From an uncultured Clostridia bacterium (GTDB lineage Bacteria; Bacillota; Clostridia; Christensenellales; Borkfalkiaceae), in NCBI GenBank assembly GCA_944368775.1, contig CALVXB010000001.1:62001-126000 (forward strand): DNA of 64,000 nucleotides, written 5' to 3'. Positions 1-64,000 of the stretch are shown piece after piece (position 1 is the first letter of the stretch; every line of letters starts with the position of its first letter). The notes under the pieces are model-generated. The model was not told the origin of the DNA, did no database searches, and was given only the letters and a program-made list of their open reading frames with translations. Both the position numbers and the translations under genes were made by a program.

Positions 1-1203
1 CGCATCGGCATCCTCTGGAAGCCCCTCAAATTCAAGTGGAAGGCGACGCTGCGCAACATCTTCCGCTATAAAAAGAACATGCTGCTGACCATCATCTCGG
101 TCATGGGCTGCACGGCGCTCATCCTCACCGGCTTTGGTTTGAACGACTCCATCTCCTCGGTCAGCGATATGCAGTTCGGCGACATCATCCTCTACGACGC
201 CGTCGTCGACTACACGGGCGACCTCTCCGCCACCGAAAACGAGGCGCTGCTCGACTTCATCGGCGAAGAAGGGGAGGATCACATCTCCCTCTACAGTGAA
301 AACGTGCAGCTGCGCTTCGGCGAGAGCGGCAAGCAGGTCGAGGGCAGCGAAAACGTCGATTTCTACATCGTCGACGACGCGCAGCAATTCACATCCTTTA
401 TTTCCTTGCATGAACGCAAAAATTCTGCTATAATCGATGTGAGCGGCGACGGCATCGTGCTCGCGGAGAATATCGCCGTCGTGTACGACGTCTCCGTCGG
501 CGACACCGTCTCCTACCGCTCGGGCGGCAGGACGGTCGAGCTGCGCGTAGACGCCATCTGCGAAAACTATACGGGCACCTACGCCTACATTTCGGCGGAT
601 ACGTACGCCGACCGCATCGGCGCGGTGCCCGCGGACAACACGCTGCTCGTCAAGACGGACGTATCCGCAGGCGACGAGGCGGCGGTGCGCGCCCTGCTCG
701 ACGGCAACGTCAAAGAGGACGGCAGCGCAGACGCGGTCTCCGTCTCGGCAGTCGAGTTCACGCAGACCTCGGCAGACACCTTTGCGGGGCTCGAGTCGAC
801 GATGGGGCTGGTCATCCTCGTGCTCGTCGTCAGCGCGGGCGCGCTCGCGGCGATCGTGCTGTACAACCTCACCAACATCAACATCGACGAGCGCCGCCGC
901 GAGATCGCGACGCTGCGCGTGCTCGGCTACCGCCGCGCGGAGGTCGCAGGCTATATCTACCGCGAAAGCGCCATCTTGACCATCGTCGGCTCGCTGCTCG
1001 GCCTCGGGCTCGGCGTCCTGCTCCACCGGTTCATCATCGGCCAGGTCGACAGCATCTCCATGATGCTCGGCCGCGCCATCTTCGGCTGGAGCTACCTGTG
1101 GGCCTTCCTGATCACCATCGCCTTCGCCGCCATCGTCTATGCGTTCATGCTCATCAAGCTGAACAAGATCGACATGGCCGAGTCGCTCAAATCTAACGAA
1201 TGA
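1..1203 (+). CDS. FtsX-type ABC transporter permease, 3' part
   Basis: The reading frame is open from the first base, so the gene starts upstream of the window; the visible part is about 400 residues. A basic stretch (KATLRNIFRYKKN) is followed by a hydrophobic segment, a large extracytoplasmic domain, then three more membrane segments near the C-terminus (around VILVLVVSAGALAAIVLYN). The loop after the first of these has the FtsX/MacB-like INIDERRREIATLRVLG motif. This is the layout of the second half of a two-module FtsX permease of the kind that works with a MacB/LolD-like ATPase on lipoprotein, peptide or envelope substrates; the substrate cannot be told. A MarR-family regulator follows after 13 bases and may control it. 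An AT-rich promoter-like site lies inside the gene at 406-434. Confidence 0.85.
   Translation, partial: RIGILWKPLKFKWKATLRNIFRYKKNMLLTIISVMGCTALILTGFGLNDSISSVSDMQFGDIILYDAVVDYTGDLSATENEALLDFIGEEGEDHISLYSENVQLRFGESGKQVEGSENVDFYIVDDAQQFTSFISLHERKNSAIIDVSGDGIVLAENIAVVYDVSVGDTVSYRSGGRTVELRVDAICENYTGTYAYISADTYADRIGAVPADNTLLVKTDVSAGDEAAVRALLDGNVKEDGSADAVSVSAVEFTQTSADTFAGLESTMGLVILVLVVSAGALAAIVLYNLTNINIDERRREIATLRVLGYRRAEVAGYIYRESAILTIVGSLLGLGLGVLLHRFIIGQVDSISMMLGRAIFGWSYLWAFLITIAFAAIVYAFMLIKLNKIDMAESLKSNE
406..434 (+). promoter_or_regulatory. Promoter-like site inside the permease gene
   Basis: TTGCAT, a 17-base spacer and TATAAT, with TGC directly before the -10 box, inside the permease coding sequence. 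The flanking 60 bases are clearly more AT-rich than the rest of the gene. It could give an internal transcript running into the two downstream regulators. A chance match cannot be excluded. Confidence 0.35.
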
Positions 1204-1216
1204 GGAGGGGAGCGCT

Positions 1217-1666
1217 ATGGACAGAGCACAGCTGCGCGACGGCTTTCTGCACCAGCTCTGGCGGCTGAATAAGCTGGACGTCATCGCCGTCCTGCGCGAA
1301 TTTTTGGAAGGGGAGACGGCCGCGCTGTACTACCTGTGCGACCGCGGCGCGGCGGGCGCCACGCCCTCGCAGATGAGCGAGGCGCTCGAGATCAGCCGCG
1401 CCCGCGCGGCGAACATCCTGCGCGCGCTGCGCAAAAAGGGGTACGTCGAGATGGAAGTTTCCCCCGACGACCGCCGCAAGATGGACGTGCGCTGCACCGA
1501 GGCGGGCCGCCGCCGCTTCAAAGAGAAGTACGATATGCTGCTCGCCGGCGTCGACCGCTACGTCGAACTGCTGGGCGAGGACGACATCAAAGAATTTACC
1601 CGCCTGCTGCAGCGGGCGGCAGACTGCGCCGTGCGCCTGCTCCCGGAGGGGGGCGCAAAAAACTGA
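1217..1666 (+). CDS. MarR-family transcriptional regulator
   Basis: 149 residues with the MarR layout: an N-terminal dimerisation helix, a winged helix-turn-helix in the middle (PSQMSEALEISRARAANILRALRKKGYVE, described here by its position at residues 51-78), the wing with the usual DDRRK motif (around 83-87), and a C-terminal dimerisation helix. MarR proteins usually repress neighbouring efflux or stress genes and release DNA on binding a ligand. It starts 13 bases after the permease stop behind a GAGGGGAG ribosome site, so it is probably in the permease operon and regulates it. Effector unknown. Confidence 0.85.
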   Translation: MDRAQLRDGFLHQLWRLNKLDVIAVLREFLEGETAALYYLCDRGAAGATPSQMSEALEISRARAANILRALRKKGYVEMEVSPDDRRKMDVRCTEAGRRRFKEKYDMLLAGVDRYVELLGEDDIKEFTRLLQRAADCAVRLLPEGGAKN

Positions 1667-1686
1667 GCGCGCATACGGAGGAATAC

Positions 1687-2055
1687 ATGATCGAAAACGA
1701 ATCGGGCGAAGATTACCTCGAGGCCATCCTGCGCCTTTCTGCAGAGAAGCAAGACGTGCACGCCGTCGAGGTCGCGCGCGAGCTGGGCGTATCCAAGCCC
1801 GCCGTGACCAAGGCGCTGCGCATCTTGGTGCAGAAGGGGTACGTCGAGATCGCGGCAAACCACATCCGCCTGACCGACAGCGGCCGCGCCTACGCTTCCT
1901 CCGTCTACGAAAAGCACCGCCTGATCACACGCTTTTTTATCAAGCTGGGCGTCGACGCAGAAACGGCGGAGGCGGACGCCTGCCGCATGGAGCACCTCGT
2001 CAGCCCCGCGACGTACGCCGCCATCAAGCGCTTCACAGAAGAAGGCGAGGCGTGA
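1687..2055 (+). CDS. DtxR/MntR-like metal-dependent repressor
   Basis: 122 residues. The start was chosen at the ATG behind a GGAGGAA ribosome site; the frame is open further upstream but that part is GC-rich shadow sequence. Residues 1-65 form the N-terminal winged helix of the iron/manganese-dependent repressor family (SGEDYLEAILRLS, then a recognition helix around VSKPAVTKALRIL). The C-terminal half has the metal-binding and dimerisation helices with EKH, E and CRMEH residues. The length and the lack of an SH3-like third domain resemble MntR. It lies 20 bases after the MarR gene. Whether it senses Mn, Fe or another metal cannot be seen; no transporter for it is in the window. Confidence 0.8.
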   Translation: MIENESGEDYLEAILRLSAEKQDVHAVEVARELGVSKPAVTKALRILVQKGYVEIAANHIRLTDSGRAYASSVYEKHRLITRFFIKLGVDAETAEADACRMEHLVSPATYAAIKRFTEEGEA

Positions 2056-2153
2056 AGCAGTAAAGTGAATTTTTGTTCGGGCAGCCGCGCCGCAGGCGCG
2101 GCTGCCCCTTTTCGCGCCGGTTTTTTCGAGTAAATTCAAAAATAAGTCGGTTT

Positions 2154-2175
2154 GCATAGTACTATGTCAGACATA
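2154..2175 (+). repeat. Dispersed repeat GCATAGTACTATG-N5-CATA, copy 1
   Basis: Sequence GCATAGTACTATG + TCAGA + CATA, preceded by TTT. CATAGTACTATG is self-complementary, and TATG-TCAGA-CATA forms a second overlapping dyad. It lies between the MntR-like gene and sigK. Eight related copies are listed below, all in this orientation. Confidence 0.85.
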
Positions 2176-2218
2176 AAACGCCCTTTTCGGGGGTAAAGGG
2201 CGCGCGGGGAGAATTAGC

Positions 2219-2249
2219 GGAATGGTACAAGCGGCAAAAAACATATAGT
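2219..2249 (+). promoter_or_regulatory. Possible sigma-E-type promoter of sigK
   Basis: GGAATGGT, 15 bases, CATATAGT. The -10 part resembles the sigma-E consensus CATACAnT, and sigK is sigma-E dependent in model Bacilli. The -35 match is weak. No good sigma-A promoter is visible in front of sigK. Confidence 0.35.
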
Positions 2250-2272
2250 AAGGCATCCGAGGGGGTGCCGCC

Positions 2273-2971
2273 ATGTTTTTCGATTTCCTGCACGCGATCG
2301 TGTCCAAGATCCTCTTTTTTACGGGCGCCGTGGGCGGCAAGGGATCCTTCCCCAAGCCGCTCCCGCCCGAAGAGGAGGCAAAGTACCTTGAGCGCGCCCG
2401 CGCAGGCGACGCCGCCGCCAAAGATATGCTCGTGCGGCACAATATGCGCCTCGTCGCGCACATCGTCAAAAAATACAGCGGCGCCGCGGAGACGGACGAT
2501 CTCATTTCCGTCGGCAGCATCGGCCTCATCAAGGCGATCGACACCTACCGGCCGGGGCGGGGGACGCAGCTTGCGACGTACACCGCCCGCTGCATCGAAA
2601 ACGAGATCCTCATGCTCATCCGCAGCAACAAAAAGCACCGCGGCACCGCCTACCTCTCCGACCCCGTCGGCGTCGACAAGGAGGGCAACGAGCTCACCCT
2701 CATGGACATTCTCTTCGAGCGGGAAGAAGGGGTGTTCAAGGCGGTCGAGTCTCGTCTCGTGCACGAAAAGTTCATGCGCCTGCTGCAAGAGACGCTGTGC
2801 GAGCGCGAGTTCACCGTGCTCTGCCTGCGCTACGGCCTGAAAGGGGGCGCGCCCATGCCCCAGCGTGAGGTCGCCGCCTTTTTGCACATCTCCCGCTCGT
2901 ACGTCTCCCGCATCGAAAAGCGCGCCATCGAGCGGGTGCGCGCCCGCCTCGACCGCGCCGACTACCTGTGA
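2273..2971 (+). CDS. sigK: Sporulation sigma factor SigK (pro-sigma-K)
   Basis: 232 residues. The hydrophobic first 30 residues (around FFDFLHAIVSKILFFTGAV) look like the membrane-associated pro-sequence removed by the SpoIVFB protease. Region 2 follows (NMRLVAHIVKKYSG, DLISVGSIGLIKAIDTY, LATYTARCIENEIL), then region 4 with HISRSYVSRIEKRA. This pattern is that of SigK/SigE-type mother-cell sigma factors, and the C-terminal motif and pro-sequence fit SigK best. The gene is uninterrupted, with no skin-like element. It drives late mother-cell genes (coat, germination). SpoIVB, which triggers pro-sigma-K cleavage in Bacillus, is encoded at 16350. Confidence 0.93.
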   Translation: MFFDFLHAIVSKILFFTGAVGGKGSFPKPLPPEEEAKYLERARAGDAAAKDMLVRHNMRLVAHIVKKYSGAAETDDLISVGSIGLIKAIDTYRPGRGTQLATYTARCIENEILMLIRSNKKHRGTAYLSDPVGVDKEGNELTLMDILFEREEGVFKAVESRLVHEKFMRLLQETLCEREFTVLCLRYGLKGGAPMPQREVAAFLHISRSYVSRIEKRAIERVRARLDRADYL

Positions 2972-3203
2972 CATCTTCCGCCTCCAATGATCGGGAGAGG
3001 CGTTCCTTTGCCCGCGCCGCGCACCTTTGTGTCGGCCGCGCGTCCTGCCGCCGCGCTCGTTCGCATGGAGCCGCGCGCTCTGCCGCCCCGCCCGTTTGCG
3101 GGGCAAGTGCCGCATTTTGTGCCCGCTCGCCCCGCAATATGCCGCTTTTTGTGGTTTTGCCCGCCGCGCAGTTGCGAAAAGCGAACATAATTTGAAAAAA
3201 CCG
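2972..3203. other. Intergenic stretch without recognised gene
   Basis: GC-rich DNA between sigK and the mcsA promoter. Reading frames on both strands are composition-driven and have no family signature. I see no CtsR-type AGTCAAA direct repeats and no clear terminator after sigK. Confidence 0.6.
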
Positions 3204-3232
3204 TTTACAAAACCGCCCTTTCGTGGTATAAT
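3204..3232 (+). promoter_or_regulatory. Promoter of the mcsA-mcsB-clpC operon
   Basis: TTTACA, 17-base spacer, TATAAT; sigma-A type. About 77 bases separate the -10 box from the mcsA start. No CtsR operator is visible in or next to it. Confidence 0.8.
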
Positions 3233-3309
3233 GAATGTGAAGATCATGCAGTGCGCCGCATCGGGCGGCGCGCGGACCGGCTGCCCGCACCGGGGGCGGC
3301 GGAGGGCAT

Positions 3310-3813
3310 ATGCTCTGTTCAAATTGTAAAAAAAATCGGGCGACCCACCTCGTCCGCCGCGAAGGCGGCGGAGAGCTGGCGCTCTGTGACGATTGTTTTG
3401 AAAGATTGGGGGAGATGGCGGCCGGGCGCGGCGACGAGCCGGACTTTTACGTCTCCTTTTTACAGCCGGAGGGGGAGCAGCGGCGAGAGACGCGCTGCCC
3501 TGTCTGCGGCTGCACGCTCGAAGACTACGGCCGTACCGGCCTCTTGGGCTGCGCGGCCTGTTACGCGGCCTTCCGCGACGAGCTCGAGCCGGTCATCCGC
3601 CGCATGCACGGAAAGACGGTGCACGAGGGCAAGCACCCGCTCGCGGGCGCGCGGATGTTTCGCCTGCTCGACGAGCAGAAAAATCTGCGCGGCGAGCTGG
3701 AGCGCGCCCTGCGCGAAAAGCGCATGAAGGACGCCGACGACGTCAACCGCCGCCTGCGCCGCCTCAACAAGGCGATCGTGCGGGTCGGCTTCGGAGGGGA
3801 GGACGATCGATAA
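3310..3813 (+). CDS. mcsA: McsA, activator of protein arginine kinase (UVR-motif protein)
   Basis: 167 residues. Two zinc-binding cysteine sets are visible: CSNC...CDDC in the first 35 residues, and CPVCGC...CAAC around 60-90. The C-terminus has a UVR motif (LRGELERALREKRMKDADDVNRR, around residues 125-147). McsA binds and activates McsB and helps deliver substrates to ClpC. The gene precedes mcsB by 5 bases, as in the Firmicute clpC operon. The operon's usual first gene, ctsR, is missing here. Confidence 0.92.
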   Translation: MLCSNCKKNRATHLVRREGGGELALCDDCFERLGEMAAGRGDEPDFYVSFLQPEGEQRRETRCPVCGCTLEDYGRTGLLGCAACYAAFRDELEPVIRRMHGKTVHEGKHPLAGARMFRLLDEQKNLRGELERALREKRMKDADDVNRRLRRLNKAIVRVGFGGEDDR

Positions 3814-3818
3814 CGAGG

Positions 3819-4856
3819 ATGATCAATAACATCGAAAGCACCGTCGCCTCCACCCGCATCCGCCTCGCGCGCAATTTGGAGGGGTATCCCTTCCCCAACC
3901 GCCTCAACGACGCCGAGCAGGCGCGCGAGATCGTGCGCGCCGTGCAGGCCGCTGCCAGCCGCATCCGCAGCTTCCGCCTCTACCGCATGGACGTCATTTC
4001 GGAGGACGTCGCCCAGGCCATCTGCGACGACCACCTCATCAGCGCCCAGCTCGCCGCCAACCGCGCGTTCGGCGCGGCGCTCATCGACGAGGAGGGGGAC
4101 GGCGAGGACCCCGCGGGCAAGTTTTCCATCATGCTCAACGAGGAAGATCACCTGCGCGAGCAGTATATCCTTCCCGGCCTCAACCTGCCGCTCGCATACC
4201 GCAGGCTGTCCGCCGTCGACGACGAGCTCTCCAAAACGCTGCCCTTCGCCTTCGACCGCACGCTCGGCTATCTCACCGCCTGCCCGACCAACCTCGGCAC
4301 GGGGATGCGCGCCTCCGTCATGCTCTTTTTGCCGGGGCTCACGCGCACGAACAAGATGGACCGCCTCATCCTCGAGATCTCTCAACTCGGCCACACCGTG
4401 CGCGGCGTGTATGGCGAGGGGAGCGCGGCGGAGGGGTATATGTATCAGGTCAGCAACGAGGTCACGCTGGGCGTGAGCGAAGATTATATCTTGAACGAAG
4501 TGCAGCGCGCGGCGCTGGAGATCGTCAATCTCGAGTCGCAGGCGCGGCGGGCGCTGCTCGCGGGCGACGCCGTCGGCATCAAAGACGAGTGCTGCCGCGC
4601 CTACGGCATTTTGAGCAACTGCGAGCGCATCTCGTACGCCGAGTTCCTGCAATATGCGTCCGACGTCAAGCTGGGCGTCGCGCTCGGATTTTTGCAGACG
4701 GCAGAGTTTTCCGCGCTGGACGAATTTATCGCCGCCATGCGCCCCGCCAACATCGGCTTATATTCGGATGAAGCGCTCACTTCCGCCGAGCGAGACGTCT
4801 ATCGCGCCCGACGCTGCCGCGACGAGATGGCGCTCGTCCGCCGGGCCGCCGAGTAG
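3819..4856 (+). CDS. mcsB: Protein arginine kinase McsB
   Basis: 345 residues, the usual length. It has the phosphagen-kinase fold signatures of McsB: STRIRLARNLEGYPFP near the N-terminus, ACPTNLGTGMRASV in the catalytic core (around 150-165), and VRGVYGEGSAAEGYMYQ (around 190-207). McsB phosphorylates arginines of unfolded proteins, marking them for ClpCP degradation. It lies between mcsA and clpC, separated from clpC by 130 bases with a hairpin. All expected catalytic motifs are present. Confidence 0.95.
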   Translation: MINNIESTVASTRIRLARNLEGYPFPNRLNDAEQAREIVRAVQAAASRIRSFRLYRMDVISEDVAQAICDDHLISAQLAANRAFGAALIDEEGDGEDPAGKFSIMLNEEDHLREQYILPGLNLPLAYRRLSAVDDELSKTLPFAFDRTLGYLTACPTNLGTGMRASVMLFLPGLTRTNKMDRLILEISQLGHTVRGVYGEGSAAEGYMYQVSNEVTLGVSEDYILNEVQRAALEIVNLESQARRALLAGDAVGIKDECCRAYGILSNCERISYAEFLQYASDVKLGVALGFLQTAEFSALDEFIAAMRPANIGLYSDEALTSAERDVYRARRCRDEMALVRRAAE

Positions 4857-4952
4857 CGCGGCGCGCGGGCGCGCCTTCAAAGCCGTATGCGCCCGCGGCG
4901 GCGCCAAAGAAGGCAGGTCTGCCGAAAAAGCACGGCCGGAAAAACAAAGAGT

Positions 4953-4973
4953 CGGCCGCCCGCGCGGCGGCCG
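4953..4973 (+). other. Hairpin upstream of the clpC ribosome site
   Basis: CGGCCGCC / GGCGGCCG with a 5-base loop, directly before GGGGAG and the clpC start. There is no T tract, so it is not a terminator; it may modulate clpC translation or mRNA stability. Confidence 0.4.
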
Positions 4974-4986
4974 GGGAGTTTAGTTC

Positions 4987-7491
4987 ATGTACGATTTCAA
5001 TCAGTTTTCGCCCAACCTCCGCAAGGCGGTCAAGCTCTCGCTGGAGGCGGCGCAGTATTACGGAAGCAGCTACGTCGGCAGCGAGCACATCCTCTTCGGG
5101 ATGCTCAACGTTCCCAACTGCCGCGGCGCGCAGATCCTGCAGGCGGTGGGCGTGCGCGAGCCCGACTACCGCGCGGTGTTCGTGCGCACCCTCAATAAAA
5201 GCGTCAAGCTCAGCGGCTTCACCCCCCGCACCAAAAATATGTTCGACAAGGCGTGCGAGCTCGCGGTCGACCGCGACGGCGCGGGCGCGAGCGTGGGCAG
5301 CGAGCATATGCTCTTTGCCATCCTCGTCGACGACGAATCGGTCGCCGTCCGCCTGCTCCGTATGCTCGGCGTCGACATCGAGGCGCTGCAGGGCGCGCTG
5401 GACGAGGAGATGGGCGTCCCGCCCGAACCGGACGAGGCGGAGGAGCGCAGGCGCGCAGAGATCTTCCGCCGCCACGTCGCCAAGCAGTCTCCGGTGGAGG
5501 AGATGTCCGGCGGCAAGAGCGCGGGCGGCGCGGGCATCCGCTTCGGCGTCGACCTGACGCAGAAGGCGCGGGAGGGGAAGATCGACCCCGTCATCGGCCG
5601 CAAAAAGGAGATCGACAAGATCATCCAGGTGCTCTCCCGCCGCACCAAAAACAACCCCGTGCTCATCGGCGAGCCGGGCGTCGGCAAGAGCGCCGTCGTC
5701 GAAGGGCTCGCGCAGGCGATCGTCAAGGGCGAGGTGCCCGACCTTCTCTCGGGCAAGACGGTCTTTTCCCTCGACCTGCCCGGCATGCTCGCGGGCGCAA
5801 AGTACCGCGGCGACTTTGAAGAGCGCCTCAAAGACGTCATCGAACAGGTGCAGAGCAACGGCAATATCATCCTGTTCATCGACGAGATCCACAGCATCGT
5901 CGGCGCGGGCGCCAGCGCGGACAACAGCATGGACGCGGCAAACATCTTAAAGCCCATGCTCGCCCGCGGCGAATTGCAGACGATCGGCGCGACGACCATC
6001 GACGAATACCGCAAATATATCGAAAAAGATTCGGCGCTCGAGCGGCGCTTCACGCCCGTCTACGTCGAGCAGCCCAGCGTGGAGGAGACCATCGAGATCT
6101 TGCGCGGCCTGCGCGACAAGTACGAGGCGCACCACAAGGTCACCATCTCCGACGACGCGATCGTCGCCGCCGCCAGCCTTTCCGACCGCTATATCACCGA
6201 CCGCTTTTTGCCCGACAAGGCGATCGACCTCATCGACGAGGCGGCCAGCCGCGCGCGGCTGGACAGCTACAACGGCCCCGCCGGCATCAAGGAGAAGGAG
6301 CACGAGATGGAGCGGCTGCTCGCCGAAAAGAACAAGGCCGCCCGCCGCGACGACTTCGCCACCGCCCAGCAGGTCCTCGACCGTATGCGCAAGGTGGAGA
6401 TGGAGATCGACGCGCTGCGCAAAGAGTGGGAGCAGAAGCGGGGCGAGACGCACGCGACCATCGGCTCGGACGACGTCGCCAAGATCGTGGCGAGCTGGAC
6501 GGGTATCCCCGTCGTCAAACTGACGGAGGAGGAGAGCACGCGCCTCTTGCACCTCGAAGAGGAGCTGCATAAGCGCGTCATCGGGCAAGACGAGGCGGTC
6601 AGCGCCGTCGCCAAGGCCATCCGCCGCGCCCGCGCGGGGCTCAAAGACCCCAACCGGCCCATCGGCTCCTTTATTTTCGTCGGCCCGACGGGCGTCGGCA
6701 AGACGGAGCTCTCCAAGGCGCTCGCGGCCGCCATGTTCGGCGACGAGCGGCTCATGATCCGCATGGACATGAGCGAGTTCATGGAAAAACATTCGGTCAG
6801 CAAGATCATCGGCGCGCCCCCGGGCTACGTCGGTTTTGAAGATACGGGCGGGCAGCTCACCGAAAAGATCCGCCGCAAGCCCTATTCCGTCGTGCTCTTC
6901 GACGAGATCGAAAAGGCGCACCCCGACGTGTTCAACGTCCTCTTGCAGATCCTCGACGACGGCCGCCTGACGGACAGCAAGGGCAGGGTGGTCAGCTTCA
7001 AAAACACCATCATCATCATGACCAGCAACGTCGGCGCGGGCAAGGTCAACGAGATGCGCCGCCTCGGCTTTGCGGGAGAAGGGGAGCCCTCCAAGGAGGA
7101 GGACGCCGAGTACGACCGCATGAAGGAGAAGATCACCGACGAGCTCAAATCGCAGTTCAAGCCCGAGTTCCTCAACCGCATCGACGAGATCATCATCTTC
7201 CACAAGCTCTCCCGCGCGGACGCCGCGCGCGTGTGCGACCTGTTCCTCTCCGTCCTCACCGCCCGCCTCAAAAAGCGCGAGATCGACCTCGACATCACGG
7301 GCGCCGCGCGCGAGCAGCTGCTCGACGAGGGCTACGACGCGGTGTACGGCGCGCGCCCGCTCAAGCGGGTCATCCAGCGCCGCATCGAGGACGCACTCAG
7401 CGAGGAAATTTTGGCGAATAAGGTCGCGCCCGGCCAGCGGGTGCGCGTGGACGCCAAAGACGGCAAATTTATGTTTGAACCGCTCCGCTGA
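4987..7491 (+). CDS. clpC: ATP-dependent Clp protease ATP-binding subunit ClpC
   Basis: 834 residues. Domains in order: double Clp-N repeat (1-150), AAA+ D1 with GEPGVGKSA (around 221), a middle region with a UVR-like helical segment (around 430-480) that in the family binds adaptors such as McsA/MecA, AAA+ D2 with GPTGVGKTE (around 564), and a C-terminal ClpB_D2-small domain. It unfolds McsB-marked proteins and feeds ClpP. It is the third gene of the mcsA-mcsB-clpC cluster. The M-domain is short as in ClpC, which separates it from ClpB. Confidence 0.96.
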
Positions 7492-7575
7492 CCGCAAGGG
7501 CGGCGGCTATAAAACACGAGCGTTTCGCGGCGCGCCTCGCGCGGCCGCGGCAGAATACAAATCAGGAGGTTTCAT

Positions 7576-8103
7576 ATGCGAATCGAGATCAGCGAGAAAA
7601 ATTGCAAGGCCAGCGAAAAGTTGGTCGGCGTCGTGGAGAAAAAGGTTTCCCGCCTGGATAAATATTTCGACGACGATTCGGTATGCTCCGTCTACCTCAA
7701 GCAGGAGGGGCGCTTTTCCAAGACGGAGGTCACCATCTACTACAAGGGGAACATGATCCGCGCCGAGGTCTCCGGCGACAACTTCTACGACAACATCGAC
7801 GCGGTTTTGCCCAAGATCGAAAAGCAGATCTACAAGCACAAGTCCAAGCTCGAGTCGAGGTTGAAGAAGGACGCTTTCGTCGAGAAGCAGCTCTTCTTCC
7901 GCGAAGAAGAATTGCCCGAAGCGCACGTCGTCAAGACCAAGACCTTCCAACTCACCCCGATGACTGCGGAAGAAGCGGCGGAGCAGCTCGACCTGCTCGG
8001 CCACACCTTCTATATCTTCCAGGACGCCGACACGGGCGAAGTGCGCGTCGTCTACCTGCGCCAAAACGGCGACATCGGCCTGCTCATCCCCAAAAAGGCG
8101 TAA
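7576..8103 (+). CDS. hpf: Ribosome hibernation promoting factor, long form
   Basis: 175 residues with a strong AGGAGG ribosome site. Residues 1-100 form the S30AE/RaiA domain that binds between the ribosomal subunits (MRIEISEKNCKASEKL, and basic residues around 75-95). Residues 115-175 form the C-terminal dimerisation domain (KTKTFQLTPMTAEEAAEQ, GHTFYIFQDADTG, NGDIGLL) that drives 100S ribosome formation. Length and both domains match long HPF. It follows clpC by 84 bases and ends in a strong terminator. Confidence 0.95.
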   Translation: MRIEISEKNCKASEKLVGVVEKKVSRLDKYFDDDSVCSVYLKQEGRFSKTEVTIYYKGNMIRAEVSGDNFYDNIDAVLPKIEKQIYKHKSKLESRLKKDAFVEKQLFFREEELPEAHVVKTKTFQLTPMTAEEAAEQLDLLGHTFYIFQDADTGEVRVVYLRQNGDIGLLIPKKA

Positions 8104-8133
8104 GTATTTTGTGAGTGTACCGTAAAACAGCGG

Positions 8134-8170
8134 CGGCCCGCCGAGGAAAACCTCGGCGGGCCGCTCTTTT
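8134..8170. terminator. Bidirectional terminator between hpf and the acyl-CoA synthetase gene
   Basis: Perfect 13-bp stem (CGGCCCGCCGAGG / CCTCGGCGGGCCG) with an AAAA loop, followed by CTCTTTTATTT on the + strand and CCGCTGTTTT on the - strand. It separates convergent genes. Confidence 0.9.
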
Positions 8171-8177
8171 ATTTCGT

Positions 8178-9848
8178 TCAATATTTGTTTTGGTCGTCTT
8201 TGCGGATCTGCACGCGGCGGATCTTGCCGCTGATGGTCTTGGGCAGCTCCTTCACGAACTCGACGACGCGCGGGTACTTGTAGGGGGCGGTCGTCTTTTT
8301 GACGTGGTTTTGCAGCTCTTTGACGAGCGCCTCGCTCGGCTCGTAGCCGGGGGCGAGGATGATGGTCGCCTTGACCAGCTGGCCGCGCACGCCCTCGGTG
8401 TCGGGCACGCCCGTGATGGCGCATTCGAGCACGGCGGGGTGCTCCATCAGCGCGCTCTCGACCTCGAAGGGCCCGATGCGGTAGCCCGAGCTCTTGATGA
8501 TGTCGTCCTTGCGCCCGACGAACCAATAGTAGCCGTCCGAGTCGCAGTAGGCGAGGTCGCCGAGGTGGTAATAGCCGTCGTACATGACCGTCTCGGTCAG
8601 CGCGGGGTCGTGGTAGTAGCCGACGAACAGCCCGTTTTGCTTGTCGCGCAGGCGGATGCAGATCTCGCCCGTCTCGCCCTGTTCTACGGGCTTGCCTTCG
8701 TTGTTGAGCAGCTGCACGTAATACAGCGGCGACGGCCTGCCCATCGAGCCGGGCCTGATCTCCATAAACTCGGAAAAAGTGCCGCACACGACGGTCGTCT
8801 CCGTCTGGCCGAACCCCTCGTAGATGGGGTGGCCGGTTTTCATGCGGATCTGGCGGTAAATTTCGGGGTTGAGCGCCTCGCCTGCCGTCATCATATACTT
8901 GACAGAGGAGAGGTCGTACTTGCTCATGTCCGACTTGATCATAAAGCGGTACACCGTCGGCGGGGCGCAGAAGGTGGTGATCTTGTACCGCGAAACGTGC
9001 TCCATCAGCGCGGCGGGGTCGAACTTGCCGTGGAAGTCGTACACGAAGATGGCCGAGCCGCACAGCCATTGCCCGAACAGCTTGCCCCAGCTCGCCTTCG
9101 CCCAGCCCGTCTCGGCGAGGGTGAAGTGCAGGCCGTCGTCCATGCAGTTGAGCCAATAGCGCGCCGTCACGATGTGCCCGAGCGTGTAGCGCTGGGGCAG
9201 GGTGACCATCTTGGGCATGCCCGTCGTGCCCGAAGTAAAGTAGATGAGCAGGTAGTCGTCGGCGGTACGCTCGGCGCGGTAGGGCACGTCCAAAACCTCG
9301 CTCTGCTTTTCCACCTCTTCGGTAAAGTCGATAAAGCCCTCGCGCTTGCCGATGGTCGCGGCGCAGCGCACGCAGGGCGCTTCCTTCATCGCCTTTAAGA
9401 TGTTGTCGCACAGCTCGTCCTCGTTGACGGCGACGACCATCTTGGCGCCCGCCTTCTCCATGCGGTAAACGAGGTCCTTTTTCATCAGCATGTGCGTCGC
9501 GGGGATGGCGACCGCGCCGATCTTGGAGAGCGCCATCAGCGTGATCCAGTACTCGTAGCGGCGCTGGAGGATGACCAGCACCGTATCTCCCTTGTTCATG
9601 CCGCAGGAGAGGAAAAAGTTTGCGGCCTTGTCCGAGAGGCGCTTGATGTCGCCGAAGGTAAAGGTGCGCTCGTCGCCGGCGTCGTCGCACCAAACGAGCG
9701 CGCGCTTGCCCGGCTCGAGCCGCGCGTATTCGTCCACCACGTCATAGGCGTAGTTGAAGTTGTCCGGCACGTTCAAGCTGAAGTGGTTGTAAAAGTCGTT
9801 GTAATCGCGAAACCGTGTCCCGTTCGTAAAACGGCTGAGAAGATTCAT
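8178..9848 (-). CDS. AMP-forming acyl-CoA synthetase (medium-chain/acetyl type)
   Basis: 556 residues of the ANL adenylating family. The P-loop YFTSGTTGMPKM (around 202-213), the YEGFGQTET motif, the GRKDDIIKSSGYRIGPFEVE hinge (around 435-454) and the C-terminal GKIRR lysine (the residue often acetylated) are all present. It activates a carboxylate to acyl-AMP and then acyl-CoA. Closest in layout to the medium-chain/acetate-like ligases of anaerobes (with the ETGWAKASWGKLFG stretch), but the chain length cannot be read. Single gene with its own promoter. Confidence 0.9.
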   Translation of the reverse strand: MNLLSRFTNGTRFRDYNDFYNHFSLNVPDNFNYAYDVVDEYARLEPGKRALVWCDDAGDERTFTFGDIKRLSDKAANFFLSCGMNKGDTVLVILQRRYEYWITLMALSKIGAVAIPATHMLMKKDLVYRMEKAGAKMVVAVNEDELCDNILKAMKEAPCVRCAATIGKREGFIDFTEEVEKQSEVLDVPYRAERTADDYLLIYFTSGTTGMPKMVTLPQRYTLGHIVTARYWLNCMDDGLHFTLAETGWAKASWGKLFGQWLCGSAIFVYDFHGKFDPAALMEHVSRYKITTFCAPPTVYRFMIKSDMSKYDLSSVKYMMTAGEALNPEIYRQIRMKTGHPIYEGFGQTETTVVCGTFSEFMEIRPGSMGRPSPLYYVQLLNNEGKPVEQGETGEICIRLRDKQNGLFVGYYHDPALTETVMYDGYYHLGDLAYCDSDGYYWFVGRKDDIIKSSGYRIGPFEVESALMEHPAVLECAITGVPDTEGVRGQLVKATIILAPGYEPSEALVKELQNHVKKTTAPYKYPRVVEFVKELPKTISGKIRRVQIRKDDQNKY

Positions 9849-9895
9849 GTGTGAAAGTAGCCTCCGCGCATCCCTGCGTACAATATATCTTTCTT

Positions 9896-9956
9896 ATTAT
9901 AGCACATTTTTTGACAAGAATAAAGCGGTTTTTTTGCTATTCAGCAAAAAAACCGC
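9896..9956 (-). promoter_or_regulatory. Promoter of the acyl-CoA synthetase with an overlapping inverted repeat
   Basis: On the - strand, TTTATT (9919-9924), 17 bases, TATAAT (9896-9901) with TGC before it. Immediately upstream, a perfect 14-bp inverted repeat (9925-9938 / 9943-9956, arms GCGGTTTTTTTGCT) abuts the -35 box. It may be an operator or a second terminator for upstream transcription. Confidence 0.6.
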
Positions 9957-10049
9957 GCGCGGCTGTGCCTTTTTTTCATAAAATTTTAGAAGCGCGCGCC
10001 AAAGTGCGCCGCTGCGGCTTGTGCGGGCGGGCAGGCCGCCCGTCTATAC

Positions 10050-10077
10050 AAAAAAAGGGGAGGGCGTCGCCCTCCCC
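10050..10077 (-). terminator. Terminator of the acidic lipoprotein gene
   Basis: On the - strand, GGGGAGGGC / GCCCTCCCC with a 3-base loop, then seven T's. It lies 46 bases past the stop codon of the lipoprotein gene. Confidence 0.85.
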
Positions 10078-10122
10078 GCCGGGTGTTTTATTGTTGCGCT
10101 GTCCTTTGTCCGCGCCTGCCGC

Positions 10123-11202
10123 TCAGTCGAAGTCAGGCCTGTCGAAGCGGTAGTTGCCGCCCACCGTCTCGTAGACGTAGTACGAGTTGCCCGCCTCGTC
10201 CGTCTCCACGCGCACGGTGTAGGCGGTGCCGCCCTGGCGGCTGCCGACGTAGATGCGGATGCCCCTGCGGCCTTCCTGCTCGAAGTAGAAGGTCTGCGTC
10301 TGCCCGTCCTTGGTCAGCAGCAGCTCGATCTCCGTCTCGCCCTCTTCCTGCTCGAAGCTGAACGAGCACCGCTCGACGATGCGCCCGTTTTCGCGGATGG
10401 TGTAGGCGTACTCCTCTTCGCGCTCATCCCATTCGCTCTCCTGCTCCTGCGTCACAACCATCGTCCGCGTATCGCTCATCTGCACGACGAACTGCGTCTC
10501 GCTCTCCGACTCATCCCACTCGGTCTCCGCCTCGGTGCGGCCGTAGATGGGGTACTCCGCGCCGTCCACCAGCATCACGCCGTCGATGTCATAGACGCGC
10601 TCGTCGTCGTAGCGGTCGTCCCAATCATCGTCGTAGCGGTCGTCATCGTAGCGGTCGTCGTCGTAGCGGTCGTCGTTGTAGCGGTCATCCCAATCGTCAT
10701 CGTAGCGGTCGTCAAGGTCGGCGCTTGTATTCAAAACGCTTCTCGCGTCGCCGTAGTAGCCGCCGCGCTCCGTCTCGTTGTAGTAGAGGATGTACGAGAG
10801 GGTGTTGCCCTCGATGTCACGGTAAGAGACCGTCGCTTTCACCGCATACTCCGCGCGGTCGGAAGCCTCCGTCGTCATGCCGAACGCCCCGTCGCCGAGC
10901 AGCCCTTCCACCAAAAACATATAGTCGTTGAGCGACTCGATCGTCGCCTCGTCCGTCACCTCGCTGCGGGCGAAGCTGTAGCCCTTCGCCACCGCCAGCT
11001 GCTGCGCGCTGCCGCCCTGCATCGCGGAGAGGATGGAGCCCGCCGTCGCCGCGCTGAACCCGTAGCTGCTCTGCGTCGCGTCCTCCGCGCCGCTCACGGC
11101 GCCCTGGCCCTTTTCCGTACTGCCCGTATTGCAGGCGATCAAACCGACCGACAGCCCGAGCGTCATTGCGATAGCCAACAAGATCATAACGATTTTTTTC
11201 AT
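10123..11202 (-). CDS. Asp/Tyr-rich lipoprotein paralogous to the anti-sigma outer domain
   Basis: 359 residues. The start was chosen at the ATG behind AGGGAG, which gives a clean lipoprotein signal (MKKIVMILLAIAM, lipobox with Cys24). The mature part begins with a GSILSA segment, then a YMFLVEGLLGDGAF helix. At residues 162-200 comes a repetitive tract of DDRY/DDDW units, then beta-rich sequence (YDIDGVML, ETEWDESESETQFVV, FEQEEGETEIEL). The segments on both sides of the tract align by eye with the extracytoplasmic domain of the anti-sigma-like protein at 14075-15511 (YAIEGVLV, ESETESETQFTAYL, YEEEEGELELKM). No known enzyme motif. Its promoter matches that of the ECF sigma gene, so it is probably in that regulon. 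A surface sensor, decoy or cation binder is possible; function unknown. Confidence 0.8.
   Translation of the reverse strand: MKKIVMILLAIAMTLGLSVGLIACNTGSTEKGQGAVSGAEDATQSSYGFSAATAGSILSAMQGGSAQQLAVAKGYSFARSEVTDEATIESLNDYMFLVEGLLGDGAFGMTTEASDRAEYAVKATVSYRDIEGNTLSYILYYNETERGGYYGDARSVLNTSADLDDRYDDDWDDRYNDDRYDDDRYDDDRYDDDWDDRYDDERVYDIDGVMLVDGAEYPIYGRTEAETEWDESESETQFVVQMSDTRTMVVTQEQESEWDEREEEYAYTIRENGRIVERCSFSFEQEEGETEIELLLTKDGQTQTFYFEQEGRRGIRIYVGSRQGGTAYTVRVETDEAGNSYYVYETVGGNYRFDRPDFD
10604..10716 (-). repeat. Tandem coding repeat (DDDRY units) in the lipoprotein
   Basis: Near-identical 12-15-base units encoding D-D-(D)-R-Y/W, about eight in a row. Such a tract can change copy number by slippage, altering the length of the acidic segment. 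Confidence 0.75.
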
Positions 11203-11256
11203 GGTGATTTCTCCCTTTGGTTGTTTTTGTGAACGGTTCCGGTTCTCGTTACACCA

Positions 11257-11286
11257 ATACAACAGCGCAAAGGCGCAAATTGTTGG
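11257..11286 (-). promoter_or_regulatory. ECF-type promoter of the lipoprotein gene
   Basis: On the - strand, CCAACA (11281-11286), 16 bases, TGTTGTAT (11257-11264), preceded by AAAAAATTTTGCA. The same boxes with the same 16-base gap lie upstream of the ECF sigma gene (16048-16077). Shared boxes, spacing and upstream A/T tract point to recognition by that sigma factor. Confidence 0.7.
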
Positions 11287-11347
11287 CGCTCTGCAAAATT
11301 TTTTGAATTTTTTTTTCGTTCGATTTTTTGAAGCACTCTCGCGCGGC

Positions 11348-11576
11348 TTATTTTGCGGCTTTTGAAATACTTTTATGCTGCCGTATCGCCTGTTTTTGAA
11401 TTTGCCCCGCGCAGCCGTTGATCTCTTCTGCGGCGGCTGACGCCGCCGCCGCGCGCAAAAAGGCCTCGATCTCGGCAAAGGCGGCGCGGGCAGGCGGGTA
11501 CGTACACCCATTCGCGGGCGAAACGCGCGAGCGTATAGGCGCCGTCCGTAACAAATGTGCTTTTATCAAGAGCAAA
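11348..11576 (-). pseudogene. Broken gene remnant at the island edge
   Basis: On the - strand, one frame reads FVTDGAYTLARFAREWVY and then, after a frame change near 11500, another reads PARAAFAEIEAFLRAAAA...KSISKAAK and a stop at 11348-11350. Both pieces have protein-like composition and together resemble the C-terminal part of a helical protein. The 5' portion is absent: the DUF262-HNH gene begins right there. I read it as a host gene truncated by island insertion. I cannot name the family. Confidence 0.4.
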
Positions 11577-11577
11577 C

Positions 11578-12696
11578 TTACTGCGCCCCTTTTCGCAAGT
11601 TGCAGTCGCGGCAAAGCATTTGACAATTGTCGGGCACTGTTTTTCCGCCCTTGCTCCAAGGCGTGATATGATCGGCGTGCATTTCTTCGAATTTGCATTC
11701 CTTTCCGCAAATTGCGCATTTATGTCCTTGTCTTTCATATGAGGCAAGGGCATCGCGACGGTCAAATGCTCGAATTGACAGACATTTTTCGTTACCCGTC
11801 AAAAGGTATTCATAAATGCCGGACTTTTTTGTAACATCCTCGTCACCCATAAGACGTTGTATTTCCTGTTCCAACTTTCTGGGGTCAAGGTCAGTTCGTG
11901 TTCCGTGTTGATTGTAGAATAAACCCCACGGCAAGCCCTTCATCTCTCTACGTGTTTGGGGGAAGATTGCCTGTACCCATTCAATGACGGAGCGGAAATA
12001 ACTCCAAAGGGATACGGCACTGGGGTCGTGCTGATGCTCGGCCATATATCCTTCGATGCTTTTCCCTTCAGCATTTGCTGCCCAAAAGATTGCTGTTTCA
12101 AGGTATTCTTGCCGAATGGATGCTCCTTTTAAGTAGTCGTCTGCAATCCTTGACGCCGCACAGCCGGTCTTGGAAAAATAACGTTTCGCATCCGATACCC
12201 AACTGCCGGCATATACAGCATTTCGCAGCTCCTGATCGGTCAGTTCTTCACCCGCGATATTGATAATTCGGAACCAATCTAATTTTTCACTGTCTGAACC
12301 GCTGCACACATAAACAAACAGCTCATAATCAAGAATCTTTTTCTGCTGATCGCTCGGAAGGTTGCCAAAAAACTTATCGTCAACGGAAAATGAGCCATCA
12401 ACGTATTCACACAAGGAAATCGTTCGTTGCTGACCATCCATCACTTCAAAACGTGGCTCGTCGTTGTCGGTCTCGTACTGCTCTCCGCGATCTACCCAGT
12501 ACATCACATTCAGCGGAAGTCCTTTTAGGACGGTACGAATGACCTCGTCGCGCTGACTGTCTTTATAAACAAACTCTCGCTGGTACTTGGGGCGAATATC
12601 CAGATTTCCGTTATACCCAACGACGCCTTCTTCTGCATCATTGAAGTAGCCTTCATATAAATCTCGAACGGTAATTTTCTGTTCCTTAATTTCCAT
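11578..12696 (-). CDS. DUF262 (GmrSD N-type) protein with C-terminal HNH nuclease
   Basis: 372 residues. The N-terminal two thirds is a DUF262/ParB-like domain with the hallmark DGQQR motif (FEVMDGQQRTISLCEYVDG, around residues 85-103) plus IRPKYQREFVY near residue 32. In GmrS, BrxU and SspE this domain couples NTP hydrolysis to nicking or modified-DNA sensing. The last 50 residues form an HNH zinc-finger nuclease: CAIC...ADHITPWSKGG...N-Q-LCRDCN. Its ATG overlaps the stop of the methyltransferase gene (TAATG), so the two are translationally coupled. Base composition is much more AT-rich than the flanks, indicating transfer. Likely the restriction or nuclease half of a defence module. Confidence 0.88.
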   Translation of the reverse strand: MEIKEQKITVRDLYEGYFNDAEEGVVGYNGNLDIRPKYQREFVYKDSQRDEVIRTVLKGLPLNVMYWVDRGEQYETDNDEPRFEVMDGQQRTISLCEYVDGSFSVDDKFFGNLPSDQQKKILDYELFVYVCSGSDSEKLDWFRIINIAGEELTDQELRNAVYAGSWVSDAKRYFSKTGCAASRIADDYLKGASIRQEYLETAIFWAANAEGKSIEGYMAEHQHDPSAVSLWSYFRSVIEWVQAIFPQTRREMKGLPWGLFYNQHGTRTDLDPRKLEQEIQRLMGDEDVTKKSGIYEYLLTGNEKCLSIRAFDRRDALASYERQGHKCAICGKECKFEEMHADHITPWSKGGKTVPDNCQMLCRDCNLRKGAQ

Positions 12697-13781
12697 TATG
12701 TGTTTTCCTCCTTTGGTAGCTCTGGATGTTTGTTGCGAACCAATACTCGTCCGTACTTTAGTTTCCCATTTATGTATGGCCCATCTTTCCCTGTCTTTGA
12801 AACAATCCCGGCTAACCCACGAATATTTCCAGCAATCAAGCCAACTATTTCAAATTGATCGGGGTTGTATTTATCCATGAATGTGATGGGAACGCCCATT
12901 GTCCCAGGGTAATCATATGGAATGTCTTCTGTTTTATTTACATTTATTGCATCATAATTATCATAGCAGACGTATTCTTCAGAGGAATATCTTTTTACCA
13001 AAATCAGCTCATCGTGTCGTTGTTTTATATCCAAATTTGTATACCAGCGAACACCTTTTACACGAATGTATCGTTTCCCATCGGGCTCAACTCCGCATCC
13101 GGCAGCATTTAGTGGATAATCATCCGGAACGTAGAATTTGCGATCTCCGGAATGGATGCTCGCGCCGATCCACATTTGGTTGTTTTTTAAAAGTGGAAAG
13201 ATTTCTTTATAGGTAATTGCATTGACATTTCCAATAATAATAAACTTCTTTTGATGCTTTATCAAAATATCAACATAGTCGCGAAAAAGCGAAAAGGGAG
13301 GGTTTGTTACAACGATGTCCGCTTCATCTAGCAAAGCGATACATTCTGGGGAGCGAAAATCGCCGTTTCCTTCCAATTCGGTCAACTGGTTCTCTCCCAT
13401 CCGAAACAGTTCGGCAACGTCAAGCATATCAATGCCGCCATCTCCGGTAGTATCATATACCTTTGTGATGATTGCCTTGTAAGGCTTATTTCCGCTTTCT
13501 TCTTTTTGGTCTATAATGTCAAATAAAGACAGCTGCTGCCCTGCGATGGGAGAATCGGTATAACAAGTGGAAATCAGCTTCTTTAATCCGAGACGATTAA
13601 AGTTAAGGGCGAAGTACTTAAAAAAATTACTTTCAAAAGGATCGTCGCAGTTACAAAAGACGGTTGCCCCTTGAAAATATTTGCGGTAATACCGCATCTC
13701 CTTTTCAATATCGGTCAACTGTGTGTAAAACTCATCTTTTTTCGCGTTTCTTGCTGCACCCAAATCTGCGTTTTTGGCCAT
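12696..13781 (-). CDS. EcoRI-type adenine-specific DNA methyltransferase
   Basis: 361 residues of the EcoRI methylase family. Visible motifs: KKDEFYTQLTDIEKE near the N-terminus, CNCDDPFESNFF (around 42-53, the cofactor-region motif of this family), and VVTNPPFSLFRDY (around 156-168, catalytic motif IV NPPF of N6-adenine methyltransferases). It should methylate adenine at a specific site, using S-adenosylmethionine. It is the first gene of a two-gene operon with the DUF262-HNH nuclease and has its own promoter. Low GC marks it as part of an acquired island. The recognition sequence cannot be deduced; no typical EcoRI-like endonuclease is present. Confidence 0.9.
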   Translation of the reverse strand: MAKNADLGAARNAKKDEFYTQLTDIEKEMRYYRKYFQGATVFCNCDDPFESNFFKYFALNFNRLGLKKLISTCYTDSPIAGQQLSLFDIIDQKEESGNKPYKAIITKVYDTTGDGGIDMLDVAELFRMGENQLTELEGNGDFRSPECIALLDEADIVVTNPPFSLFRDYVDILIKHQKKFIIIGNVNAITYKEIFPLLKNNQMWIGASIHSGDRKFYVPDDYPLNAAGCGVEPDGKRYIRVKGVRWYTNLDIKQRHDELILVKRYSSEEYVCYDNYDAINVNKTEDIPYDYPGTMGVPITFMDKYNPDQFEIVGLIAGNIRGLAGIVSKTGKDGPYINGKLKYGRVLVRNKHPELPKEENT

Positions 13782-13844
13782 TTACTCTCCTCCGTCACTT
13801 AAACGACAAATTTAGTCCGAAAGTATATATGGGACTTTGTATGA

Positions 13845-13873
13845 ATTATAGCAGATTGTAAGTATAAAATCAA
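13845..13873 (-). promoter_or_regulatory. Promoter of the methyltransferase-nuclease operon
   Basis: On the - strand, TTGATT (13868-13873), 17 bases, TATAAT (13845-13850), with TGC before the -10 box. It lies 64 bases upstream of the methyltransferase start. Confidence 0.8.
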
Positions 13874-14031
13874 TAGCTTATTTAGTTTTTGTCTAACAAT
13901 AAAACTAATAGAAGGTTGTGTTGTCTATTTCTTTGTCAGGAGGCGATTGCCTTTTACTCGATCGCGCGCAGTGCGGCCGCGCTTTGCTTCTCTCAAATTT
14001 CGCTGCAAAAGCGCTTTGCGCGCAAAAAACA
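13874..14031. other. Island right flank
   Basis: AT-rich up to about 13940, then host-like GC-rich sequence. The change in composition marks the probable right end of the island. I see no integrase, no att-like direct repeat shared with the left edge (about 11577), and no gene. Confidence 0.45.
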
Positions 14032-14063
14032 AAAGGCGGAAGCCCCGTTTGCAGGGCTCCCGC
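14032..14063 (-). terminator. Terminator of the sigma/anti-sigma operon
   Basis: On the - strand, GCGGGAGCCC / GGGCTTCCGC with an 8-base loop, followed by CTTTTGTTTTTT, 12 bases after the anti-sigma stop. Confidence 0.85.
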
Positions 14064-14074
14064 ATATCGTTCGA

Positions 14075-15511
14075 TCAGTTGCGGCCGGGGCGATCCCACC
14101 GATCGCCATCGTCGTCATCGTCATCATCATCATCATCATCGTCATCGTCGCCGTCGTCATCGTCGTCATCGCCGCCGTGATCGCCGCCGCCGTGATCGCC
14201 GCCGCCGTCATGATCGTCGTCATCGTCATCATCGTCATCGTCGTCGTCATCGTCGTCGTCGAAGCGGTCATGATCGCCGTAGTGCCCGTCGCCGAAGTCG
14301 TAGCGATAGCCGCTGTTGCCGTTTTCGTCGAAGATGGATATGGTAAAGCGCACGCGCTCGCCGCCCACCGTCGCTTCGGCGCGCAGGGTGCCGTCGCGGC
14401 TGTCCTCGTTCGAGAACACGATCACGTCTTTGTCTCCGCTCTCCTTCTGCACGGTCATCTTCAGCTCGAGCTCGCCCTCTTCTTCCTCATACTCGACGAC
14501 GGTGCGCTCCGTCCAGCGGGCGCTCGTGCCGTCGTTGTAGATATAGACGTACCGCTGCTGCGTCTCCGTCTCGCCCTCTTCGGCCTCGTGCGAGCTTTCC
14601 TGCTCCATGCGGATATAGGCGGTGCGCGCCTCGTTGAGGTAGGCGGTAAACTGCGTCTCGCTCTCCGTCTCGCTCTCGCCGCCGTCGTATTCGCTCTCCG
14701 CCTCGCGCCGCCCTTCCATGGGGTAGGCGACGCCGTTTTCGGGCACCAGCACCCCCTCGATCGCGTAGTATTCCTCCGTCTCGTCCCCGTCAACGTGCGC
14801 GCCCAGCGGCGTCATGTCGTAGTAGAGGTCGCTGCGGATGCGGACTCCGAGCAGGTCGGTGTGCCATACGGTCGTGTGGTAGGCGTACTGCGCGTACTCG
14901 CCGCCCGCGGCCGCCGTCTCGTGCTCGATCGCCCCCTCGCTGAGCAGCTCCTCGACGAGCGCCATGTACCCGTTGATGGTCTCGGCGATCGCCTCCTGTT
15001 CCTGCGTCAAACTGCGCGAAACCGCCTCCGCCGCCGCGAGCAGTTCGCTCGTATTTATGGCGGAAGGGGAGAGGGAAGCGCTGCGCACGGCGGTCACGCT
15101 CTTCAACGCCGCCGCACTCTCCGCCTGCGCGCTCGCCGCGGCCGCGGCCTGCCCGCCGCTTTCGCGCGCCGACAGGATAGAACCGACGGACGCCGCCCCG
15201 TAGGCGTAAAAGTCGTCCGTGCTCTTGATGTCTAAAAATTTGTCGCCCGGGAGTGTGATGTGCGGCGCGGGCGTGCGTAAAAAGACGGGCAGCAGGATGC
15301 CCAGCGCGAGCGCGACGGCGAGCAGCCCCGCCGCAACGGCGATCCAAAGCGTCTTTTTGCCGCGCACCGCGGCTGTGCCGCCGTGCGCGTAGGTGGCCTC
15401 CCGCTCGGCGGGCGCTTCGTAGCCCAGCTCGCGGCGGATATTTTGCTTGACGCGCTCGTCGGGGAGGACGGCGGGCGCCTGTTCGGCCAAAAGCTTTTTC
15501 AGTTCTTTCAT
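14075..15511 (-). CDS. Membrane anti-sigma-like protein with poly-Asp tail
   Basis: 478 residues, overlapping the ECF sigma stop by ATGA. Residues 1-50 are a short charged cytoplasmic part, residues 54-79 one membrane helix (around LWIAVAAGLLAVALALGILL), and the rest is outside. The outer part has a GSILSA segment, an INGYMALVEELLSEGAI helix and Glu-rich beta stretches. It ends in a tail of about 60 residues made almost only of Asp, Gly and His. Position and topology say anti-sigma factor; I see no zinc anti-sigma HxxxCxxC motif. The outer domain is paralogous to the lipoprotein at 10123-11202, which lacks the poly-Asp tail but has a DDRY tract. The acidic tail suggests binding of cations or cationic peptides as signal; this is inference. 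Confidence 0.8.
   Translation of the reverse strand: MKELKKLLAEQAPAVLPDERVKQNIRRELGYEAPAEREATYAHGGTAAVRGKKTLWIAVAAGLLAVALALGILLPVFLRTPAPHITLPGDKFLDIKSTDDFYAYGAASVGSILSARESGGQAAAAASAQAESAAALKSVTAVRSASLSPSAINTSELLAAAEAVSRSLTQEQEAIAETINGYMALVEELLSEGAIEHETAAAGGEYAQYAYHTTVWHTDLLGVRIRSDLYYDMTPLGAHVDGDETEEYYAIEGVLVPENGVAYPMEGRREAESEYDGGESETESETQFTAYLNEARTAYIRMEQESSHEAEEGETETQQRYVYIYNDGTSARWTERTVVEYEEEEGELELKMTVQKESGDKDVIVFSNEDSRDGTLRAEATVGGERVRFTISIFDENGNSGYRYDFGDGHYGDHDRFDDDDDDDDDDDDDDDDHDGGGDHGGGDHGGDDDDDDGDDDDDDDDDDDDDDGDRWDRPGRN
14095..14270 (-). repeat. Poly-Asp codon tract (GAT/GAC with GGC/CAC)
   Basis: Simple-sequence run of GAY codons encoding the anti-sigma tail, interrupted by DHGGG units. 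Slippage-prone, so tail length may vary between strains. Not a CRISPR or intergenic repeat, because it is in frame in the gene. Confidence 0.8.
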
Positions 15512-16035
15512 CGTCCGTCCTCCTTTTCTAAATAGTGTTTCAGCTTTTTCAGCGCCTCGTTGTTGCGCCAGGTAACCGTGCCGATGGGCATATCCAGCAT
15601 CGCGGCGACCTCCCGCCGCTTATATCCCGCCACCTGGCACAGCATCAATATTTCGTACTCCTCTTCGGAAAGAATTTTTGCCGCCGCGTCGAAGATGTAG
15701 GGCAGCTCCGTCTCCCGCGCCCCGTACCGCCAGGCGTCCGTCTCGAAGTCCGTCGCCACCTCACGCTTGGCCTTGCGCAGGTGGTTGAGCGCGAGGTTTT
15801 TGCCGATGCGCGTCAGCCACGCGGTAAAATTCGTGCCGGGCGCGTACGAGCCGAGCGAGCGCAGCGCCCGCACATACGTCTCCTGCAGCAGGTCCTCCGC
15901 GTACATCTTGTCGCGGACGACGTAGAGGATGGCAAAGTACACCGGGCGGTTGGTCATCTCGTATATGCGGTCGAAGGCGCGCGTATCTCCCGCGCGCAGG
16001 GCCTCGATCTTTTGTTCCAGTCCGCTGCTCTTCAT
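15508..16035 (-). CDS. ECF-family RNA polymerase sigma factor
   Basis: 175 residues with sigma region 2 (RAFDRIYEMTNRPVYFAIL, DLLQETYVRAL, WLTRIGKNLALNHLR) and region 4 (LSEEEYEILMLCQVAGYKRREVAAML, GTVTWRNNEALKKL), no region 3: the ECF layout. It is followed by the overlapping membrane anti-sigma-like gene, the usual two-gene arrangement. Two promoters lie upstream: an ECF-type one that suggests autoregulation, and a sigma-A-type one. The lipoprotein gene at 10123 carries the same ECF promoter. The signal is unknown. Confidence 0.92.
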   Translation of the reverse strand: MKSSGLEQKIEALRAGDTRAFDRIYEMTNRPVYFAILYVVRDKMYAEDLLQETYVRALRSLGSYAPGTNFTAWLTRIGKNLALNHLRKAKREVATDFETDAWRYGARETELPYIFDAAAKILSEEEYEILMLCQVAGYKRREVAAMLDMPIGTVTWRNNEALKKLKHYLEKEDGR

Positions 16036-16047
16036 ACTCTCTCACAG

Positions 16048-16077
16048 ATACAACACCCGAAAAGCGAGTTTTGTTGG
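16048..16077 (-). promoter_or_regulatory. ECF-type autoregulatory promoter of the sigma gene
   Basis: On the - strand, CCAACA (16072-16077), 16 bases, TGTTGTAT (16048-16055), with AAAAAATTTTGCA upstream, as at 11257-11286. The -10 box ends only 12 bases before the ATG, so the transcript would have a very short leader. Confidence 0.65.
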
Positions 16078-16119
16078 CGTTTTGCAAAATTTTTTCAAGT
16101 CATTATTTTCGCCGCTCCT

Positions 16120-16148
16120 ACTATACCACGCCGCGCGCAAAAAGTCAA
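16120..16148 (-). promoter_or_regulatory. Sigma-A-type promoter of the sigma/anti-sigma operon
   Basis: On the - strand, TTGACT (16143-16148), 17 bases, TATAGT (16120-16125). It probably supplies basal expression. Confidence 0.65.
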
Positions 16149-16214
16149 TAATTGACGCGAACATCGCATATTTTCCCGCCCGCGCGGGCGCGAAAATGCA
16201 AATTTTCGCGTTTT

Positions 16215-16236
16215 GCATAGTACTATGCGTGACATA
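16215..16236 (+). repeat. Dispersed repeat, copy 2
   Basis: GCATAGTACTATG + CGTGA + CATA, preceded by TTTT. Here GCATAGTACTATGC is a perfect 14-base palindrome. It lies between the divergent sigma gene and spoIVB. Confidence 0.85.
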
Positions 16237-16294
16237 GAAGCGCAAACATTCGCCGCAATACGCCCCTTTTCGCCGCTTGAAGCGGCTGCGCGCC

Positions 16295-16324
16295 GCATAA
16301 AGGGCGGGCGGAGTGCGCATAGTA
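16295..16324 (+). promoter_or_regulatory. Sigma-G-type promoter of spoIVB
   Basis: GCATA, 18 bases, CATAGTA: an excellent match to the forespore sigma-G consensus. It is placed 25 bases before the spoIVB start. In Bacillus spoIVB is transcribed by sigma-F and mainly sigma-G, so position and type agree. Confidence 0.75.
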
Positions 16325-16349
16325 TGGGCATACGAGTTTTGGAGGAAGT

Positions 16350-17360
16350 ATGCACAAGCTGAAAAAGAGGACGGGCGCATTGGCAGCGATCCTGCTCGCG
16401 GCGATGTTGGTGCTCGCCGCGGCGGTACCGCCCGCCGCGGCGGCGGAGCGCGAGGTGTATATCGGCGGGATGCCGGCGGGCTTTACGCTGGGGATGGACG
16501 GCGCGCAGATCGTCGGCTTCTGCGAGGTGCTCACCAAAGAGGGCACGCGCAGCCCCGCCAAAGAGGCGGGGCTGGAGGCGGGCGACCTCATCCTCTCCTT
16601 CGGCGGCATGCGCGTGACGACGGTCGCCGACATCGACGCGGCCATCCGCGCGGGCGGGGGCAGAGAGGGGGAGATCGTCGTCCGCCGCGGCGGCGAGCGC
16701 GTCAAGGCGAACCTGCTCCCCGCGCAGGACGCGGCGAGCGGGCGGGGGCGGCTGGGCGTGCTCGTGCGCGACAGCATCTCGGGCATCGGCACCGTCACCT
16801 ACATCGAGGCGGGCAGCCTGCGCTTCGGCTCGCTCGGCCACGCGGTCGCGGGCGAGGATGGCGCGGCGATGCAGGTCGGGCAGGGCGACATCTACCGCTG
16901 CAGCATCGTCGACGTCGTGCGCGGCGCGCGTGGCAGGGCGGGGGAATTGAAGGGCGTATTCTTAAACGACAGGCGCATCGCCGTCGCCGACCGCAACTGC
17001 GGCGCGGGCATCTACGGCTACTTTGACCGCAGCTACGACTTTTCCTGCCTGCGCCGCGCGCAGATCGGCGAGGACGCGCACCCCGGCGAGGCGAGCATCG
17101 TCACCACGGTAGACGGCGTCGCGCCGCGCGAGTACGCCGTATCCATCGTCAAGGTGGACGAGGGCAGCAGGAGCAACAAAAACTTTGTCATCAAGGTGAC
17201 GGACGAGGCGCTGCTCGCGGAGACGGGCGGCATCGTGCAGGGGATGAGCGGCAGCCCCATCCTGCAAGACGGCAGGCTGGTCGGCGCGGTCACGCACGTC
17301 TTTCTCAACGACCCGACGCGCGGCTACGGCATCGCGATACAGAATATGCTGGGCAATTAA
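16350..17360 (+). CDS. spoIVB: SpoIVB signalling serine peptidase (S55)
   Basis: 336 residues behind a GGAGGAAG ribosome site. There is an N-terminal signal/membrane segment (around 8-32), a PDZ domain (about 50-120, RSPAKEAGLEAGDLILSFGG), then the S55 peptidase domain. The catalytic His lies in SLGHAV (residue 164) and the nucleophile Ser in GMSGSP (around 300), followed by the family signature GAVTHVFLNDPTRGYGI. SpoIVB is secreted from the forespore into the intermembrane space and cleaves SpoIVFA to release pro-sigma-K processing. Together with sigK at 2273 it shows a working sigma-K checkpoint and a spore-former. Confidence 0.94.
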   Translation: MHKLKKRTGALAAILLAAMLVLAAAVPPAAAAEREVYIGGMPAGFTLGMDGAQIVGFCEVLTKEGTRSPAKEAGLEAGDLILSFGGMRVTTVADIDAAIRAGGGREGEIVVRRGGERVKANLLPAQDAASGRGRLGVLVRDSISGIGTVTYIEAGSLRFGSLGHAVAGEDGAAMQVGQGDIYRCSIVDVVRGARGRAGELKGVFLNDRRIAVADRNCGAGIYGYFDRSYDFSCLRRAQIGEDAHPGEASIVTTVDGVAPREYAVSIVKVDEGSRSNKNFVIKVTDEALLAETGGIVQGMSGSPILQDGRLVGAVTHVFLNDPTRGYGIAIQNMLGN

Positions 17361-17379
17361 AGTCTGTTTCGCGCCGTTT

Positions 17380-17401
17380 GCAGAGTACTATGTCAGGCAT
17401 A
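17380..17401 (+). repeat. Dispersed repeat, copy 3
   Basis: GCAGAGTACTATG + TCAGG + CATA (one change in the left arm), preceded by TTT, 19 bases after the spoIVB stop. Confidence 0.8.
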
Positions 17402-17489
17402 GATCGGGTAAAAGCGTGAAATTTTCGCCCGATAGACAACTGCTTCATACACATTCATGCAAATTTCGTGCAAACAAATCGGCAAACTC

Positions 17490-17518
17490 TTTACTTTTGC
17501 GCGCCGTCATGTTATAAT
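17490..17518 (+). promoter_or_regulatory. Promoter of the PC4-like gene
   Basis: TTTACT, 17 bases, TATAAT; sigma-A type, 30 bases before the start codon. Confidence 0.75.
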
Positions 17519-17548
17519 GCAAGAAAAAAGCAAACGGAGGTTGAGCCG

Positions 17549-17770
17549 ATGGCTGAACTGAAATACGAGATCGTCGAAAAGCTCGGCGTTTTGGGCGAGA
17601 CGGGGAACGGTTGGACCAAGGAGCTGAACATGGTCAGCTGGAACGAGCGCGAGCCCGTCTACGATATCCGCACCTGGAACGCGGCGCACGACCGCATGGG
17701 CAAGGGGATCACCCTCTCGCAGGACGAGCTGATGACCTTGAAAGATCTTTTGAACAATATGCAGATGTAA
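17549..17770 (+). CDS. YdbC-like PC4/p15 transcriptional coactivator-family protein
   Basis: 73 residues. The start was set at the ATG behind CGGAGG; an upstream in-frame ATG lies before the promoter and is unusable. The whole protein is one PC4-like fold: KYEIVEKLGVLGE, GWTKELNMVSWNEREPVYDIRTW, MGKGITLSQDELMTLKDLL. YdbC homologues bind single-stranded DNA and RNA through this fold; the cellular role is not settled. It is monocistronic, with its own promoter and a terminator. Confidence 0.88.
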   Translation: MAELKYEIVEKLGVLGETGNGWTKELNMVSWNEREPVYDIRTWNAAHDRMGKGITLSQDELMTLKDLLNNMQM

Positions 17771-17776
17771 CGGCAG

Positions 17777-17803
17777 GGGGCTGCGCGCGGCGCGGCCCCT
17801 TTT
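17777..17803 (+). terminator. Terminator of the PC4-like gene
   Basis: GGGGCTGCGC / GCGCGGCCCC (one G-T pair) with a 3-base loop, then TTTT, 7 bases past the stop. Confidence 0.8.
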
Positions 17804-18012
17804 CGTTGTGGCGGCTTCTTTTGCGGCGCGGCCCCTTTTCTTTGCTTTCTGCGCGGTTTTTCCGCGTCGGCGGCGGCGCTCGCCCCGCCGCGCGCGCCTT
17901 TGCCGCGCGGCGTATGCCCGCGGACCGTGCGCTGTGCGCGGATTTTTGCGCGCCCCGCCGAAAAAAGTGCTCTTTGCGCCCCATTTTGCTGGAAAAATTT
18001 TTGCGTTTGCTC

Positions 18013-18018
18013 TATAAT
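18013..18018 (+). promoter_or_regulatory. -10 box of purB
   Basis: TATAAT 35 bases before the purB start. No convincing -35 hexamer at 16-18 bases, so an extended or activator-dependent promoter is possible. Confidence 0.45.
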
Positions 18019-18053
18019 AGAGAGCGAAAATACTATCGACAGGGAGTTATACC

Positions 18054-19490
18054 ATGCAGGATACGAGCGTTTACCAGAACCCCTTGCTCAGCCGTTACGC
18101 GAGCCGCGAAATGGCGGAAAACTTTTCGGACGACAAAAAGTTCCGCCTCTGGCGCAAACTTTGGATCGCCCTCGCCGAGTCGGAAAAAGAGCTCGGCCTC
18201 CCCATCACCGACGAACAGATCGCCGAGATGAAAAAATATGCCGACGACATCAACTACGAGGACGCGCGCGCTTTCGAGCGCGACGTCCGCCACGACGTGA
18301 TGGCGCACGTCAAGGCCTTCGGCAAGCAGGCGAAGTCTGCCGAGCCCATCATCCACCTCGGCGCGACCTCCTGCTACGTCACCGACAACGCCGAGGTCAT
18401 CGTCATCGACGACGCGCTCAAGATGGTCGAGACCAAGCTGGTCAACGTTATGGACAAGCTCAAAAAGTTTGCCTTGCAATATAAAAGCCTTCCCACCCTC
18501 GGCTTCACCCACCTGCAGCCGGCGCAGTTGACCACCGTCGGTAAGCGCGCGACGCTGTGGCTTTCAGATCTTCTGATGGACTACCAAAACCTCAAGCACC
18601 TGCAAAGCTGCGTCAAACTGCGCGGCGTCAAGGGCACGACGGGCACGCAGGCGAGTTTCCTCGACCTGTTCAACGGCGACGGAGAAAAGGTCGCCGAGCT
18701 CGAGCGCCGCGTCGTCGGCAAGCTGGGCTATTCCTCCGTCTACGGCGTCACCGGCCAAACCTACCCGCGCAAGTTCGACTACAACGTGCTGTGCGTCCTC
18801 TCGCAGATCGCGCAGAGCGGCTACCGCTTCTCCAACGACATCCGCCTGCTGCAGAACATGAAGGAGGTCGAGGAGCCGTTTGAAAAGCACCAGATCGGCT
18901 CTTCGGCGATGGCGTACAAGCGCAACCCGATGCGCAGCGAGCGCCTCGGCTCGCTCGCCCGCTATGTGATCGGCCTGCCTATCAACACGGCGGTCACCGC
19001 ATCCACCCAGTGGTTCGAGCGCACCCTCGACGACAGCGCCAACAAGCGCATCGTCATCGCGCAGGCCTTCCTCGCGACGGACGCGCTGCTCAACCTCTAC
19101 CTCAACATTTCCGAAAACCTCGTCGTCTACGAAAAGGTCATCGCCAAGCACATCGCCGCCGAGCTGCCCTTCATGGCGACGGAAAATATCATGATGGAGT
19201 GCGTCAAGGCGGGCGGCAACCGCCAAGAGCTGCACGAGCGCATCCGCGTCCTCTCGATGGAGGCGGCCAAAAACGTCAAGCAGGAGGGTAAGGACAACAA
19301 CCTCCTCGACCTCATCCGCGCCGACGCGGCGTTTGCCCCCGTGCACGACCGCCTCGACGGCATCCTCGACGCGAAAAACTTCATCGGCCGCAGCCCGCAG
19401 CAGGTGGAGGAGTTCATCTCCGCCGAGATCGATCCCATCCTCGCGGCGCATGCCTCCGGCCTCGGCGTCCACGGCGAAGTCAACGTATAA
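18054..19490 (+). CDS. purB: Adenylosuccinate lyase
   Basis: 478 residues of the fumarase/aspartase superfamily. Visible: the N-terminal NPLLSRYASREMAENFSDD start typical of one PurB subgroup, the HLGATSCYVTDNA segment (catalytic His region), TLGFTHLQPAQLTTVGKR (around 147-164), and the flexible signature loop GSSAMAYKRNPMRSERLGSL (around 282-301) holding the catalytic serine. It cleaves SAICAR to AICAR and adenylosuccinate to AMP in purine synthesis. It stands alone here, about 40 kb from the purECFMN cluster. Confidence 0.96.
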   Translation: MQDTSVYQNPLLSRYASREMAENFSDDKKFRLWRKLWIALAESEKELGLPITDEQIAEMKKYADDINYEDARAFERDVRHDVMAHVKAFGKQAKSAEPIIHLGATSCYVTDNAEVIVIDDALKMVETKLVNVMDKLKKFALQYKSLPTLGFTHLQPAQLTTVGKRATLWLSDLLMDYQNLKHLQSCVKLRGVKGTTGTQASFLDLFNGDGEKVAELERRVVGKLGYSSVYGVTGQTYPRKFDYNVLCVLSQIAQSGYRFSNDIRLLQNMKEVEEPFEKHQIGSSAMAYKRNPMRSERLGSLARYVIGLPINTAVTASTQWFERTLDDSANKRIVIAQAFLATDALLNLYLNISENLVVYEKVIAKHIAAELPFMATENIMMECVKAGGNRQELHERIRVLSMEAAKNVKQEGKDNNLLDLIRADAAFAPVHDRLDGILDAKNFIGRSPQQVEEFISAEIDPILAAHASGLGVHGEVNV

Positions 19491-19708
19491 CTTTTGTAAA
19501 AGTGCCGCGCGAGTGCCGCGCGGCGGGCTGAATTTGTAACGCCCCGGCCGCGCATCCGCCTCGCCCCCGGCTTGCTCTGTTCCTGACCCGTCTGCGGCGT
19601 TCGGAAAGAAACAAGCGGGGGAGAGCGGGCGGAGCGCGCCCGCGCAAAGCGGTTCAAAAACGGAGCGGATTTACCCCGCAAGAAGGGCGGCGCGCCGCGC
19701 GCAAACAT
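19491..19708. other. Intergenic stretch without recognised gene
   Basis: GC-rich, with a short direct repeat AGTGCCGCGCG just after purB. No terminator with a T tract and no coding signature on either strand. It ends at the suf promoter. Confidence 0.55.
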
Positions 19709-19738
19709 TTGACAGCGGCCCGCCGTCTGTTTTATAAT
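19709..19738 (+). promoter_or_regulatory. Promoter of the suf operon
   Basis: TTGACA, 18 bases, TATAAT; sigma-A type, 57 bases before the sufC start. I see no obvious iron-sulfur regulator site. Confidence 0.75.
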
Positions 19739-19795
19739 TTCCGTCGATTCGGAAAATACTACGCGAAAAGACGGCCAAGCAGCTGCAGGAGAATT

Positions 19796-20518
19796 ATGTT
19801 AGAGCTGAAAAATATTTCCTATTCGGTGCAAGACGAGGGGACGGGCAAGGTGCAGGACATCCTCAAAGACGTCTGCCTCACCTTCGAAGACGCCACGATC
19901 AGCGTCATCACCGGCCCCAACGGGAGCGGTAAATCGACGCTTATCAAAATTTTGATGGGCTTTTTGCTCCCCACGTCGGGCACCATCCTCTTCAATGGCG
20001 AAGACGTGACCGATCTCTCCGTCACCGACCGCGCCCGCAAGGGCTTCACCATCGCCTTCCAACAGCCCGTCCGCTTCAAGGGCATCACCGTGCAGAAGTT
20101 GCTCGAACTCGCGAGCGGCAAGCGCATGGACACGGACGCGATGTGCGAGTGCCTCTCGTCCGTCGGCCTGTGCGCGCGCAACTACATCGGCCGCGCGGTC
20201 GACGGCACCCTCTCGGGCGGCGAGCTCAAGCGCATCGAGCTCGCGACCGCCATCGCCAAGGGCGGCGAGGTGTTTTTGCTCGACGAGCCGGAGGCGGGCA
20301 TCGATCTCTGGAGCTTCGAGGACCTCGTCAAGGTGTTCGAGCGGCTGCACGACAAGACGGTCATCATCGTCAGCCATCAGCAGCGCATCCTCGATACGGC
20401 GGACAAGATCGTGCTGTTCGAAAATGACAGCCCGGTCAGCTTCGGCCGCAAAGAGGAGATGTTCGACAAGCTGACCAAGCGCCCCAACCTCTGCTGGCGC
20501 AACATCAAGGAGGACTGA
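19796..20518 (+). CDS. sufC: SufC-type ABC ATPase for Fe-S cluster assembly
   Basis: 240 residues; ATG chosen behind GCAGGAG because the longer frame starts inside the promoter. Walker A TGPNGSGKST (around 40), Q-loop FQQPVRFKGI, signature LSGGELKRIE, Walker B VFLLDEPEAGID (SufC-type, with the Glu-Ala-Gly-Ile-Asp D-loop) and the switch histidine in IVSHQQR. SufC pairs with SufB-type scaffold proteins and uses ATP to open the site of cluster assembly. It is followed after 2 bases by the SufB/D-like gene. No sufD, sufS or sufU lies next to it, so this is the two-component form seen in many Clostridia and archaea. Confidence 0.92.
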   Translation: MLELKNISYSVQDEGTGKVQDILKDVCLTFEDATISVITGPNGSGKSTLIKILMGFLLPTSGTILFNGEDVTDLSVTDRARKGFTIAFQQPVRFKGITVQKLLELASGKRMDTDAMCECLSSVGLCARNYIGRAVDGTLSGGELKRIELATAIAKGGEVFLLDEPEAGIDLWSFEDLVKVFERLHDKTVIIVSHQQRILDTADKIVLFENDSPVSFGRKEEMFDKLTKRPNLCWRNIKED

Positions 20519-20520
20519 CA

Positions 20521-21444
20521 ATGCCCATCGACAAGACAGACGAACAGCTGCTCGAGACCATCGCCGACTTGCACGGCGTGCCCGAGGGCAGCTTCAATAT
20601 CCGCAAAAACGGTAAGCTCCTCGCCCGCAACTCGAACACAGACATCGAGATCGTCTCCAAAAAGGACAAAGACGGCATCGACATCATCGTCAAGCCGGGC
20701 GTCAAAAACAAATCGGTGCACATCCCCGTGCTGCTGACGGTGGGGGATTTCCACGACACCGTCTACAACGACTTTTTCATCGGCGAAAACGCAGACGTCA
20801 CCATCATCGCCGGCTGCGGCATCCACAACGCGACCTGCGCCGACGCCGAGCACGACGGTATCCACACCTTCTATCTCAAAAAGAATGCGCGCGTGCGCTA
20901 TGTCGAGCGGCACTACGCCTCGGGCGGCGGCAGCGGCAAAAAGGTGTTCGATCCCGTCACCAAGATCCACCTCGCCGAGGGCGCGCAGTTCACCCTCGAA
21001 TCGACCCAGCTGGGCGGCGTCACCTACACCGACCGCAAGACGTACGCGACGGTGGGCGACCGCGCGCAGCTCATCGTGAAGGAGAAGATCCTCACCGACG
21101 CCGAAGAAGTCGCCATCACCGACTTCAAGGTGCGCCTCACCGGCCGCGACAGCCGCGCAGACATCGTCAGCCGCAGCGTCGCGAGAGGAAAGTCCGTGCA
21201 GAAGTTCCGCTCCGACCTCATCGGCAAAAACGCCTGCTTCGGGCACGTCGAGTGCGACGGCATCCTGCTCGAAGGTGCGCGCATCGTCTCTACGCCGCGC
21301 ATCGACGCGGTCGACCCCGAGGCCAGCCTCGTGCACGAGGCGGCGGTCGGCAAGATCGCGGGGGAGCAGCTGATGAAGCTGATGAGCCTCGGCCTGACCG
21401 AGCAGGAGGCGGAGGACGCCGTCATCCGCGGCTTCCTCAACTGA
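20521..21444 (+). CDS. SufB/SufD-family Fe-S assembly scaffold (short form)
   Basis: 307 residues, much shorter than classical SufB (about 465). The beta-helix core and the conserved C-terminal module are present: GHVECDGILLEGARIVSTPRI, then HEAAVGKIAGEQLMKLMSLGLTEQEAEDAVIRGFL (described by position, 273-307 region). Cysteines are few (around GCGIHNATC, NACF and ECD), so cluster ligands may lie there. It is the only SufB/D protein next to SufC, so the complex is presumably a SufB2C2-like minimal (SMS/SufBC) machine. The product name SufB is by inference from context. Confidence 0.85.
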   Translation: MPIDKTDEQLLETIADLHGVPEGSFNIRKNGKLLARNSNTDIEIVSKKDKDGIDIIVKPGVKNKSVHIPVLLTVGDFHDTVYNDFFIGENADVTIIAGCGIHNATCADAEHDGIHTFYLKKNARVRYVERHYASGGGSGKKVFDPVTKIHLAEGAQFTLESTQLGGVTYTDRKTYATVGDRAQLIVKEKILTDAEEVAITDFKVRLTGRDSRADIVSRSVARGKSVQKFRSDLIGKNACFGHVECDGILLEGARIVSTPRIDAVDPEASLVHEAAVGKIAGEQLMKLMSLGLTEQEAEDAVIRGFLN

Positions 21445-21463
21445 ATATATGAAATGCACGATC

Positions 21464-21500
21464 CGGCGGCGCTTTTGCAAAAAGCGCCGCCGAAATTTTA
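21464..21500 (+). terminator. Terminator of the suf operon
   Basis: Perfect 13-bp stem (CGGCGGCGCTTTT / AAAAGCGCCGCCG), 3-base loop, then AAATTTTATATTTT. Confidence 0.8.
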
Positions 21501-21514
21501 TATTTTGCCGTTTT

Positions 21515-21536
21515 GCATAGTACTATGCGTGGCATA
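21515..21536 (+). repeat. Dispersed repeat, copy 4
   Basis: GCATAGTACTATG + CGTGG + CATA, preceded by TTTT, directly downstream of the suf terminator and upstream of the copA promoter. Confidence 0.85.
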
Positions 21537-21639
21537 CTTCGCCGCTATCCGCGCGTTCGCCCGCGCCGCAAACTTGCCGTCGAATAAATAGAGGAACGCA
21601 ACAGGCGGTATTTTGGCCGCCGATTTTTTCGGCGAACCC

Positions 21640-21669
21640 TTGACAAGCGCCGCCGCGCCGTATTATAAT
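21640..21669 (+). promoter_or_regulatory. Promoter of copA
   Basis: TTGACA, 18 bases, TATAAT; 77 bases before the copA start. No clear CopY/CsoR operator was recognised. Confidence 0.75.
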
Positions 21670-21746
21670 CAAATACGACTTTTATAGTAGGGATTTGTGC
21701 GCAGCGGCTTGGCCGCGGCGCGCTTTGACGCGGAGACAGAGCGAAT

Positions 21747-24251
21747 ATGGAACAAAAATTCAAAGTGACGGGGATGACCTGCGCCGCCTGTTCGGCGGGC
21801 ATCCAAAAGACGGTCGGCAAAATGGAGGGCGTCCGCAGCGCGAGCGTCAGCCTGATGGGCGAGTGCATGGACGTCGACTTCGACGAGTCGCTCGTCGACG
21901 CGGATAAGATCGTCGCCGCCGTCGAGGGGCTGGGCTACGGCGCGCGCATCGACGACGGCAAGGCGCAGCCCGCGCCCGCCGCCGAAAAAAAGGCCAACTC
22001 CTTCGGCGAGGAGGCCAAAAAGCTCAAGGTGCGCTTCTTCGCATCCCTGTGCTTTCTCGTCCCCCTCATGTATTTTACGATGGCGCATATGTTCGGCGCG
22101 CCGCTGCCCTTCTTTTGGGACCCGCATACGAGCGCGCAGAACTTCGCGCTCATGCAGCTGCTGCTGACGACGCCCACCCTCTTTATCAACTTCGCCTTCT
22201 TCAAGAGCGGCGTGCGTGCCCTCTTCAAGCGGGTGCCGAACATGGACACGTTGGTCAGCCTGGGCGCGGCGGTGTCCTATCTTTACAGCGTTGTCGTCAT
22301 GTTCGTCATGCCCTTCGCCCAAGACGCGCACGCTCTGGCGATGGAGGACCTCTTCTTCGAGTCGGCGGCGATGGTGCTCACCCTCGTCACCCTCGGCAAG
22401 TGGCTGGAGGCGCGCTCCAAGAGCCGCACGGGCGAGGAGGTGGAAAAGCTCTTGAAGCTCGCACCCGACTCGGTCACCGTCGAGCGAGGCGGGCAGCAGC
22501 GCGCAGTGCGCCTCGCCGAGGTGGTGCGCGGGGATATCGTCGTCGTCAAGCAGGGAGACAGCATTCCCGTCGACGGCGTCATCCTTTCGGGCAATTCCTT
22601 CGTCGATAAATCGGCGATCACGGGCGAGAGCCTGCCCGTCGAGGTGGGCGAGGGTGACTTCGTGACCAGCGCCTCCGTCAACAAGGGCAACGTCCTGCGC
22701 ATCCGTGCCGAAAAGGTGGGCGAGGACACCGTGCTCTCCAAGATCGTGCGCATGGTGCGCGAGGCGGGCGCTTCCAAGGCGCCCATCGAAAAGACGGTGG
22801 ACAAGATCGCGGGCATCTTTGTGCCCGCCGTGCTCGGCATCGCCGCCTTCACCTTTGTCCTCTGGATGATCCTTTGGGGCACGGGCGTCGTCGCCGTCAC
22901 CGTTCCCGAAATTTTGAGCATGTCCATCAGCGTGCTCGTCATCTCCTGCCCCTGCGCGCTCGGCCTCGCCACACCCGTCGCGGTCATGGCGGCGACCGGT
23001 CGCGCGGCCTCCATGGGCATCCTGTTCAAGGACGCCGAGGCGCTGCAGAAGGCAAAGCTCGTGCGCACCGTGCTGCTCGACAAGACGGCGACCATCACCG
23101 AGGGCAAGCCGCGCGTCACCGACATCGCGCTCTACAACGGCTATACGGCGGAACGCGCCCTCGCGGAGGCGGGTTCGGTCGAACTCGACTCTAACCATCC
23201 GCTCGCGGCGTGCCTGGTCGAGCGGGCGCGCGCGGAGGGCTGTTCCCTCGCGGCCGCGGCAAACTTCTCTTATCTGCCCGGCAAGGGCGCGCAGGCGGAG
23301 GCGGGCGGCGCGCTCTGCCGCATCGGCAACCGCCGCCTGCTCGAAGAGGCGGGCGTCGACCTCTCGGCGGCGGAAGGGGACGCGGCGCGCCTCGCGGACG
23401 AGGGCAAGACGGTGCTGTACTTTTCGTCGGGCGACAAGGTCGCGGCGCTCTTTGCCGTCGCGGATACCATCAAGGCGGGCAGCGCGGAGGCGGTCGCGGG
23501 GTTGAAGGAGCGCGGCATCACCCCCGTCATGCTCACGGGCGACAGCCGCCACGCGGCGCAGGCGATCGCGCGGCAGGCGGGCATCGACACGGTCATTGCC
23601 GAAGTGCTCCCCGAAGACAAGCTGCGCGCCGTCGCCGACAGCAAAAAGAGCGCCGTCACCGCGATGGTGGGCGACGGCATCAACGATTCGCCCGCCCTCA
23701 AAGAGGCGGACGTCGGCGTCGCGATGGGCAACGGCACGGACGTCGCCATCGACTCGGCAGACGTCGTCCTCGTCGGCGGCGATCTGCGCGCGCTGGATGC
23801 GGCCGTCGATTTGAGCAAGGCGACGGTGCGCAACATCCACCAAAATCTGTTCTGGGCGTTTATCTACAACGTGCTCTGCATCCCCATCGCTGCGGGCGCG
23901 CTGTACGCCGTCGGCGTCGTGCTCAGCCCCATGATCGGCGCGCTCGCGATGAGCGTCAGCTCGGTGTTCGTCGTCACCAACGCGCTGCGGCTGATGCGCT
24001 TCCGCCCCAAAATCGATATCGAAGCCCAAAAGGGCAAAGGAGATACAGGTATGAAAAAGACATTGATGATCGAAGGTATGAGCTGCGCCCACTGCAGCGC
24101 GCGCGTCGAAAACGCGCTCAACGCGATCGAGGGCGTGCAGGCAAAGGTCGAACTCAAAAAGAAGCGCGCCATCGTCGAGACGGACGTCGCCGACGATGTG
24201 CTCATCAAGGCGGTCGAGGACGCCGGCTACAAGGTGACCGCCGTCAAGTAA
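21747..24251 (+). CDS. copA: Cu(I)-translocating P1B ATPase CopA fused to a C-terminal CopZ-like domain
   Basis: 834 residues. An N-terminal heavy-metal domain (GMTCAACSAG, residues 9-18) is followed by the membrane helices, the actuator TGES, the transmembrane copper motif CPC (401-403), the phosphorylation site at Asp445, the HP motif (SNHPLA) and the GDGINDSPALKEAD hinge. A second heavy-metal domain (GMSCAHCSAR) forms the last 66 residues. CPC and CxxC motifs indicate Cu(I) export. Two oddities: the phosphorylation motif reads DKTAT instead of the nearly invariant DKTGT, and the C-terminal domain begins at Met769 behind its own AAAGGAG ribosome site, so a free CopZ-like protein may also be made. 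No CsoR gene is adjacent. Confidence 0.93.
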   Translation: MEQKFKVTGMTCAACSAGIQKTVGKMEGVRSASVSLMGECMDVDFDESLVDADKIVAAVEGLGYGARIDDGKAQPAPAAEKKANSFGEEAKKLKVRFFASLCFLVPLMYFTMAHMFGAPLPFFWDPHTSAQNFALMQLLLTTPTLFINFAFFKSGVRALFKRVPNMDTLVSLGAAVSYLYSVVVMFVMPFAQDAHALAMEDLFFESAAMVLTLVTLGKWLEARSKSRTGEEVEKLLKLAPDSVTVERGGQQRAVRLAEVVRGDIVVVKQGDSIPVDGVILSGNSFVDKSAITGESLPVEVGEGDFVTSASVNKGNVLRIRAEKVGEDTVLSKIVRMVREAGASKAPIEKTVDKIAGIFVPAVLGIAAFTFVLWMILWGTGVVAVTVPEILSMSISVLVISCPCALGLATPVAVMAATGRAASMGILFKDAEALQKAKLVRTVLLDKTATITEGKPRVTDIALYNGYTAERALAEAGSVELDSNHPLAACLVERARAEGCSLAAAANFSYLPGKGAQAEAGGALCRIGNRRLLEEAGVDLSAAEGDAARLADEGKTVLYFSSGDKVAALFAVADTIKAGSAEAVAGLKERGITPVMLTGDSRHAAQAIARQAGIDTVIAEVLPEDKLRAVADSKKSAVTAMVGDGINDSPALKEADVGVAMGNGTDVAIDSADVVLVGGDLRALDAAVDLSKATVRNIHQNLFWAFIYNVLCIPIAAGALYAVGVVLSPMIGALAMSVSSVFVVTNALRLMRFRPKIDIEAQKGKGDTGMKKTLMIEGMSCAHCSARVENALNAIEGVQAKVELKKKRAIVETDVADDVLIKAVEDAGYKVTAVK
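24051..24251 (+). CDS. Possible internally initiated CopZ-like copper chaperone
   Basis: In-frame ATG in copA preceded by AAAGGAG at 8-base spacing. The product would be 66 residues, MKKTLMIEGMSCAHCSAR at its start, the exact length and fold of a stand-alone CopZ. Either a working internal start or a relic of an ancestral copA-copZ gene fusion. Confidence 0.5.
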   Translation: MKKTLMIEGMSCAHCSARVENALNAIEGVQAKVELKKKRAIVETDVADDVLIKAVEDAGYKVTAVK

Positions 24252-24320
24252 GCCGCGCGCGGCCGCAGCCTATGCCGCCCGGCGGGCGGCGCATCCGCAA
24301 AAAGTGTATCGACAACAGAG

Positions 24321-24352
24321 GGGCGGGCGATCGTTCGGATCGCCCGCCCTTT
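24321..24352 (+). terminator. Terminator of copA
   Basis: Perfect 12-bp stem (GGGCGGGCGATC / GATCGCCCGCCC), 5-base loop, then TTT. Confidence 0.75.
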
Positions 24353-24393
24353 CCGATCGTGCGGTCGTGTGCAAACGGTTTCAAAGGCCGCCG

Positions 24394-24422
24394 TTGACAA
24401 AGTTGCCTGCGTTTGCTATAAT
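24394..24422 (+). promoter_or_regulatory. Promoter of the propeller remnant/lipoprotein pair
   Basis: TTGACA, 17 bases, TATAAT with TGC before it: one of the best consensus promoters in the window. Confidence 0.8.
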
Positions 24423-24499
24423 CAATATGCATCCGGGCTGTTGCGGGTCGTCTGCCGACGAAAATAAGATACAGATATGTAAAGGCGTAAAATGATGCG

Positions 24500-25036
24500 A
24501 TGAGTAAGAGAGCGATAAAACAAGGCAAATGGCAGCGGATCTTTGACTTTGATTTTGGTAACCGCGATTTTTTTACGATTGTGACGGATCGCTACAAAAT
24601 AGTGATGAGCGGCGGCAGCGTATCTGTTTCCGATAGTCGCACGGGTGAGCAGCTGTTTCAAAAGGGAGGGTTCATTATCTCTATACGGGCGACGTTTCGC
24701 CGGACGAAAATGTGCTTGCTGCGTTAGAGAACGGAAAGCATTTCTATATTTTTTCGCTGCAAAATTTCGGCGCGCCAAGACGCGTAACGCTGCCGCGCGG
24801 CTATGAAAGCATCGACGGCTACCCATCCTTTTCTGCGGACGGCGACGAACTTATGGTGCCTGCAAGTATATACCGTGCAGGTGAATACCATTACTTCTTG
24901 TGCAAGTACGATACCGCTGCTTATCATTTACTCTCTATGGAAGAAATTGGCGATGACGAATTTCCCTTTTGGCTGGTCTGATGACGGTGCCGCAGTCAAA
25001 ATAATGCATATGCAAAATAGGGAAGGAAGATCATGA
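24500..25036 (+). pseudogene. TolB/propeller-like protein gene with two compensating frameshifts
   Basis: Three consecutive pieces in frames 2, 1 and 2 join into one protein of about 178 residues. Piece 1 (from MSKRAIKQGKWQRIFDFDFG) runs to about 24668. Piece 2 (HYLYTGDVSPDENVLAALENG...) runs to about 24965. Piece 3 (GWSDDGAAVKIMHMQNREGRS) ends in a TGA that overlaps the next gene's ATG (ATGA). The breaks are near CAAAAGGGAGGG and TTTCCCTTTTGG. FSADGDELMV and GWSDDGAAVKI look like propeller-blade motifs. The ATGA coupling argues the joined reading is ancestral. Either a pseudogene or two homopolymer sequencing errors. Confidence 0.6.
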
Positions 25037-25755
25037 AAAGATACTGCTTATCGCTCGTCGCGGCACTTCTGTGTGTTGCCTGCCTTTCGGGGTGCTCGCT
25101 TTTGCCGCAATACAGCGACCCTGCGCGCATGGAGATAGACGGGCAGACCTTTGTCACGGGCTTTTACGATCACCTTTGGCCGGACGGCATCGTCGTCGGT
25201 GAAGGCGAGCCTGCGGCATTTGAAAGCGAATATCATATTTGGTGGAAGGTGGACGGCGCGCCCTTCGAACTGTACTGCGCTCAGAATAAAGAAGCGTTGT
25301 ATTGGAACCCAGCCATCTATTGCAGGGAGAGCGAGTTTGAAGAGGTCGAGGCCTACTATGCCGATCCCGAAAATTATCATTTTTATATCGGCAGATACCT
25401 CGAAGAGGATACGAGCGTCCTGCTCGGCAACGATGACGCGGCGTATGCCGAGCGGGCGATCGGGTTTATCATGGAATTGGACAGCACCTTCGGCGTCGGC
25501 GGCATCTTCGACCCCTTTATGGAGAAAACGGTCGCTTTCAGCGGTGAGGTATCGGGCTATGACAGGGTGACCATATACCGCGTCAGCAAGGACGGTTTCT
25601 TTACGACCCTCCATATGGAACTCGCCGTCTGCGACGGCGGCCTGTACAGATATCGGTCTTACGACGAGCAAAAGGACCAGACGATTTTTTATCGCTTTGA
25701 CGACGACGTGAGCGAGCATATGGTCAATTTATTTGAACGATACGAATTGATCTGA
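25033..25755 (+). CDS. Putative lipoprotein, unknown function
   Basis: 240 residues behind GGAAGGAAG. Lipoprotein signal with lipobox LSGC (Cys21). The mature part is acidic and rich in Tyr and Phe (YHIWWKVDG, DPENYHFYIGRYLEEDTSVLLG, MELDSTFGVGGIFDPFM). I recognise no family. It is coupled by ATGA overlap to the frameshifted propeller-like gene and shares its promoter, so the pair may have formed one cell-surface unit. Codon use is less GC-biased than in the neighbours. Confidence 0.75.
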   Translation: MKRYCLSLVAALLCVACLSGCSLLPQYSDPARMEIDGQTFVTGFYDHLWPDGIVVGEGEPAAFESEYHIWWKVDGAPFELYCAQNKEALYWNPAIYCRESEFEEVEAYYADPENYHFYIGRYLEEDTSVLLGNDDAAYAERAIGFIMELDSTFGVGGIFDPFMEKTVAFSGEVSGYDRVTIYRVSKDGFFTTLHMELAVCDGGLYRYRSYDEQKDQTIFYRFDDDVSEHMVNLFERYELI

Positions 25756-25829
25756 AAAGGACAAGCGCCCCATTCGCGCCCATTCGACGCGCAAACCGCC
25801 CATCCGCCAAAAGGCCCCGCAAGCGCTCG

Positions 25830-25859
25830 TTGACATTTTCGTGCGGCGTATTCTATAAT
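25830..25859 (+). promoter_or_regulatory. Promoter of the ArsR-family gene
   Basis: TTGACA, 18 bases, TATAAT; 56 bases before the start codon. Confidence 0.75.
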
Positions 25860-25914
25860 AGTGTCGCGTCACGAAAGGGCGCCCCGCGGCCGCGGGCAAA
25901 GGGGGAGAGGGGAG

Positions 25915-26256
25915 ATGGAAGAGCAGATGCTTTTGCTGGATAAGCGCACGCAGGCGATGGTGGAGAGCTATATCCCGTCGGGGGATACGCTGGAGGGGCT
26001 TGTCTGCTTTTTTTCCGTCTTTGCAGACGGAACGCGCCTGCGCATCCTCTCCGCGCTCGCCGTCACCGAGCTGTGCGTCACCGACCTCGCCCGTCTGCTG
26101 CGCATCCACCAGACGACAGTTTCGCACCAGCTGCGCCTGCTCAAAAACCTCGGCATGGTGCGCGCCAGCCGCTGCGGCAAGGTCATCTTTTACAGTCTGC
26201 GCGGCGATACCGTCAACGACGTCCTGTGCAAGGGGGCAGAATTTTTGGGCCTTTGA
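25915..26256 (+). CDS. ArsR/SmtB-family regulator
   Basis: 113 residues, start at the ATG behind GGGGAG. Winged helix with FADGTRLRILSALA, then ELCVTDLARLLRIHQTTVSHQLRLLK and a wing (ASRCGKVIFYSL). In arsenic/cadmium sensors the helix reads ELCVCDL and both cysteines bind metal; here the second is Thr, leaving one Cys in the motif plus Cys in the wing. The metal site may be altered or another signal sensed. Monocistronic; no transporter next to it. Confidence 0.87.
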   Translation: MEEQMLLLDKRTQAMVESYIPSGDTLEGLVCFFSVFADGTRLRILSALAVTELCVTDLARLLRIHQTTVSHQLRLLKNLGMVRASRCGKVIFYSLRGDTVNDVLCKGAEFLGL

Positions 26257-26329
26257 GCGCCCGCCGCTTGCGGCCGTTCAGCGGGGCGCTTCGCGCGGGC
26301 AAAAACAAAGGGCGGCGGACGAAAAAACA

Positions 26330-26356
26330 AAGGGCGGCGGCTGCCGCTCTTTTTTT
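26330..26356 (+). terminator. Weak terminator after the ArsR-family gene
   Basis: GGCGGC-GGCT-GCCGCT followed by C and seven T's. Short stem, good T tract. Confidence 0.5.
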
Positions 26357-26367
26357 CGCGCATTTTA

Positions 26368-26396
26368 TTGCAAAAACGGCGGGCGTGGTGTATAAT
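26368..26396 (+). promoter_or_regulatory. Promoter of uvrC-HAD-hprK
   Basis: TTGCAA, 17 bases, TATAAT. Its place rules out translation from the in-frame ATG at 26368 and fixes the uvrC start at 26452. Confidence 0.75.
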
Positions 26397-26451
26397 AAAA
26401 ACGGGTCTTTGGCGCCGCGCCCGCAGCGGCCGCGCCCCGCCCTCACCTGCT

Positions 26452-28257
26452 ATGAATGAGATCCAGGAAAAGTTGAAACTGCTGCCGGATCAGCCCGGCG
26501 TCTATATCATGCTCGACAAGGACAAAAACGTCATCTATGTCGGCAAGGCGCGCGTCCTCAAAAACAGGGTGCGCCAATACTTCCATTCTTCGCCCAAGCC
26601 CGAAAAGGTGCAGGCGATGGTCTCCAACATCGACGATTTTTATTACATCATCACCAAGTCGGAGATCGACGCCCTCTCCCTCGAAAACAACCTCATCAAA
26701 AAATATAAGCCGAAGTACAATATCCTGCTCAAAGACGACAAGACGTATCCGTATATCAAGGTCACCGTCTCCGAGCCCTATCCCTCCTTCACCGTATCGC
26801 GCAAGCTGGTCAAGGGGAACAAGTATTTCGGCCCGTACATGGGAGGCGTGCGCGTCGGCGACGTGCTCGAGATCGTCAACATGGCCTTCGGCGTGCGCAT
26901 TTGCTCGACGGCGATCACATCCAAGCCCAAAAAGCCCTGCCTCAACTACCACATCCACCGCTGCCCGGCGCCCTGCGCGCACAAGATCTCGCCCGAAGAG
27001 TACGGCGAGCGGGTCAAGGCGGCGATGCGCTTTTTGGAGAGCGGCGAGGGAGACGTCGACCGCCTGCTGCGCGAAAAGATGGCGGCCTACGCCGAGGCGG
27101 AGGAGTTCGAGCTCGCGCTCGACTGCCGCAACAAGCTCGAAATGCTCTCCAAGATCTCCCTCAAACGCATCACGGCGCTGCGGCGCGACATCAACGCCGA
27201 CGTCGTCGCCTACGTCAGCAACAAGATGTATTCGGCGGTCAACGTGCTCATCACCCGCCGCGGCATCATGCAGGGGGCGCGCACCTACGCGGTAGAAAAC
27301 GCTTCCGACGACGGCGAGGCGCTCACCTCCTTCATCTCCCAATACTACGCCGCCCACGAGATCCCCGACGAGCTCATCGTGCAAGATTTCTGCGAAGGGC
27401 CTCTGTTAGAAGAATTTTTCCGCTCGACGTACAGCAAGTGCGTCTCCGTCGCTTCGCCAAAGCAGGGCGTGCGCCGCCGCCTGCTCGAGATGGCAGAAAA
27501 GAACGCGGCAGACTACCTCGAAAAGTCCATCGACAAGATCCGCCACAAGGAGGACATGACGGTCAACGCCTGCCGCCGCCTGCAAGAGATCCTCGGCCTC
27601 TCCCGTTACCCCCGCCGCATGGAGTGCTACGACATCTCCAACATCAGCGGCGTCGACAAGGTCGGCTCGATGGTCGTGTTCATCGACGGCGAGGCGGACC
27701 GCAGCAGCTACCGCCGCTTCAAGATCAAGACGGTCGAGGGTGCAAACGACTTTGCAAGCCTGCAAGAGGTGCTCTCCCGCCGCCTCGCCAAGCTTGGCAC
27801 GGACGAGGAGGAGCGCTTCGCAAAGCCCGACCTCGTCATCATCGACGGCGGCAAGGGGCAGCTCTCCGCCGTCGCCGAGATCTTCGAGCGGGCGGGCGTC
27901 TCCGGCATCGACCTCATCTCCCTCGCCAAGCGGGAGGAGGAGATCTTCACCCTGCACTCCAAAGAGAGCATCCTTTTGGACAAGCGCGACTACTGCCTGC
28001 ACATGCTGCAGCGCATCCGCGACGAGGCGCACCGCTTCGCCATCACCTTTTTCCGCAACATCCACAGCAAGCGCTCGCTCACCTCGGTGCTCACCGAGAT
28101 CCCGGGCGTCGGCAAGGTCAAGCGCCGCGCCCTCATCGAAAAGTTCGGCACCATCGACCGCATCATGCGCGCCGACGTGCGCGAACTTGCGGCGGTGGAG
28201 GGCATCGGCGACAGCCTCGCCGCGTCCATCAAAAAATATTTTGAGGAATCACTCTGA
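26452..28257 (+). CDS. uvrC: Excinuclease ABC subunit C
   Basis: 601 residues. GIY-YIG nuclease at the N-terminus (PGVYIMLDKD, VIYVGKARVLKNRVRQYF) for the 3' incision. Next a Cys-rich stretch (CLNYHIHRCPAPCAHKIS, around 160-180), a UVR helix (around 200-235) that contacts UvrB, and the UvrC RNase-H domain for the 5' incision (ECYDISNISG, PDLVIIDGGKGQL). Tandem helix-hairpin-helix motifs (TEIPGVGKVKRRALIEKFG, VEGIGDSLAASI) end it. The ribosome site is weak. The stop overlaps the next ATG, so it is coupled to the HAD gene. Confidence 0.96.
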   Translation: MNEIQEKLKLLPDQPGVYIMLDKDKNVIYVGKARVLKNRVRQYFHSSPKPEKVQAMVSNIDDFYYIITKSEIDALSLENNLIKKYKPKYNILLKDDKTYPYIKVTVSEPYPSFTVSRKLVKGNKYFGPYMGGVRVGDVLEIVNMAFGVRICSTAITSKPKKPCLNYHIHRCPAPCAHKISPEEYGERVKAAMRFLESGEGDVDRLLREKMAAYAEAEEFELALDCRNKLEMLSKISLKRITALRRDINADVVAYVSNKMYSAVNVLITRRGIMQGARTYAVENASDDGEALTSFISQYYAAHEIPDELIVQDFCEGPLLEEFFRSTYSKCVSVASPKQGVRRRLLEMAEKNAADYLEKSIDKIRHKEDMTVNACRRLQEILGLSRYPRRMECYDISNISGVDKVGSMVVFIDGEADRSSYRRFKIKTVEGANDFASLQEVLSRRLAKLGTDEEERFAKPDLVIIDGGKGQLSAVAEIFERAGVSGIDLISLAKREEEIFTLHSKESILLDKRDYCLHMLQRIRDEAHRFAITFFRNIHSKRSLTSVLTEIPGVGKVKRRALIEKFGTIDRIMRADVRELAAVEGIGDSLAASIKKYFEESL

Positions 28258-29078
28258 TGCTGCACTATAAACTCATCGTATCCGACTTCGACGGCACCCT
28301 GCGCCGCACGGAGGGGGGAATTTCGGAGGGGAACGCCCGCGCCATCGAAGAGTATGTGCGCGCGGGCGGCGTGTTCGCCCTCTGTACGGGGCGTATGATG
28401 TCCTCCATTCTCCCGTACGCGCGCCGGCTGCGCCTGCGCGGCTTGGTCGCCGCCTACCAGGGAGCCATGATCCGCGACATCGAGAGCGGCGCGCTCGTGC
28501 GCGACAACCGCATCCCGTGCGCAGACGCGCAGCAGATCTGCGCCTTTCTGCAGGGCATGGGGCGGCACATCCACGTCTACGACGGCGACGACTTTTACGT
28601 CAACCGCGACGACGACTTCCGCCGCTGGTACGAGCAGGCGTGCGCCGTGCGCGGCATCCTCACGCCCGAAGATATCGCCGCCACGGTGCGCGACAAAAAT
28701 ATTTCGCCGCACAAGATCATCGCCGTCAGCCCGCCCGAGGAGCGCGCGGCGGTGCTCGCCGCCCTGCAGCAAAAGTTCGGCGAGCGTTTCTACGTGACGA
28801 CGAGCATGGAATACCTCGTCGAGATCGTCTGCAAGGGGAGCGACAAGGGCGGCGCGCTCGAATACCTGTGCGGGCACTACGGCATCCCGCTCGCCGAGGC
28901 GATCGCCGTCGGCGACAACTACAACGACCTGCCCATGGTACGCAAGGCGGGGCTGGGCGTCGCCGTCGCAAACGGCGAAGAGGCGCTGCGCCGCGAGGCG
29001 GACTTCGTCACCCGCACCTGCGACGAAGACGGCGTCGGTTACGTCATCCGCAAATTCGGATTGGGGGAAAACATATGA
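28257..29078 (+). CDS. Cof-type HAD-superfamily phosphatase
   Basis: 273 residues. HAD motif I SDFDGTL (8-14), motif II with CTGR, motif III lysine in CKGSDKGGAL and motif IV GDNYNDLPM (around 220). This is the Cof/YidA (type IIB cap) group, which hydrolyses small phosphorylated metabolites such as sugar phosphates or FMN; substrate not readable. It overlaps uvrC (TGATG) and hprK (ATGA), so all three genes are one translationally coupled operon. Confidence 0.9.
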   Translation: MLHYKLIVSDFDGTLRRTEGGISEGNARAIEEYVRAGGVFALCTGRMMSSILPYARRLRLRGLVAAYQGAMIRDIESGALVRDNRIPCADAQQICAFLQGMGRHIHVYDGDDFYVNRDDDFRRWYEQACAVRGILTPEDIAATVRDKNISPHKIIAVSPPEERAAVLAALQQKFGERFYVTTSMEYLVEIVCKGSDKGGALEYLCGHYGIPLAEAIAVGDNYNDLPMVRKAGLGVAVANGEEALRREADFVTRTCDEDGVGYVIRKFGLGENI

Positions 29079-29989
29079 ACGAATCTGAAACCATCTTGCT
29101 CGACAGCTTCTGCTCCAGCCTCGGCCTCGAGGTCGTGTTCGCGGGCAGGGGAAGGGTGACCCTCTCCTCCTACAGCGTGCTGCGCCCGGGGCTGCAATTT
29201 GCAGGCTACTTCAACTACTTCGACTCCTCCCGCATCCTCGTCATCGGCAACTCCGAGTACGAGTTTTTGCGCGACCTCGCGCCCGAAGTGCGCCGCGAGC
29301 GGGTGGACAAGCTCTTTTCGTACCACGACATCCCGTGCATCATCTTTTCGCGCGATCTGCCCGTGCCGCAGGAGATCCTCGGCGCGGTGCGCAAGACGGG
29401 CTGTCCCGTGCTGCGCACGGACAAGGTGACGACGACGATCATGAACGACCTCTTCTTTTATCTGAATAAGAAGCTGGCCCCCTCCGTCACCATCCACGGC
29501 GTGCTCATGGACATCTCCGGCGTCGGCATCCTCATCACCGGCCACAGCGGCGTCGGCAAGAGCGAGACGGCGATGGAACTCATCAAGCGAGGCCACCGCC
29601 TCGTCGCCGACGACAGCGTCATCATCAAGCGCGTCTCCGACTCCCTCGTCGGCACCTCGCCCGAGCTCATCCGCTATTTTATGGAGCTGCGCGGCATCGG
29701 CATCCTCAACATCAAAAATATGTACGGCTCCGGCTCCGTCCTCAACGAAAAGGACATCGACCTCGTCATGGAGCTGGAAGATTGGGTGGAGGGCAAAGAG
29801 TACGACCGCATCGGCGACGGCACCATGTACGAGACCATCCTCGGCATGCAGGTGATGAAGCACGTCATCCCCGTCAAGCCGGGGCGCAATCTCTCCATCA
29901 TCATCGAGGTCGCCGCGCGCAACTTCCGCCTCAAGAGCATGGGCTACGACGCCGCGCAAGAGCTCATCGGCCGCACCATCGGCAGGTAG
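29075..29989 (+). CDS. hprK: HPr kinase/phosphorylase
   Basis: 304 residues, start at the ATG overlapping the HAD stop. Walker A GHSGVGKSET (around 156) and the family signature MELRGIGILNIKNMYGSG (around 204-221) are present. It phosphorylates HPr on Ser46 when glycolytic intermediates are high and removes the phosphate otherwise, setting carbon catabolite control through CcpA. Unlike in Bacillus, lgt does not follow. Confidence 0.96.
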   Translation: MNESETILLDSFCSSLGLEVVFAGRGRVTLSSYSVLRPGLQFAGYFNYFDSSRILVIGNSEYEFLRDLAPEVRRERVDKLFSYHDIPCIIFSRDLPVPQEILGAVRKTGCPVLRTDKVTTTIMNDLFFYLNKKLAPSVTIHGVLMDISGVGILITGHSGVGKSETAMELIKRGHRLVADDSVIIKRVSDSLVGTSPELIRYFMELRGIGILNIKNMYGSGSVLNEKDIDLVMELEDWVEGKEYDRIGDGTMYETILGMQVMKHVIPVKPGRNLSIIIEVAARNFRLKSMGYDAAQELIGRTIGR

Positions 29990-30025
29990 GGCGCAAGGCG
30001 TCAGCCTTAAAAAATGATCTTTTCC

Positions 30026-30057
30026 GCCGCCCCGCGCAAAGCGCGGGGCGGCGTTTT
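30026..30057 (+). terminator. Terminator of uvrC-HAD-hprK
   Basis: 12-bp stem (GCCGCCCCGCGC / GCGCGGGGCGGC), AAA loop, then GTTTT. Confidence 0.85.
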
Positions 30058-30130
30058 CGCGCCCGCCGCAGCGCGCATGCCCGACCGCCGCGGCGCGATT
30101 TTGTCAAAACGCAATAAACTTTTTGCAGTA

Positions 30131-30207
30131 TGTAAAGCGATTTACAAACTGTTTGCAATTTTGACAAGTATTTTACATTGTAGACAATTTGCGGAAAGTA
30201 TTTTACA
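30131..30207 (+). promoter_or_regulatory. Phased TTTACA sites upstream of the metallophosphatase gene
   Basis: TGTAAA-GCGA-TTTACA (30131-30146) is an inverted repeat. Two copies of AAGTATTTTACA follow at 30166-30177 and 30196-30207. The TTTACA units start at 30141, 30172 and 30202, i.e. 31 and 30 bases apart, about three helical turns. The block is strongly AT-rich against its surroundings and looks like a multi-site operator. Confidence 0.55.
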
Positions 30208-30250
30208 ACTGAAGGGGAAAATCAAGACAATTTTATGACAACGCCCGCGC

Positions 30251-30256
30251 TATAAT
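30251..30256 (+). promoter_or_regulatory. -10 box of the metallophosphatase gene
   Basis: TATAAT 28 bases before the start codon. No good -35 hexamer, which fits dependence on an activator bound at the upstream TTTACA sites. Confidence 0.55.
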
Positions 30257-30284
30257 GGTCGTACAAATCTTTTTGGAGGATCTT

Positions 30285-32990
30285 ATGACAAGCAAAGCAA
30301 AGCGCATCGGCGCGGCGCTGCTCTCCCTCCTGCTGGCGGCGGCCCTGTTCATCGGGCTGCTCCCGCAGGGGCTGAAGGTCGGCGCACAGGAACAGGAGCC
30401 GCAGGCGGAAGGCGCGGCAAACGAACAGACGCTGGACATCGCAGTTTTGTCCGACATCCACATTCTTCCTTCCGAACTCATCAAGGACACGGAAGATTAT
30501 CAGGACGCGCTCAACAGCGACCGCAAGATCTTTACCGAGAGCCAGGGCATTCTGGACAGAATGCTCGCGAAAGTCGTGGAGCAGGCTCCCGACGTACTGA
30601 TGATCTCGGGCGACCTCACCAAAGACGGCGAGCTCGAATCGCACGAATACGTCGCCGCGCAGCTCGCCGAGCTGAAAGAAGCGCTGCCCGACATCAAGAT
30701 CTACGTCACCAACGGCAACCACGACGTCAACAACAACCTCGCTTACAACTATAACACCGAAGACGGCGCCAAGGTCCCCGCGACCCGCACCACTCCCGAG
30801 CTCTTCCTCGAGACGTATGCAGACACCGTGTACAACGCAGAGAACGGCATCGTCGCGCAGTTCAAGCCCTCGACCTATACCGAGGATGAAGACGGCGACA
30901 AGGCGGGTATGCTCTCGTATGTGGCGGAGCCCGCAGAAGGCTATACCATCATCGTCGTCGACAGCGGCCGCTACAGCGCGGACAACACCGACGAAGGCAC
31001 CGCCGAGCACCAGACGAGCGGCCAGATCAGCGCCGAATTGCAGGCGTGGGTGGTCGAGCAGGCGCAGGCGGCCGTCGAAAAGGGCAACACCGTCATCGGC
31101 ATGATGCACCACGGCCTCATCGAGCACTTCGACATGGAGGAGGAGTTCCTCGGCGAATACCTCGTCAACGACTATCAGGCTGTCTCCGCCGCGTTTGCGG
31201 ACGCCGGCATCCACTATGTGTTCACCGGCCATATGCACGCCAACGACATCGCCACCATGACGACGGAGGCGGGCAACGAGCTGTACGACATCGAGACGGG
31301 TTCCGCCGTCACCTATCCCTGCCCCATGCGCTTCGTTTCTTTTACGAGCGAGACGGTAGGGGAAACGCGCACCGTGGAGGCGGCGATCGACACGGTCACC
31401 AACCTCGACAACATCACCTACCTCACCGCAAATAAAGAGGAAGCGACCATCGACGACCTCACCGAATACGCCAAGCAGCCGCAGTTCGGCCTGTCCGAAG
31501 ACGTCATCACCAACCTCGGCACCGGGGTGGTCGACGGCCTGCTCGACACCGTCCAGGCGGCCGGCTTCGGCCCGACGATTGAAAGTTTGATCGGCTCGCT
31601 GCTGGGCATGGACGTCACCCTCGACACCGCCATCGACCTGATCGCGGCGCTCGTCGGCGAGAAGCCGGAGGATCCTGAAGTCGCCGCGGATACGACCGCG
31701 TGGAAAGACTCAAACGGCAACATTTTTGTCAATATGGCGGGCGGCGTGACCATCTCCGTAGAGGGGCTCAAAGAGTCGCTCAACTTCCTCATCGGCGAGC
31801 TCGACCGCCTCGTCGCGGAGGAGCGCGAAACGGTGGACGCCGTCATCGAACAGGCGATCCGCGATATCCTCGCCATCGTCGTGTACGAGGGCGCGGACGG
31901 TGAAGAAGACGTCACGCTCATCCAACTCGTCAACGACGTGTATCAGTCGCATCTCTCCGGCGACGACAACGGCAACCGTCCCGCCTACATCGATACCGTT
32001 ATGGAAGGGCTGAACGGCGGTACGCTGCTGCCCGCGCTGGTTACCGGCATCGTGGAATCGCTTTGGGATGCGGTCATCGAATTGTCCGGCGAAATTTCTC
32101 TGAAAGAGTTTACGGGCATGGGCGAGATCGAGCTCGTGAAAGAGGAAGACTCGATCAAGGCATACGATCCGCAGCCGCTCGAAGGCAGAACGGCGCCGCT
32201 CATCGTGATCAATGAGGACGGCACCTCGGGCGTGCTCAACCTGCTGTTTGCGTTCGTGCTCGGCCAAAAGGTGGATAAGACGGATACATATTGGGAGATC
32301 CAGGATACCGCGACCGTCGAAGACCTGCTCGGCAACGCGATGCTCGGCTTCGTGCTCGACGTTCCCGAACTGCTCGGCGAGCTGCTGCTCGGCACCCCCG
32401 CGACGGACACCGAACCCGCCACCGAGGGCCTGCTGACGGCAGAGACGCAGCAGACGATCAACGAGCTGCTCGGCGGCATCATCGACAGTATGTCCGAAGA
32501 CACCAACTACCCCTATGACGGCGATACCCTCATCAAGGTGAGCTATTCCGTCGCGCCCGAAGAGGAGCCTGTCGACGTCGAGGCTATGTTCGAGGCGCTG
32601 CAAAACTCCATCGCCGCCCTCGAAAGCTCCATCGCCGGCCTGAATACCTCCGACGAGGCGATCTCCGGCGCAGTCGAAGGGCTGCAGGCGACGGTCGACG
32701 GCCTGAAGGGCACGCTCGAAGCGCTGCAGGCTGCGGTTGACGGCATGAACGGCGACAACGAGGCGCTGCAGGCGGCCGTCGAAGCGCTGCAGAGCGCGCT
32801 CGACGATGCGAACGAGCAGCTGCAGGCGAGCGTCGGCGGCCTCGAAGACGAGATGGGCGGCGTGCAGGAAGGCGTCGAAGGCGTCGCAGGCAGCGTCGAT
32901 ACCGTGGTCGTCCTCGCTTGGGTGCTCGTCGCGTTGGTCGCCGTGGCGATCATCGGCGGAGGCATCTGCTTCTTCGTGCGCCGCAAATAA
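30285..32990 (+). CDS. Membrane-anchored calcineurin-like metallophosphatase
   Basis: 901 residues; ATG chosen behind GGAGGA, since the earlier in-frame ATG lies in the -10 box. N-terminal signal peptide (around 9-34). The metallophosphatase domain spans about 48-370, with metal-binding motifs SDIH (57-59), GDLTKDG, GNHD, MHH and GHMH. The middle region is acidic and of unknown fold. Residues 765-870 form a heptad-like helix rich in ALQ/EGLQ units, and one C-terminal membrane helix with a basic end (ICFFVRRK) anchors it. It probably acts outside on phosphomonoesters or diesters such as nucleotides or cell-wall compounds. No sortase motif. Confidence 0.87.
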   Translation: MTSKAKRIGAALLSLLLAAALFIGLLPQGLKVGAQEQEPQAEGAANEQTLDIAVLSDIHILPSELIKDTEDYQDALNSDRKIFTESQGILDRMLAKVVEQAPDVLMISGDLTKDGELESHEYVAAQLAELKEALPDIKIYVTNGNHDVNNNLAYNYNTEDGAKVPATRTTPELFLETYADTVYNAENGIVAQFKPSTYTEDEDGDKAGMLSYVAEPAEGYTIIVVDSGRYSADNTDEGTAEHQTSGQISAELQAWVVEQAQAAVEKGNTVIGMMHHGLIEHFDMEEEFLGEYLVNDYQAVSAAFADAGIHYVFTGHMHANDIATMTTEAGNELYDIETGSAVTYPCPMRFVSFTSETVGETRTVEAAIDTVTNLDNITYLTANKEEATIDDLTEYAKQPQFGLSEDVITNLGTGVVDGLLDTVQAAGFGPTIESLIGSLLGMDVTLDTAIDLIAALVGEKPEDPEVAADTTAWKDSNGNIFVNMAGGVTISVEGLKESLNFLIGELDRLVAEERETVDAVIEQAIRDILAIVVYEGADGEEDVTLIQLVNDVYQSHLSGDDNGNRPAYIDTVMEGLNGGTLLPALVTGIVESLWDAVIELSGEISLKEFTGMGEIELVKEEDSIKAYDPQPLEGRTAPLIVINEDGTSGVLNLLFAFVLGQKVDKTDTYWEIQDTATVEDLLGNAMLGFVLDVPELLGELLLGTPATDTEPATEGLLTAETQQTINELLGGIIDSMSEDTNYPYDGDTLIKVSYSVAPEEEPVDVEAMFEALQNSIAALESSIAGLNTSDEAISGAVEGLQATVDGLKGTLEALQAAVDGMNGDNEALQAAVEALQSALDDANEQLQASVGGLEDEMGGVQEGVEGVAGSVDTVVVLAWVLVALVAVAIIGGGICFFVRRK

Positions 32991-33023
32991 GCAAGGATAC
33001 ACAGAGCTGTAATACACCGCAAG

Positions 33024-33057
33024 GGTCCTCCCGAAGTATTTCGGGGGGATCTTTTTG
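33024..33057 (+). terminator. Terminator of the metallophosphatase gene
   Basis: Stem of about 12 bp with two G-T pairs (GGTCCTCCCGAA / TTCGGGGGGATC), then CTTTTTG. Confidence 0.8.
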
Positions 33058-33143
33058 TCTTGCGGCGGGGCGGCGGCGCTTCCGAAAACATGAAGAAAAG
33101 TTGACGCTTTGTGAAAAAAAGAAGAATTTTTCGTCGGAAACAC

Positions 33144-33172
33144 TTTACTAATTTAGCGCGATAAAGTATAAT
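33144..33172 (+). promoter_or_regulatory. Promoter of the amino-acid ABC transporter operon
   Basis: TTTACT, 17 bases, TATAAT; 77 bases before the first gene. Confidence 0.8.
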
Positions 33173-33248
33173 AAATGAGATGCCGACCTATGGGTCGACA
33201 AAACGTGTGGGCGGCCCGCGCGGGTGCCCGAAAAGGAGTTATAGAAAT

Positions 33249-34013
33249 ATGAAAAAGATCTTGGCTTTGGTCTGCTCGCTCATTCTGCTCGTGAGCGGCG
33301 TCGCAGTCTATGCCGGCTGCAGCGTCGATGACGATACGATCGTCGTCGGCGTCACCAACTATCCGCCGATGGACTACCCCGACGAGTCGGGCGAGTGGAT
33401 CGGCTTCGACGCGGAACTCGCAGAAAAGGCGTTCGGCGAGCTCGGCTATGAAGTGGAATTCAAAGAGATCGTCTGGGAGACCAAGATCGTCTCTCTCAAC
33501 TCGGGCGAGATCGACGTCATCTGGAACGGCATGACGGTCACCGAGGAGCTGCAGGAGGCCATCCTGCTGTCCGAGCCGTACATGGTCAACCAGCAGGTGC
33601 TCGTCATCCGCACGGAGGACGCCGACAAGTACACCTCGCAGGCGGACCTCGCCGAGGCGGGCACGATCGCCTTCGAGGGCGGTTCTGCCGCGGACAACAT
33701 CCTCAGCGAAATGGAGGGGATCTCCGAAGATCAGCTTCTGTCCATGGATAAGCAGGCGGATACCTTCCTCGAAGTCAAGAGCGGCTCTTCCGACGTCGCC
33801 GTCGTCGACATCGCGTTGGCAAAAGACATGGCGGGGCAGGGGGACTTCACCGACCTCATGTACGTCGACGTCGGCTTCGCGAGCGAAGATTTCGCCGTCG
33901 GCTTCCGCAAGGAAGACACAGAGCTGTGCGCGCAGATCGACGAGCTGCTCGCGAAATATAAAGAAGACGGTACCATGGACGAGCTCGGCGAAAAGTACGG
34001 CGTCGCCGTGTAA
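33249..34013 (+). CDS. Amino-acid ABC transporter substrate-binding lipoprotein
   Basis: 254 residues behind AAAAGGAG; the start gives a proper lipoprotein signal (lipobox VYAGC). SBP family 3 fold: VGVTNYPPMDYPDESGEWIGFD, then AELAEKAFGELGYEVEFK, MTVTEEL and the C-terminal EDGTMDELGEKYG. It binds polar amino acids outside the cell and delivers them to the permease encoded next. Which amino acid is not readable. Confidence 0.92.
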   Translation: MKKILALVCSLILLVSGVAVYAGCSVDDDTIVVGVTNYPPMDYPDESGEWIGFDAELAEKAFGELGYEVEFKEIVWETKIVSLNSGEIDVIWNGMTVTEELQEAILLSEPYMVNQQVLVIRTEDADKYTSQADLAEAGTIAFEGGSAADNILSEMEGISEDQLLSMDKQADTFLEVKSGSSDVAVVDIALAKDMAGQGDFTDLMYVDVGFASEDFAVGFRKEDTELCAQIDELLAKYKEDGTMDELGEKYGVAV

Positions 34014-34028
34014 GGGGCGCCTGCGGCC

Positions 34029-34676
34029 ATGCAAGAATTTTTAGAAATATCCCTCGACCTGCTGCGCGGCTTCGGCGTCACCTGTCAGATCTTTGCGGCA
34101 ACGCTCCTGTTCGCGCTGCCGCTCGGTCTGGTGCTCGCCTTCGGGTCGATGTCCCGCTTCAAGCCGCTCAAATACGTCGTCAAAGTCTTCGTATGGATCA
34201 TCCGCGGCACGCCGCTCATGCTGCAGATCCTGGTCATCTACTACGGCCCGGCGCTGCTGTTCGGCTGGGGCTTTCTCGAGCGCGTCGTCGCCGTCATCGT
34301 CGCCTTCGTCATCAACTACGCCTGCTATTTTTCAGAGATCTACCGCGGCGGCATCGAGAGCATCTCCAAGGGGCAGTATGAGGCGGGGCAGGTGCTCGGC
34401 ATGACGCGCGCGCAGATCTTTTTCCGCGTCGTGCTGCTGCAGGTCATCAAGCGCATCGTGCCGCCCATGTCCAACGAGATCATCACCCTCGTCAAAGACA
34501 CGTCGCTCGCGCGCATCATCGTGGTCGAAGAGATCCTCAAGATCGCCTACGATTACACGATCACGGGGCTGATCTGGCCTCTCTTTTACACGGCCGTCTA
34601 CTACCTCGTGTTCGTCGGCGTCCTCACGCTGCTCTTCGGCTTTCTCGAAAAAAAGCTCAACTATTTCAGGGTGTGA
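34029..34676 (+). CDS. Amino-acid ABC transporter permease
   Basis: 215 residues, His/Glu/Gln/Arg-type inner membrane component with five hydrophobic helices. The family signature IRGTPLMLQILVIYY (around 57-71) and the EAA loop (YRGGIESISKGQYEAGQVLG, around 105-124) that docks on the ATPase are present. It follows the binding protein by 15 bases. Confidence 0.93.
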   Translation: MQEFLEISLDLLRGFGVTCQIFAATLLFALPLGLVLAFGSMSRFKPLKYVVKVFVWIIRGTPLMLQILVIYYGPALLFGWGFLERVVAVIVAFVINYACYFSEIYRGGIESISKGQYEAGQVLGMTRAQIFFRVVLLQVIKRIVPPMSNEIITLVKDTSLARIIVVEEILKIAYDYTITGLIWPLFYTAVYYLVFVGVLTLLFGFLEKKLNYFRV

Positions 34677-34679
34677 CCT

Positions 34680-35554
<875 letters not shown>

Positions 35555-35558
<4 letters not shown>

Positions 35559-35839
35559 AGGAAAGCGCGTCGATGCAGGACCTGTTATACCGCACTATAT
35601 TGAATTGCAAGACGCAGGAAGACGTCGCCGCGCTGCTATCCGACCTTTGCACCTATCAAGAGATCGAGCAGATGGCGCAGCGTGCGGCGGCTGCCAAGCT
35701 GCTGTGCGAGGGCAAGACGTACGCCGAGATCATCGAGGAGACAGGCATCTCTTCGGCGACACTCTCGCGCGTCTCTCGCGCGCTGCGGCGCGGGGGCGGC
35801 GGTTACGCCCGCTTTCTGCCGCAAGATCAAGCGCCATAA
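35555..35839 (+). CDS. YerC/YecD-type TrpR-like regulator
   Basis: 94 residues, overlapping the ATPase stop by ATGA. TrpR-like helix-turn-helix: [24 protein letters not shown] then [24 protein letters not shown]. Members of this small family sit next to various amino-acid genes; the ligand is not established. Its coupling to the transporter suggests it regulates this operon. The last codons overlap a 20-base tandem repeat. Confidence 0.87.
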
Positions 35840-35860
35840 TGCAAGATCAAACGCCATAAA
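35821..35860 (+). repeat. 20-base tandem duplication at the end of the YerC gene
   Basis: Two adjacent copies of GCAAGATCAARCGCCATAAW (35821-35840, 35841-35860). The first contains the stop codon; a recent duplication. Confidence 0.8.
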
Positions 35861-35873
35861 TTAAGAAAAAGAA

Positions 35874-35901
35874 GGGGAGGGGTCGCGGCCTCTCCCTTTT
35901 G
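35874..35901 (+). terminator. Terminator of the amino-acid transporter operon
   Basis: Stem GGGAGGGGTC / GGCCTCTCCC with G-T pairs, tiny loop, then TTTT. Confidence 0.65.
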
Positions 35902-35958
35902 CTTGCAAAACTTTCGCCGAAAATTTGCGCCGTCCCCTGAAAATTTGCGTCGTCCTCT

Positions 35959-35987
35959 TGACGCGCGCCGCGCGCGGTGCTACACTG
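35959..35987 (+). promoter_or_regulatory. Promoter of the Fe-ADH gene
   Basis: TTGACG, 17 bases, TACACT with TGC before it. Confidence 0.65.
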
Positions 35988-35988
35988 A

Positions 35989-36034
35989 TAGTGGAAGAGA
36001 GTAAAGCGGCTCTGTATTATTCTCTTCCACTATG
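35989..36034 (+). promoter_or_regulatory. 13-bp inverted repeat at the Fe-ADH transcription start
   Basis: ATAGTGGAAGAGA (35989-36001) and its exact complement TCTCTTCCACTAT (36022-36034), separated by 20 bases. The left arm covers the expected transcription start. It may be an operator pair (centres 33 bases apart, three turns) or a leader hairpin. Confidence 0.65.
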
Positions 36035-36063
36035 ACAAGCAAAACCATTGTGGGAGGTACACC

Positions 36064-37155
36064 ATGCCCTTTGCATACTATATGCCCGTGCGCATCGTCG
36101 CGGGGGAAGACTGCGTCAAAAAGAACGCCGCGCTGCTCGCGCCCTTCGGCGCGCGCGCCCTCGTCGTCACGGGCAAGAGCTCGGCTAAAAACGGCGCGCT
36201 CGAAGACATCGCCTACGCCCTCGGCAGGAACGGGCAGACGTTCGCCGTCTACGACAAGATCGAGCCCAACCCCTCCGTCGCGAGCGTCAAAGAGGGGGCG
36301 GCGCTCGCGCGCTCGTTCGGGGCGGACTTTATCGTCGCGGCGGGCGGCGGCTCGCCCATGGACGCGGCCAAGGCGGTCGCCCTGTGCGCGCGGCAGGAGG
36401 TCGGCGACATCTTCACCCATCCCATCGAGGGCGACGTGCTCCCCATGGTGCACATCCCGACGACGGCGGGCACGGGCAGCGAGGTCACGCCCTATTCTAT
36501 CCTCACCGACGACGCGGGGCAGACAAAGCGCAGCATCTCCGCGCCGCAGCTGTTCCCCAAGCTCGCATTTTTGGACGGAAAGTACATGGCCGACCTCCCG
36601 CAGCAGGTGACGGTCAACACCGCCCTCGACGCGATCTCGCACGCGGTGGAGGGGATGCTGTCCGTGCGCGGCGGCGCGCTGACGGACGCGCTCGCGCGCG
36701 AGAGCCTGCGCCTGCTGCTCGGCGCCTATCCCGCCCTGCGGCTGGGCAAGTACACCTTGCAGGACAGGCAGACGCTGCTCTACGGCTCGACGCTCGCGGG
36801 CATGGTCATCGCCGCGACGGGCACCACGCCCGTGCACGGCATGGGCTACGCGCTCACCTACTTTCACGGCGTGCCGCACGGCCGCGCCAACGGCCTGCTG
36901 CTGCCCGCCTTTTTAGAGGCGTGCATGCAAAAGATTCCCGCCCGTATGCAGGAAGTCGTCGCCGCGCTGGGCATGGACATCCCCGCCTTCGCGCACAAGG
37001 TCGCCGTCCTGCTCGGCCGCCGCGAGGCGTACAACGATAAGACGCTGCAAGATTACGCCGCGCGCGCGGCCAAAAACCGCAACGTCGCCAACTGCCTCGC
37101 GCATTTTTCTGAAGAAGATCTGCTCGCCGTGCTCCGCCGCTCCGTCGGCGGCTGA
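36064..37155 (+). CDS. Iron-containing alcohol dehydrogenase family protein
   Basis: 363 residues, start behind GGGAGG. NAD-binding GGGSPMDAAKAV (around 98-109), then TAGTGSEVTPYSIL. Metal ligands are expected at the Asp in NTALDAISH, the His in AISHAVEG, and the His residues in PVHGMGYAL and GVPHGRANG: the Fe-ADH pattern, type III alcohol dehydrogenase. It would interconvert an alcohol and an aldehyde or ketone using NAD(P)H. Substrate unknown. Monocistronic with its own promoter, dyad and terminator. Confidence 0.93.
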   Translation: MPFAYYMPVRIVAGEDCVKKNAALLAPFGARALVVTGKSSAKNGALEDIAYALGRNGQTFAVYDKIEPNPSVASVKEGAALARSFGADFIVAAGGGSPMDAAKAVALCARQEVGDIFTHPIEGDVLPMVHIPTTAGTGSEVTPYSILTDDAGQTKRSISAPQLFPKLAFLDGKYMADLPQQVTVNTALDAISHAVEGMLSVRGGALTDALARESLRLLLGAYPALRLGKYTLQDRQTLLYGSTLAGMVIAATGTTPVHGMGYALTYFHGVPHGRANGLLLPAFLEACMQKIPARMQEVVAALGMDIPAFAHKVAVLLGRREAYNDKTLQDYAARAAKNRNVANCLAHFSEEDLLAVLRRSVGG

Positions 37156-37228
37156 CGGCCTCTGCGCGGCCGCGCCGCCCCGCATTTTCCATATCCGCAA
37201 CGCCGACGCGGCGGGCATAAACGTTGAC

Positions 37229-37264
37229 GCGGCGGGCGCACCATTCGGTGCGCCTGCCGCGTTT
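37229..37264. terminator. Bidirectional terminator between Fe-ADH and the GyrI-like gene
   Basis: 14-bp stem with one G-T pair (37229-37242 / 37247-37260), ATTC loop, then GTTTCTT. Convergent genes on both sides. Confidence 0.8.
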
Positions 37265-37329
37265 CTTATTCTTTGAAGATTTTATTGCAGGTCGATCGTA
37301 TCCTGCAACTTTTTTAAAAACGCGCTCGA

Positions 37330-37965
37330 TCACTCCGCTTTGCGGATAGGGTGGCGCACGACCGTTTTCAGCTTGGACACATCACACTTTCTCGGGTCGC
37401 TCAAATAGATCTCGTGATGGTATCTCGTGTCCGTAATATCCAATTCATACCCGTTTGCTTTCATATAGTCGTGCATGAGTTCGACGGTGGCGGGTTCATT
37501 GTCATAAGAGCCGATGTGCATACACTGAACGCATAGCCCTTCATCATAGGGGAAGAACTCTGCTTTAGAAAAGTCTTGCCTTTTCTTTTTTGTTGCTTCT
37601 CGAACCGCCCATGCAAAATCTTCCTTCGTTACGAAGTCCGGCAGTCGGATCATAGAGATAAAGTGCATATCTTTTTTTCGGGCGTAATCGAGTCCCAGCG
37701 AGTTTTCCTGCCACCAAAGCCCTTCGAGGGGCGGCACGACGTACTCAAAAAAGCCATCGATCGGATGGGGACCCTTGTAGCTCATCTTTATCGTAAAGGC
37801 GATGCCGTACAGCAAGCCGATCGAGCTTTTGTATTCTCCGTTTTCCTCGTTCGGATCGCCTTTCCCCCGGACGGCAATATAGTTCATTTTCGGGATCTCT
37901 ATCATTGTAGGTTTGTTCTTCGGCATATAAAATTCTTTGTATTCCTTTTTGAAATCAAAAGCCAT
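37330..37965 (-). CDS. GyrI-like small-molecule-binding domain protein
   Basis: 211 residues; the start was set at the ATG behind AAGGAGG. It begins FDFKKEYKEFYMPKNKP, followed by MIEIPKMNYIAVRGKGDPNE, the opening of stand-alone GyrI-like (SbmC/Rob effector-domain) proteins. It has no DNA-binding domain. Conserved bits include WQENSLGLDY and GSYDNEPATVELMHDYMKANGYE. Such proteins bind or hydrolyse small hydrophobic compounds and may give drug tolerance. Less GC-rich than its neighbours. Confidence 0.88.
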   Translation of the reverse strand: MAFDFKKEYKEFYMPKNKPTMIEIPKMNYIAVRGKGDPNEENGEYKSSIGLLYGIAFTIKMSYKGPHPIDGFFEYVVPPLEGLWWQENSLGLDYARKKDMHFISMIRLPDFVTKEDFAWAVREATKKKRQDFSKAEFFPYDEGLCVQCMHIGSYDNEPATVELMHDYMKANGYELDITDTRYHHEIYLSDPRKCDVSKLKTVVRHPIRKAE

Positions 37966-38025
37966 GTTTTCCTCCTTTTTCAGAGGTGCGGAGCTGCGCG
38001 CCGATCGCACTTTACTGATGCAACA

Positions 38026-38054
38026 ATTATAGCATACACCGCGCGGTAAGGCAA
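38026..38054 (-). promoter_or_regulatory. Promoter of the GyrI-like gene
   Basis: On the - strand, TTGCCT (38049-38054), 17 bases, TATAAT (38026-38031) with TGC before it. Confidence 0.75.
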
Positions 38055-38280
38055 GCGAACGGCGAAAAAGGGAGTGGCCGCCGGCTTTGCCCGCGGCTGC
38101 GCTTCGCAGCCGACCGACCGTCTGTGCGCCTCCGCGCGGGCGATTTCACCTAAAAACAAGCCTCCGCGCGCGAACTTGCAAACGGGCAGAACTTTTGCCG
38201 AATGGCCGCGAGGGGCGTCGCGCGGGCGCGAAGGCGGTCGTTTGCGCCCGAATGACCCCCGCGCGGGCGGCTGCAGGCCC
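38055..38280. other. Intergenic stretch between divergent promoters
   Basis: GC-rich; I see no gene, hairpin with a T tract, or repeat of note between the two divergent promoters. Confidence 0.5.
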
Positions 38281-38309
38281 TTGTCATGCGCCCGGCTGCG
38301 TGCTATAAT
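38281..38309 (+). promoter_or_regulatory. Promoter of the L15-domain membrane protein gene
   Basis: TTGTCA, 17 bases, TATAAT with TGC before it; 34 bases before the TTG start. Confidence 0.75.
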
Positions 38310-38343
38310 GGGCGCGTGAGTTCGCTTCGGGGAGGGCAGGGCA

Positions 38344-39888
38344 TTGTCGGCATATTTGTTTTTGAGCGCGTTTTTTGAATTTCTGGCATCGCTGCCCTGG
38401 CAGCTGTACGCCGCGCTCGCGGCGGGGCTGGGCTGCGCCGCGCTCGTCGCGGGGCTGCTGCTGCGCGCCTGCTCGTATCGGCTGATCCTGCACCTGGGCG
38501 ACGGCATAACGGTGTGCGAGCGGCACGCGGGCGACTGCAAGCTCGAGCTGCTGCCCCTCCCGCCGCGCGCAGGGTACCGCTTTGTCGGCTGGTTTGCGGA
38601 TGAAGGCTGCACCGAGCCCGTCGTCGGCACCTTTCGCGTGCCCCGCCGCGGGGCCGAGCTGTACGCGCGCTGGAAGGCAGAGCTTCCGCGCGGCGCAAGG
38701 CAGCTTCGCCCGCCCCTGCGCGCCGCCCGGCCTGCGGAAGGGGACGCCCCCGTATCCGCGCCCGCTCCCGCGCAAGGGGCAAGCGCGCCCGCCGCGCAGA
38801 TGCCTGCTTCCGCCGCACACTCGGCTGCTTCCGCCGTGCCCTCGGCTGCTACCGCCGCGCAAATGCCCGTTTCCGCAGCGCCCGCCCGCGCCGTGCGGCA
38901 GGGGCCTGCGCCCCGCTCGGCGACCTTCATCCCCGCGCCGCCCTTCGCGCCTCCTTCGCCCGAACAAGAGGGAGAGGGCGACGGCGCGTTCTCCCGCGCG
39001 CTGCTCACCTCGGCGGCGGGGGAGATGATCTTCCTGCGCCTGCGCCGCAGCTTTTTGGCGCGCATCGCCCTCGCAGACGAAGGCGTGCGCGCGCTGTTCG
39101 CGACCGTGCGCGCGCAGCTGCTCACCTTTCGCGGGGTGCGCGAGCGCGTATCGTGGGGCGGGGCGAGCTATTATTGCGGCCGCATTCTGCTCGCGCGCGT
39201 CGTCGCCAACACCAAAAGCCTCGCCGTCAGCCTCGCCGCCGACCCGCAGGAGGCCGCGCGCGCGGGCGTGCATTTCCGCGACCTGTCCGACCGCAAGCGC
39301 TTTGCCGCCGTGCCCGTCCGCTGCAAGGTGACGGGAGAACGCAGCCTGCGCGCCGCGCTCTCGCTCGTCCGCGCCATCGCGGAGCGGCAGGGGTTGCAGG
39401 GCGGGGCGACGGTGCAGCCCTTCACCTTCCCGCCCGCCGACCGCGCCCAACTGACGGCGCGCGGCCTCATCCGCACGGACGCCCGCCGCGCGAGCGGAGA
39501 GCGGGTCTCGGAAGGGGAGCTGCGCGCGCTGCTCGCTGCGGGCGCCACGCTCGAGACCTTTTCCGCCGCCTTCGCCCTGCGCCGTGCGAGCCGCCGCACC
39601 GCCCGCTTGCTCGCGGGGGAGGAGCGGCCGCAGGCGGGCTCGCGTGCGGCGCGCGCCCTCGTCAACCTCGACACCCTCTCGGCCAATTATGAGGCGGGCG
39701 AGCGCGTCGACATCGGTTCCCTGCGCGAAAAGGGCCTCGTCGACCGCCGCGCGACCGCCTGCAAGGTGCTCGCCCGCGGCGGGCTGGATAAGCCGCTGAC
39801 CGTCGAGGCGGAAGAATTTTCCCTCGCCGCCGAGCGCATGATCGCCCAAACGGGCGGCAGGGCGGTGCGCCCGCCGCGCGGCGCGTAA
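38344..39888 (+). CDS. Membrane protein with InlB-like repeat and C-terminal ribosomal L15-like domain
   Basis: 514 residues from a TTG codon behind GGAGGGCAGG. One or two N-terminal membrane helices (3-40). Residues 48-112 resemble an InlB/Listeria-Bacteroides repeat (GYRFVGWFADEGCTEP, ELYARW). An Ala/Pro-rich linker spans 115-215. The central domain (220-345) starts RRSFLARIALADEGVRALF and has ERVSWGGASYYCGR and LAVSLAADP. The last 75 residues (440-514) match the ribosomal uL15 C-terminal fold by eye: LVNLDTLSANYEAG, GLVDRRATACKVLARGGL, LTVEAEEFSLAAERMI. The real L15 gene is not here. Function unknown; a membrane-tethered nucleic-acid or ribosome contact is one possibility. Confidence 0.75.
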   Translation: MSAYLFLSAFFEFLASLPWQLYAALAAGLGCAALVAGLLLRACSYRLILHLGDGITVCERHAGDCKLELLPLPPRAGYRFVGWFADEGCTEPVVGTFRVPRRGAELYARWKAELPRGARQLRPPLRAARPAEGDAPVSAPAPAQGASAPAAQMPASAAHSAASAVPSAATAAQMPVSAAPARAVRQGPAPRSATFIPAPPFAPPSPEQEGEGDGAFSRALLTSAAGEMIFLRLRRSFLARIALADEGVRALFATVRAQLLTFRGVRERVSWGGASYYCGRILLARVVANTKSLAVSLAADPQEAARAGVHFRDLSDRKRFAAVPVRCKVTGERSLRAALSLVRAIAERQGLQGGATVQPFTFPPADRAQLTARGLIRTDARRASGERVSEGELRALLAAGATLETFSAAFALRRASRRTARLLAGEERPQAGSRAARALVNLDTLSANYEAGERVDIGSLREKGLVDRRATACKVLARGGLDKPLTVEAEEFSLAAERMIAQTGGRAVRPPRGA

Positions 39889-40001
39889 AGTCATTCCTGC
39901 CCCGCCCGCCCAAAAGAACGCGCTCACGCGCCGAACAATGAGCAATTTCCGCCCGCCTTTCCGCGCGGCGGAAATTTTTTAGCCTTTTTGCGCGCAAACG
40001 C

Positions 40002-40040
40002 TTGACAAATTGTGTATAGTGTATATAATGTATATATACA
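40002..40040 (+). promoter_or_regulatory. Promoter and palindromic operator of the GntR-ABC operon
   Basis: TTGACA (40002-40007), 16 bases, TATAAT (40024-40029). The 12-base palindrome TGTATATATACA (40029-40040) starts at the last base of the -10 box. This resembles YtrA-type operators, so autorepression is likely. Confidence 0.75.
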
Positions 40041-40062
40041 GTTAATACGAAAGGAGGGTACC

Positions 40063-40437
40063 ATGTATGTAACGGTCAGCAACGCGAGCGACAGACCCAT
40101 CTACGAGCAGATCTACACGCAGATCAAGGCCGCCATCCTGCGCGGAGAGCTGCGCGAAGGGGAGGCGCTGCCCTCCATCCGCGCGCTCGCAAAGGACCTG
40201 CGCATCAGCGTCATCACGACAAAGCGCGCCTTCGACGACCTCGAGCGAGACGGCTTTATCTGCACCGTGCAGGGGAAGGGCAGCTTCGTTGCCGCCAAAA
40301 ACCGCGAGATGCTGCGCGAAGAACTGCTCAAACAGGCCGAGCAAAAGCTGCTCGAGGCGATCGAAATCGCCCGCCAAGGGGGCATTTCGCAGCAAGAACT
40401 GCTCGAAATGTTCCAAGTACTATGTCAGGGAGAGTAA
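40063..40437 (+). CDS. YtrA-subfamily GntR regulator
   Basis: 124 residues behind AAGGAGGG; the upstream ATG lies in the promoter. GntR winged helix: RPIYEQIYTQIKAAILRGELREGEALPS (by position 10-37), DLRISVITTKRAFDDLERDGF, and GKGSFV. A short C-terminal helix pair replaces a ligand domain, as in YtrA. It is the first gene of a three-gene operon with an ABC ATPase and a membrane partner, the standard YtrA arrangement. The last codons overlap a copy of the dispersed repeat. Confidence 0.93.
   Translation: MYVTVSNASDRPIYEQIYTQIKAAILRGELREGEALPSIRALAKDLRISVITTKRAFDDLERDGFICTVQGKGSFVAAKNREMLREELLKQAEQKLLEAIEIARQGGISQQELLEMFQVLCQGE
40415..40433 (+). repeat. Dispersed repeat, degenerate copy 5 inside gntR
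   Basis: AAGTACTATG + TCAGG + GAGA: the left arm and N5 fit, the final CATA is changed. It encodes the C-terminal residues of the GntR regulator and sits over the ribosome site of the next gene. Confidence 0.6.
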
Positions 40438-40438
40438 T

Positions 40439-41284
40439 ATGTCAGACATTATCCGCATCCAAAACCTGCAAAAGGCATACCCCGGCTTCGCTTTGGAAGG
40501 AGTCACCTTCTCGGTGCCGCGCGGCGCGGTGGTCGGCTTCATCGGCGAAAACGGCGCCGGCAAGACGACGGCCATCAAGTGCATCCTCGGTCTCGTCCGT
40601 CCGAGCGGCGGCGGCGTCGAGGTGTTCGGCAAGGACGCGGCCCTTCTCACCGCGGAGGAGCGCGGCCGCATCGGCGCCGTGCTTGGCGAAAACTGCCTGC
40701 CCGAAAACCTCACCGCGGGGCAGCTCGACCGCGTCATGCGCCACATCTTCCCGCATTGGGAGAGCGAAACGTTCGCGTCTTTTTTGGGCCGCTTCTCGCT
40801 GCCGCAGGGCAAAAAGGTCGCCGACTTTTCGCGCGGCATGCACCAAAAGCTCGCGCTCGCCGTCGCCCTCTCGCACGGCGCGGACGTGCTCGTGCTGGAC
40901 GAACCGACGGCAGGGCTCGACCCCGTCGCCCGCGACGAGATCCTCGAGCTTCTCTATGACTTCATGCAGGAGGAGCGCCGCTCCGTACTCATTTCCTCGC
41001 ACATCGTCACCGACCTCGAAAAGCTGTGCGACTACATCGCCTTCATCCACAACGGCAAGCTGCTCTTTTTTGAAGAAAAGGACGCCTTGTATGAGCGATA
41101 CGCCGTCGTGCACGCGCCCGTCGAGGCGCTGCAAGGGTTGAAAGACGCCGTCGTCGCCGCGCGCCGCGGCGAGTTCGGCGCGTCCGCGCTCGTGCGCAGA
41201 GATAAGCTCCCCGCGGGCACCTCCGCCGAGCGCGCGGGCATCGAAGAGATCATGCTCTATTTCATCAAGGGGGAACGCATATGA
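40439..41284 (+). CDS. ABC transporter ATPase (YtrB-like)
   Basis: 281 residues. Walker A GENGAGKTTAIKCILGL, signature FSRGMHQKLALAVAL (variant of LSGGQ, as usual in this group), Walker B VLVLDEPTAGLD and the switch His in ISSHIVTDLE. It starts 1 base after gntR stops and overlaps the membrane gene by ATGA. Probably exports a lipid II-binding antibiotic or a similar envelope-active compound, judging from YtrA-type operons; this is inference. Confidence 0.92.
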   Translation: MSDIIRIQNLQKAYPGFALEGVTFSVPRGAVVGFIGENGAGKTTAIKCILGLVRPSGGGVEVFGKDAALLTAEERGRIGAVLGENCLPENLTAGQLDRVMRHIFPHWESETFASFLGRFSLPQGKKVADFSRGMHQKLALAVALSHGADVLVLDEPTAGLDPVARDEILELLYDFMQEERRSVLISSHIVTDLEKLCDYIAFIHNGKLLFFEEKDALYERYAVVHAPVEALQGLKDAVVAARRGEFGASALVRRDKLPAGTSAERAGIEEIMLYFIKGERI

Positions 41285-41895
41285 AAGGTCTTCTCTATAA
41301 AAGCTGGCTGAACGTCAAGCCTGTCGCCACGTACTACATCATCTTCGTCGCCGTCTTTTTCCTTGTCTCGCTGCTCAATGGCGACCCGCTCTACTTTGCC
41401 GCCATCTGCGTCATGATCGGCGTCGCCGTGCCCCTCGCCTCCATGACGAGCGACGACAAGGACGGCTGGGAAAAATTCGCCGTCGCGGCAGGCATTTCGC
41501 GCGCCCGCTTCGCGCTCGGCCGCTACCTGTTCGCGCTGTTTTGCCAACTGCCCGGCTGGCTGCTCTCCGGCCTGCTCGTCCTGCTGTGCGAGGACAAGCT
41601 CGCCGCCCTCGCCACCGTCCTCTTCTACTGCGGGGCGGGGCTGTTTGCGGCCGCGCTGCTGCTGCCCCTCGTATTCCGCCTCGGCGTCGAAAAGTCGCGC
41701 GTCCTCCTCGTGCTCGTCATGGTGCTCGTCTTTGCGGCGGCGCTCACCGTCGGCATCCTGGCCTTCGGCGAAGACGCCCTCTTCACCGGCCTGCCCCCCT
41801 TCGCGCTGCCCGCCGCCATGCTCGCCTTCGGTATCCTCTCGGTCGCCGTCTCGCTGCCCGTCGGCATGCACATCTTCAAGAACAAAGACCTGTGA
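41281..41895 (+). CDS. ABC-2 type membrane component
   Basis: 204 residues with about six hydrophobic helices (ATYYIIFVAVFFLVSLL, YFAAICVMIGVAVPLASM, GLFAAALLLPLVFRLGV and others) and the ABC2-type SDDKDGWEKFAVAAGISRARF loop (around 58-78). It pairs with the preceding ATPase and is the last gene of the GntR operon. Confidence 0.87.
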   Translation: MKGLLYKSWLNVKPVATYYIIFVAVFFLVSLLNGDPLYFAAICVMIGVAVPLASMTSDDKDGWEKFAVAAGISRARFALGRYLFALFCQLPGWLLSGLLVLLCEDKLAALATVLFYCGAGLFAAALLLPLVFRLGVEKSRVLLVLVMVLVFAAALTVGILAFGEDALFTGLPPFALPAAMLAFGILSVAVSLPVGMHIFKNKDL

Positions 41896-41918
41896 TATCG
41901 GCGGTTTTTGGACCGTTT

Positions 41919-41940
41919 GCATAGTACTATGTCACGCATA
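41919..41940 (+). repeat. Dispersed repeat, copy 6
   Basis: GCATAGTACTATG + TCACG + CATA, preceded by TTT, 24 bases after the membrane gene stop. Its right half is the exact reverse complement of the right half of copies 2, 7 and 9. Confidence 0.85.
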
Positions 41941-41967
41941 CTGTGCGCAAACTATTAAAATATTGTG

Positions 41968-41997
41968 AAAGGTCTCGTCAAAGCGGGACCTTTTTCT
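41968..41997 (+). terminator. Terminator of the GntR-ABC operon
   Basis: AAAGGTCTCG / CGGGACCTTT with one G-T pair, 6-base loop, T-rich tail. Confidence 0.75.
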
Positions 41998-42005
41998 TTT
42001 CCCGC

Positions 42006-42034
42006 TTTACAAAACGCAAAAGTTGTGCTATAAT
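42006..42034 (+). promoter_or_regulatory. Promoter of the alarmone synthetase gene
   Basis: TTTACA, 17 bases, TATAAT with TGC before it. Confidence 0.8.
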
Positions 42035-42086
42035 AAAGCCCTGAACAAAACGTTGCGGGCGCTCGCGCGCCCGAAAGGAAAGAGAG

Positions 42087-42863
42087 ATGAACGATGAACG
42101 GTCGCTCGCGAGCCGGCTCCCTGCGCCGGGGCAGGCAGACTTGAAGGCAGGCACGCCGGAAAGCGATGAATTGCTGCACGCGCTCGTGCAGGAGGGGGAC
42201 GCGCCGGACGACGTGTACGAGCACTTCAACCACTTTGCCGAGCTTATGATGCGCTACAGCGCGGCCATCCGCGAGGTGCGCACCAAGTTCGAGGTGCTCA
42301 ACGACGAGTTTTCCTTCCGCAACAGCCGCAACCCCATCGAGAGCATCTCCTCGCGCGTCAAGCGGCCGATGAGCATCGTCGGCAAGCTGCGCCGCCGCGG
42401 CCTGCCGCTCACCGTCGAGGCGATCGAGCAGTTCCTCAACGACGTCGCGGGCGTGCGCGTCATCTGCTCCTTCATCGACGACATCTACGCCGTCGCCGAA
42501 ATGTTCGCCCGGCAAGACGACGTCACCGTCCTCGAGGTCAAAGACTACATCCGCAAGCCCAAGCCCAACGGCTACCGCAGCTACCACATGATCGTCGAGA
42601 TCCCCGTATTTTTTTCGGACTGCAAGCGCCCCATGCGCGTCGAGATCCAACTGCGCACCGTTGCGATGGACTTTTGGGCCAGCCTCGAACACCAGATGAA
42701 ATATAAAAAGAACAGCGCCGACCGCCCCGAGATCTCCGCCGAGCTCAAAAGCTGCGCCGAGACCATCGCCGCGACGGACGCGCGCATGCTCGGCATCCGC
42801 AAGCGCATCGAAAAGTTAGAAAAAGACGGCGCAGACGCCGGGCCTGCCATACAGAACAAATAG
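42087..42863 (+). CDS. Small alarmone synthetase (RelQ/YjbM-type GTP pyrophosphokinase)
   Basis: 258 residues: a lone RelA/SpoT synthetase domain without hydrolase or TGS-ACT parts. Motifs: NPIESISSRVKRPMSIVGKL (around 85-104), DVAGVRVICSFIDDIY (around 121-136), RKPKPNGYRSYHM (substrate-binding Tyr) and VEIQLRTVAMDFWASLEH. It makes (p)ppGpp from ATP and GTP/GDP under stress. A C-terminal helical part (residues 210-258) fits RelQ oligomerisation. Own promoter; monocistronic. Confidence 0.93.
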   Translation: MNDERSLASRLPAPGQADLKAGTPESDELLHALVQEGDAPDDVYEHFNHFAELMMRYSAAIREVRTKFEVLNDEFSFRNSRNPIESISSRVKRPMSIVGKLRRRGLPLTVEAIEQFLNDVAGVRVICSFIDDIYAVAEMFARQDDVTVLEVKDYIRKPKPNGYRSYHMIVEIPVFFSDCKRPMRVEIQLRTVAMDFWASLEHQMKYKKNSADRPEISAELKSCAETIAATDARMLGIRKRIEKLEKDGADAGPAIQNK

Positions 42864-42902
42864 GCTGAAATTTTTTCAAAAAAAGCGTATGTGCGGCTGA
42901 TT

Positions 42903-42918
42903 TGTTGCAAAAGCAACA
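42903..42918 (+). promoter_or_regulatory. Inverted repeat upstream of rubrerythrin
   Basis: TGTTGC-AAAA-GCAACA, about 30 bases upstream of a TACAAT -10-like box and 100 bases before the start codon. Possible operator for a redox or peroxide regulator. Confidence 0.45.
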
Positions 42919-43017
42919 GTAAACTTTGCCGCCGGATGATACAATAGAGGCGAGATCGAAAGGGTGCCGCGCGGCGCGCGCCGCCCTCCGAAAATAAATT
43001 ATCGAGAGGTTATTATC

Positions 43018-43551
43018 ATGAAAAGATGTGCGATCTGCGGCGAGATCGTCGCCGATGATGTTCAGGTCTGCCCCGTCTGCAAGGCGACCAAGTTTGTTCC
43101 CATCGATGAAACGGCAGAGCTCAAATTCGCCTGCGTGCACGAAGTGGGCGTGGCGAAGGGCCTCGACGAGGAAGTCGTGAAGGGCCTGCGCGCGAACTTC
43201 GAGGGCGAGTGCACCGAGGTCGGCATGTACCTCGCGATGGCGCGCGTCGCCGAGCGCGAGGGCTACCCCGAGGTAGCCGAGGCGTACAAGCGCTACGCGT
43301 ACGAAGAGGCTGAACACGCAGCCAAGTTCGCAGAGCTGCTCGGCGAGTGCATCACCGATTCCACCAAAAAGAACCTCGAGCTGCGCGTCGCCGCCGAAAC
43401 GGGCGCCTGCGCCGGCAAGCTCGAGATCGCCAAGCGCGCTAAAGAGCTGGGCTACGACGCCATCCACGACACCGTGCACGAGATGGCAAAAGATGAGGCC
43501 CGCCACGGCGCAGGCTTCAACGGCCTGCTCAAGAGATACTTCAAAGACTGA
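43018..43551 (+). CDS. Reverse rubrerythrin
   Basis: 177 residues. An N-terminal rubredoxin-like Fe(Cys)4 site (CAICG at 4-8, CPVC at 18-21) precedes the diiron ferritin-like domain, the reverse of classical rubrerythrin. Diiron ligands are expected at E in [20 protein letters not shown] and DEARHGAGF. It reduces hydrogen peroxide (and may handle oxygen) in anaerobes using reduced rubredoxin or NADH. Own promoter region with a dyad, strong terminator. Confidence 0.92.
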
Positions 43552-43589
43552 GGCCGTCTGAAAAGTATCAAAACGTAAAAGTAAACAGG

Positions 43590-43626
43590 GGCGCCGCCTT
43601 TCCGCATCGGAAAGGCGGCGCCTTTT
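43590..43626 (+). terminator. Terminator of the rubrerythrin gene
   Basis: Perfect 15-bp stem (43590-43604 / 43608-43622), CAT loop, then TTTTG. Confidence 0.9.
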
Positions 43627-43653
43627 GCTTTATATTCGACTTTTTGCCCGAAC

Positions 43654-43675
43654 GGCAAGTACTATGCGTGACATA
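43654..43675 (+). repeat. Dispersed repeat, copy 7
   Basis: GGCAAGTACTATG + CGTGA + CATA: left arm shortened to AGTACT plus one base, right half intact. Confidence 0.75.
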
Positions 43676-43680
43676 CGATA

Positions 43681-43710
43681 GGGGCGGGCGCCGCGCGCCC
43701 GCCCCGTTTT
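43681..43710 (+). terminator. Hairpin with T tract between repeat copies 7 and 8
   Basis: GGGGCGGGCG / CGCCCGCCCC, 5-base loop, then GTTTT. It works as a terminator on the + strand only; on the - strand the hairpin is not followed by T's. Confidence 0.55.
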
Positions 43711-43729
43711 AAGTACTATGTCAGACATA
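43708..43729 (+). repeat. Dispersed repeat, copy 8
   Basis: TTTAAGTACTATG + TCAGA + CATA. It abuts the stop codon of the - strand gene at 43730. Together with copy 7 it brackets a hairpin. Confidence 0.75.
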
Positions 43730-44191
43730 CTACGCGTCCGTCTCGTCCTTGTCGTCCGTCGAAACGTCGTAGCGTATGTTCTTGTTGCGGGCGATGATCT
43801 CCTGCGTCAGTTCGCGGTACCATTCCGGCTTTACGACGATCACCGTGTACTTTTCATCCTTAAAATAGAGGACGAGTTTGTTGGTCTTGGTGAACAGGTG
43901 CACCGCCTCGATGTCGGCGATCTTGTACTCCGATTTGATGAAGCCGAACCACAGCACGAGCGTCTTATCCGTCAATTTATAGACGGAGCGGATAAGGATG
44001 GCGGCAAAGACGGCGATGGCGAGCGCGGAAACGAGCAGCACCACGACGTGCTGGATGATCAGCTGCGCCGAGGAAAAGCCGTATTTGTAGATGCGGTAGG
44101 CGGTCACGCCGATGCCGGCAAGCCCGAGCAGGATGCCCGCGACGCAGCCGACGGTGGCCGCGACAGAAAGTTTGAAGCGATATGTCTTCAT
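43730..44191 (-). CDS. Small membrane protein with PH-like C-terminal part
   Basis: 153 residues, start behind ACGGAG. Two membrane helices (about 10-35 and 45-68) are followed by a soluble beta-rich part (TLVLWFGFIKSEYKIADIEAVHLF, then TNKLVLYFKDEKYTVIVVKP) that looks like a bacterial PH domain. The acidic C-terminus ends STDDKDETDA. Function unknown; membrane-associated. Monocistronic. Confidence 0.75.
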   Translation of the reverse strand: MKTYRFKLSVAATVGCVAGILLGLAGIGVTAYRIYKYGFSSAQLIIQHVVVLLVSALAIAVFAAILIRSVYKLTDKTLVLWFGFIKSEYKIADIEAVHLFTKTNKLVLYFKDEKYTVIVVKPEWYRELTQEIIARNKNIRYDVSTDDKDETDA

Positions 44192-44212
44192 GGTCGATTC
44201 TCCGTTGCAAAA

Positions 44213-44241
44213 ATTGTAGCATATCTGCACATAAAAAGCAA
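44213..44241 (-). promoter_or_regulatory. Promoter of the small membrane protein gene
   Basis: On the - strand, TTGCTT (44236-44241), 17 bases, TACAAT (44213-44218) with TGC before it. Confidence 0.7.
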
Positions 44242-44381
44242 GGGTATCGCAAAATTTTGCCGCAATTTTCACGCGCGGCCGCCCGCGAACCTGCTCGACA
44301 TATGTCGAAATACTGCCGCTTCATTTGAAAAAATGAACGGAAGGTATAAAAATATTTTATCTTTCGCCCGCGGTCATTTGC

Positions 44382-44410
44382 TTGAAAAATCCGGGCGAAA
44401 GTAGTACAAT
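44382..44410 (+). promoter_or_regulatory. Promoter of the atp operon
   Basis: TTGAAA, 17 bases, TACAAT; 37 bases before atpB. Confidence 0.75.
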
Positions 44411-44446
44411 GAATTTGATTTTTGACAAAACGAGGTTATCGGTTCA

Positions 44447-45241
44447 ATGTGGGAACGATTGGTTGAAGCGTTTGACGGCGCGTTTGACGGGTTGCGTGAT
44501 GAGGTCTTCCCGAAAAAGGTGTTCGACTTCGGCTGGATCTCCATCAACGAGAGCGTCATCTCCGGCTTTATCGTCGTCGCGGCCATCCTGCTCGTGGCGC
44601 TCATCCTGCGGCTGACCATCATCCGCAAATGGAAGATGACGCCGTCGGGCGGGCAGATGTTCCTCGAGTGGCTGGTCTGCTTCTTCGACAAGAGCGCAGA
44701 CGAAATGACAGAAAAGTACAGCGGGCTGATGGGGCCGTACACCTTCGGCGCGGCGGCGTATATCTGCTGCGGCGTGCTCATCGAGTTGTTCGGGCTGCGC
44801 CCGGCCATCGCCGACCTCGGCGCCTGCCTCGCGCTCGCGCTGTGCACCTTCCTGTTCATCCACGTTTTGGGGTTCATGAAGAACAAGGCGCGCCGCCTGC
44901 TGCACTACGCGAACCCCATCAACATCATCACCGACCTCGCCGTCCCCGTATCGATGACATTCCGTCTCTTCGGCAGCATCTTGAGCGGCATGGTCATCAT
45001 GGAGATGGTGTATATCATGGTCATCGCGCTCTATAGCGCGCTCAAAGTGCTCGGCATTTCGGTCATATTTGCGGCCGTACTCACGCCGCTGTTCACCCTC
45101 TTCCACGCCTTCATACAGTCGTACGTCTTCGCTTCGCTCACCCTTACATTCGTGCAGGAGGCGATCGAAACGCCGCCCAAAAAACCAAAGCGCGTCAAAA
45201 AGAAGAAGGGCGCGCAGGCGGCCGAGGCACAGGCAGCTTAA
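44447..45241 (+). CDS. atpB: ATP synthase subunit a
   Basis: 264 residues with about five to six membrane helices. The essential Arg lies in PVSMTFRLFGSILSG (around 168-180), and the last helix has HAFIQSYVFASLTLTFVQEAIE. A basic/Ala-rich tail (PKRVKKKKG...) ends it. It forms the ion channel next to the c-ring. The ribosome site (GAGG) is 12 bases from the ATG. No atpI precedes. Confidence 0.95.
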   Translation: MWERLVEAFDGAFDGLRDEVFPKKVFDFGWISINESVISGFIVVAAILLVALILRLTIIRKWKMTPSGGQMFLEWLVCFFDKSADEMTEKYSGLMGPYTFGAAAYICCGVLIELFGLRPAIADLGACLALALCTFLFIHVLGFMKNKARRLLHYANPINIITDLAVPVSMTFRLFGSILSGMVIMEMVYIMVIALYSALKVLGISVIFAAVLTPLFTLFHAFIQSYVFASLTLTFVQEAIETPPKKPKRVKKKKGAQAAEAQAA

Positions 45242-45320
45242 CGCAGCGTCGCTGTGCCGCACTTTCCGCCGCAGGGCGGGCAACCATCACGCGCCGCACG
45301 GCGCGGCAGAACCAAGTTAA

Positions 45321-45614
<294 letters not shown>

Positions 45615-45672
45615 TCGCGGCGCGCTCTTCGGCGGTACACACACAATAAAATCATTTGCAAAGGTGCAAACA

Positions 45673-46203
45673 ATGTTGATGACAATCTTTCAAAGCCAGC
45701 TGCTGGCGACCCCGCTCGATGAGATCATCGATCCGTCCAGCATCATCTTTCATCTGATCGCGCTCGTCATTTTGACGGTCGGGCTGTATCTTCTGCTCTT
45801 CAAACCCGTCAAAAAGATGGTCAAGCAGCGGCAGGAAAAGATCCGCAAGATCGAAAAGGAGAACGCCGATCTGAACGAAGAGGTCAAGGAAATGAAGTCG
45901 AGCATCGAGCTCGTCCTTTCCGACGCCAAAAAGGAGGCGGCGGTCATCCAGGAGAACGCGGTCAAGGTCGCCAACCAAAAGGCGGACGACATCGTCGCTT
46001 CCGCGCGCCGCCAGGCAAAGAGCATGGTCGAGCGCACGGAGCAGGAGATGGAAGAGGAGTACCGCAAACTGCAAGAAGATATCGAGGCGCAGATCGCAGA
46101 CGTCTCTCTGGCGGTGGCCGAAAAGGTCCTCGGGCGCAAGCTCACCCCGGAAGACGACAAAAAGCTGATCGAAGAGTGCCTCGCCAAATGGAGCAAAGAA
46201 TAA
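45673..46203 (+). CDS. atpF: ATP synthase subunit b
   Basis: 176 residues, start behind AAAGGTG. One N-terminal membrane helix (IIFHLIALVILTVGLYLLLF) and a long charged coiled coil (about 45-160) forming the peripheral stalk. The end (VAEKVLGRKLTPEDDKKLIEECL) is the delta-binding part and looks normal. It ends 1 base before atpH. Confidence 0.94.
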   Translation: MLMTIFQSQLLATPLDEIIDPSSIIFHLIALVILTVGLYLLLFKPVKKMVKQRQEKIRKIEKENADLNEEVKEMKSSIELVLSDAKKEAAVIQENAVKVANQKADDIVASARRQAKSMVERTEQEMEEEYRKLQEDIEAQIADVSLAVAEKVLGRKLTPEDDKKLIEECLAKWSKE

Positions 46204-46204
46204 A

Positions 46205-46426
46205 ATGGCCAAACGTAGCGACAGTCTGGCGAAGGTGACCCTCGCCAGAGAACCGGACGCGGAGCTGCGAGAAAAGATCTCCGCCTTTGTCCGGAAGCGC
46301 GGCTGCACGGGCGTATGCTATACCATCGACCCGAAGATCGTCGGCGGCATCATCATCGGCATCGGCGATACGATCTTAGACGGTTCCGTGCGAGGCCGCT
46401 TGGAGCACATCAAACAGTCGTTATGA
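46205..46426 (+). CDS. atpH: ATP synthase subunit delta, C-terminal domain only
   Basis: 73 residues instead of the usual 175-185. Only the C-terminal module is present: TLAREPDAELREKI, then CYTIDPKIVGGIIIGIGDTILDGSVRGRLEHI (by position 38-69), the most conserved part of delta. The N-terminal six-helix domain, which caps the alpha subunits, is absent. It is not hidden by a frameshift: atpF stops 1 base before this ATG. The position between b and alpha is canonical. The peripheral stalk must attach differently, or another protein supplies the missing domain. Confidence 0.88.
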   Translation: MAKRSDSLAKVTLAREPDAELREKISAFVRKRGCTGVCYTIDPKIVGGIIIGIGDTILDGSVRGRLEHIKQSL

Positions 46427-46449
46427 CGTGTTCCGCGCACAGGTAATAT

Positions 46450-47991
<1,542 letters not shown>

Positions 47992-47992
47992 C

Positions 47993-50273
<2,281 letters not shown>

Positions 50274-50304
50274 CCGCCCGCTCTGCGGGTATAAGGAGGG
50301 CGCC

Positions 50305-50721
50305 GTGCGCACATTCTTTCTCGAGATCATCACCCCGGAAAAGACCTTTTTCCGCGGCGAGGTCGAAAGCATCCATATCCCCGCCGTCGGCGGCTCGTGT
50401 ACCATCATGGGCGGCCATCAGCCCATGGTGTTCGCCGTCGAGCCGGGCGCCATGCGCATCACGCAGGAGGGGAAGACGCGCGAGGCGTTCATGAGCGAGG
50501 GCTTCGTTGAGGTGCGCCCCGACGAGACCATCGCCTTTGCGCAGGCGGTCGAGTGGCCGGAAGAGATCAACGAGCGCCGCGCCGCCGAGGCGAAGGAGCG
50601 CGCCGAAGAGCAGCTGCGCCGCAACCGCAGCGCCGCCGAGTACCGCCTCAACCGCATCGCGCTGCAGCGCGCCTTCGCGCGGCTGCAGGTCAAACACCAC
50701 AACTATCTGTCCGATCGTTGA
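50305..50721 (+). CDS. atpC: ATP synthase subunit epsilon
   Basis: 138 residues from a GTG codon behind AAGGAGGG. N-terminal beta-sandwich (FFLEIITPEKTFFRGEVESIHIPA) and C-terminal helical hairpin (RRAAEAKERAEEQLRR, LNRIALQRAFARLQVK) that can inhibit ATP hydrolysis. Last gene of the operon. Confidence 0.94.
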   Translation: MRTFFLEIITPEKTFFRGEVESIHIPAVGGSCTIMGGHQPMVFAVEPGAMRITQEGKTREAFMSEGFVEVRPDETIAFAQAVEWPEEINERRAAEAKERAEEQLRRNRSAAEYRLNRIALQRAFARLQVKHHNYLSDR

Positions 50722-50735
50722 AGGGCAGACAGGAG

Positions 50736-50764
50736 GGCGAGGCCGCGCGGCCCCGCCTTTTTTA
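50736..50764 (+). terminator. Terminator of the atp operon
   Basis: GGCGAGGCC / GGCCCCGCC with one mismatch and a GCGC loop, then six T's. Confidence 0.8.
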
Positions 50765-50858
50765 CTTCGGGCGGCGGCATTTTCGGCGAAACAAGGCCGC
50801 AAGGGCGGCTTTTTCCGCGCCCGCGGCGGCAGCGTGCGGCCTTTTGCGGGAGAATGAT

Positions 50859-50887
50859 TTGACAAAACGCCCGCTCCGCTATATAAT
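50859..50887 (+). promoter_or_regulatory. Promoter of the hydratase gene
   Basis: TTGACA, 17 bases, TATAAT; 42 bases before the start codon. Confidence 0.85.
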
Positions 50888-50929
50888 AGTACATATCCAT
50901 TTTATTTTCGCGCATAAGGAGAAACGGCA

Positions 50930-53158
50930 ATGATCAAACTCATCCGCGGCGGCTGCTACTACATGGGCGGCGCGCTCGTCAAAGAAAGTCAGGCGTTCCT
51001 GACGGCAGAACAGAAGGCTGCGGCGCGCAAGGGCACGATGGCCTACCGCATCCTGCGGGCGCACAATAAGGGCACGGAGGAGGACCTCAAACTCAAATTC
51101 GACGCGATCGCCTCGCACGACATCACCTACGTCGGCATCATCCAGACGGCGAAGGCGAGCGGCCTGAAAGAATTTCCGCTCTCGTACACCCTCACCAACT
51201 GCCACAACTCGCTGTGCGCGGTCGGCGGCACCATCAACGAGGACGACCATGTATTCGGCCTCTCCGCCGCCAAAAAGTACGGAGCCAACTTCGTTCCGCC
51301 GCACATCGCGGTCATCCACCAATATATGCGCGAGATGGAGGCGCGCGTTGGGCGCATGATCCTCGGCAGCGACTCGCACACCCGCTACGGCGCGCTCGGC
51401 ACGCTGGCGGTCGGCGAGGGCGGCCCCGAACTCGTCAAGCAGATCCTCTGCCAGACGTATGACATCAAGCGGCCGGAAGTGGTCGCCGTGTACCTGCGCG
51501 GCAACCTCAAAAAGGGGGTCGGCCCGCAAGACGTCGCCATCGCGCTGTGCGGCGCCGTATTTAAAAACGGCTTCGTCAAGAACAAGATCCTCGAGTTCGT
51601 CGGCCCCGGCATCAAAAACCTCTCCATGGACTACCGCAACGGCATCGACGTGATGACGACGGAGACGGCATGCCTCTCTTCCATCTGGGAGACGGACGAA
51701 AAGACGCGCGAATACTACAAGATCCACGGCCGCGAAGGGGACTATGCAGAACTGCACCCCGAAGAGCCCGCCTACTACGACTATGGCATCACCATCAACC
51801 TCAGCACCATCGAGCCGATGATCGCGCTGCCCTTCCACCCGAGCAACGCCTACACCATCCGCGAGCTGGTCGCTCACCCGCAGGAGATCCTCGCCGAAGT
51901 GGAGGCAGCCGGCCGCAAGCTGCGCGGCGACGACAAGTTCACGCTGACGGACAAGATCCGCGACGGCGGCGTGTACGTCGACCAGGGCGTCATCGCCGGC
52001 TGCGCGGGCGGCATGTACGAAAACATCGCCGAGGCGTACGAGATCTTAAAGGGCGGCTCGACGGGCGCGGACGAATTTTCGCTCAGCGTCTATCCCTCCA
52101 GCCAGCCCGTCTATAAGGCGCTGGTCGACAACGGCTACATCGGCGGCCTGATGGACGCGGGCGTCGTCGTCAAGACGGCATTCTGTGGCCCTTGCTTCGG
52201 CGCGGGCGACGTTCCGGCCAACAACGGCCTCTCTATCCGCCACACGACGCGCAACTTCGAGAGCCGCGAGGGGAGCAAGCCCGCGCAGGGCCAGCTCGCT
52301 TCCGTCGCCCTCATGGACGCGCGCTCCATCGCCGCGACGGCGGCAAACGGCGGCAGGCTTACCCCCGCCACCGAGGCAGAATACACCAAAAAGGTCAAAA
52401 AATACTTCTTCGACGCGGAGATCTACCGCAAGCGCGTCTATCACGGCGCGGGGAAGGCGCAGGCGGATGCCGAGCTCAAATACGGTCCGAACATCGCCGA
52501 TTGGCCGGAGATGATCCCCCTCGGCAAGAACGTGCTCATCAAGGCGGTCAGCGTCATCACCGACCCCGTCACCACGACGGACGAGCTCATCCCTTCGGGC
52601 GAGACTTCTTCGTACCGCTCCAACCCGATGAAGTTGGCCGAGTTCGCACTCTCGCGCAAAGACCCCGGCTACGTCGGCCGCGCCAAGGCGGTCAAGGCGG
52701 ACGAGGACGCGCGCCGCGCGACGGGCGAACTGCCCGAAAGCGTGCTGCGCGAAGTCGAGCCGCTGCACATCCGCACGGAGGGCACCATCTACGGCAGCTG
52801 CGTCGTCGCAGTCAAGCCGGGCGACGGCTCCGCGCGCGAGCAGGCGGCGTCTTGCCAGCGCGTGCTGGGCGGCATCGCCAACGTCGCGGAGGAGTACGCC
52901 ACCAAGCGCTACCGCAGCAACCTCATCAATTGGGGCATGCTTCCATTCACGGCGAAGAAGCTGCGCGTCTCCCTCGGCGACTACATCTACGTCGAGGACA
53001 TCGACAAATACATCGCGGAAGGGGCGGAGAGCGTCCCCGCGAAGCTTCTCAGCGGCAAGAGCGTCAAGGACATCACTCTCGGCCTCGGCTCGCTGACGCC
53101 GGACGAGCGCAGCATCATCCTCAAGGGCTGCCTCATCAACTTCAACGCCGTCAAATAA
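50930..53158 (+). CDS. Aconitase-superfamily hydratase (YbhJ-like)
   Basis: 742 residues. Fe-S cysteines are expected in GVIAGCAGGMYENI (around 360) and FCGPCFGAGDVPANNG (around 421-424, CxxC), and the substrate-binding SREGSKPAQGQLAS stretch follows. The C-terminal swivelling domain (GTIYGSCVVAVKPGD, then RYRSNLINWGMLPF) is attached. The sequence is closer to the YbhJ-like hydratases of unknown substrate than to classical aconitase. Single gene; no citrate-cycle genes next to it. Confidence 0.87.
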   Translation: MIKLIRGGCYYMGGALVKESQAFLTAEQKAAARKGTMAYRILRAHNKGTEEDLKLKFDAIASHDITYVGIIQTAKASGLKEFPLSYTLTNCHNSLCAVGGTINEDDHVFGLSAAKKYGANFVPPHIAVIHQYMREMEARVGRMILGSDSHTRYGALGTLAVGEGGPELVKQILCQTYDIKRPEVVAVYLRGNLKKGVGPQDVAIALCGAVFKNGFVKNKILEFVGPGIKNLSMDYRNGIDVMTTETACLSSIWETDEKTREYYKIHGREGDYAELHPEEPAYYDYGITINLSTIEPMIALPFHPSNAYTIRELVAHPQEILAEVEAAGRKLRGDDKFTLTDKIRDGGVYVDQGVIAGCAGGMYENIAEAYEILKGGSTGADEFSLSVYPSSQPVYKALVDNGYIGGLMDAGVVVKTAFCGPCFGAGDVPANNGLSIRHTTRNFESREGSKPAQGQLASVALMDARSIAATAANGGRLTPATEAEYTKKVKKYFFDAEIYRKRVYHGAGKAQADAELKYGPNIADWPEMIPLGKNVLIKAVSVITDPVTTTDELIPSGETSSYRSNPMKLAEFALSRKDPGYVGRAKAVKADEDARRATGELPESVLREVEPLHIRTEGTIYGSCVVAVKPGDGSAREQAASCQRVLGGIANVAEEYATKRYRSNLINWGMLPFTAKKLRVSLGDYIYVEDIDKYIAEGAESVPAKLLSGKSVKDITLGLGSLTPDERSIILKGCLINFNAVK

Positions 53159-53175
53159 CTGCCGAAAACAGAAAA

Positions 53176-53200
53176 GAACGCCGAAAGCGGCGTTTCTTTT
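53176..53200 (+). terminator. Terminator of the hydratase gene
   Basis: 8-bp stem (GAACGCCG / CGGCGTTT), AAAG loop, then CTTTT. Confidence 0.7.
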
Positions 53201-53252
53201 CATACTGCGGCGCATATTTCGGCCGCGCGGCCGCTCACGAAGGAGGTCTGCT

Positions 53253-54098
53253 ATGCTTTTACTCGACGACTATAAGACGATCATCGACCTGAATTACCGC
53301 CCTTGGACGGCCGAACGGCTGACTGAGGAGGAGAAGAGCGTCATCTGCGACGAGATGCTCGGCGACCTGCTCGAAGAGCGCAACGAGATCGCCGCGTTCA
53401 GCTATCCCTATAAGATCAAGCGCGATCTCATCTGGGGGTATTTGAACGAGCGCATGCCCAACCCCGTCACGCCTCGCTTCCTCGAGATCCAGGACAGGCT
53501 GTTCCGCGCCGAAACGCTCGAGCGCGGCGTCGTCAACATCTCCTCCTTCGAGTATCAAGAGGGGATCGCCCTCTGGCAGGGGGACATCACCCGTCTGGAC
53601 GCGGACGCGATCGTCAACGCGGCGAACAACTCGCTGCTCGGCTGCTTCATCCCGCACCACAAGTGCATCGACAACGTCATCCACTCCTGCGCGGGCGTGC
53701 AGGTGCGGCTGGATTGTTCCAAGATCATGGGCGCGCAGGGCGAGCCGGAACCCTCCGGCTGCGCCAAGATCACGCGCGCGTATAACCTTCCGTCCAAGTA
53801 TATCCTGCACACCGTCGGGCCGATGGTGGGCGTGCGGGTGACGGACGAGGATCGTCGCGTGCTGCGCAACTGCTATATTTCCTGTCTCAACCTCGCGCGG
53901 GAGATGGGGCTGCATACGGTCGCCTTCTGCTGCATCTCGACGGGCATCTTCGGCTTCCCGAGCGACGAGGCCGCCGCCATCGCCGTCGGCGCGGTCAAAA
54001 ACTGGCTGCTCGAAACGGGCAGCGATATGCGCGTCGTATTCGACGTGTTTTTGGATAAAGACCTCGCCATCTACCGAGACGTCCTCAAAAACACCTGA
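53253..54098 (+). CDS. Zinc-type macro domain protein (protein-ADP-ribose hydrolase)
   Basis: 281 residues behind AAGGAGG. An N-terminal helical extension (1-90) precedes the macro domain: LWQGDITRLDADAIVNAANN, then the zinc-binding loop GCFIPHHKCIDNVIHSCAG with Cys/His ligands, YILHTVGPM and CCISTGIFGFP. This is the class that removes ADP-ribose from proteins in Firmicutes, where it often accompanies a SirTM sirtuin and a GcvH-like carrier. Neither is next to it here. Confidence 0.9.
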   Translation: MLLLDDYKTIIDLNYRPWTAERLTEEEKSVICDEMLGDLLEERNEIAAFSYPYKIKRDLIWGYLNERMPNPVTPRFLEIQDRLFRAETLERGVVNISSFEYQEGIALWQGDITRLDADAIVNAANNSLLGCFIPHHKCIDNVIHSCAGVQVRLDCSKIMGAQGEPEPSGCAKITRAYNLPSKYILHTVGPMVGVRVTDEDRRVLRNCYISCLNLAREMGLHTVAFCCISTGIFGFPSDEAAAIAVGAVKNWLLETGSDMRVVFDVFLDKDLAIYRDVLKNT

Positions 54099-54294
54099 TT
54101 CTCGGGTGCGTTCCCGGACGAAAGAAGGGGAGCGGGCGCGGCAGCCGCGCCGAGGGCAGCCGCCCGGGGAAGGCCGCGGCAAAGCGCACCTCGCCGCGCG
54201 GCGGGCGTTCCATTTCGTTCGCCGCAAGAAGTACGGCCGCGCTCAAACAGACACCGATGGCGGCAATCAGCAAAATTTTCTTGAACATACCCAT
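54085..54294 (-). CDS. Possible small membrane peptide
   Basis: Starts MGMFKKILLIAAIGVCL, a convincing hydrophobic segment, then MERPPRGEV and GC-rich sequence of doubtful coding value. No ribosome site is visible. It may be a truncated gene. Overlaps the macro gene's end by 14 bases. Confidence 0.3.
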   Translation of the reverse strand: MGMFKKILLIAAIGVCLSAAVLLAANEMERPPRGEVRFAAAFPGRLPSARLPRPLPFFRPGTHPRIRCF

Positions 54295-54397
54295 ATTTTG
54301 CCGCGTTTGCATAGTACTATGCGTGACATACTTCGCATATAAACGCGCATTTCTGTATTGACGCCGAAAACGGCTCGCATTTACAGCCGCCGTTCGC
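54295..54397 (+). other. Intergenic stretch with repeat copy 9
   Basis: Apart from the repeat at 54309-54330 this stretch holds no recognisable element up to the -35 box at 54398. Confidence 0.4.
54309..54330 (+). repeat. Dispersed repeat, copy 9
   Basis: GCATAGTACTATG + CGTGA + CATA, preceded by TTT; identical over its 22 bases to copy 2. Confidence 0.85.
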
Positions 54398-54426
54398 TTG
54401 CCTTTTTTGCGGCGGCGGGGTATAAT
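54398..54426 (+). promoter_or_regulatory. Promoter of the TM1266-like/ABC operon
   Basis: TTGCCT, 17 bases, TATAAT. It starts a leader of about 108 bases. Confidence 0.75.
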
Positions 54427-54432
54427 AGTCAG

Positions 54433-54540
54433 AGAATATCAAAACGCCCCTGCATCGAAGGGTTCGCCCCGACGGTTAAGGATCGCCTGCGGCCGCACGG
54501 CCGCTTCCTCCTTTTGCTGCGGGCGAGAGGAGGTTTTTTT
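54433..54540 (+). promoter_or_regulatory. Structured leader ending in a terminator-like hairpin over the ribosome site
   Basis: Contains GGG-TTCG-CCC, then GCGGCC-GCAC-GGCCGC, then CCTCCT...AGGAGG followed by seven T's and the ATG. The last hairpin can act as a terminator and also hides the Shine-Dalgarno sequence. This is the layout of an attenuator or riboswitch. I cannot match it to a known class. Confidence 0.5.
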
Positions 54541-54789
54541 ATGTCGGAAAACAGAGTGGCCGCCGTCAGCATCATCGTCGAGAACATCGAGCACACCGAT
54601 CGCCTCAACGCCGTGCTGCACGAATACGGCAATTACATCATCGGCCGCATGGGCATCCCGTACCGCGCCAAAAACATCTCGGTGCTGTCCGTCGTGCTCG
54701 ACGCCCCGCAGGAGACCATCAACGCGCTCACGGGCAAGCTGGGCATGATCGAGGGTGTCTACGCCAAGACGCTGTTTTCTAAGTTTTAA
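54541..54789 (+). CDS. TM1266-type ACT-like regulator (iron-only hydrogenase system regulator family)
   Basis: 82 residues, start directly after the T tract of the leader. Whole protein: VAAVSIIVENIEHTDRLNAVL, then HEYGNYIIGRMGIPY, NISVLSVVLDAP and LTGKLGMIEGVYAKTLFSKF, all characteristic of the TM1266 family (ferredoxin-like fold). Family members often accompany [FeFe]-hydrogenase maturation genes; none is here, but an ABC transporter follows after 67 bases. Regulation of that transporter is likely. Confidence 0.85.
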   Translation: MSENRVAAVSIIVENIEHTDRLNAVLHEYGNYIIGRMGIPYRAKNISVLSVVLDAPQETINALTGKLGMIEGVYAKTLFSKF

Positions 54790-54856
54790 GCTGCCCCGCG
54801 CTTCCGCGCGCCGCGGCAACCATACGCAAATTCAAACAGTTTAAGGAGAAACAGAT

Positions 54857-55972
54857 ATGAAAAAGTTTTTGGCATTGGCGCTCTCCGCGCTCACACTCGC
54901 CTTCGGCGCGGTATTTTTTGCCGCGTGCGCACCCGACGAACCCGGCCCGGGCGACGATCCGGGCAACGATCCGGGCAACGACCCGGGCGGCAGCACTGTC
55001 GAAGAGGCTGTCGCCGACGTCTACGCGCCGGACGGCGCGCCCGCGCTCGCGCTCGCGCAGCTGATGAGCGAAGAGATGCAGTTCGGCGGCGAGGTGACCT
55101 ACAACGTCGTCGCGGCGTCCACCATCCAGACGTACGTCACGGGCGAGGACCCGCAGGCGGAGCTGTGCATCCTGCCCGTCAACGCGGCGGCGCAGGCGCT
55201 CGGCAAGGGCGACGACTATAAGCTGCTCGGCACGGTCACGCACGGCAACATCTTCGTGCTGTCCGCGGCCTCCAACAACTTCGAGGCGCTCACCGCCGAC
55301 AACCTCGGCGAGCAGCTGCGCGGCAAGACGGTCGGCTGCATCCAGCTGCAGCAGGTGGTCGGCCTGACGCTGCGCATCGTGCTCGAAAACAGCGACATCG
55401 AGTATCAAATCATTGAAGACGTCTCGCAGGCGACCGAAGACGACGTCGTCTACCTGCTCAACATTTCCGATCCCGCCACGATGATCGTGCCGACCGCCGA
55501 ATACGACTACATGGTCGCGGCGGAACCGGTCGTCTCGGCCAAGGTCACGGGCACGCAGGGCAAGCTCGAGGTGGTCGGCGACCTGCAGGCGCTATACGGC
55601 GGCGAAAACGGCTGGCCGCAGGCGGTGCTCGTCGGCAAGACCTCCTTCGTCGAGGAAAACCCGAACTTCGTCAATGCTTTCTGCGACGCGCTCGTCGGCA
55701 ACGCCGCGTGGCTGGCGGACGAGGACACGGCCGCGAGCACGGTCATCGACGCGGTCGCATCCCACCTGCCCGACGGCGCCACGCCCACCTTCAGCGAAAA
55801 GAATTTGACCAAGGAGGTCATCGCCAACTGCGCCATCCGCTTCGAGTATGCGCATGACTGCAAGGCGGAGGTCAACGCCTTCCTCGACGTCCTCTCCGAC
55901 GTCGCGGGCAAAGACTTTACCGTCAACGACTGCTTCTACTACGAGTTCGTGGAAGAGCCGACGGCCGCGTAA
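54857..55972 (+). CDS. NitT/TauT-type ABC substrate-binding lipoprotein
   Basis: 371 residues behind AAGGAG. Lipobox FFAAC (Cys24), then a repetitive PGDD-PGND linker (residues 28-46). The mature domain starts VYAPDGAPALALAQLM and has CILPVNAAAQALGKG, LRGKTVGCIQ and NFVNAFCDAL, typical of NMT1/SsuA-like binding proteins. Substrate unknown. It begins an SBP-permease-ATPase set. Confidence 0.88.
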   Translation: MKKFLALALSALTLAFGAVFFAACAPDEPGPGDDPGNDPGNDPGGSTVEEAVADVYAPDGAPALALAQLMSEEMQFGGEVTYNVVAASTIQTYVTGEDPQAELCILPVNAAAQALGKGDDYKLLGTVTHGNIFVLSAASNNFEALTADNLGEQLRGKTVGCIQLQQVVGLTLRIVLENSDIEYQIIEDVSQATEDDVVYLLNISDPATMIVPTAEYDYMVAAEPVVSAKVTGTQGKLEVVGDLQALYGGENGWPQAVLVGKTSFVEENPNFVNAFCDALVGNAAWLADEDTAASTVIDAVASHLPDGATPTFSEKNLTKEVIANCAIRFEYAHDCKAEVNAFLDVLSDVAGKDFTVNDCFYYEFVEEPTAA

Positions 55973-56021
55973 ACGAATAATGACTGCCGCATAAGCGCAT
56001 CAAGATACAAAAATAAAGACT

Positions 56022-56047
56022 CGGGGCCGCCCGTTCGGGCGGCCCCG
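56022..56047 (+). other. Intercistronic hairpin between binding protein and permease
   Basis: CGGGGCCGCCC / GGGCGGCCCCG with a 4-base loop and no T tract downstream. Probably lowers expression of the permease relative to the binding protein by stabilising the upstream mRNA. Confidence 0.6.
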
Positions 56048-56080
56048 ACCGCCCGCCGCGCGGGCGGAAGGAGGGGCGCG

Positions 56081-56884
56081 GTGCTGCCGAACGCAGACAA
56101 AAAGTGGCGCTTTGACGTCAAAAAACTGAATATCGCCTTTTCGCTGCTCGCCGTGCTCGCGATGGTCGCGGCGTGGATCGCCGTCTATTATACGGTGCGC
56201 AACGACTACGTTATCCCTTCTTTTACCGACACGCTGCGCGAGATGGGGGCGCAGCTCGCTTCGGCGGACTTTTGGGTCGCCTTCGGCAACACGCTCGGCC
56301 GCTCTGCGGGCGCGTGGCTGCTCGCCTTCGCGCTGGCGGCGGTCTTTGCCGCCCTCTCCGCGCTCGCCGAGCCCTTCCGCCGCTTCTTTGCGCCCGTCGT
56401 CGGCGTGCTGCGCACCGTGCCGACCATGGCGATCACGCTCATGCTGCTCGTCTGGACGACGCCGCGCATCGCGCCCATCATCGTCGCCTTCCTCATGATC
56501 TTCCCGCTCACCTACGCGCAGATGCTCGCAGCCTACGGCGGCATCGATCCAAAGCTGATCGAGATGGCGCGCGTCTACCGCATCCCCAAGCGGGAGCAGG
56601 TGCTGCGCATCGTCCTCCCGCTCATGCTCCCGCAGGTGCTCGCGCAGGCGGGGGCGAATTTGTCGCTGACGCTGAAGGTGATGGTCTCTGCCGAGGTGCT
56701 CGCCAGCACCTTCCGCTCTGTCGGCGGGCTGCTGCACGAGGCGGCCGCCTACGCGCAGATGGCGCAGATGTTCGCCGTCGTCATCCTGATGCTGCTCGTC
56801 GGCGGCATCCTCGAATTCGCGCTCGGCTTCCTCGGGCGCATCGGCGACCGCTGGACGCGCGGGCGCAGCAAGGAGAAGGCATGA
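56081..56884 (+). CDS. NitT/TauT-type ABC permease
   Basis: 267 residues from a GTG behind AAGGAGG. About six membrane helices; EAA loop EMARVYRIPKREQVLRIVLP (around 165-184). PSFTDTLREMGAQL near the N-terminus is typical of SsuC/TauC-like permeases. It ends overlapping the ATPase start (ATGA). Confidence 0.9.
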   Translation: MLPNADKKWRFDVKKLNIAFSLLAVLAMVAAWIAVYYTVRNDYVIPSFTDTLREMGAQLASADFWVAFGNTLGRSAGAWLLAFALAAVFAALSALAEPFRRFFAPVVGVLRTVPTMAITLMLLVWTTPRIAPIIVAFLMIFPLTYAQMLAAYGGIDPKLIEMARVYRIPKREQVLRIVLPLMLPQVLAQAGANLSLTLKVMVSAEVLASTFRSVGGLLHEAAAYAQMAQMFAVVILMLLVGGILEFALGFLGRIGDRWTRGRSKEKA

Positions 56885-57558
56885 TCGAGATCCGCAACGT
56901 CACTCGCCGCTTCGGCGCGCTCACCGTCTACGAAAACTTTTCCCTCTCCATCGAGGAGGGGAAGATCGCCTGCATCCTCGGCGCGAGCGGCTGCGGCAAG
57001 ACGACCCTCTTGAATATGCTCGCGGGCATCCTTCCCTTTTCGGGGGAGATCGAGCCCATGCAGCCCTGCTCGTACATCTTCCAGCAGCCGCGGCTGGTGC
57101 CCAACCTCACCGTTGCGGGGAATTTGCGCCTCGTCTGCCGCGACGCTTCCCGCATCGGCGATATGCTCGCGCGCGTCGGCCTCGCGGACAAGGCGTCCGC
57201 CTATCCCGTCGAACTCTCGGGCGGCCAGGCGCAGCGCGTTTCCATTGCGCGCGCCTTTCTGCATCCTTCTCGCCTGCTCTTGATGGATGAGCCCTTTTCC
57301 TCTCTCGACACCGCCCTCAAGATCCGCCTCATGCGGCTGTTCGGCGACATCTGGCGGGAGGAGGAGCGCACCGTGCTGTTCGTCACGCACGACGTGGAGG
57401 AGGCGTACATGCTCGCGCACCGCGCCATCGTGCTGCGCGGCGGAAAGATCGCCGCCGACATCGACTGCGGCGCCGGCCCCATCCCGCGGCCGTACGGCGA
57501 AAGCGCCGCCGTCAAGGGCGCGCTGCTGCAGGCTCTCTTCGCGGGCGATGCGGAATAA
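56881..57558 (+). CDS. NitT/TauT-type ABC ATPase
   Basis: 225 residues. Walker A GASGCGKTTLLNMLAG, Q-loop IFQQPRLVPNLTV, signature LSGGQAQRVSIARA, Walker B LLLMDEPFSSLD, switch His in FVTHDVEEAYM. Slightly short: the region after Walker A is trimmed. Completes the transporter. Confidence 0.92.
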   Translation: MIEIRNVTRRFGALTVYENFSLSIEEGKIACILGASGCGKTTLLNMLAGILPFSGEIEPMQPCSYIFQQPRLVPNLTVAGNLRLVCRDASRIGDMLARVGLADKASAYPVELSGGQAQRVSIARAFLHPSRLLLMDEPFSSLDTALKIRLMRLFGDIWREEERTVLFVTHDVEEAYMLAHRAIVLRGGKIAADIDCGAGPIPRPYGESAAVKGALLQALFAGDAE

Positions 57559-57588
57559 ATCTTGTCCTGCGGCATACACTGTCTGTGT

Positions 57589-57621
57589 GCGGGCGGCGTT
57601 CTCGCCGCCCGCTTTGCTTTT
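57589..57621 (+). terminator. Terminator of the NitT/TauT-type ABC operon
   Basis: Perfect 10-bp stem (GCGGGCGGCG / CGCCGCCCGC), TTCT loop, then TTTGCTTTT. Confidence 0.75.
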
Positions 57622-57740
57622 ACAGCGCTCGTTTTGCCGCCCGCTCTGTTTTTGCCGCGGCGATCTTGCCGAAATCGGGCGGATGCGCCCGTAAAAGCGC
57701 GTTCATTTTGAAGCGCCGGCAGAAAAGTTGCGCCGAAAGA

Positions 57741-57769
57741 TTGAAAAATCCCGCCGCATATGCTATACT
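57741..57769 (+). promoter_or_regulatory. Promoter of the HAD-mscL pair
   Basis: TTGAAA, 17 bases, TATACT with TGC before it; 28 bases before the TTG start. Confidence 0.75.
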
Positions 57770-57797
57770 GTAAAAAACTGCAAGGAAGGGCCGCACA

Positions 57798-58628
57798 TTG
57801 AAAACACTCTTTATCTCCGATCTGGACGGCACGCTCCTGACTGCAAAGGAGAACGTGTCCGCGTACAGCCTCGCCGAGCTCAACGAGATGATCGACGAGT
57901 GCGGGCTGTTCTTTACATATGCGACCGCCCGTTCCTTGAATTCCGCCGCAAAGGCGTGCTGGGGGCTGCGGCAGAACCTGCCCGTCATCCTGTATAACGG
58001 TGCGCTGGTCATGGAACCGTGGAACCGCAAAATGCTCTACAACAACCACTTCAACGAAGGGCAGCTTGCGTATCTGAAGGCGCTGTTTGAAAAATACGAC
58101 GTTTGGCCGCTCGTCTATTCCTTTCGCGGCGCCGCAGAGCGCGTTTCATGGGTAGAGGGGAAGGAGACGACCGGCGTACGGCGCTACCTCGAGCGGCGCA
58201 GCGGCGACAGCCGGCTCAACCCCGTGCGCGACCGCGCCGAGGTGAAGGGAGACGAGATCTTCTATTTCAACTGCATCGGCAAAAAGGAGGACCTCGACGC
58301 GCTGCACGAGGAGGTCGAGCGCAGTCTCGACATCAAGTGCATCTACGAGCCGGAGGTGTACCACACCGACTATTGGTGCGAGATCATGCCTGCCAATACC
58401 TCGAAGGGCATGGCTGCCAAGGCGCTGCGCGGCATCCTCGGCGCGGAAAAGATCGTCGCCTTCGGCGATGCGAAGAATGACCGTTCCCTCTTTCTCGAGG
58501 CGGACGAGTGCTACGCCGTCAAAAACGCAGACGAGTCTCTCAAGGAGATCGCGACGGACGTCATCGGGTATTCGGAAGAGGACGCCGTCGCCAAATTTAT
58601 TCGCGAAAATCTGGAGAAATATATCTGA
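57798..58628 (+). CDS. Cof-type HAD-superfamily phosphatase
   Basis: 276 residues from a TTG codon behind AAGGAAGGG. HAD motif I ISDLDGTL, motif II ATARS, motif III Lys in TSKGMAAKAL and motif IV FGDAKNDRSLF. Cof/type IIB cap as in the unlinked HAD at 28257, from which it differs clearly. Substrate unknown. mscL follows after 37 bases, likely in the same transcript. Confidence 0.88.
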   Translation: MKTLFISDLDGTLLTAKENVSAYSLAELNEMIDECGLFFTYATARSLNSAAKACWGLRQNLPVILYNGALVMEPWNRKMLYNNHFNEGQLAYLKALFEKYDVWPLVYSFRGAAERVSWVEGKETTGVRRYLERRSGDSRLNPVRDRAEVKGDEIFYFNCIGKKEDLDALHEEVERSLDIKCIYEPEVYHTDYWCEIMPANTSKGMAAKALRGILGAEKIVAFGDAKNDRSLFLEADECYAVKNADESLKEIATDVIGYSEEDAVAKFIRENLEKYI

Positions 58629-58665
58629 CGGGGCGTTTCCCCGAAGGATATGCGGAGGGATACAT

Positions 58666-59247
58666 ATGAAAAAGGAAAGGAAAAAGAGTACCTTTTGGAA
58701 GGACTTCAAGGCCTTTATATCCCGCGGCAACATCATCGACCTTGCCGTCGGCCTCGTCGTGGGCGCCGCCTTCACCGCCATCGTCAACAGCTTGGTCAAC
58801 GACGTCATCAAGCCGTGCATCGCGCTGCTCGTCGGCGGCAACTTCAGCGAGCTGGTCGTCGTGCTGCGCCCGGAGGAAATCGTAGACGGCGTCACCGTCG
58901 AGGCGATCACCCTCAACTACGGCAACCTGCTCATGGCCATCCTGACCTTCCTCATCGACGCTTTCGTCATCTTTACCATCCTGCGCATCGTGCGCGGCGC
59001 GCAGCGCCGCATGAAGGAGCGTGGAGAGCGCCTCAAAGAGCGGCTCATCAAAAAGGGGAAGGAGGAGCCGATGGCGGAAGAAGCTGCACTTTCCGCCCCG
59101 CCCGCGCCCGAGCCGCCTAAACCTACGGCGGAAGAATTGCTCGCCGAGATCCGCGACCTGCTGCGCGCGCAAAACGCGCAGAACGCGCCTGCCGCCGCGC
59201 CCGCCGATCCTGCCGCGCCGCCCGCCGAAGAGAAAGAGGCGCGATAA
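58666..59247 (+). CDS. mscL: Large-conductance mechanosensitive channel with long tail
   Basis: 193 residues behind GCGGAGGG; usual length 130-150. FKAFISRGNIIDLAVGLVVGAAFTAIVNSLVNDVI covers the N-terminal amphipathic helix and TM1 (by position 14-48). A periplasmic loop and TM2 (LLMAILTFLIDAFVIFTILRIV) follow, then a cytoplasmic helix with an Ala/Pro-rich extension. The tail's last 60 residues include PPAPEPPKPTAEELLAEIRDLL and an Ala-Pro run. The channel opens under membrane tension to release solutes during osmotic downshock. Confidence 0.93.
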   Translation: MKKERKKSTFWKDFKAFISRGNIIDLAVGLVVGAAFTAIVNSLVNDVIKPCIALLVGGNFSELVVVLRPEEIVDGVTVEAITLNYGNLLMAILTFLIDAFVIFTILRIVRGAQRRMKERGERLKERLIKKGKEEPMAEEAALSAPPAPEPPKPTAEELLAEIRDLLRAQNAQNAPAAAPADPAAPPAEEKEAR

Positions 59248-59261
59248 TATCCGCAGACGCA

Positions 59262-59294
59262 AAACGCTTGGCTCCTGTCAAGCGTTTGCTTTTG
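59262..59294 (+). terminator. Terminator of the HAD-mscL pair
   Basis: 9-bp stem (AAACGCTTG / CAAGCGTTT), 8-base loop, then GCTTTTG. Confidence 0.7.
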
Positions 59295-59344
59295 CCGCGC
59301 GGAAAATTTCAAGGGAAAATTTTTGCAAAAGGGGCCTCAAACAG

Positions 59345-59373
59345 TTTTATAAAATTTGCGTTTGTGCTATACT
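59345..59373 (+). promoter_or_regulatory. Promoter of the pur operon
   Basis: TTTTAT, 17 bases, TATACT with TGC before it (extended -10). About 320 bases before purE. Confidence 0.6.
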
Positions 59374-59379
59374 GAATAG

Positions 59380-59695
59380 GAAGGGGAAAAGGTCGCTCGC
59401 GGGCAGTCCGCGCGCCCTTTCCTTCTGTTTTTTGCAAAAGAGAAAGGACAGGATGAATGGGTGGCAGATGATGCTTGTTTCGAACCATGTTCCGCAGGGT
59501 ATAGACGCGTCGGCTTTGTCTGCCGCAGTGTACTCTTCCGCCGCGAACGGAACAAACCATTTGTCGTTAGGAAAGCAGAGCAGGTTCGTAACGGTGCGAG
59601 TGTACCTTTGCGGGCCTTTTTTCATGCTCCGGCCTTCCGCGCCTGCATCTTATCGGTGATCAATTACTTTGCGGCGCCGCCGCAGGGAGGTATAT
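59380..59695 (+). ncRNA. Long structured leader before purE, class unassigned
   Basis: About 315 bases with no convincing gene. Visible pairings: a local hairpin CCTTTC...GAAAGG; a long arm CGAACC...GGTTCG enclosing GTTCCG...CGGAAC and CGGC...GCCG, with a 31-base bulge on the 3' side. AAAAGG near the 5' end can pair with CCTTTT in a T6 run near 59620. The long rod with a one-sided bulge recalls 6S RNA, and a purine-responsive leader is another option. I find neither the purine riboswitch core nor a T-box motif. Confidence 0.35.
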
Positions 59696-60193
59696 ATGGC
59701 AAAAGTTGCGATCTTAATGGGCAGCAAGTCTGACTTCGCGGTGGTCAAACCCGCCGTCACCACGTTGAAAAAGTTCGGCATCGAAACGGAGGTGCGCGTC
59801 ATCTCCGCACACCGCACCCCCGACGCGGCGCACGCGTTCGCGGCGGAAGCGGAGGCAAACGGCATCGAGGCGATCATCTGTGCCGCCGGCAAGGCGGCGC
59901 ACCTGGGCGGCGTCATCGCCGCATACACGACGCTGCCCGTCATCGGGCTGCCCGTCAAGACGGATATGATGGGCGGGCTTGACAGCCTGCTCTCCATCGT
60001 GCAGATGCCTTCCGGCATCCCGGTCGCGACGGTCGGCGTGAACGGCGGCGAAAATGCGGGTCTTTTGGCCGCGCAGATGCTCGCGCTGCGCTATCCGGAG
60101 ATCGGAGAAAAGCTCAAACAGTTCAAAAAACAGATGGCGGAAAAGATCGCCGCCGACGACGCAGCGCTGCAAGACGAGCTGCGCGCACTCTAA
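59696..60193 (+). CDS. purE: N5-carboxyaminoimidazole ribonucleotide mutase
   Basis: 165 residues behind AGGGAGG. Class I PurE signatures: [28 protein letters not shown] (catalytic His), [17 protein letters not shown] and [20 protein letters not shown]. It converts N5-CAIR to CAIR. No purK is adjacent. First gene of the purECFMN cluster. Confidence 0.95.
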
Positions 60194-60224
60194 AAATCAG
60201 TTATCAATTTCGGAGGAATCATCC

Positions 60225-60935
60225 ATGGAAAAACTCGGTCAGCTTTACGAAGGCAAGGCGAAAAAGGTGTACGCGACGAACGATCCCGACATCGTCATCG
60301 TCGACTACAAGGACGACGCGACGGCGTTCAACGGCCTCAAAAAGGGGACCATCGCCGGCAAGGGCGTCATCAACAACAAGATGAGCAACATGATGTTCCG
60401 CATCATGGAGCAGCACGGCATCCCGACCCACTACGTCGAAGAGCTTTCCGACCGCGAGACGGCCGTCAAAAAGGTGCAGATCGTTCCGCTCGAAGTGATC
60501 ATCCGCAACACCGCGGCGGGGAGCTTCTCCAAGCGCTACGGCGTGCCCGAGGGCACCAAGCTGCCCGTCACCGTGCTCGAGTTCAGCTATAAGAACGACG
60601 ACCTCGGCGACCCGCTCATCAACGACTACCACGCGCTCGCCATGCAGCTGGCGACCCCCGAAGAGATCGAAACCATCAAAAAGATGGCGTTCGCCGTCAA
60701 CGACATCATGAAGGACTTCTTCAAGACGCTGAACATCGACCTCATCGACTTCAAGCTCGAGTTCGGCCGCTTCAAGGGCAGCATCATCCTCGCGGACGAG
60801 ATCTCCCCCGACACCTGCCGCTTCTGGGATATGACCACGGGCGAAAAGTTGGATAAAGACCGCTTCCGCAGGGATATGGGCGGCGTAGAGGACGCCTACA
60901 AAGAAGTGTTTGCCCGCCTCACTTCCTCTAAGTGA
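60225..60935 (+). CDS. purC: SAICAR synthetase
   Basis: 236 residues, start behind [17 protein letters not shown] at the N-terminus, [41 protein letters not shown] and [14 protein letters not shown] are the PurC signatures. It joins CAIR and aspartate with ATP. Normal length; 31 bases after purE. Confidence 0.96.
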
Positions 60936-60949
60936 GCGGAGGGCGGCGT

Positions 60950-62374
60950 ATGTATCTGCGAGACGGAAAACTTCCGTACGACGGCATGCACGAGGAGTGC
61001 GGCGTATTCGGCGTGTACAGCACCGAGACGCGCGACGTCGCGCATACCGCCTACTACGGGTTATACGCCCTGCAACACCGCGGGCAGGAGAGCTGCGGCA
61101 TCGCCGTGGCCTATGCCAACAAAATTCAGTATTATAAGGGGATGGGGCTGGTGCCCGAGGTGTTTGCGAACGGCAACCTCGATTCGCTGCCCGAAGGGGA
61201 CATCGCGATCGGCCACGTGCGCTACTCGACGACCGGTTCGAGCTCGCTGCTCAACGCGCAGCCCGTCGTATTCACGGGCAAGTGCGGGCGGATGGCGCTG
61301 GCGCACAACGGCAACCTGACCAACGCGCGCGAACTGCGCGAAGAACTCATCCGCGGCAACGCCGTATTCCAGACGAGCATCGACTCGGAGGTCATGGCGC
61401 TGCTCATCAACCGCTGCAGCGACGGCGACATCGTCAAGGGCGTCATCGAAGCGTGCAACCGCTTTTGCGGCTCCTTCGCGCTCGTCGTCATGACGACGGA
61501 CAAGCTGATCGCCGTGCGCGACCCGTACGGCATCCGCCCGCTCGTCTTGGGCAAGAGCCTCGACGACACCGTCGTCGCTAGCGAGTCGTGCGCCATCGAC
61601 GCGATGGGTGCGACCTTCGTGCGCGACGTCAGGCCGGGCGAGGTGGTGGTCATCGATGCGTCCGGTGAACGGTCGTTCTACCTCGAGCGCAAGGACCGCG
61701 CCGCGTCCTGCATCTTTGAATACGTCTACTTTGCCCGCCCCGACAGCGTCATCGACGGCTGCGGCGTGTACGAAGCGCGCAAGCAGGCGGGGCGCATCCT
61801 CGCCCGCACCTGCAAGATCGACGCCGACATCGTCAGCGGCGTGCCCGATTCCGCCGTGGTGGCGGCGCGCGGCTACTCGGAGGTATCAGGTATCCCGTAT
61901 GTAGAGGCTTTGGAGAAGAACCGCTACGTCGGCCGCACCTTCATCCAGCCCGACCAACACATGCGCGAGAGCAGCGTCAGCCTCAAGATGAACGCGCTGC
62001 GCGCCAACATCCGCGACAAGCGGGTGATCATCATCGACGACTCCATCGTCCGCGGCACGACCAGCCGCCGCATCGTGCGCATGCTGCGCGACGCGGGCGC
62101 GCGCGAAGTGCATATGCTCATCTGCTCGCCCGTCGTCAAAAACCCGTGCTGTCTCGGCATCGATATGCAGACGCGCTCGCAGCTGATCGGCGCGGGCCGC
62201 ACGGTAGAGGAGATCTGCGCCTTCATCGAGGCAGATTCCCTCCATTACCTCACCGTCGACCAGCTCAAGGAGACGTGCGGGGCGTGTAAACTCAACTTTT
62301 GCACCGGCTGTTTCGACGGCAATTACCCCTATGCGCTGGAGGACTACCGGGAGGATAAATTCAAACTCGAGTGA
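60950..62374 (+). CDS. purF: Amidophosphoribosyltransferase
   Basis: 474 residues. ATG chosen behind GGAGGG; a GTG six codons upstream is also open but overlaps the purC end. A 16-residue pro-peptide ends before Cys17 (HEECGVFGVYS), the glutaminase nucleophile exposed after self-cleavage. The PRPP-binding loop VIIIDDSIVRGTTSRR lies near 360. The 4Fe-4S cysteines follow the Bacillus pattern (CGACKLNFCTGCF near the end). First committed purine step. Confidence 0.96.
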   Translation: MYLRDGKLPYDGMHEECGVFGVYSTETRDVAHTAYYGLYALQHRGQESCGIAVAYANKIQYYKGMGLVPEVFANGNLDSLPEGDIAIGHVRYSTTGSSSLLNAQPVVFTGKCGRMALAHNGNLTNARELREELIRGNAVFQTSIDSEVMALLINRCSDGDIVKGVIEACNRFCGSFALVVMTTDKLIAVRDPYGIRPLVLGKSLDDTVVASESCAIDAMGATFVRDVRPGEVVVIDASGERSFYLERKDRAASCIFEYVYFARPDSVIDGCGVYEARKQAGRILARTCKIDADIVSGVPDSAVVAARGYSEVSGIPYVEALEKNRYVGRTFIQPDQHMRESSVSLKMNALRANIRDKRVIIIDDSIVRGTTSRRIVRMLRDAGAREVHMLICSPVVKNPCCLGIDMQTRSQLIGAGRTVEEICAFIEADSLHYLTVDQLKETCGACKLNFCTGCFDGNYPYALEDYREDKFKLE

Positions 62375-62404
62375 TCATCGCTCAAAAAAGGGAGAAAAAA
62401 ACAA

Positions 62405-63433
62405 ATGGCAATTTCCTATCAGGACAGCGGCGTCGACGTCGAACGCGGGTATAAAGCGGTCGAGCTGATGAAAAAGCACGTGCAGAGCACGTTCAACGCC
62501 AACGTATTGGGAGACATCGGCTCCTTCGGCGGCTTTTATTCCATCGCGGGCGAAAAGATGGACGAGCCCGTGCTCGTCGCGGGCACGGACGGCGTCGGCA
62601 CCAAGCTCAAATACGCCTTCCTCGCGAACAGGCACGACACCATCGGCATCGATGCGGTCGCCATGTGCGTCAACGACATCGTCTGCCAGGGCGCCAAGCC
62701 CCTCTTTTTCCTCGATTATTTCGCGACGGGCAGGCTTTCGCCCGAGGTCGTCGCGACCGTCGTGTCCGGCGTCGCGGAGGGCTGCCGCCAGGCCGGCTGC
62801 GCCCTCATCGGCGGCGAAACGGCGGAGATGCCCGGCTTCTATGAGGACGGCGAGTACGACATCGCCGGCTTCGCCGTGGGCATCGTCGACAAAAAGCAGA
62901 TCATCAACGGCAGCTCCATCCGTCCGGGCGACGCCCTCGTCGGCATCGCCTCCAGCGGCATCCATTCCAACGGCTATTCGCTGGTTCGCCGCCTGTTCGG
63001 CGACAGCGGCAACGCGCACGACCTCGACCGCTACGACGACCGCCTGAAGGACAATGTGATCAACGCGCTGCTCACGCCCACCAAGATCTACGTCCGCAGC
63101 ATCCTCTCCCTCATCCAAAAGGTGAAGGTGAAGGGCATCGCGCACATCACGGGCGGCGGCTTTATCGAAAATATCCCGCGCATCTTCCCCGCGGGCGTCG
63201 GCTGCACCGTCCGCAAGGGTTCGTACCCCGTGCCCGAGATCTTCCGCATCATGCAGGAGCGCTCCGAGCTGACCGACGCGCAGATCTACAACACCTTCAA
63301 CATGGGCATCGGCATGGTCGTCTGCGTGGACAAAAAGGACGTCGCCGCGACCATCGCCGCGCTCGAATCGACGGGCGAACGCGCCTACGAGATCGGCGAA
63401 ACGACCGAGGGCAAAGGAGTTACCATTCTGTGA
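62405..63433 (+). CDS. purM: Phosphoribosylformylglycinamidine cyclo-ligase
   Basis: 342 residues. SYQDSGVDVERGYKAVELM, VAGTDGVGTKLKYAF, MCVNDIVCQGAKPLFFLDY, GGETAEMPGFY and HITGGGFIENIPR are AIR synthetase signatures. ATP-dependent ring closure of FGAM to AIR. Overlaps purN (GTGA). Confidence 0.96.
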   Translation: MAISYQDSGVDVERGYKAVELMKKHVQSTFNANVLGDIGSFGGFYSIAGEKMDEPVLVAGTDGVGTKLKYAFLANRHDTIGIDAVAMCVNDIVCQGAKPLFFLDYFATGRLSPEVVATVVSGVAEGCRQAGCALIGGETAEMPGFYEDGEYDIAGFAVGIVDKKQIINGSSIRPGDALVGIASSGIHSNGYSLVRRLFGDSGNAHDLDRYDDRLKDNVINALLTPTKIYVRSILSLIQKVKVKGIAHITGGGFIENIPRIFPAGVGCTVRKGSYPVPEIFRIMQERSELTDAQIYNTFNMGIGMVVCVDKKDVAATIAALESTGERAYEIGETTEGKGVTIL

Positions 63434-64000
63434 AGAAGATAGCGGTATTCGCGAGCGGTTCGGGCAGCGACTTCCAATCTGTCATCGACGCCAACGAGCG
63501 CGACCCCTTCTGTGAGATCGCCCTGCTCGTCGCCTCGAAGGAGGGGATCTTTGCGCTCGAGCGCGCGAAGAAGCACGGCATCCCTTCGGAGGTATGCAGC
63601 GCGCGTTCCTTCGCGTCCGCGCAGGCGTTCGGCGAGCACCTCGTCGGGCTGCTCTCGGCGCGCGGCGTCGACTACATCGTGTTGGCGGGCTACCTCTCCA
63701 TGGTGCCCGAAGCCCTCATCCGCAGTTATCCCGACCGCATCATCAACATCCATCCCTCCCTCATCCCCAGCTTCTGCGGGAAGGGGTATTACGGCATCAA
63801 CGTGCACCGCGCGGCCATCGAGTACGGCGTCAAGGTGTCCGGGCTGACCGTGCACTTTGTCGACGAGCACTACGACAACGGCGCGATCATCCTGCAGCGC
63901 ACCGTGCCCGTCCTCGACGGCGACACGCCCGAAACGCTGCAGGCGCGCATCCTCGTCGAGGAGCACAAGGCGCTGCCCGAAGCCGTCCGCCTGCTCGCGA
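63430..64000 (+). CDS. purN: Phosphoribosylglycinamide formyltransferase, 5' part
   Basis: Starts at GTG overlapping the purM stop; the frame is open to the window end (190 codons), so only the last few codons are missing. KKIAVFASGSGSDFQSVID, AGYLSMVPEALI, INIHPSLIPSFCGKGYYG (catalytic His and Asn region) and SGLTVHFVDEHYDNGAIILQ are PurN signatures. It formylates GAR with 10-formyl-THF. Confidence 0.94.
   Translation, partial: MKKIAVFASGSGSDFQSVIDANERDPFCEIALLVASKEGIFALERAKKHGIPSEVCSARSFASAQAFGEHLVGLLSARGVDYIVLAGYLSMVPEALIRSYPDRIINIHPSLIPSFCGKGYYGINVHRAAIEYGVKVSGLTVHFVDEHYDNGAIILQRTVPVLDGDTPETLQARILVEEHKALPEAVRLLA

Follow-up and report, generated by a model that had tools for sequence, protein, structure and literature searches.

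Four described systems come close to the locus analysed here. In Clostridium thermocellum SigI/RsgI, the outer part of the anti-sigma factor binds substrate, and domains of the same kind occur in products of the regulon. The use of one domain type in sensor and regulon product is shared with our locus, but SigI falls outside the classical ECF factors, its system has domains that bind carbohydrate, and its targets are enzymes. The E. coli sigma-E/RseA/RseB system likewise has a sigma-controlled outer protein that feeds back on the anti-sigma factor, but RseB is no copy of the RseA outer domain and the sigma-E regulon is large. Bacillus subtilis sigma-V/RsiV shares with our locus an ECF sigma factor, an anti-sigma factor with one transmembrane (TM) segment, an outer receptor domain and release by stepwise proteolysis (which would apply here by analogy); the outer domain of RsiV, however, is unrelated by sequence to the one described below. 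Passages of the literature give RsiV as DUF4163 plus DUF3298 (PMC5014341), and oatA, encoding a lysozyme-resistance enzyme, as a sigma-V target in B. subtilis (PMC9044953). The nearest likeness is csfV/rsiV/lbpA of C. difficile, an ECF system with an additional gene for a protein that is related to the outer part of the anti-sigma factor but has no sigma-binding domain. As described in a section of PMC9044953, this protein, LbpA, is membrane-bound, is encoded in the sigma-V operon and binds lysozyme, and it reportedly contributes neither to the activation nor to the regulation of sigma-V.

The window, a stretch of 64,000 nucleotides, comes from an uncultured gut Clostridia bacterium related to Borkfalkia, with a genome of 1.78 Mb. 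The features relevant here are the following.

10123-11202, minus strand: lipoprotein of 359 aa with lipobox Cys24, paralogous to the outer domain of the anti-sigma factor
10585-10713, minus strand: non-conserved lipoprotein insert, Asp-rich and of DRYDDD type, a low-confidence loop in the model
11257-11286, minus strand: predicted lipoprotein promoter, CCAACA (11281-11286), N16, TGTTGTAT (11257-11264)
11292-11304, minus strand: A/T tract AAAAAATTTTGCA upstream of the lipoprotein promoter
11578-13781, minus strand: unrelated insert between the anti-sigma and lipoprotein genes, encoding a GmrSD-N/HNH nuclease and an EcoRI-type adenine methylase
14075-15511, minus strand: one-TM anti-sigma factor of 478 aa, adjoining the sigma gene in relatives too
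14078-14263, minus strand: non-conserved poly-Asp tail at the C-terminus of the anti-sigma factor (aa 417-478)
14276-15259, minus strand: anti-sigma outer domain, the sensor (aa 85-412; AlphaFold2 model), matching the lipoprotein
14465-14791, minus strand: hairpins with conserved carboxylates in the anti-sigma factor (aa 241-349), a predicted acidic rim
15508-16035, minus strand: ECF sigma factor of 175 aa (Sigma70_r2, 8.6e-16; Sigma70_r4, 1.9e-6)
16048-16077, minus strand: predicted sigma/anti-sigma promoter, CCAACA (16072-16077), N16, TGTTGTAT (16048-16055)
16083-16095, minus strand: A/T tract AAAAAATTTTGCA upstream of the sigma promoter

The sigma factor has the makeup of the ECF class: regions 2 and 4 scored above their cut-offs, no region-3 family was listed, the protein is only 175 aa long, and it reached 73.4 bits against the NCBIfam sigma70-ECF superfamily (cut-off 42.9). 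Its stop codon overlaps the start codon of the anti-sigma gene (ATGA). The anti-sigma factor matched no Pfam family; its N-terminal part is basic and its hydrophobic maximum (21 residues) lies at aa 57-77. The overlapping genes and the conservation of the trio point to this protein as the predicted cognate membrane anti-sigma factor. We propose that the sigma factor reads one promoter type in front of two transcription units and, with moderate confidence, that the lipoprotein is likely a surface sink for the ligand of the anti-sigma factor.

CCAACA-N16-TGTTGTAT had exactly two matches in the genome, both exact, one each at the sigma and lipoprotein genes, and allowing one mismatch still gave only those two (reversed control, 1). 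A looser version of the box at up to two mismatches gave 37 matches versus 57 in the reversed control, so nothing outside the two promoters stands out. The sequence-only reading had described this box as common to both genes and preceded by the same tract; the pair proved to be the only one in the genome, and AAAAAATTTTGCA is indeed found upstream of both copies. The genome search that it proposed for more CCAACA-N16 promoters returned none besides these two, and we found no additional exact box match that would mark a further regulon member in this genome. Its -35 AAC element and spacing of 16-17 bases make the box upstream of the sigma gene a predicted autoregulated ECF promoter, and the sigma factor is predicted to read both boxes.

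Three gene layouts of the sigma/anti-sigma/lipoprotein trio occur across the family and the order, all of them with the box retained. The box was present upstream of 65 of 70 sigma genes and 55 of 57 lipoprotein genes (both tallies include the window itself), always with a spacer of 16 or 17, and in 19 of 6400 shuffles. Of the upstream tract, relatives keep the A-run and the T-run after it, but not the GCA. The sigma misses are L094-L097, where the box precedes a lipoprotein gene that itself precedes sigma, and L101, where the box is one base off; the lipoprotein misses are L098 and L096, the latter with a CGTT form. Left out of these tallies were L102 (truncated sigma), the lipoproteins in which our script found no lipobox (L047, L089, L099 and L106) and those scoring nearer the anti-sigma query (L043, L051, L056, L075, L094, L095, L097 and L105). 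Among the seven left-out lipoproteins whose promoters were examined, the box was detected in L047, L056 and L089 and its CGTT form in L094, L095 and L097, while L105 had no box.

The box also tracks the anti-sigma factor: 101 family genomes with an anti-sigma match contained 115 pattern sites versus 16 in reversed controls, compared with 38 versus 47 in the other 200 family genomes. Within the genus, a sigma or lipoprotein gene follows 59 of the 63 sites (site-to-gene assignment with start-to-stop queries, 57 of 61 sites), so the predicted regulon is tiny. Three further sites precede other genes (L138, L140 and L145) and one runs off its contig (L146), leaving room for a few further targets. 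In other families of the order, 18 of 24 loci had the box and 6 did not. In two genomes, L186 and L187, CGTT replaces TGTT in both promoters. Comparison across genomes thus gives good support to the predicted single promoter type and shared regulon, and likewise to the paralogy of the outer domains.

The outer domain of the anti-sigma factor and the lipoprotein, judged paralogous by eye in the sequence-only reading, matched each other by BLASTP (4e-18), and the profile alignment suggested there, made from separate alignments with one paralogue kind in each, was significant at 2.8e-63 over 280 columns. Both paralogues have an identical residue in 37 columns. The lipobox Cys24 was invariant in 16 of 16 aligned lipoproteins (a set picked by a lipobox-like start), and what had been called a soluble copy of the sensor is better described as a predicted surface-anchored lipoprotein that is not freely soluble. 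In the tree, the two paralogues split early and some columns differ consistently between them. In three genomes, however, the outer domain of the anti-sigma factor is placed within the lipoproteins as sister to the lipoprotein of its own genome; such domain replacement reached p 0.026 in a post hoc test and fits a shared binding partner.

Searches with the predicted fold of the outer domain gave no significant match, the nearest non-significant rows including lipid carriers, and no LolA, RseB or RsiV entry was among the 50 matches listed per search; the outer domain may still have an RseB/LolA-like or ORD-like lipid-binding fold. With the profile of one paralogue (A2), a sequence search of the PDB gave no match up to E 1. 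Neither DUF4163 nor DUF3298 was matched in 70 relatives (Pfam, E 0.01), and the domain signature of the RsiV family was thus lacking, although the outer domain may have a distant fold kinship with that family. The outer domain belongs to a family with no Pfam or NCBIfam model.

Both proteins were also noted earlier for extreme Asp-rich segments. They do exist in this genome, where the richest 30 residues of the two proteins contain 23 and 18 Asp, but they vary widely in relatives and are lineage-specific. The longest Asp run in the anti-sigma-labelled set, which includes a few lipoproteins nearer the anti-sigma query, ranged from 1 to 24, and even members of one genus had runs of 24 (L033), 9 (L034) and 1 (L057). 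We therefore rejected poly-Asp as the sensing element. About 15 carboxylates are conserved in both paralogues and would flank successive hairpin turns of the predicted fold. Given the lineage-specific Asp runs, a candidate cation-binding site is better sought in this conserved Glu set. Among the conserved residues of the outer domain, Glu and Tyr are abundant whereas Lys and Arg are almost absent, suggesting that the ligand is probably cationic.

In the mechanism we propose, the one-TM anti-sigma factor would use its outer domain to bind an external, probably cationic ligand, and binding would trigger stepwise proteolysis that frees the sigma factor; a site-2 protease is present. Free sigma would then make more sigma factor, anti-sigma factor and lipoprotein, and the lipoprotein, having the same outer domain without the sigma-binding part, could capture the ligand at the surface. 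Such capture would protect the cell and help to switch the response off. Titration of the signal, raised in the sequence-only reading, is the role that best suits the lipoprotein. Protection is likely, negative feedback perhaps; the feedback half is the weaker, since LbpA has no role in sigma-V regulation according to the section of PMC9044953 cited above. More tentatively, the module, which occurs in several families of the order, may serve receptor-decoy feedback alone: apart from its own operon, the sigma factor would make nothing but the surface copy of its receptor domain, with a Glu rim that holds polycationic ligands and a sensor and decoy kept matched by mutual replacement.

The lipoprotein could instead act as a co-regulator that pairs with the anti-sigma outer domain as a paralogue heterodimer and keeps the first protease away from it; feedback would then come from contact and not from ligand removal. 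E. coli RseB, a sigma-E-controlled outer protein that binds RseA, is a model for this, and the shared domain, the shared box and co-regulation, and the within-genome matching of the two domains would suit a heterodimer as well. The set conserved in both paralogues is, however, acidic and one-sided, resembling a site for a third, cationic partner more than complementary faces, and we consider such pairing unlikely. The lipoprotein might also be a mere descendant of the sensor domain, serving as a surface effector (for example in metal or lipid handling) with no effect on signalling. The early split of the paralogues, their consistently different columns and the lipid carriers among the non-significant fold rows are consistent with such an output, but the conserved positions are largely identical in both paralogues (the 37 columns) and three genomes have a sensor domain whose nearest neighbour is that of the lipoprotein, making this reading quite improbable. 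That the box is the operator of a dimeric regulator and not the promoter of this sigma factor, as the imperfect inverted repeat AACAA-N-TTGTT visible in many boxes might suggest, is very hard to reconcile with spacers of both 16 and 17 bases, with the CGTT right half in L186, L187 and L094-L097, which breaks the symmetry and keeps the position, with box counts at control level in genomes lacking an anti-sigma match, and with the AAC, spacing and (T/C)GT that match the usual ECF promoter layout.

Returning to the surface sink, the arrangement had been taken as absent from described ECF systems, but C. difficile sigma-V/RsiV/LbpA, as portrayed in part of PMC9044953, is a precedent with a different sensor domain. 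As with LbpA, a predicted surface protein here is paralogous to the outer domain of the anti-sigma factor but has no sigma-binding part, and promoter sequence and conservation predict its control by the same sigma factor. Going by the same section, lbpA lies in the sigma operon, whereas the lipoprotein here is mostly under its own promoter, and sigma-V in C. difficile also controls pdaV and dlt genes, whereas here the searches found no further target in this genome. What is new relative to LbpA is that the sensor domain is unrelated, the predicted regulon near-exclusive and the system spread across the order. An ECF system reduced to a receptor and a receptor copy would let one ask, in a clean natural setting, whether the gain and duration of a membrane stress response are under the control of a decoy. 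The locus also adds a sensor-domain family, unmodelled in the curated libraries searched, in many members of a gut order, and this family comes with a testable guess on ligand class. The promoter consensus makes the system findable from DNA alone.

We also considered SpoIVB as a member of the system and rejected it, as only three of 75 loci, the window and two close relatives, have it beside the trio. The nuclease/methylase insert, found at the same place in none of 75 family loci, matched Pfam families with E-values of 6.7e-18, 8.3e-15 and 6.3e-150.

The genome that contains the window (1.78 Mb in 22 contigs) has nine matches to sigma-70 region 2 in total, and the ECF sigma factor studied here is encoded in the window with its anti-sigma factor, overlapping by ATGA, and, further downstream on the same strand, the lipoprotein.

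Genes of the locus in the window
15508-16035, minus strand, ECF sigma factor gene
14075-15511, minus strand, anti-sigma factor gene
11578-13781, minus strand, nuclease/methylase cassette, unrelated to the other three genes
10123-11202, minus strand, lipoprotein gene

The cassette comprises a GmrSD-N/HNH nuclease gene and an EcoRI-type adenine methylase gene. Two related loci, L033 and L034, carry genes for an AraC-type regulator and an APH-fold kinase at this place, and L033 has an alpha/beta hydrolase in addition; the interval may tolerate insertions. Divergent from the sigma gene lies a SpoIVB-like S55 peptidase gene (16350-17360; TIGR02860, 292.4 bits, slightly below the cut-off of 305.25), a neighbor common to the window, L033 and L034 only. 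Another sigma-70 region-2 match is found at 2429-2635 on the plus strand (G000:C1:64429-64635, 2.0e-16). In the genome collection, the relatives are gut Clostridia assembled from metagenomes. Only one bears a species name, Candidatus Borkfalkia faecigallinarum (order Christensenellales, L179); its anti-sigma factor shows 69% identity over the best-matching segment.

A single hydrophobic segment (aa 57-77) in the anti-sigma factor separates a basic cytoplasmic part (pI 9.2) from an acidic outer domain (pI 4.25 with the tail excluded). For both this protein and the lipoprotein, all Pfam families stayed below their cut-offs and NCBIfam gave no match at 0.1; their relatives yielded just scattered weak matches to Pfam (n = 70) and NCBIfam (n = 56), each in at most three members. 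The paralogy of lipoprotein and outer domain, judged by eye in the sequence-only reading, was borne out by BLASTP (4e-18) and by comparison of separate profiles built from 17 anti-sigma factors and 16 lipoproteins (2.8e-63 over 280 columns). The profile match covers the outer domain only; the cytoplasmic part is without a counterpart in the lipoprotein.

The same reading had proposed one promoter type for the sigma and lipoprotein genes. Indeed, CCAACA-N16-TGTTGTAT has just two exact occurrences in the whole genome, one before each of these genes. The sigma promoter's predicted -10 sits no more than ~20 bases ahead of the start codon (16035-16055), as in most relatives, which would leave a very short leader and make the ribosome-binding site overlap the transcription start.

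We then considered 75 regions fetched around matches from a search of 301 genomes of the family. Among usable cases, window included, the box (CAACA-N15-18-TGTT or GGTT) was found upstream of sigma in 65/70 and of the lipoprotein in 55/57, compared with 19/6400 letter-shuffled upstream sequences; the spacer was 16 or 17 in every case. The consensus consists, in order, of an A-run, a T-run, CCAACAA, the spacer and TTGTTATA, extended as TAGGTG in lipoprotein promoters. The pattern CCAACAA-N14-16-TGTTNTA gave 115 sites, versus 16 for reversed controls, in those 101 genomes that have an anti-sigma match (binomial p 1.2e-19), and 38 versus 47 in the other 200 (p 0.39). The comparison is conservative, given that a distant relative sits directly behind the box of at least one of the 200, G117. 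Across 40 genomes of the genus, the search listed 63 sites and 7 controls, with at least one site in 37 of the 40. Of the genus sites in fetched loci, 57/61 precede sigma (21) or the lipoprotein (36), or 59/63 with the window's two sites added. In three genomes (G161, G146 and G221; loci L049, L054 and L055), two boxes 80-90 bases apart precede the lipoprotein gene, as if the promoter had been doubled.

The association persists across gene layouts. In 30 loci the lipoprotein gene follows sigma in the same orientation (downstream layout), 29 loci have the two genes divergent, and in 4 the lipoprotein gene precedes a codirectional sigma gene (upstream layout); 10 further fetched loci have no called partner, and the window, itself of the downstream type, is unlabelled in this tally. 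In the upstream layout (L094-L097), a single box stands ahead of both genes, while in L209 and L213 the box is followed by a domain protein, sigma and a second domain protein. Outside the family, 18 of 24 fetched loci of the order carry the box (16 TGTT, 2 CGTT), in families f3, f6, f19 and f32; none was found in L197, L208, L211, L212, L214 and L215, several such loci being cut. Within genus g78, both promoters have CGTT in L186 and L187 and both have TGTT in L188 and L190. Both promoters of one genome changing together is as expected from a single reader.

The two domains also appear matched in evolution. A quick tree with 129 domains has 4 switches between anti-sigma and lipoprotein labels, versus 43 in shuffles; one of the 4 depends on L099, where the gene at the lipoprotein position (4242-5243) lacks the lipobox Cys and was script-labelled anti-sigma. 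The L099 copy may be free or held in the membrane by its signal peptide. A careful tree used 44 of the 129 domains, as 22 hand-chosen pairs. There, G154, G164 and G179 have anti-sigma outer domains that fall within the lipoprotein clade (100/100), sister to their own lipoproteins (99/98), and a constraint uniting all anti-sigma domains was rejected (p 0.026, the group having been named once the first tree had been seen). Two of these three anti-sigma factors (L086 and L098) have cytoplasmic parts resembling those of others. The simplest explanation is that a copy of the lipoprotein's domain took the place of the sensor domain, and this makes sense if the two proteins have to recognize a common partner. 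G037, G050 and G004 have lipoproteins that branch beside the anti-sigma side, perhaps as an effect of rooting.

In the model we favor, sigma would be released by stepwise proteolysis, a step proposed by analogy, and the ligand of the anti-sigma factor would afterwards be taken up by the lipoprotein; a family M50 site-2 protease is encoded in the genome (6.6e-60). RsiV is a lysozyme receptor composed of DUF4163 and DUF3298, according to PMC5014341, and its C. difficile relative LbpA, as described in PMC9044953, is a working precedent for the lipoprotein's proposed role. Judged by LbpA, protection is the better-supported half of the proposed mechanism and feedback the weaker. The sequence-only reading knew of no described counterpart; LbpA provides one, but the sensor domain, the near-exclusive regulon and the spread across the order are new. 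Among open-licence PMC papers, searches on sigma factors of Borkfalkia, on ECF and anti-sigma factors of Christensenellaceae, and on paralogues or decoys turned up no title or abstract describing this system. Overall, what that reading observed (box and paralogy) is confirmed, and its interpretation is supported in part. The extreme Asp-rich segments it described are real in the window but are not conserved in relatives, and the lipoprotein's Asp-rich insert is a low-confidence loop in the structure model. These segments are unlikely to be the sensor and may add local negative charge.
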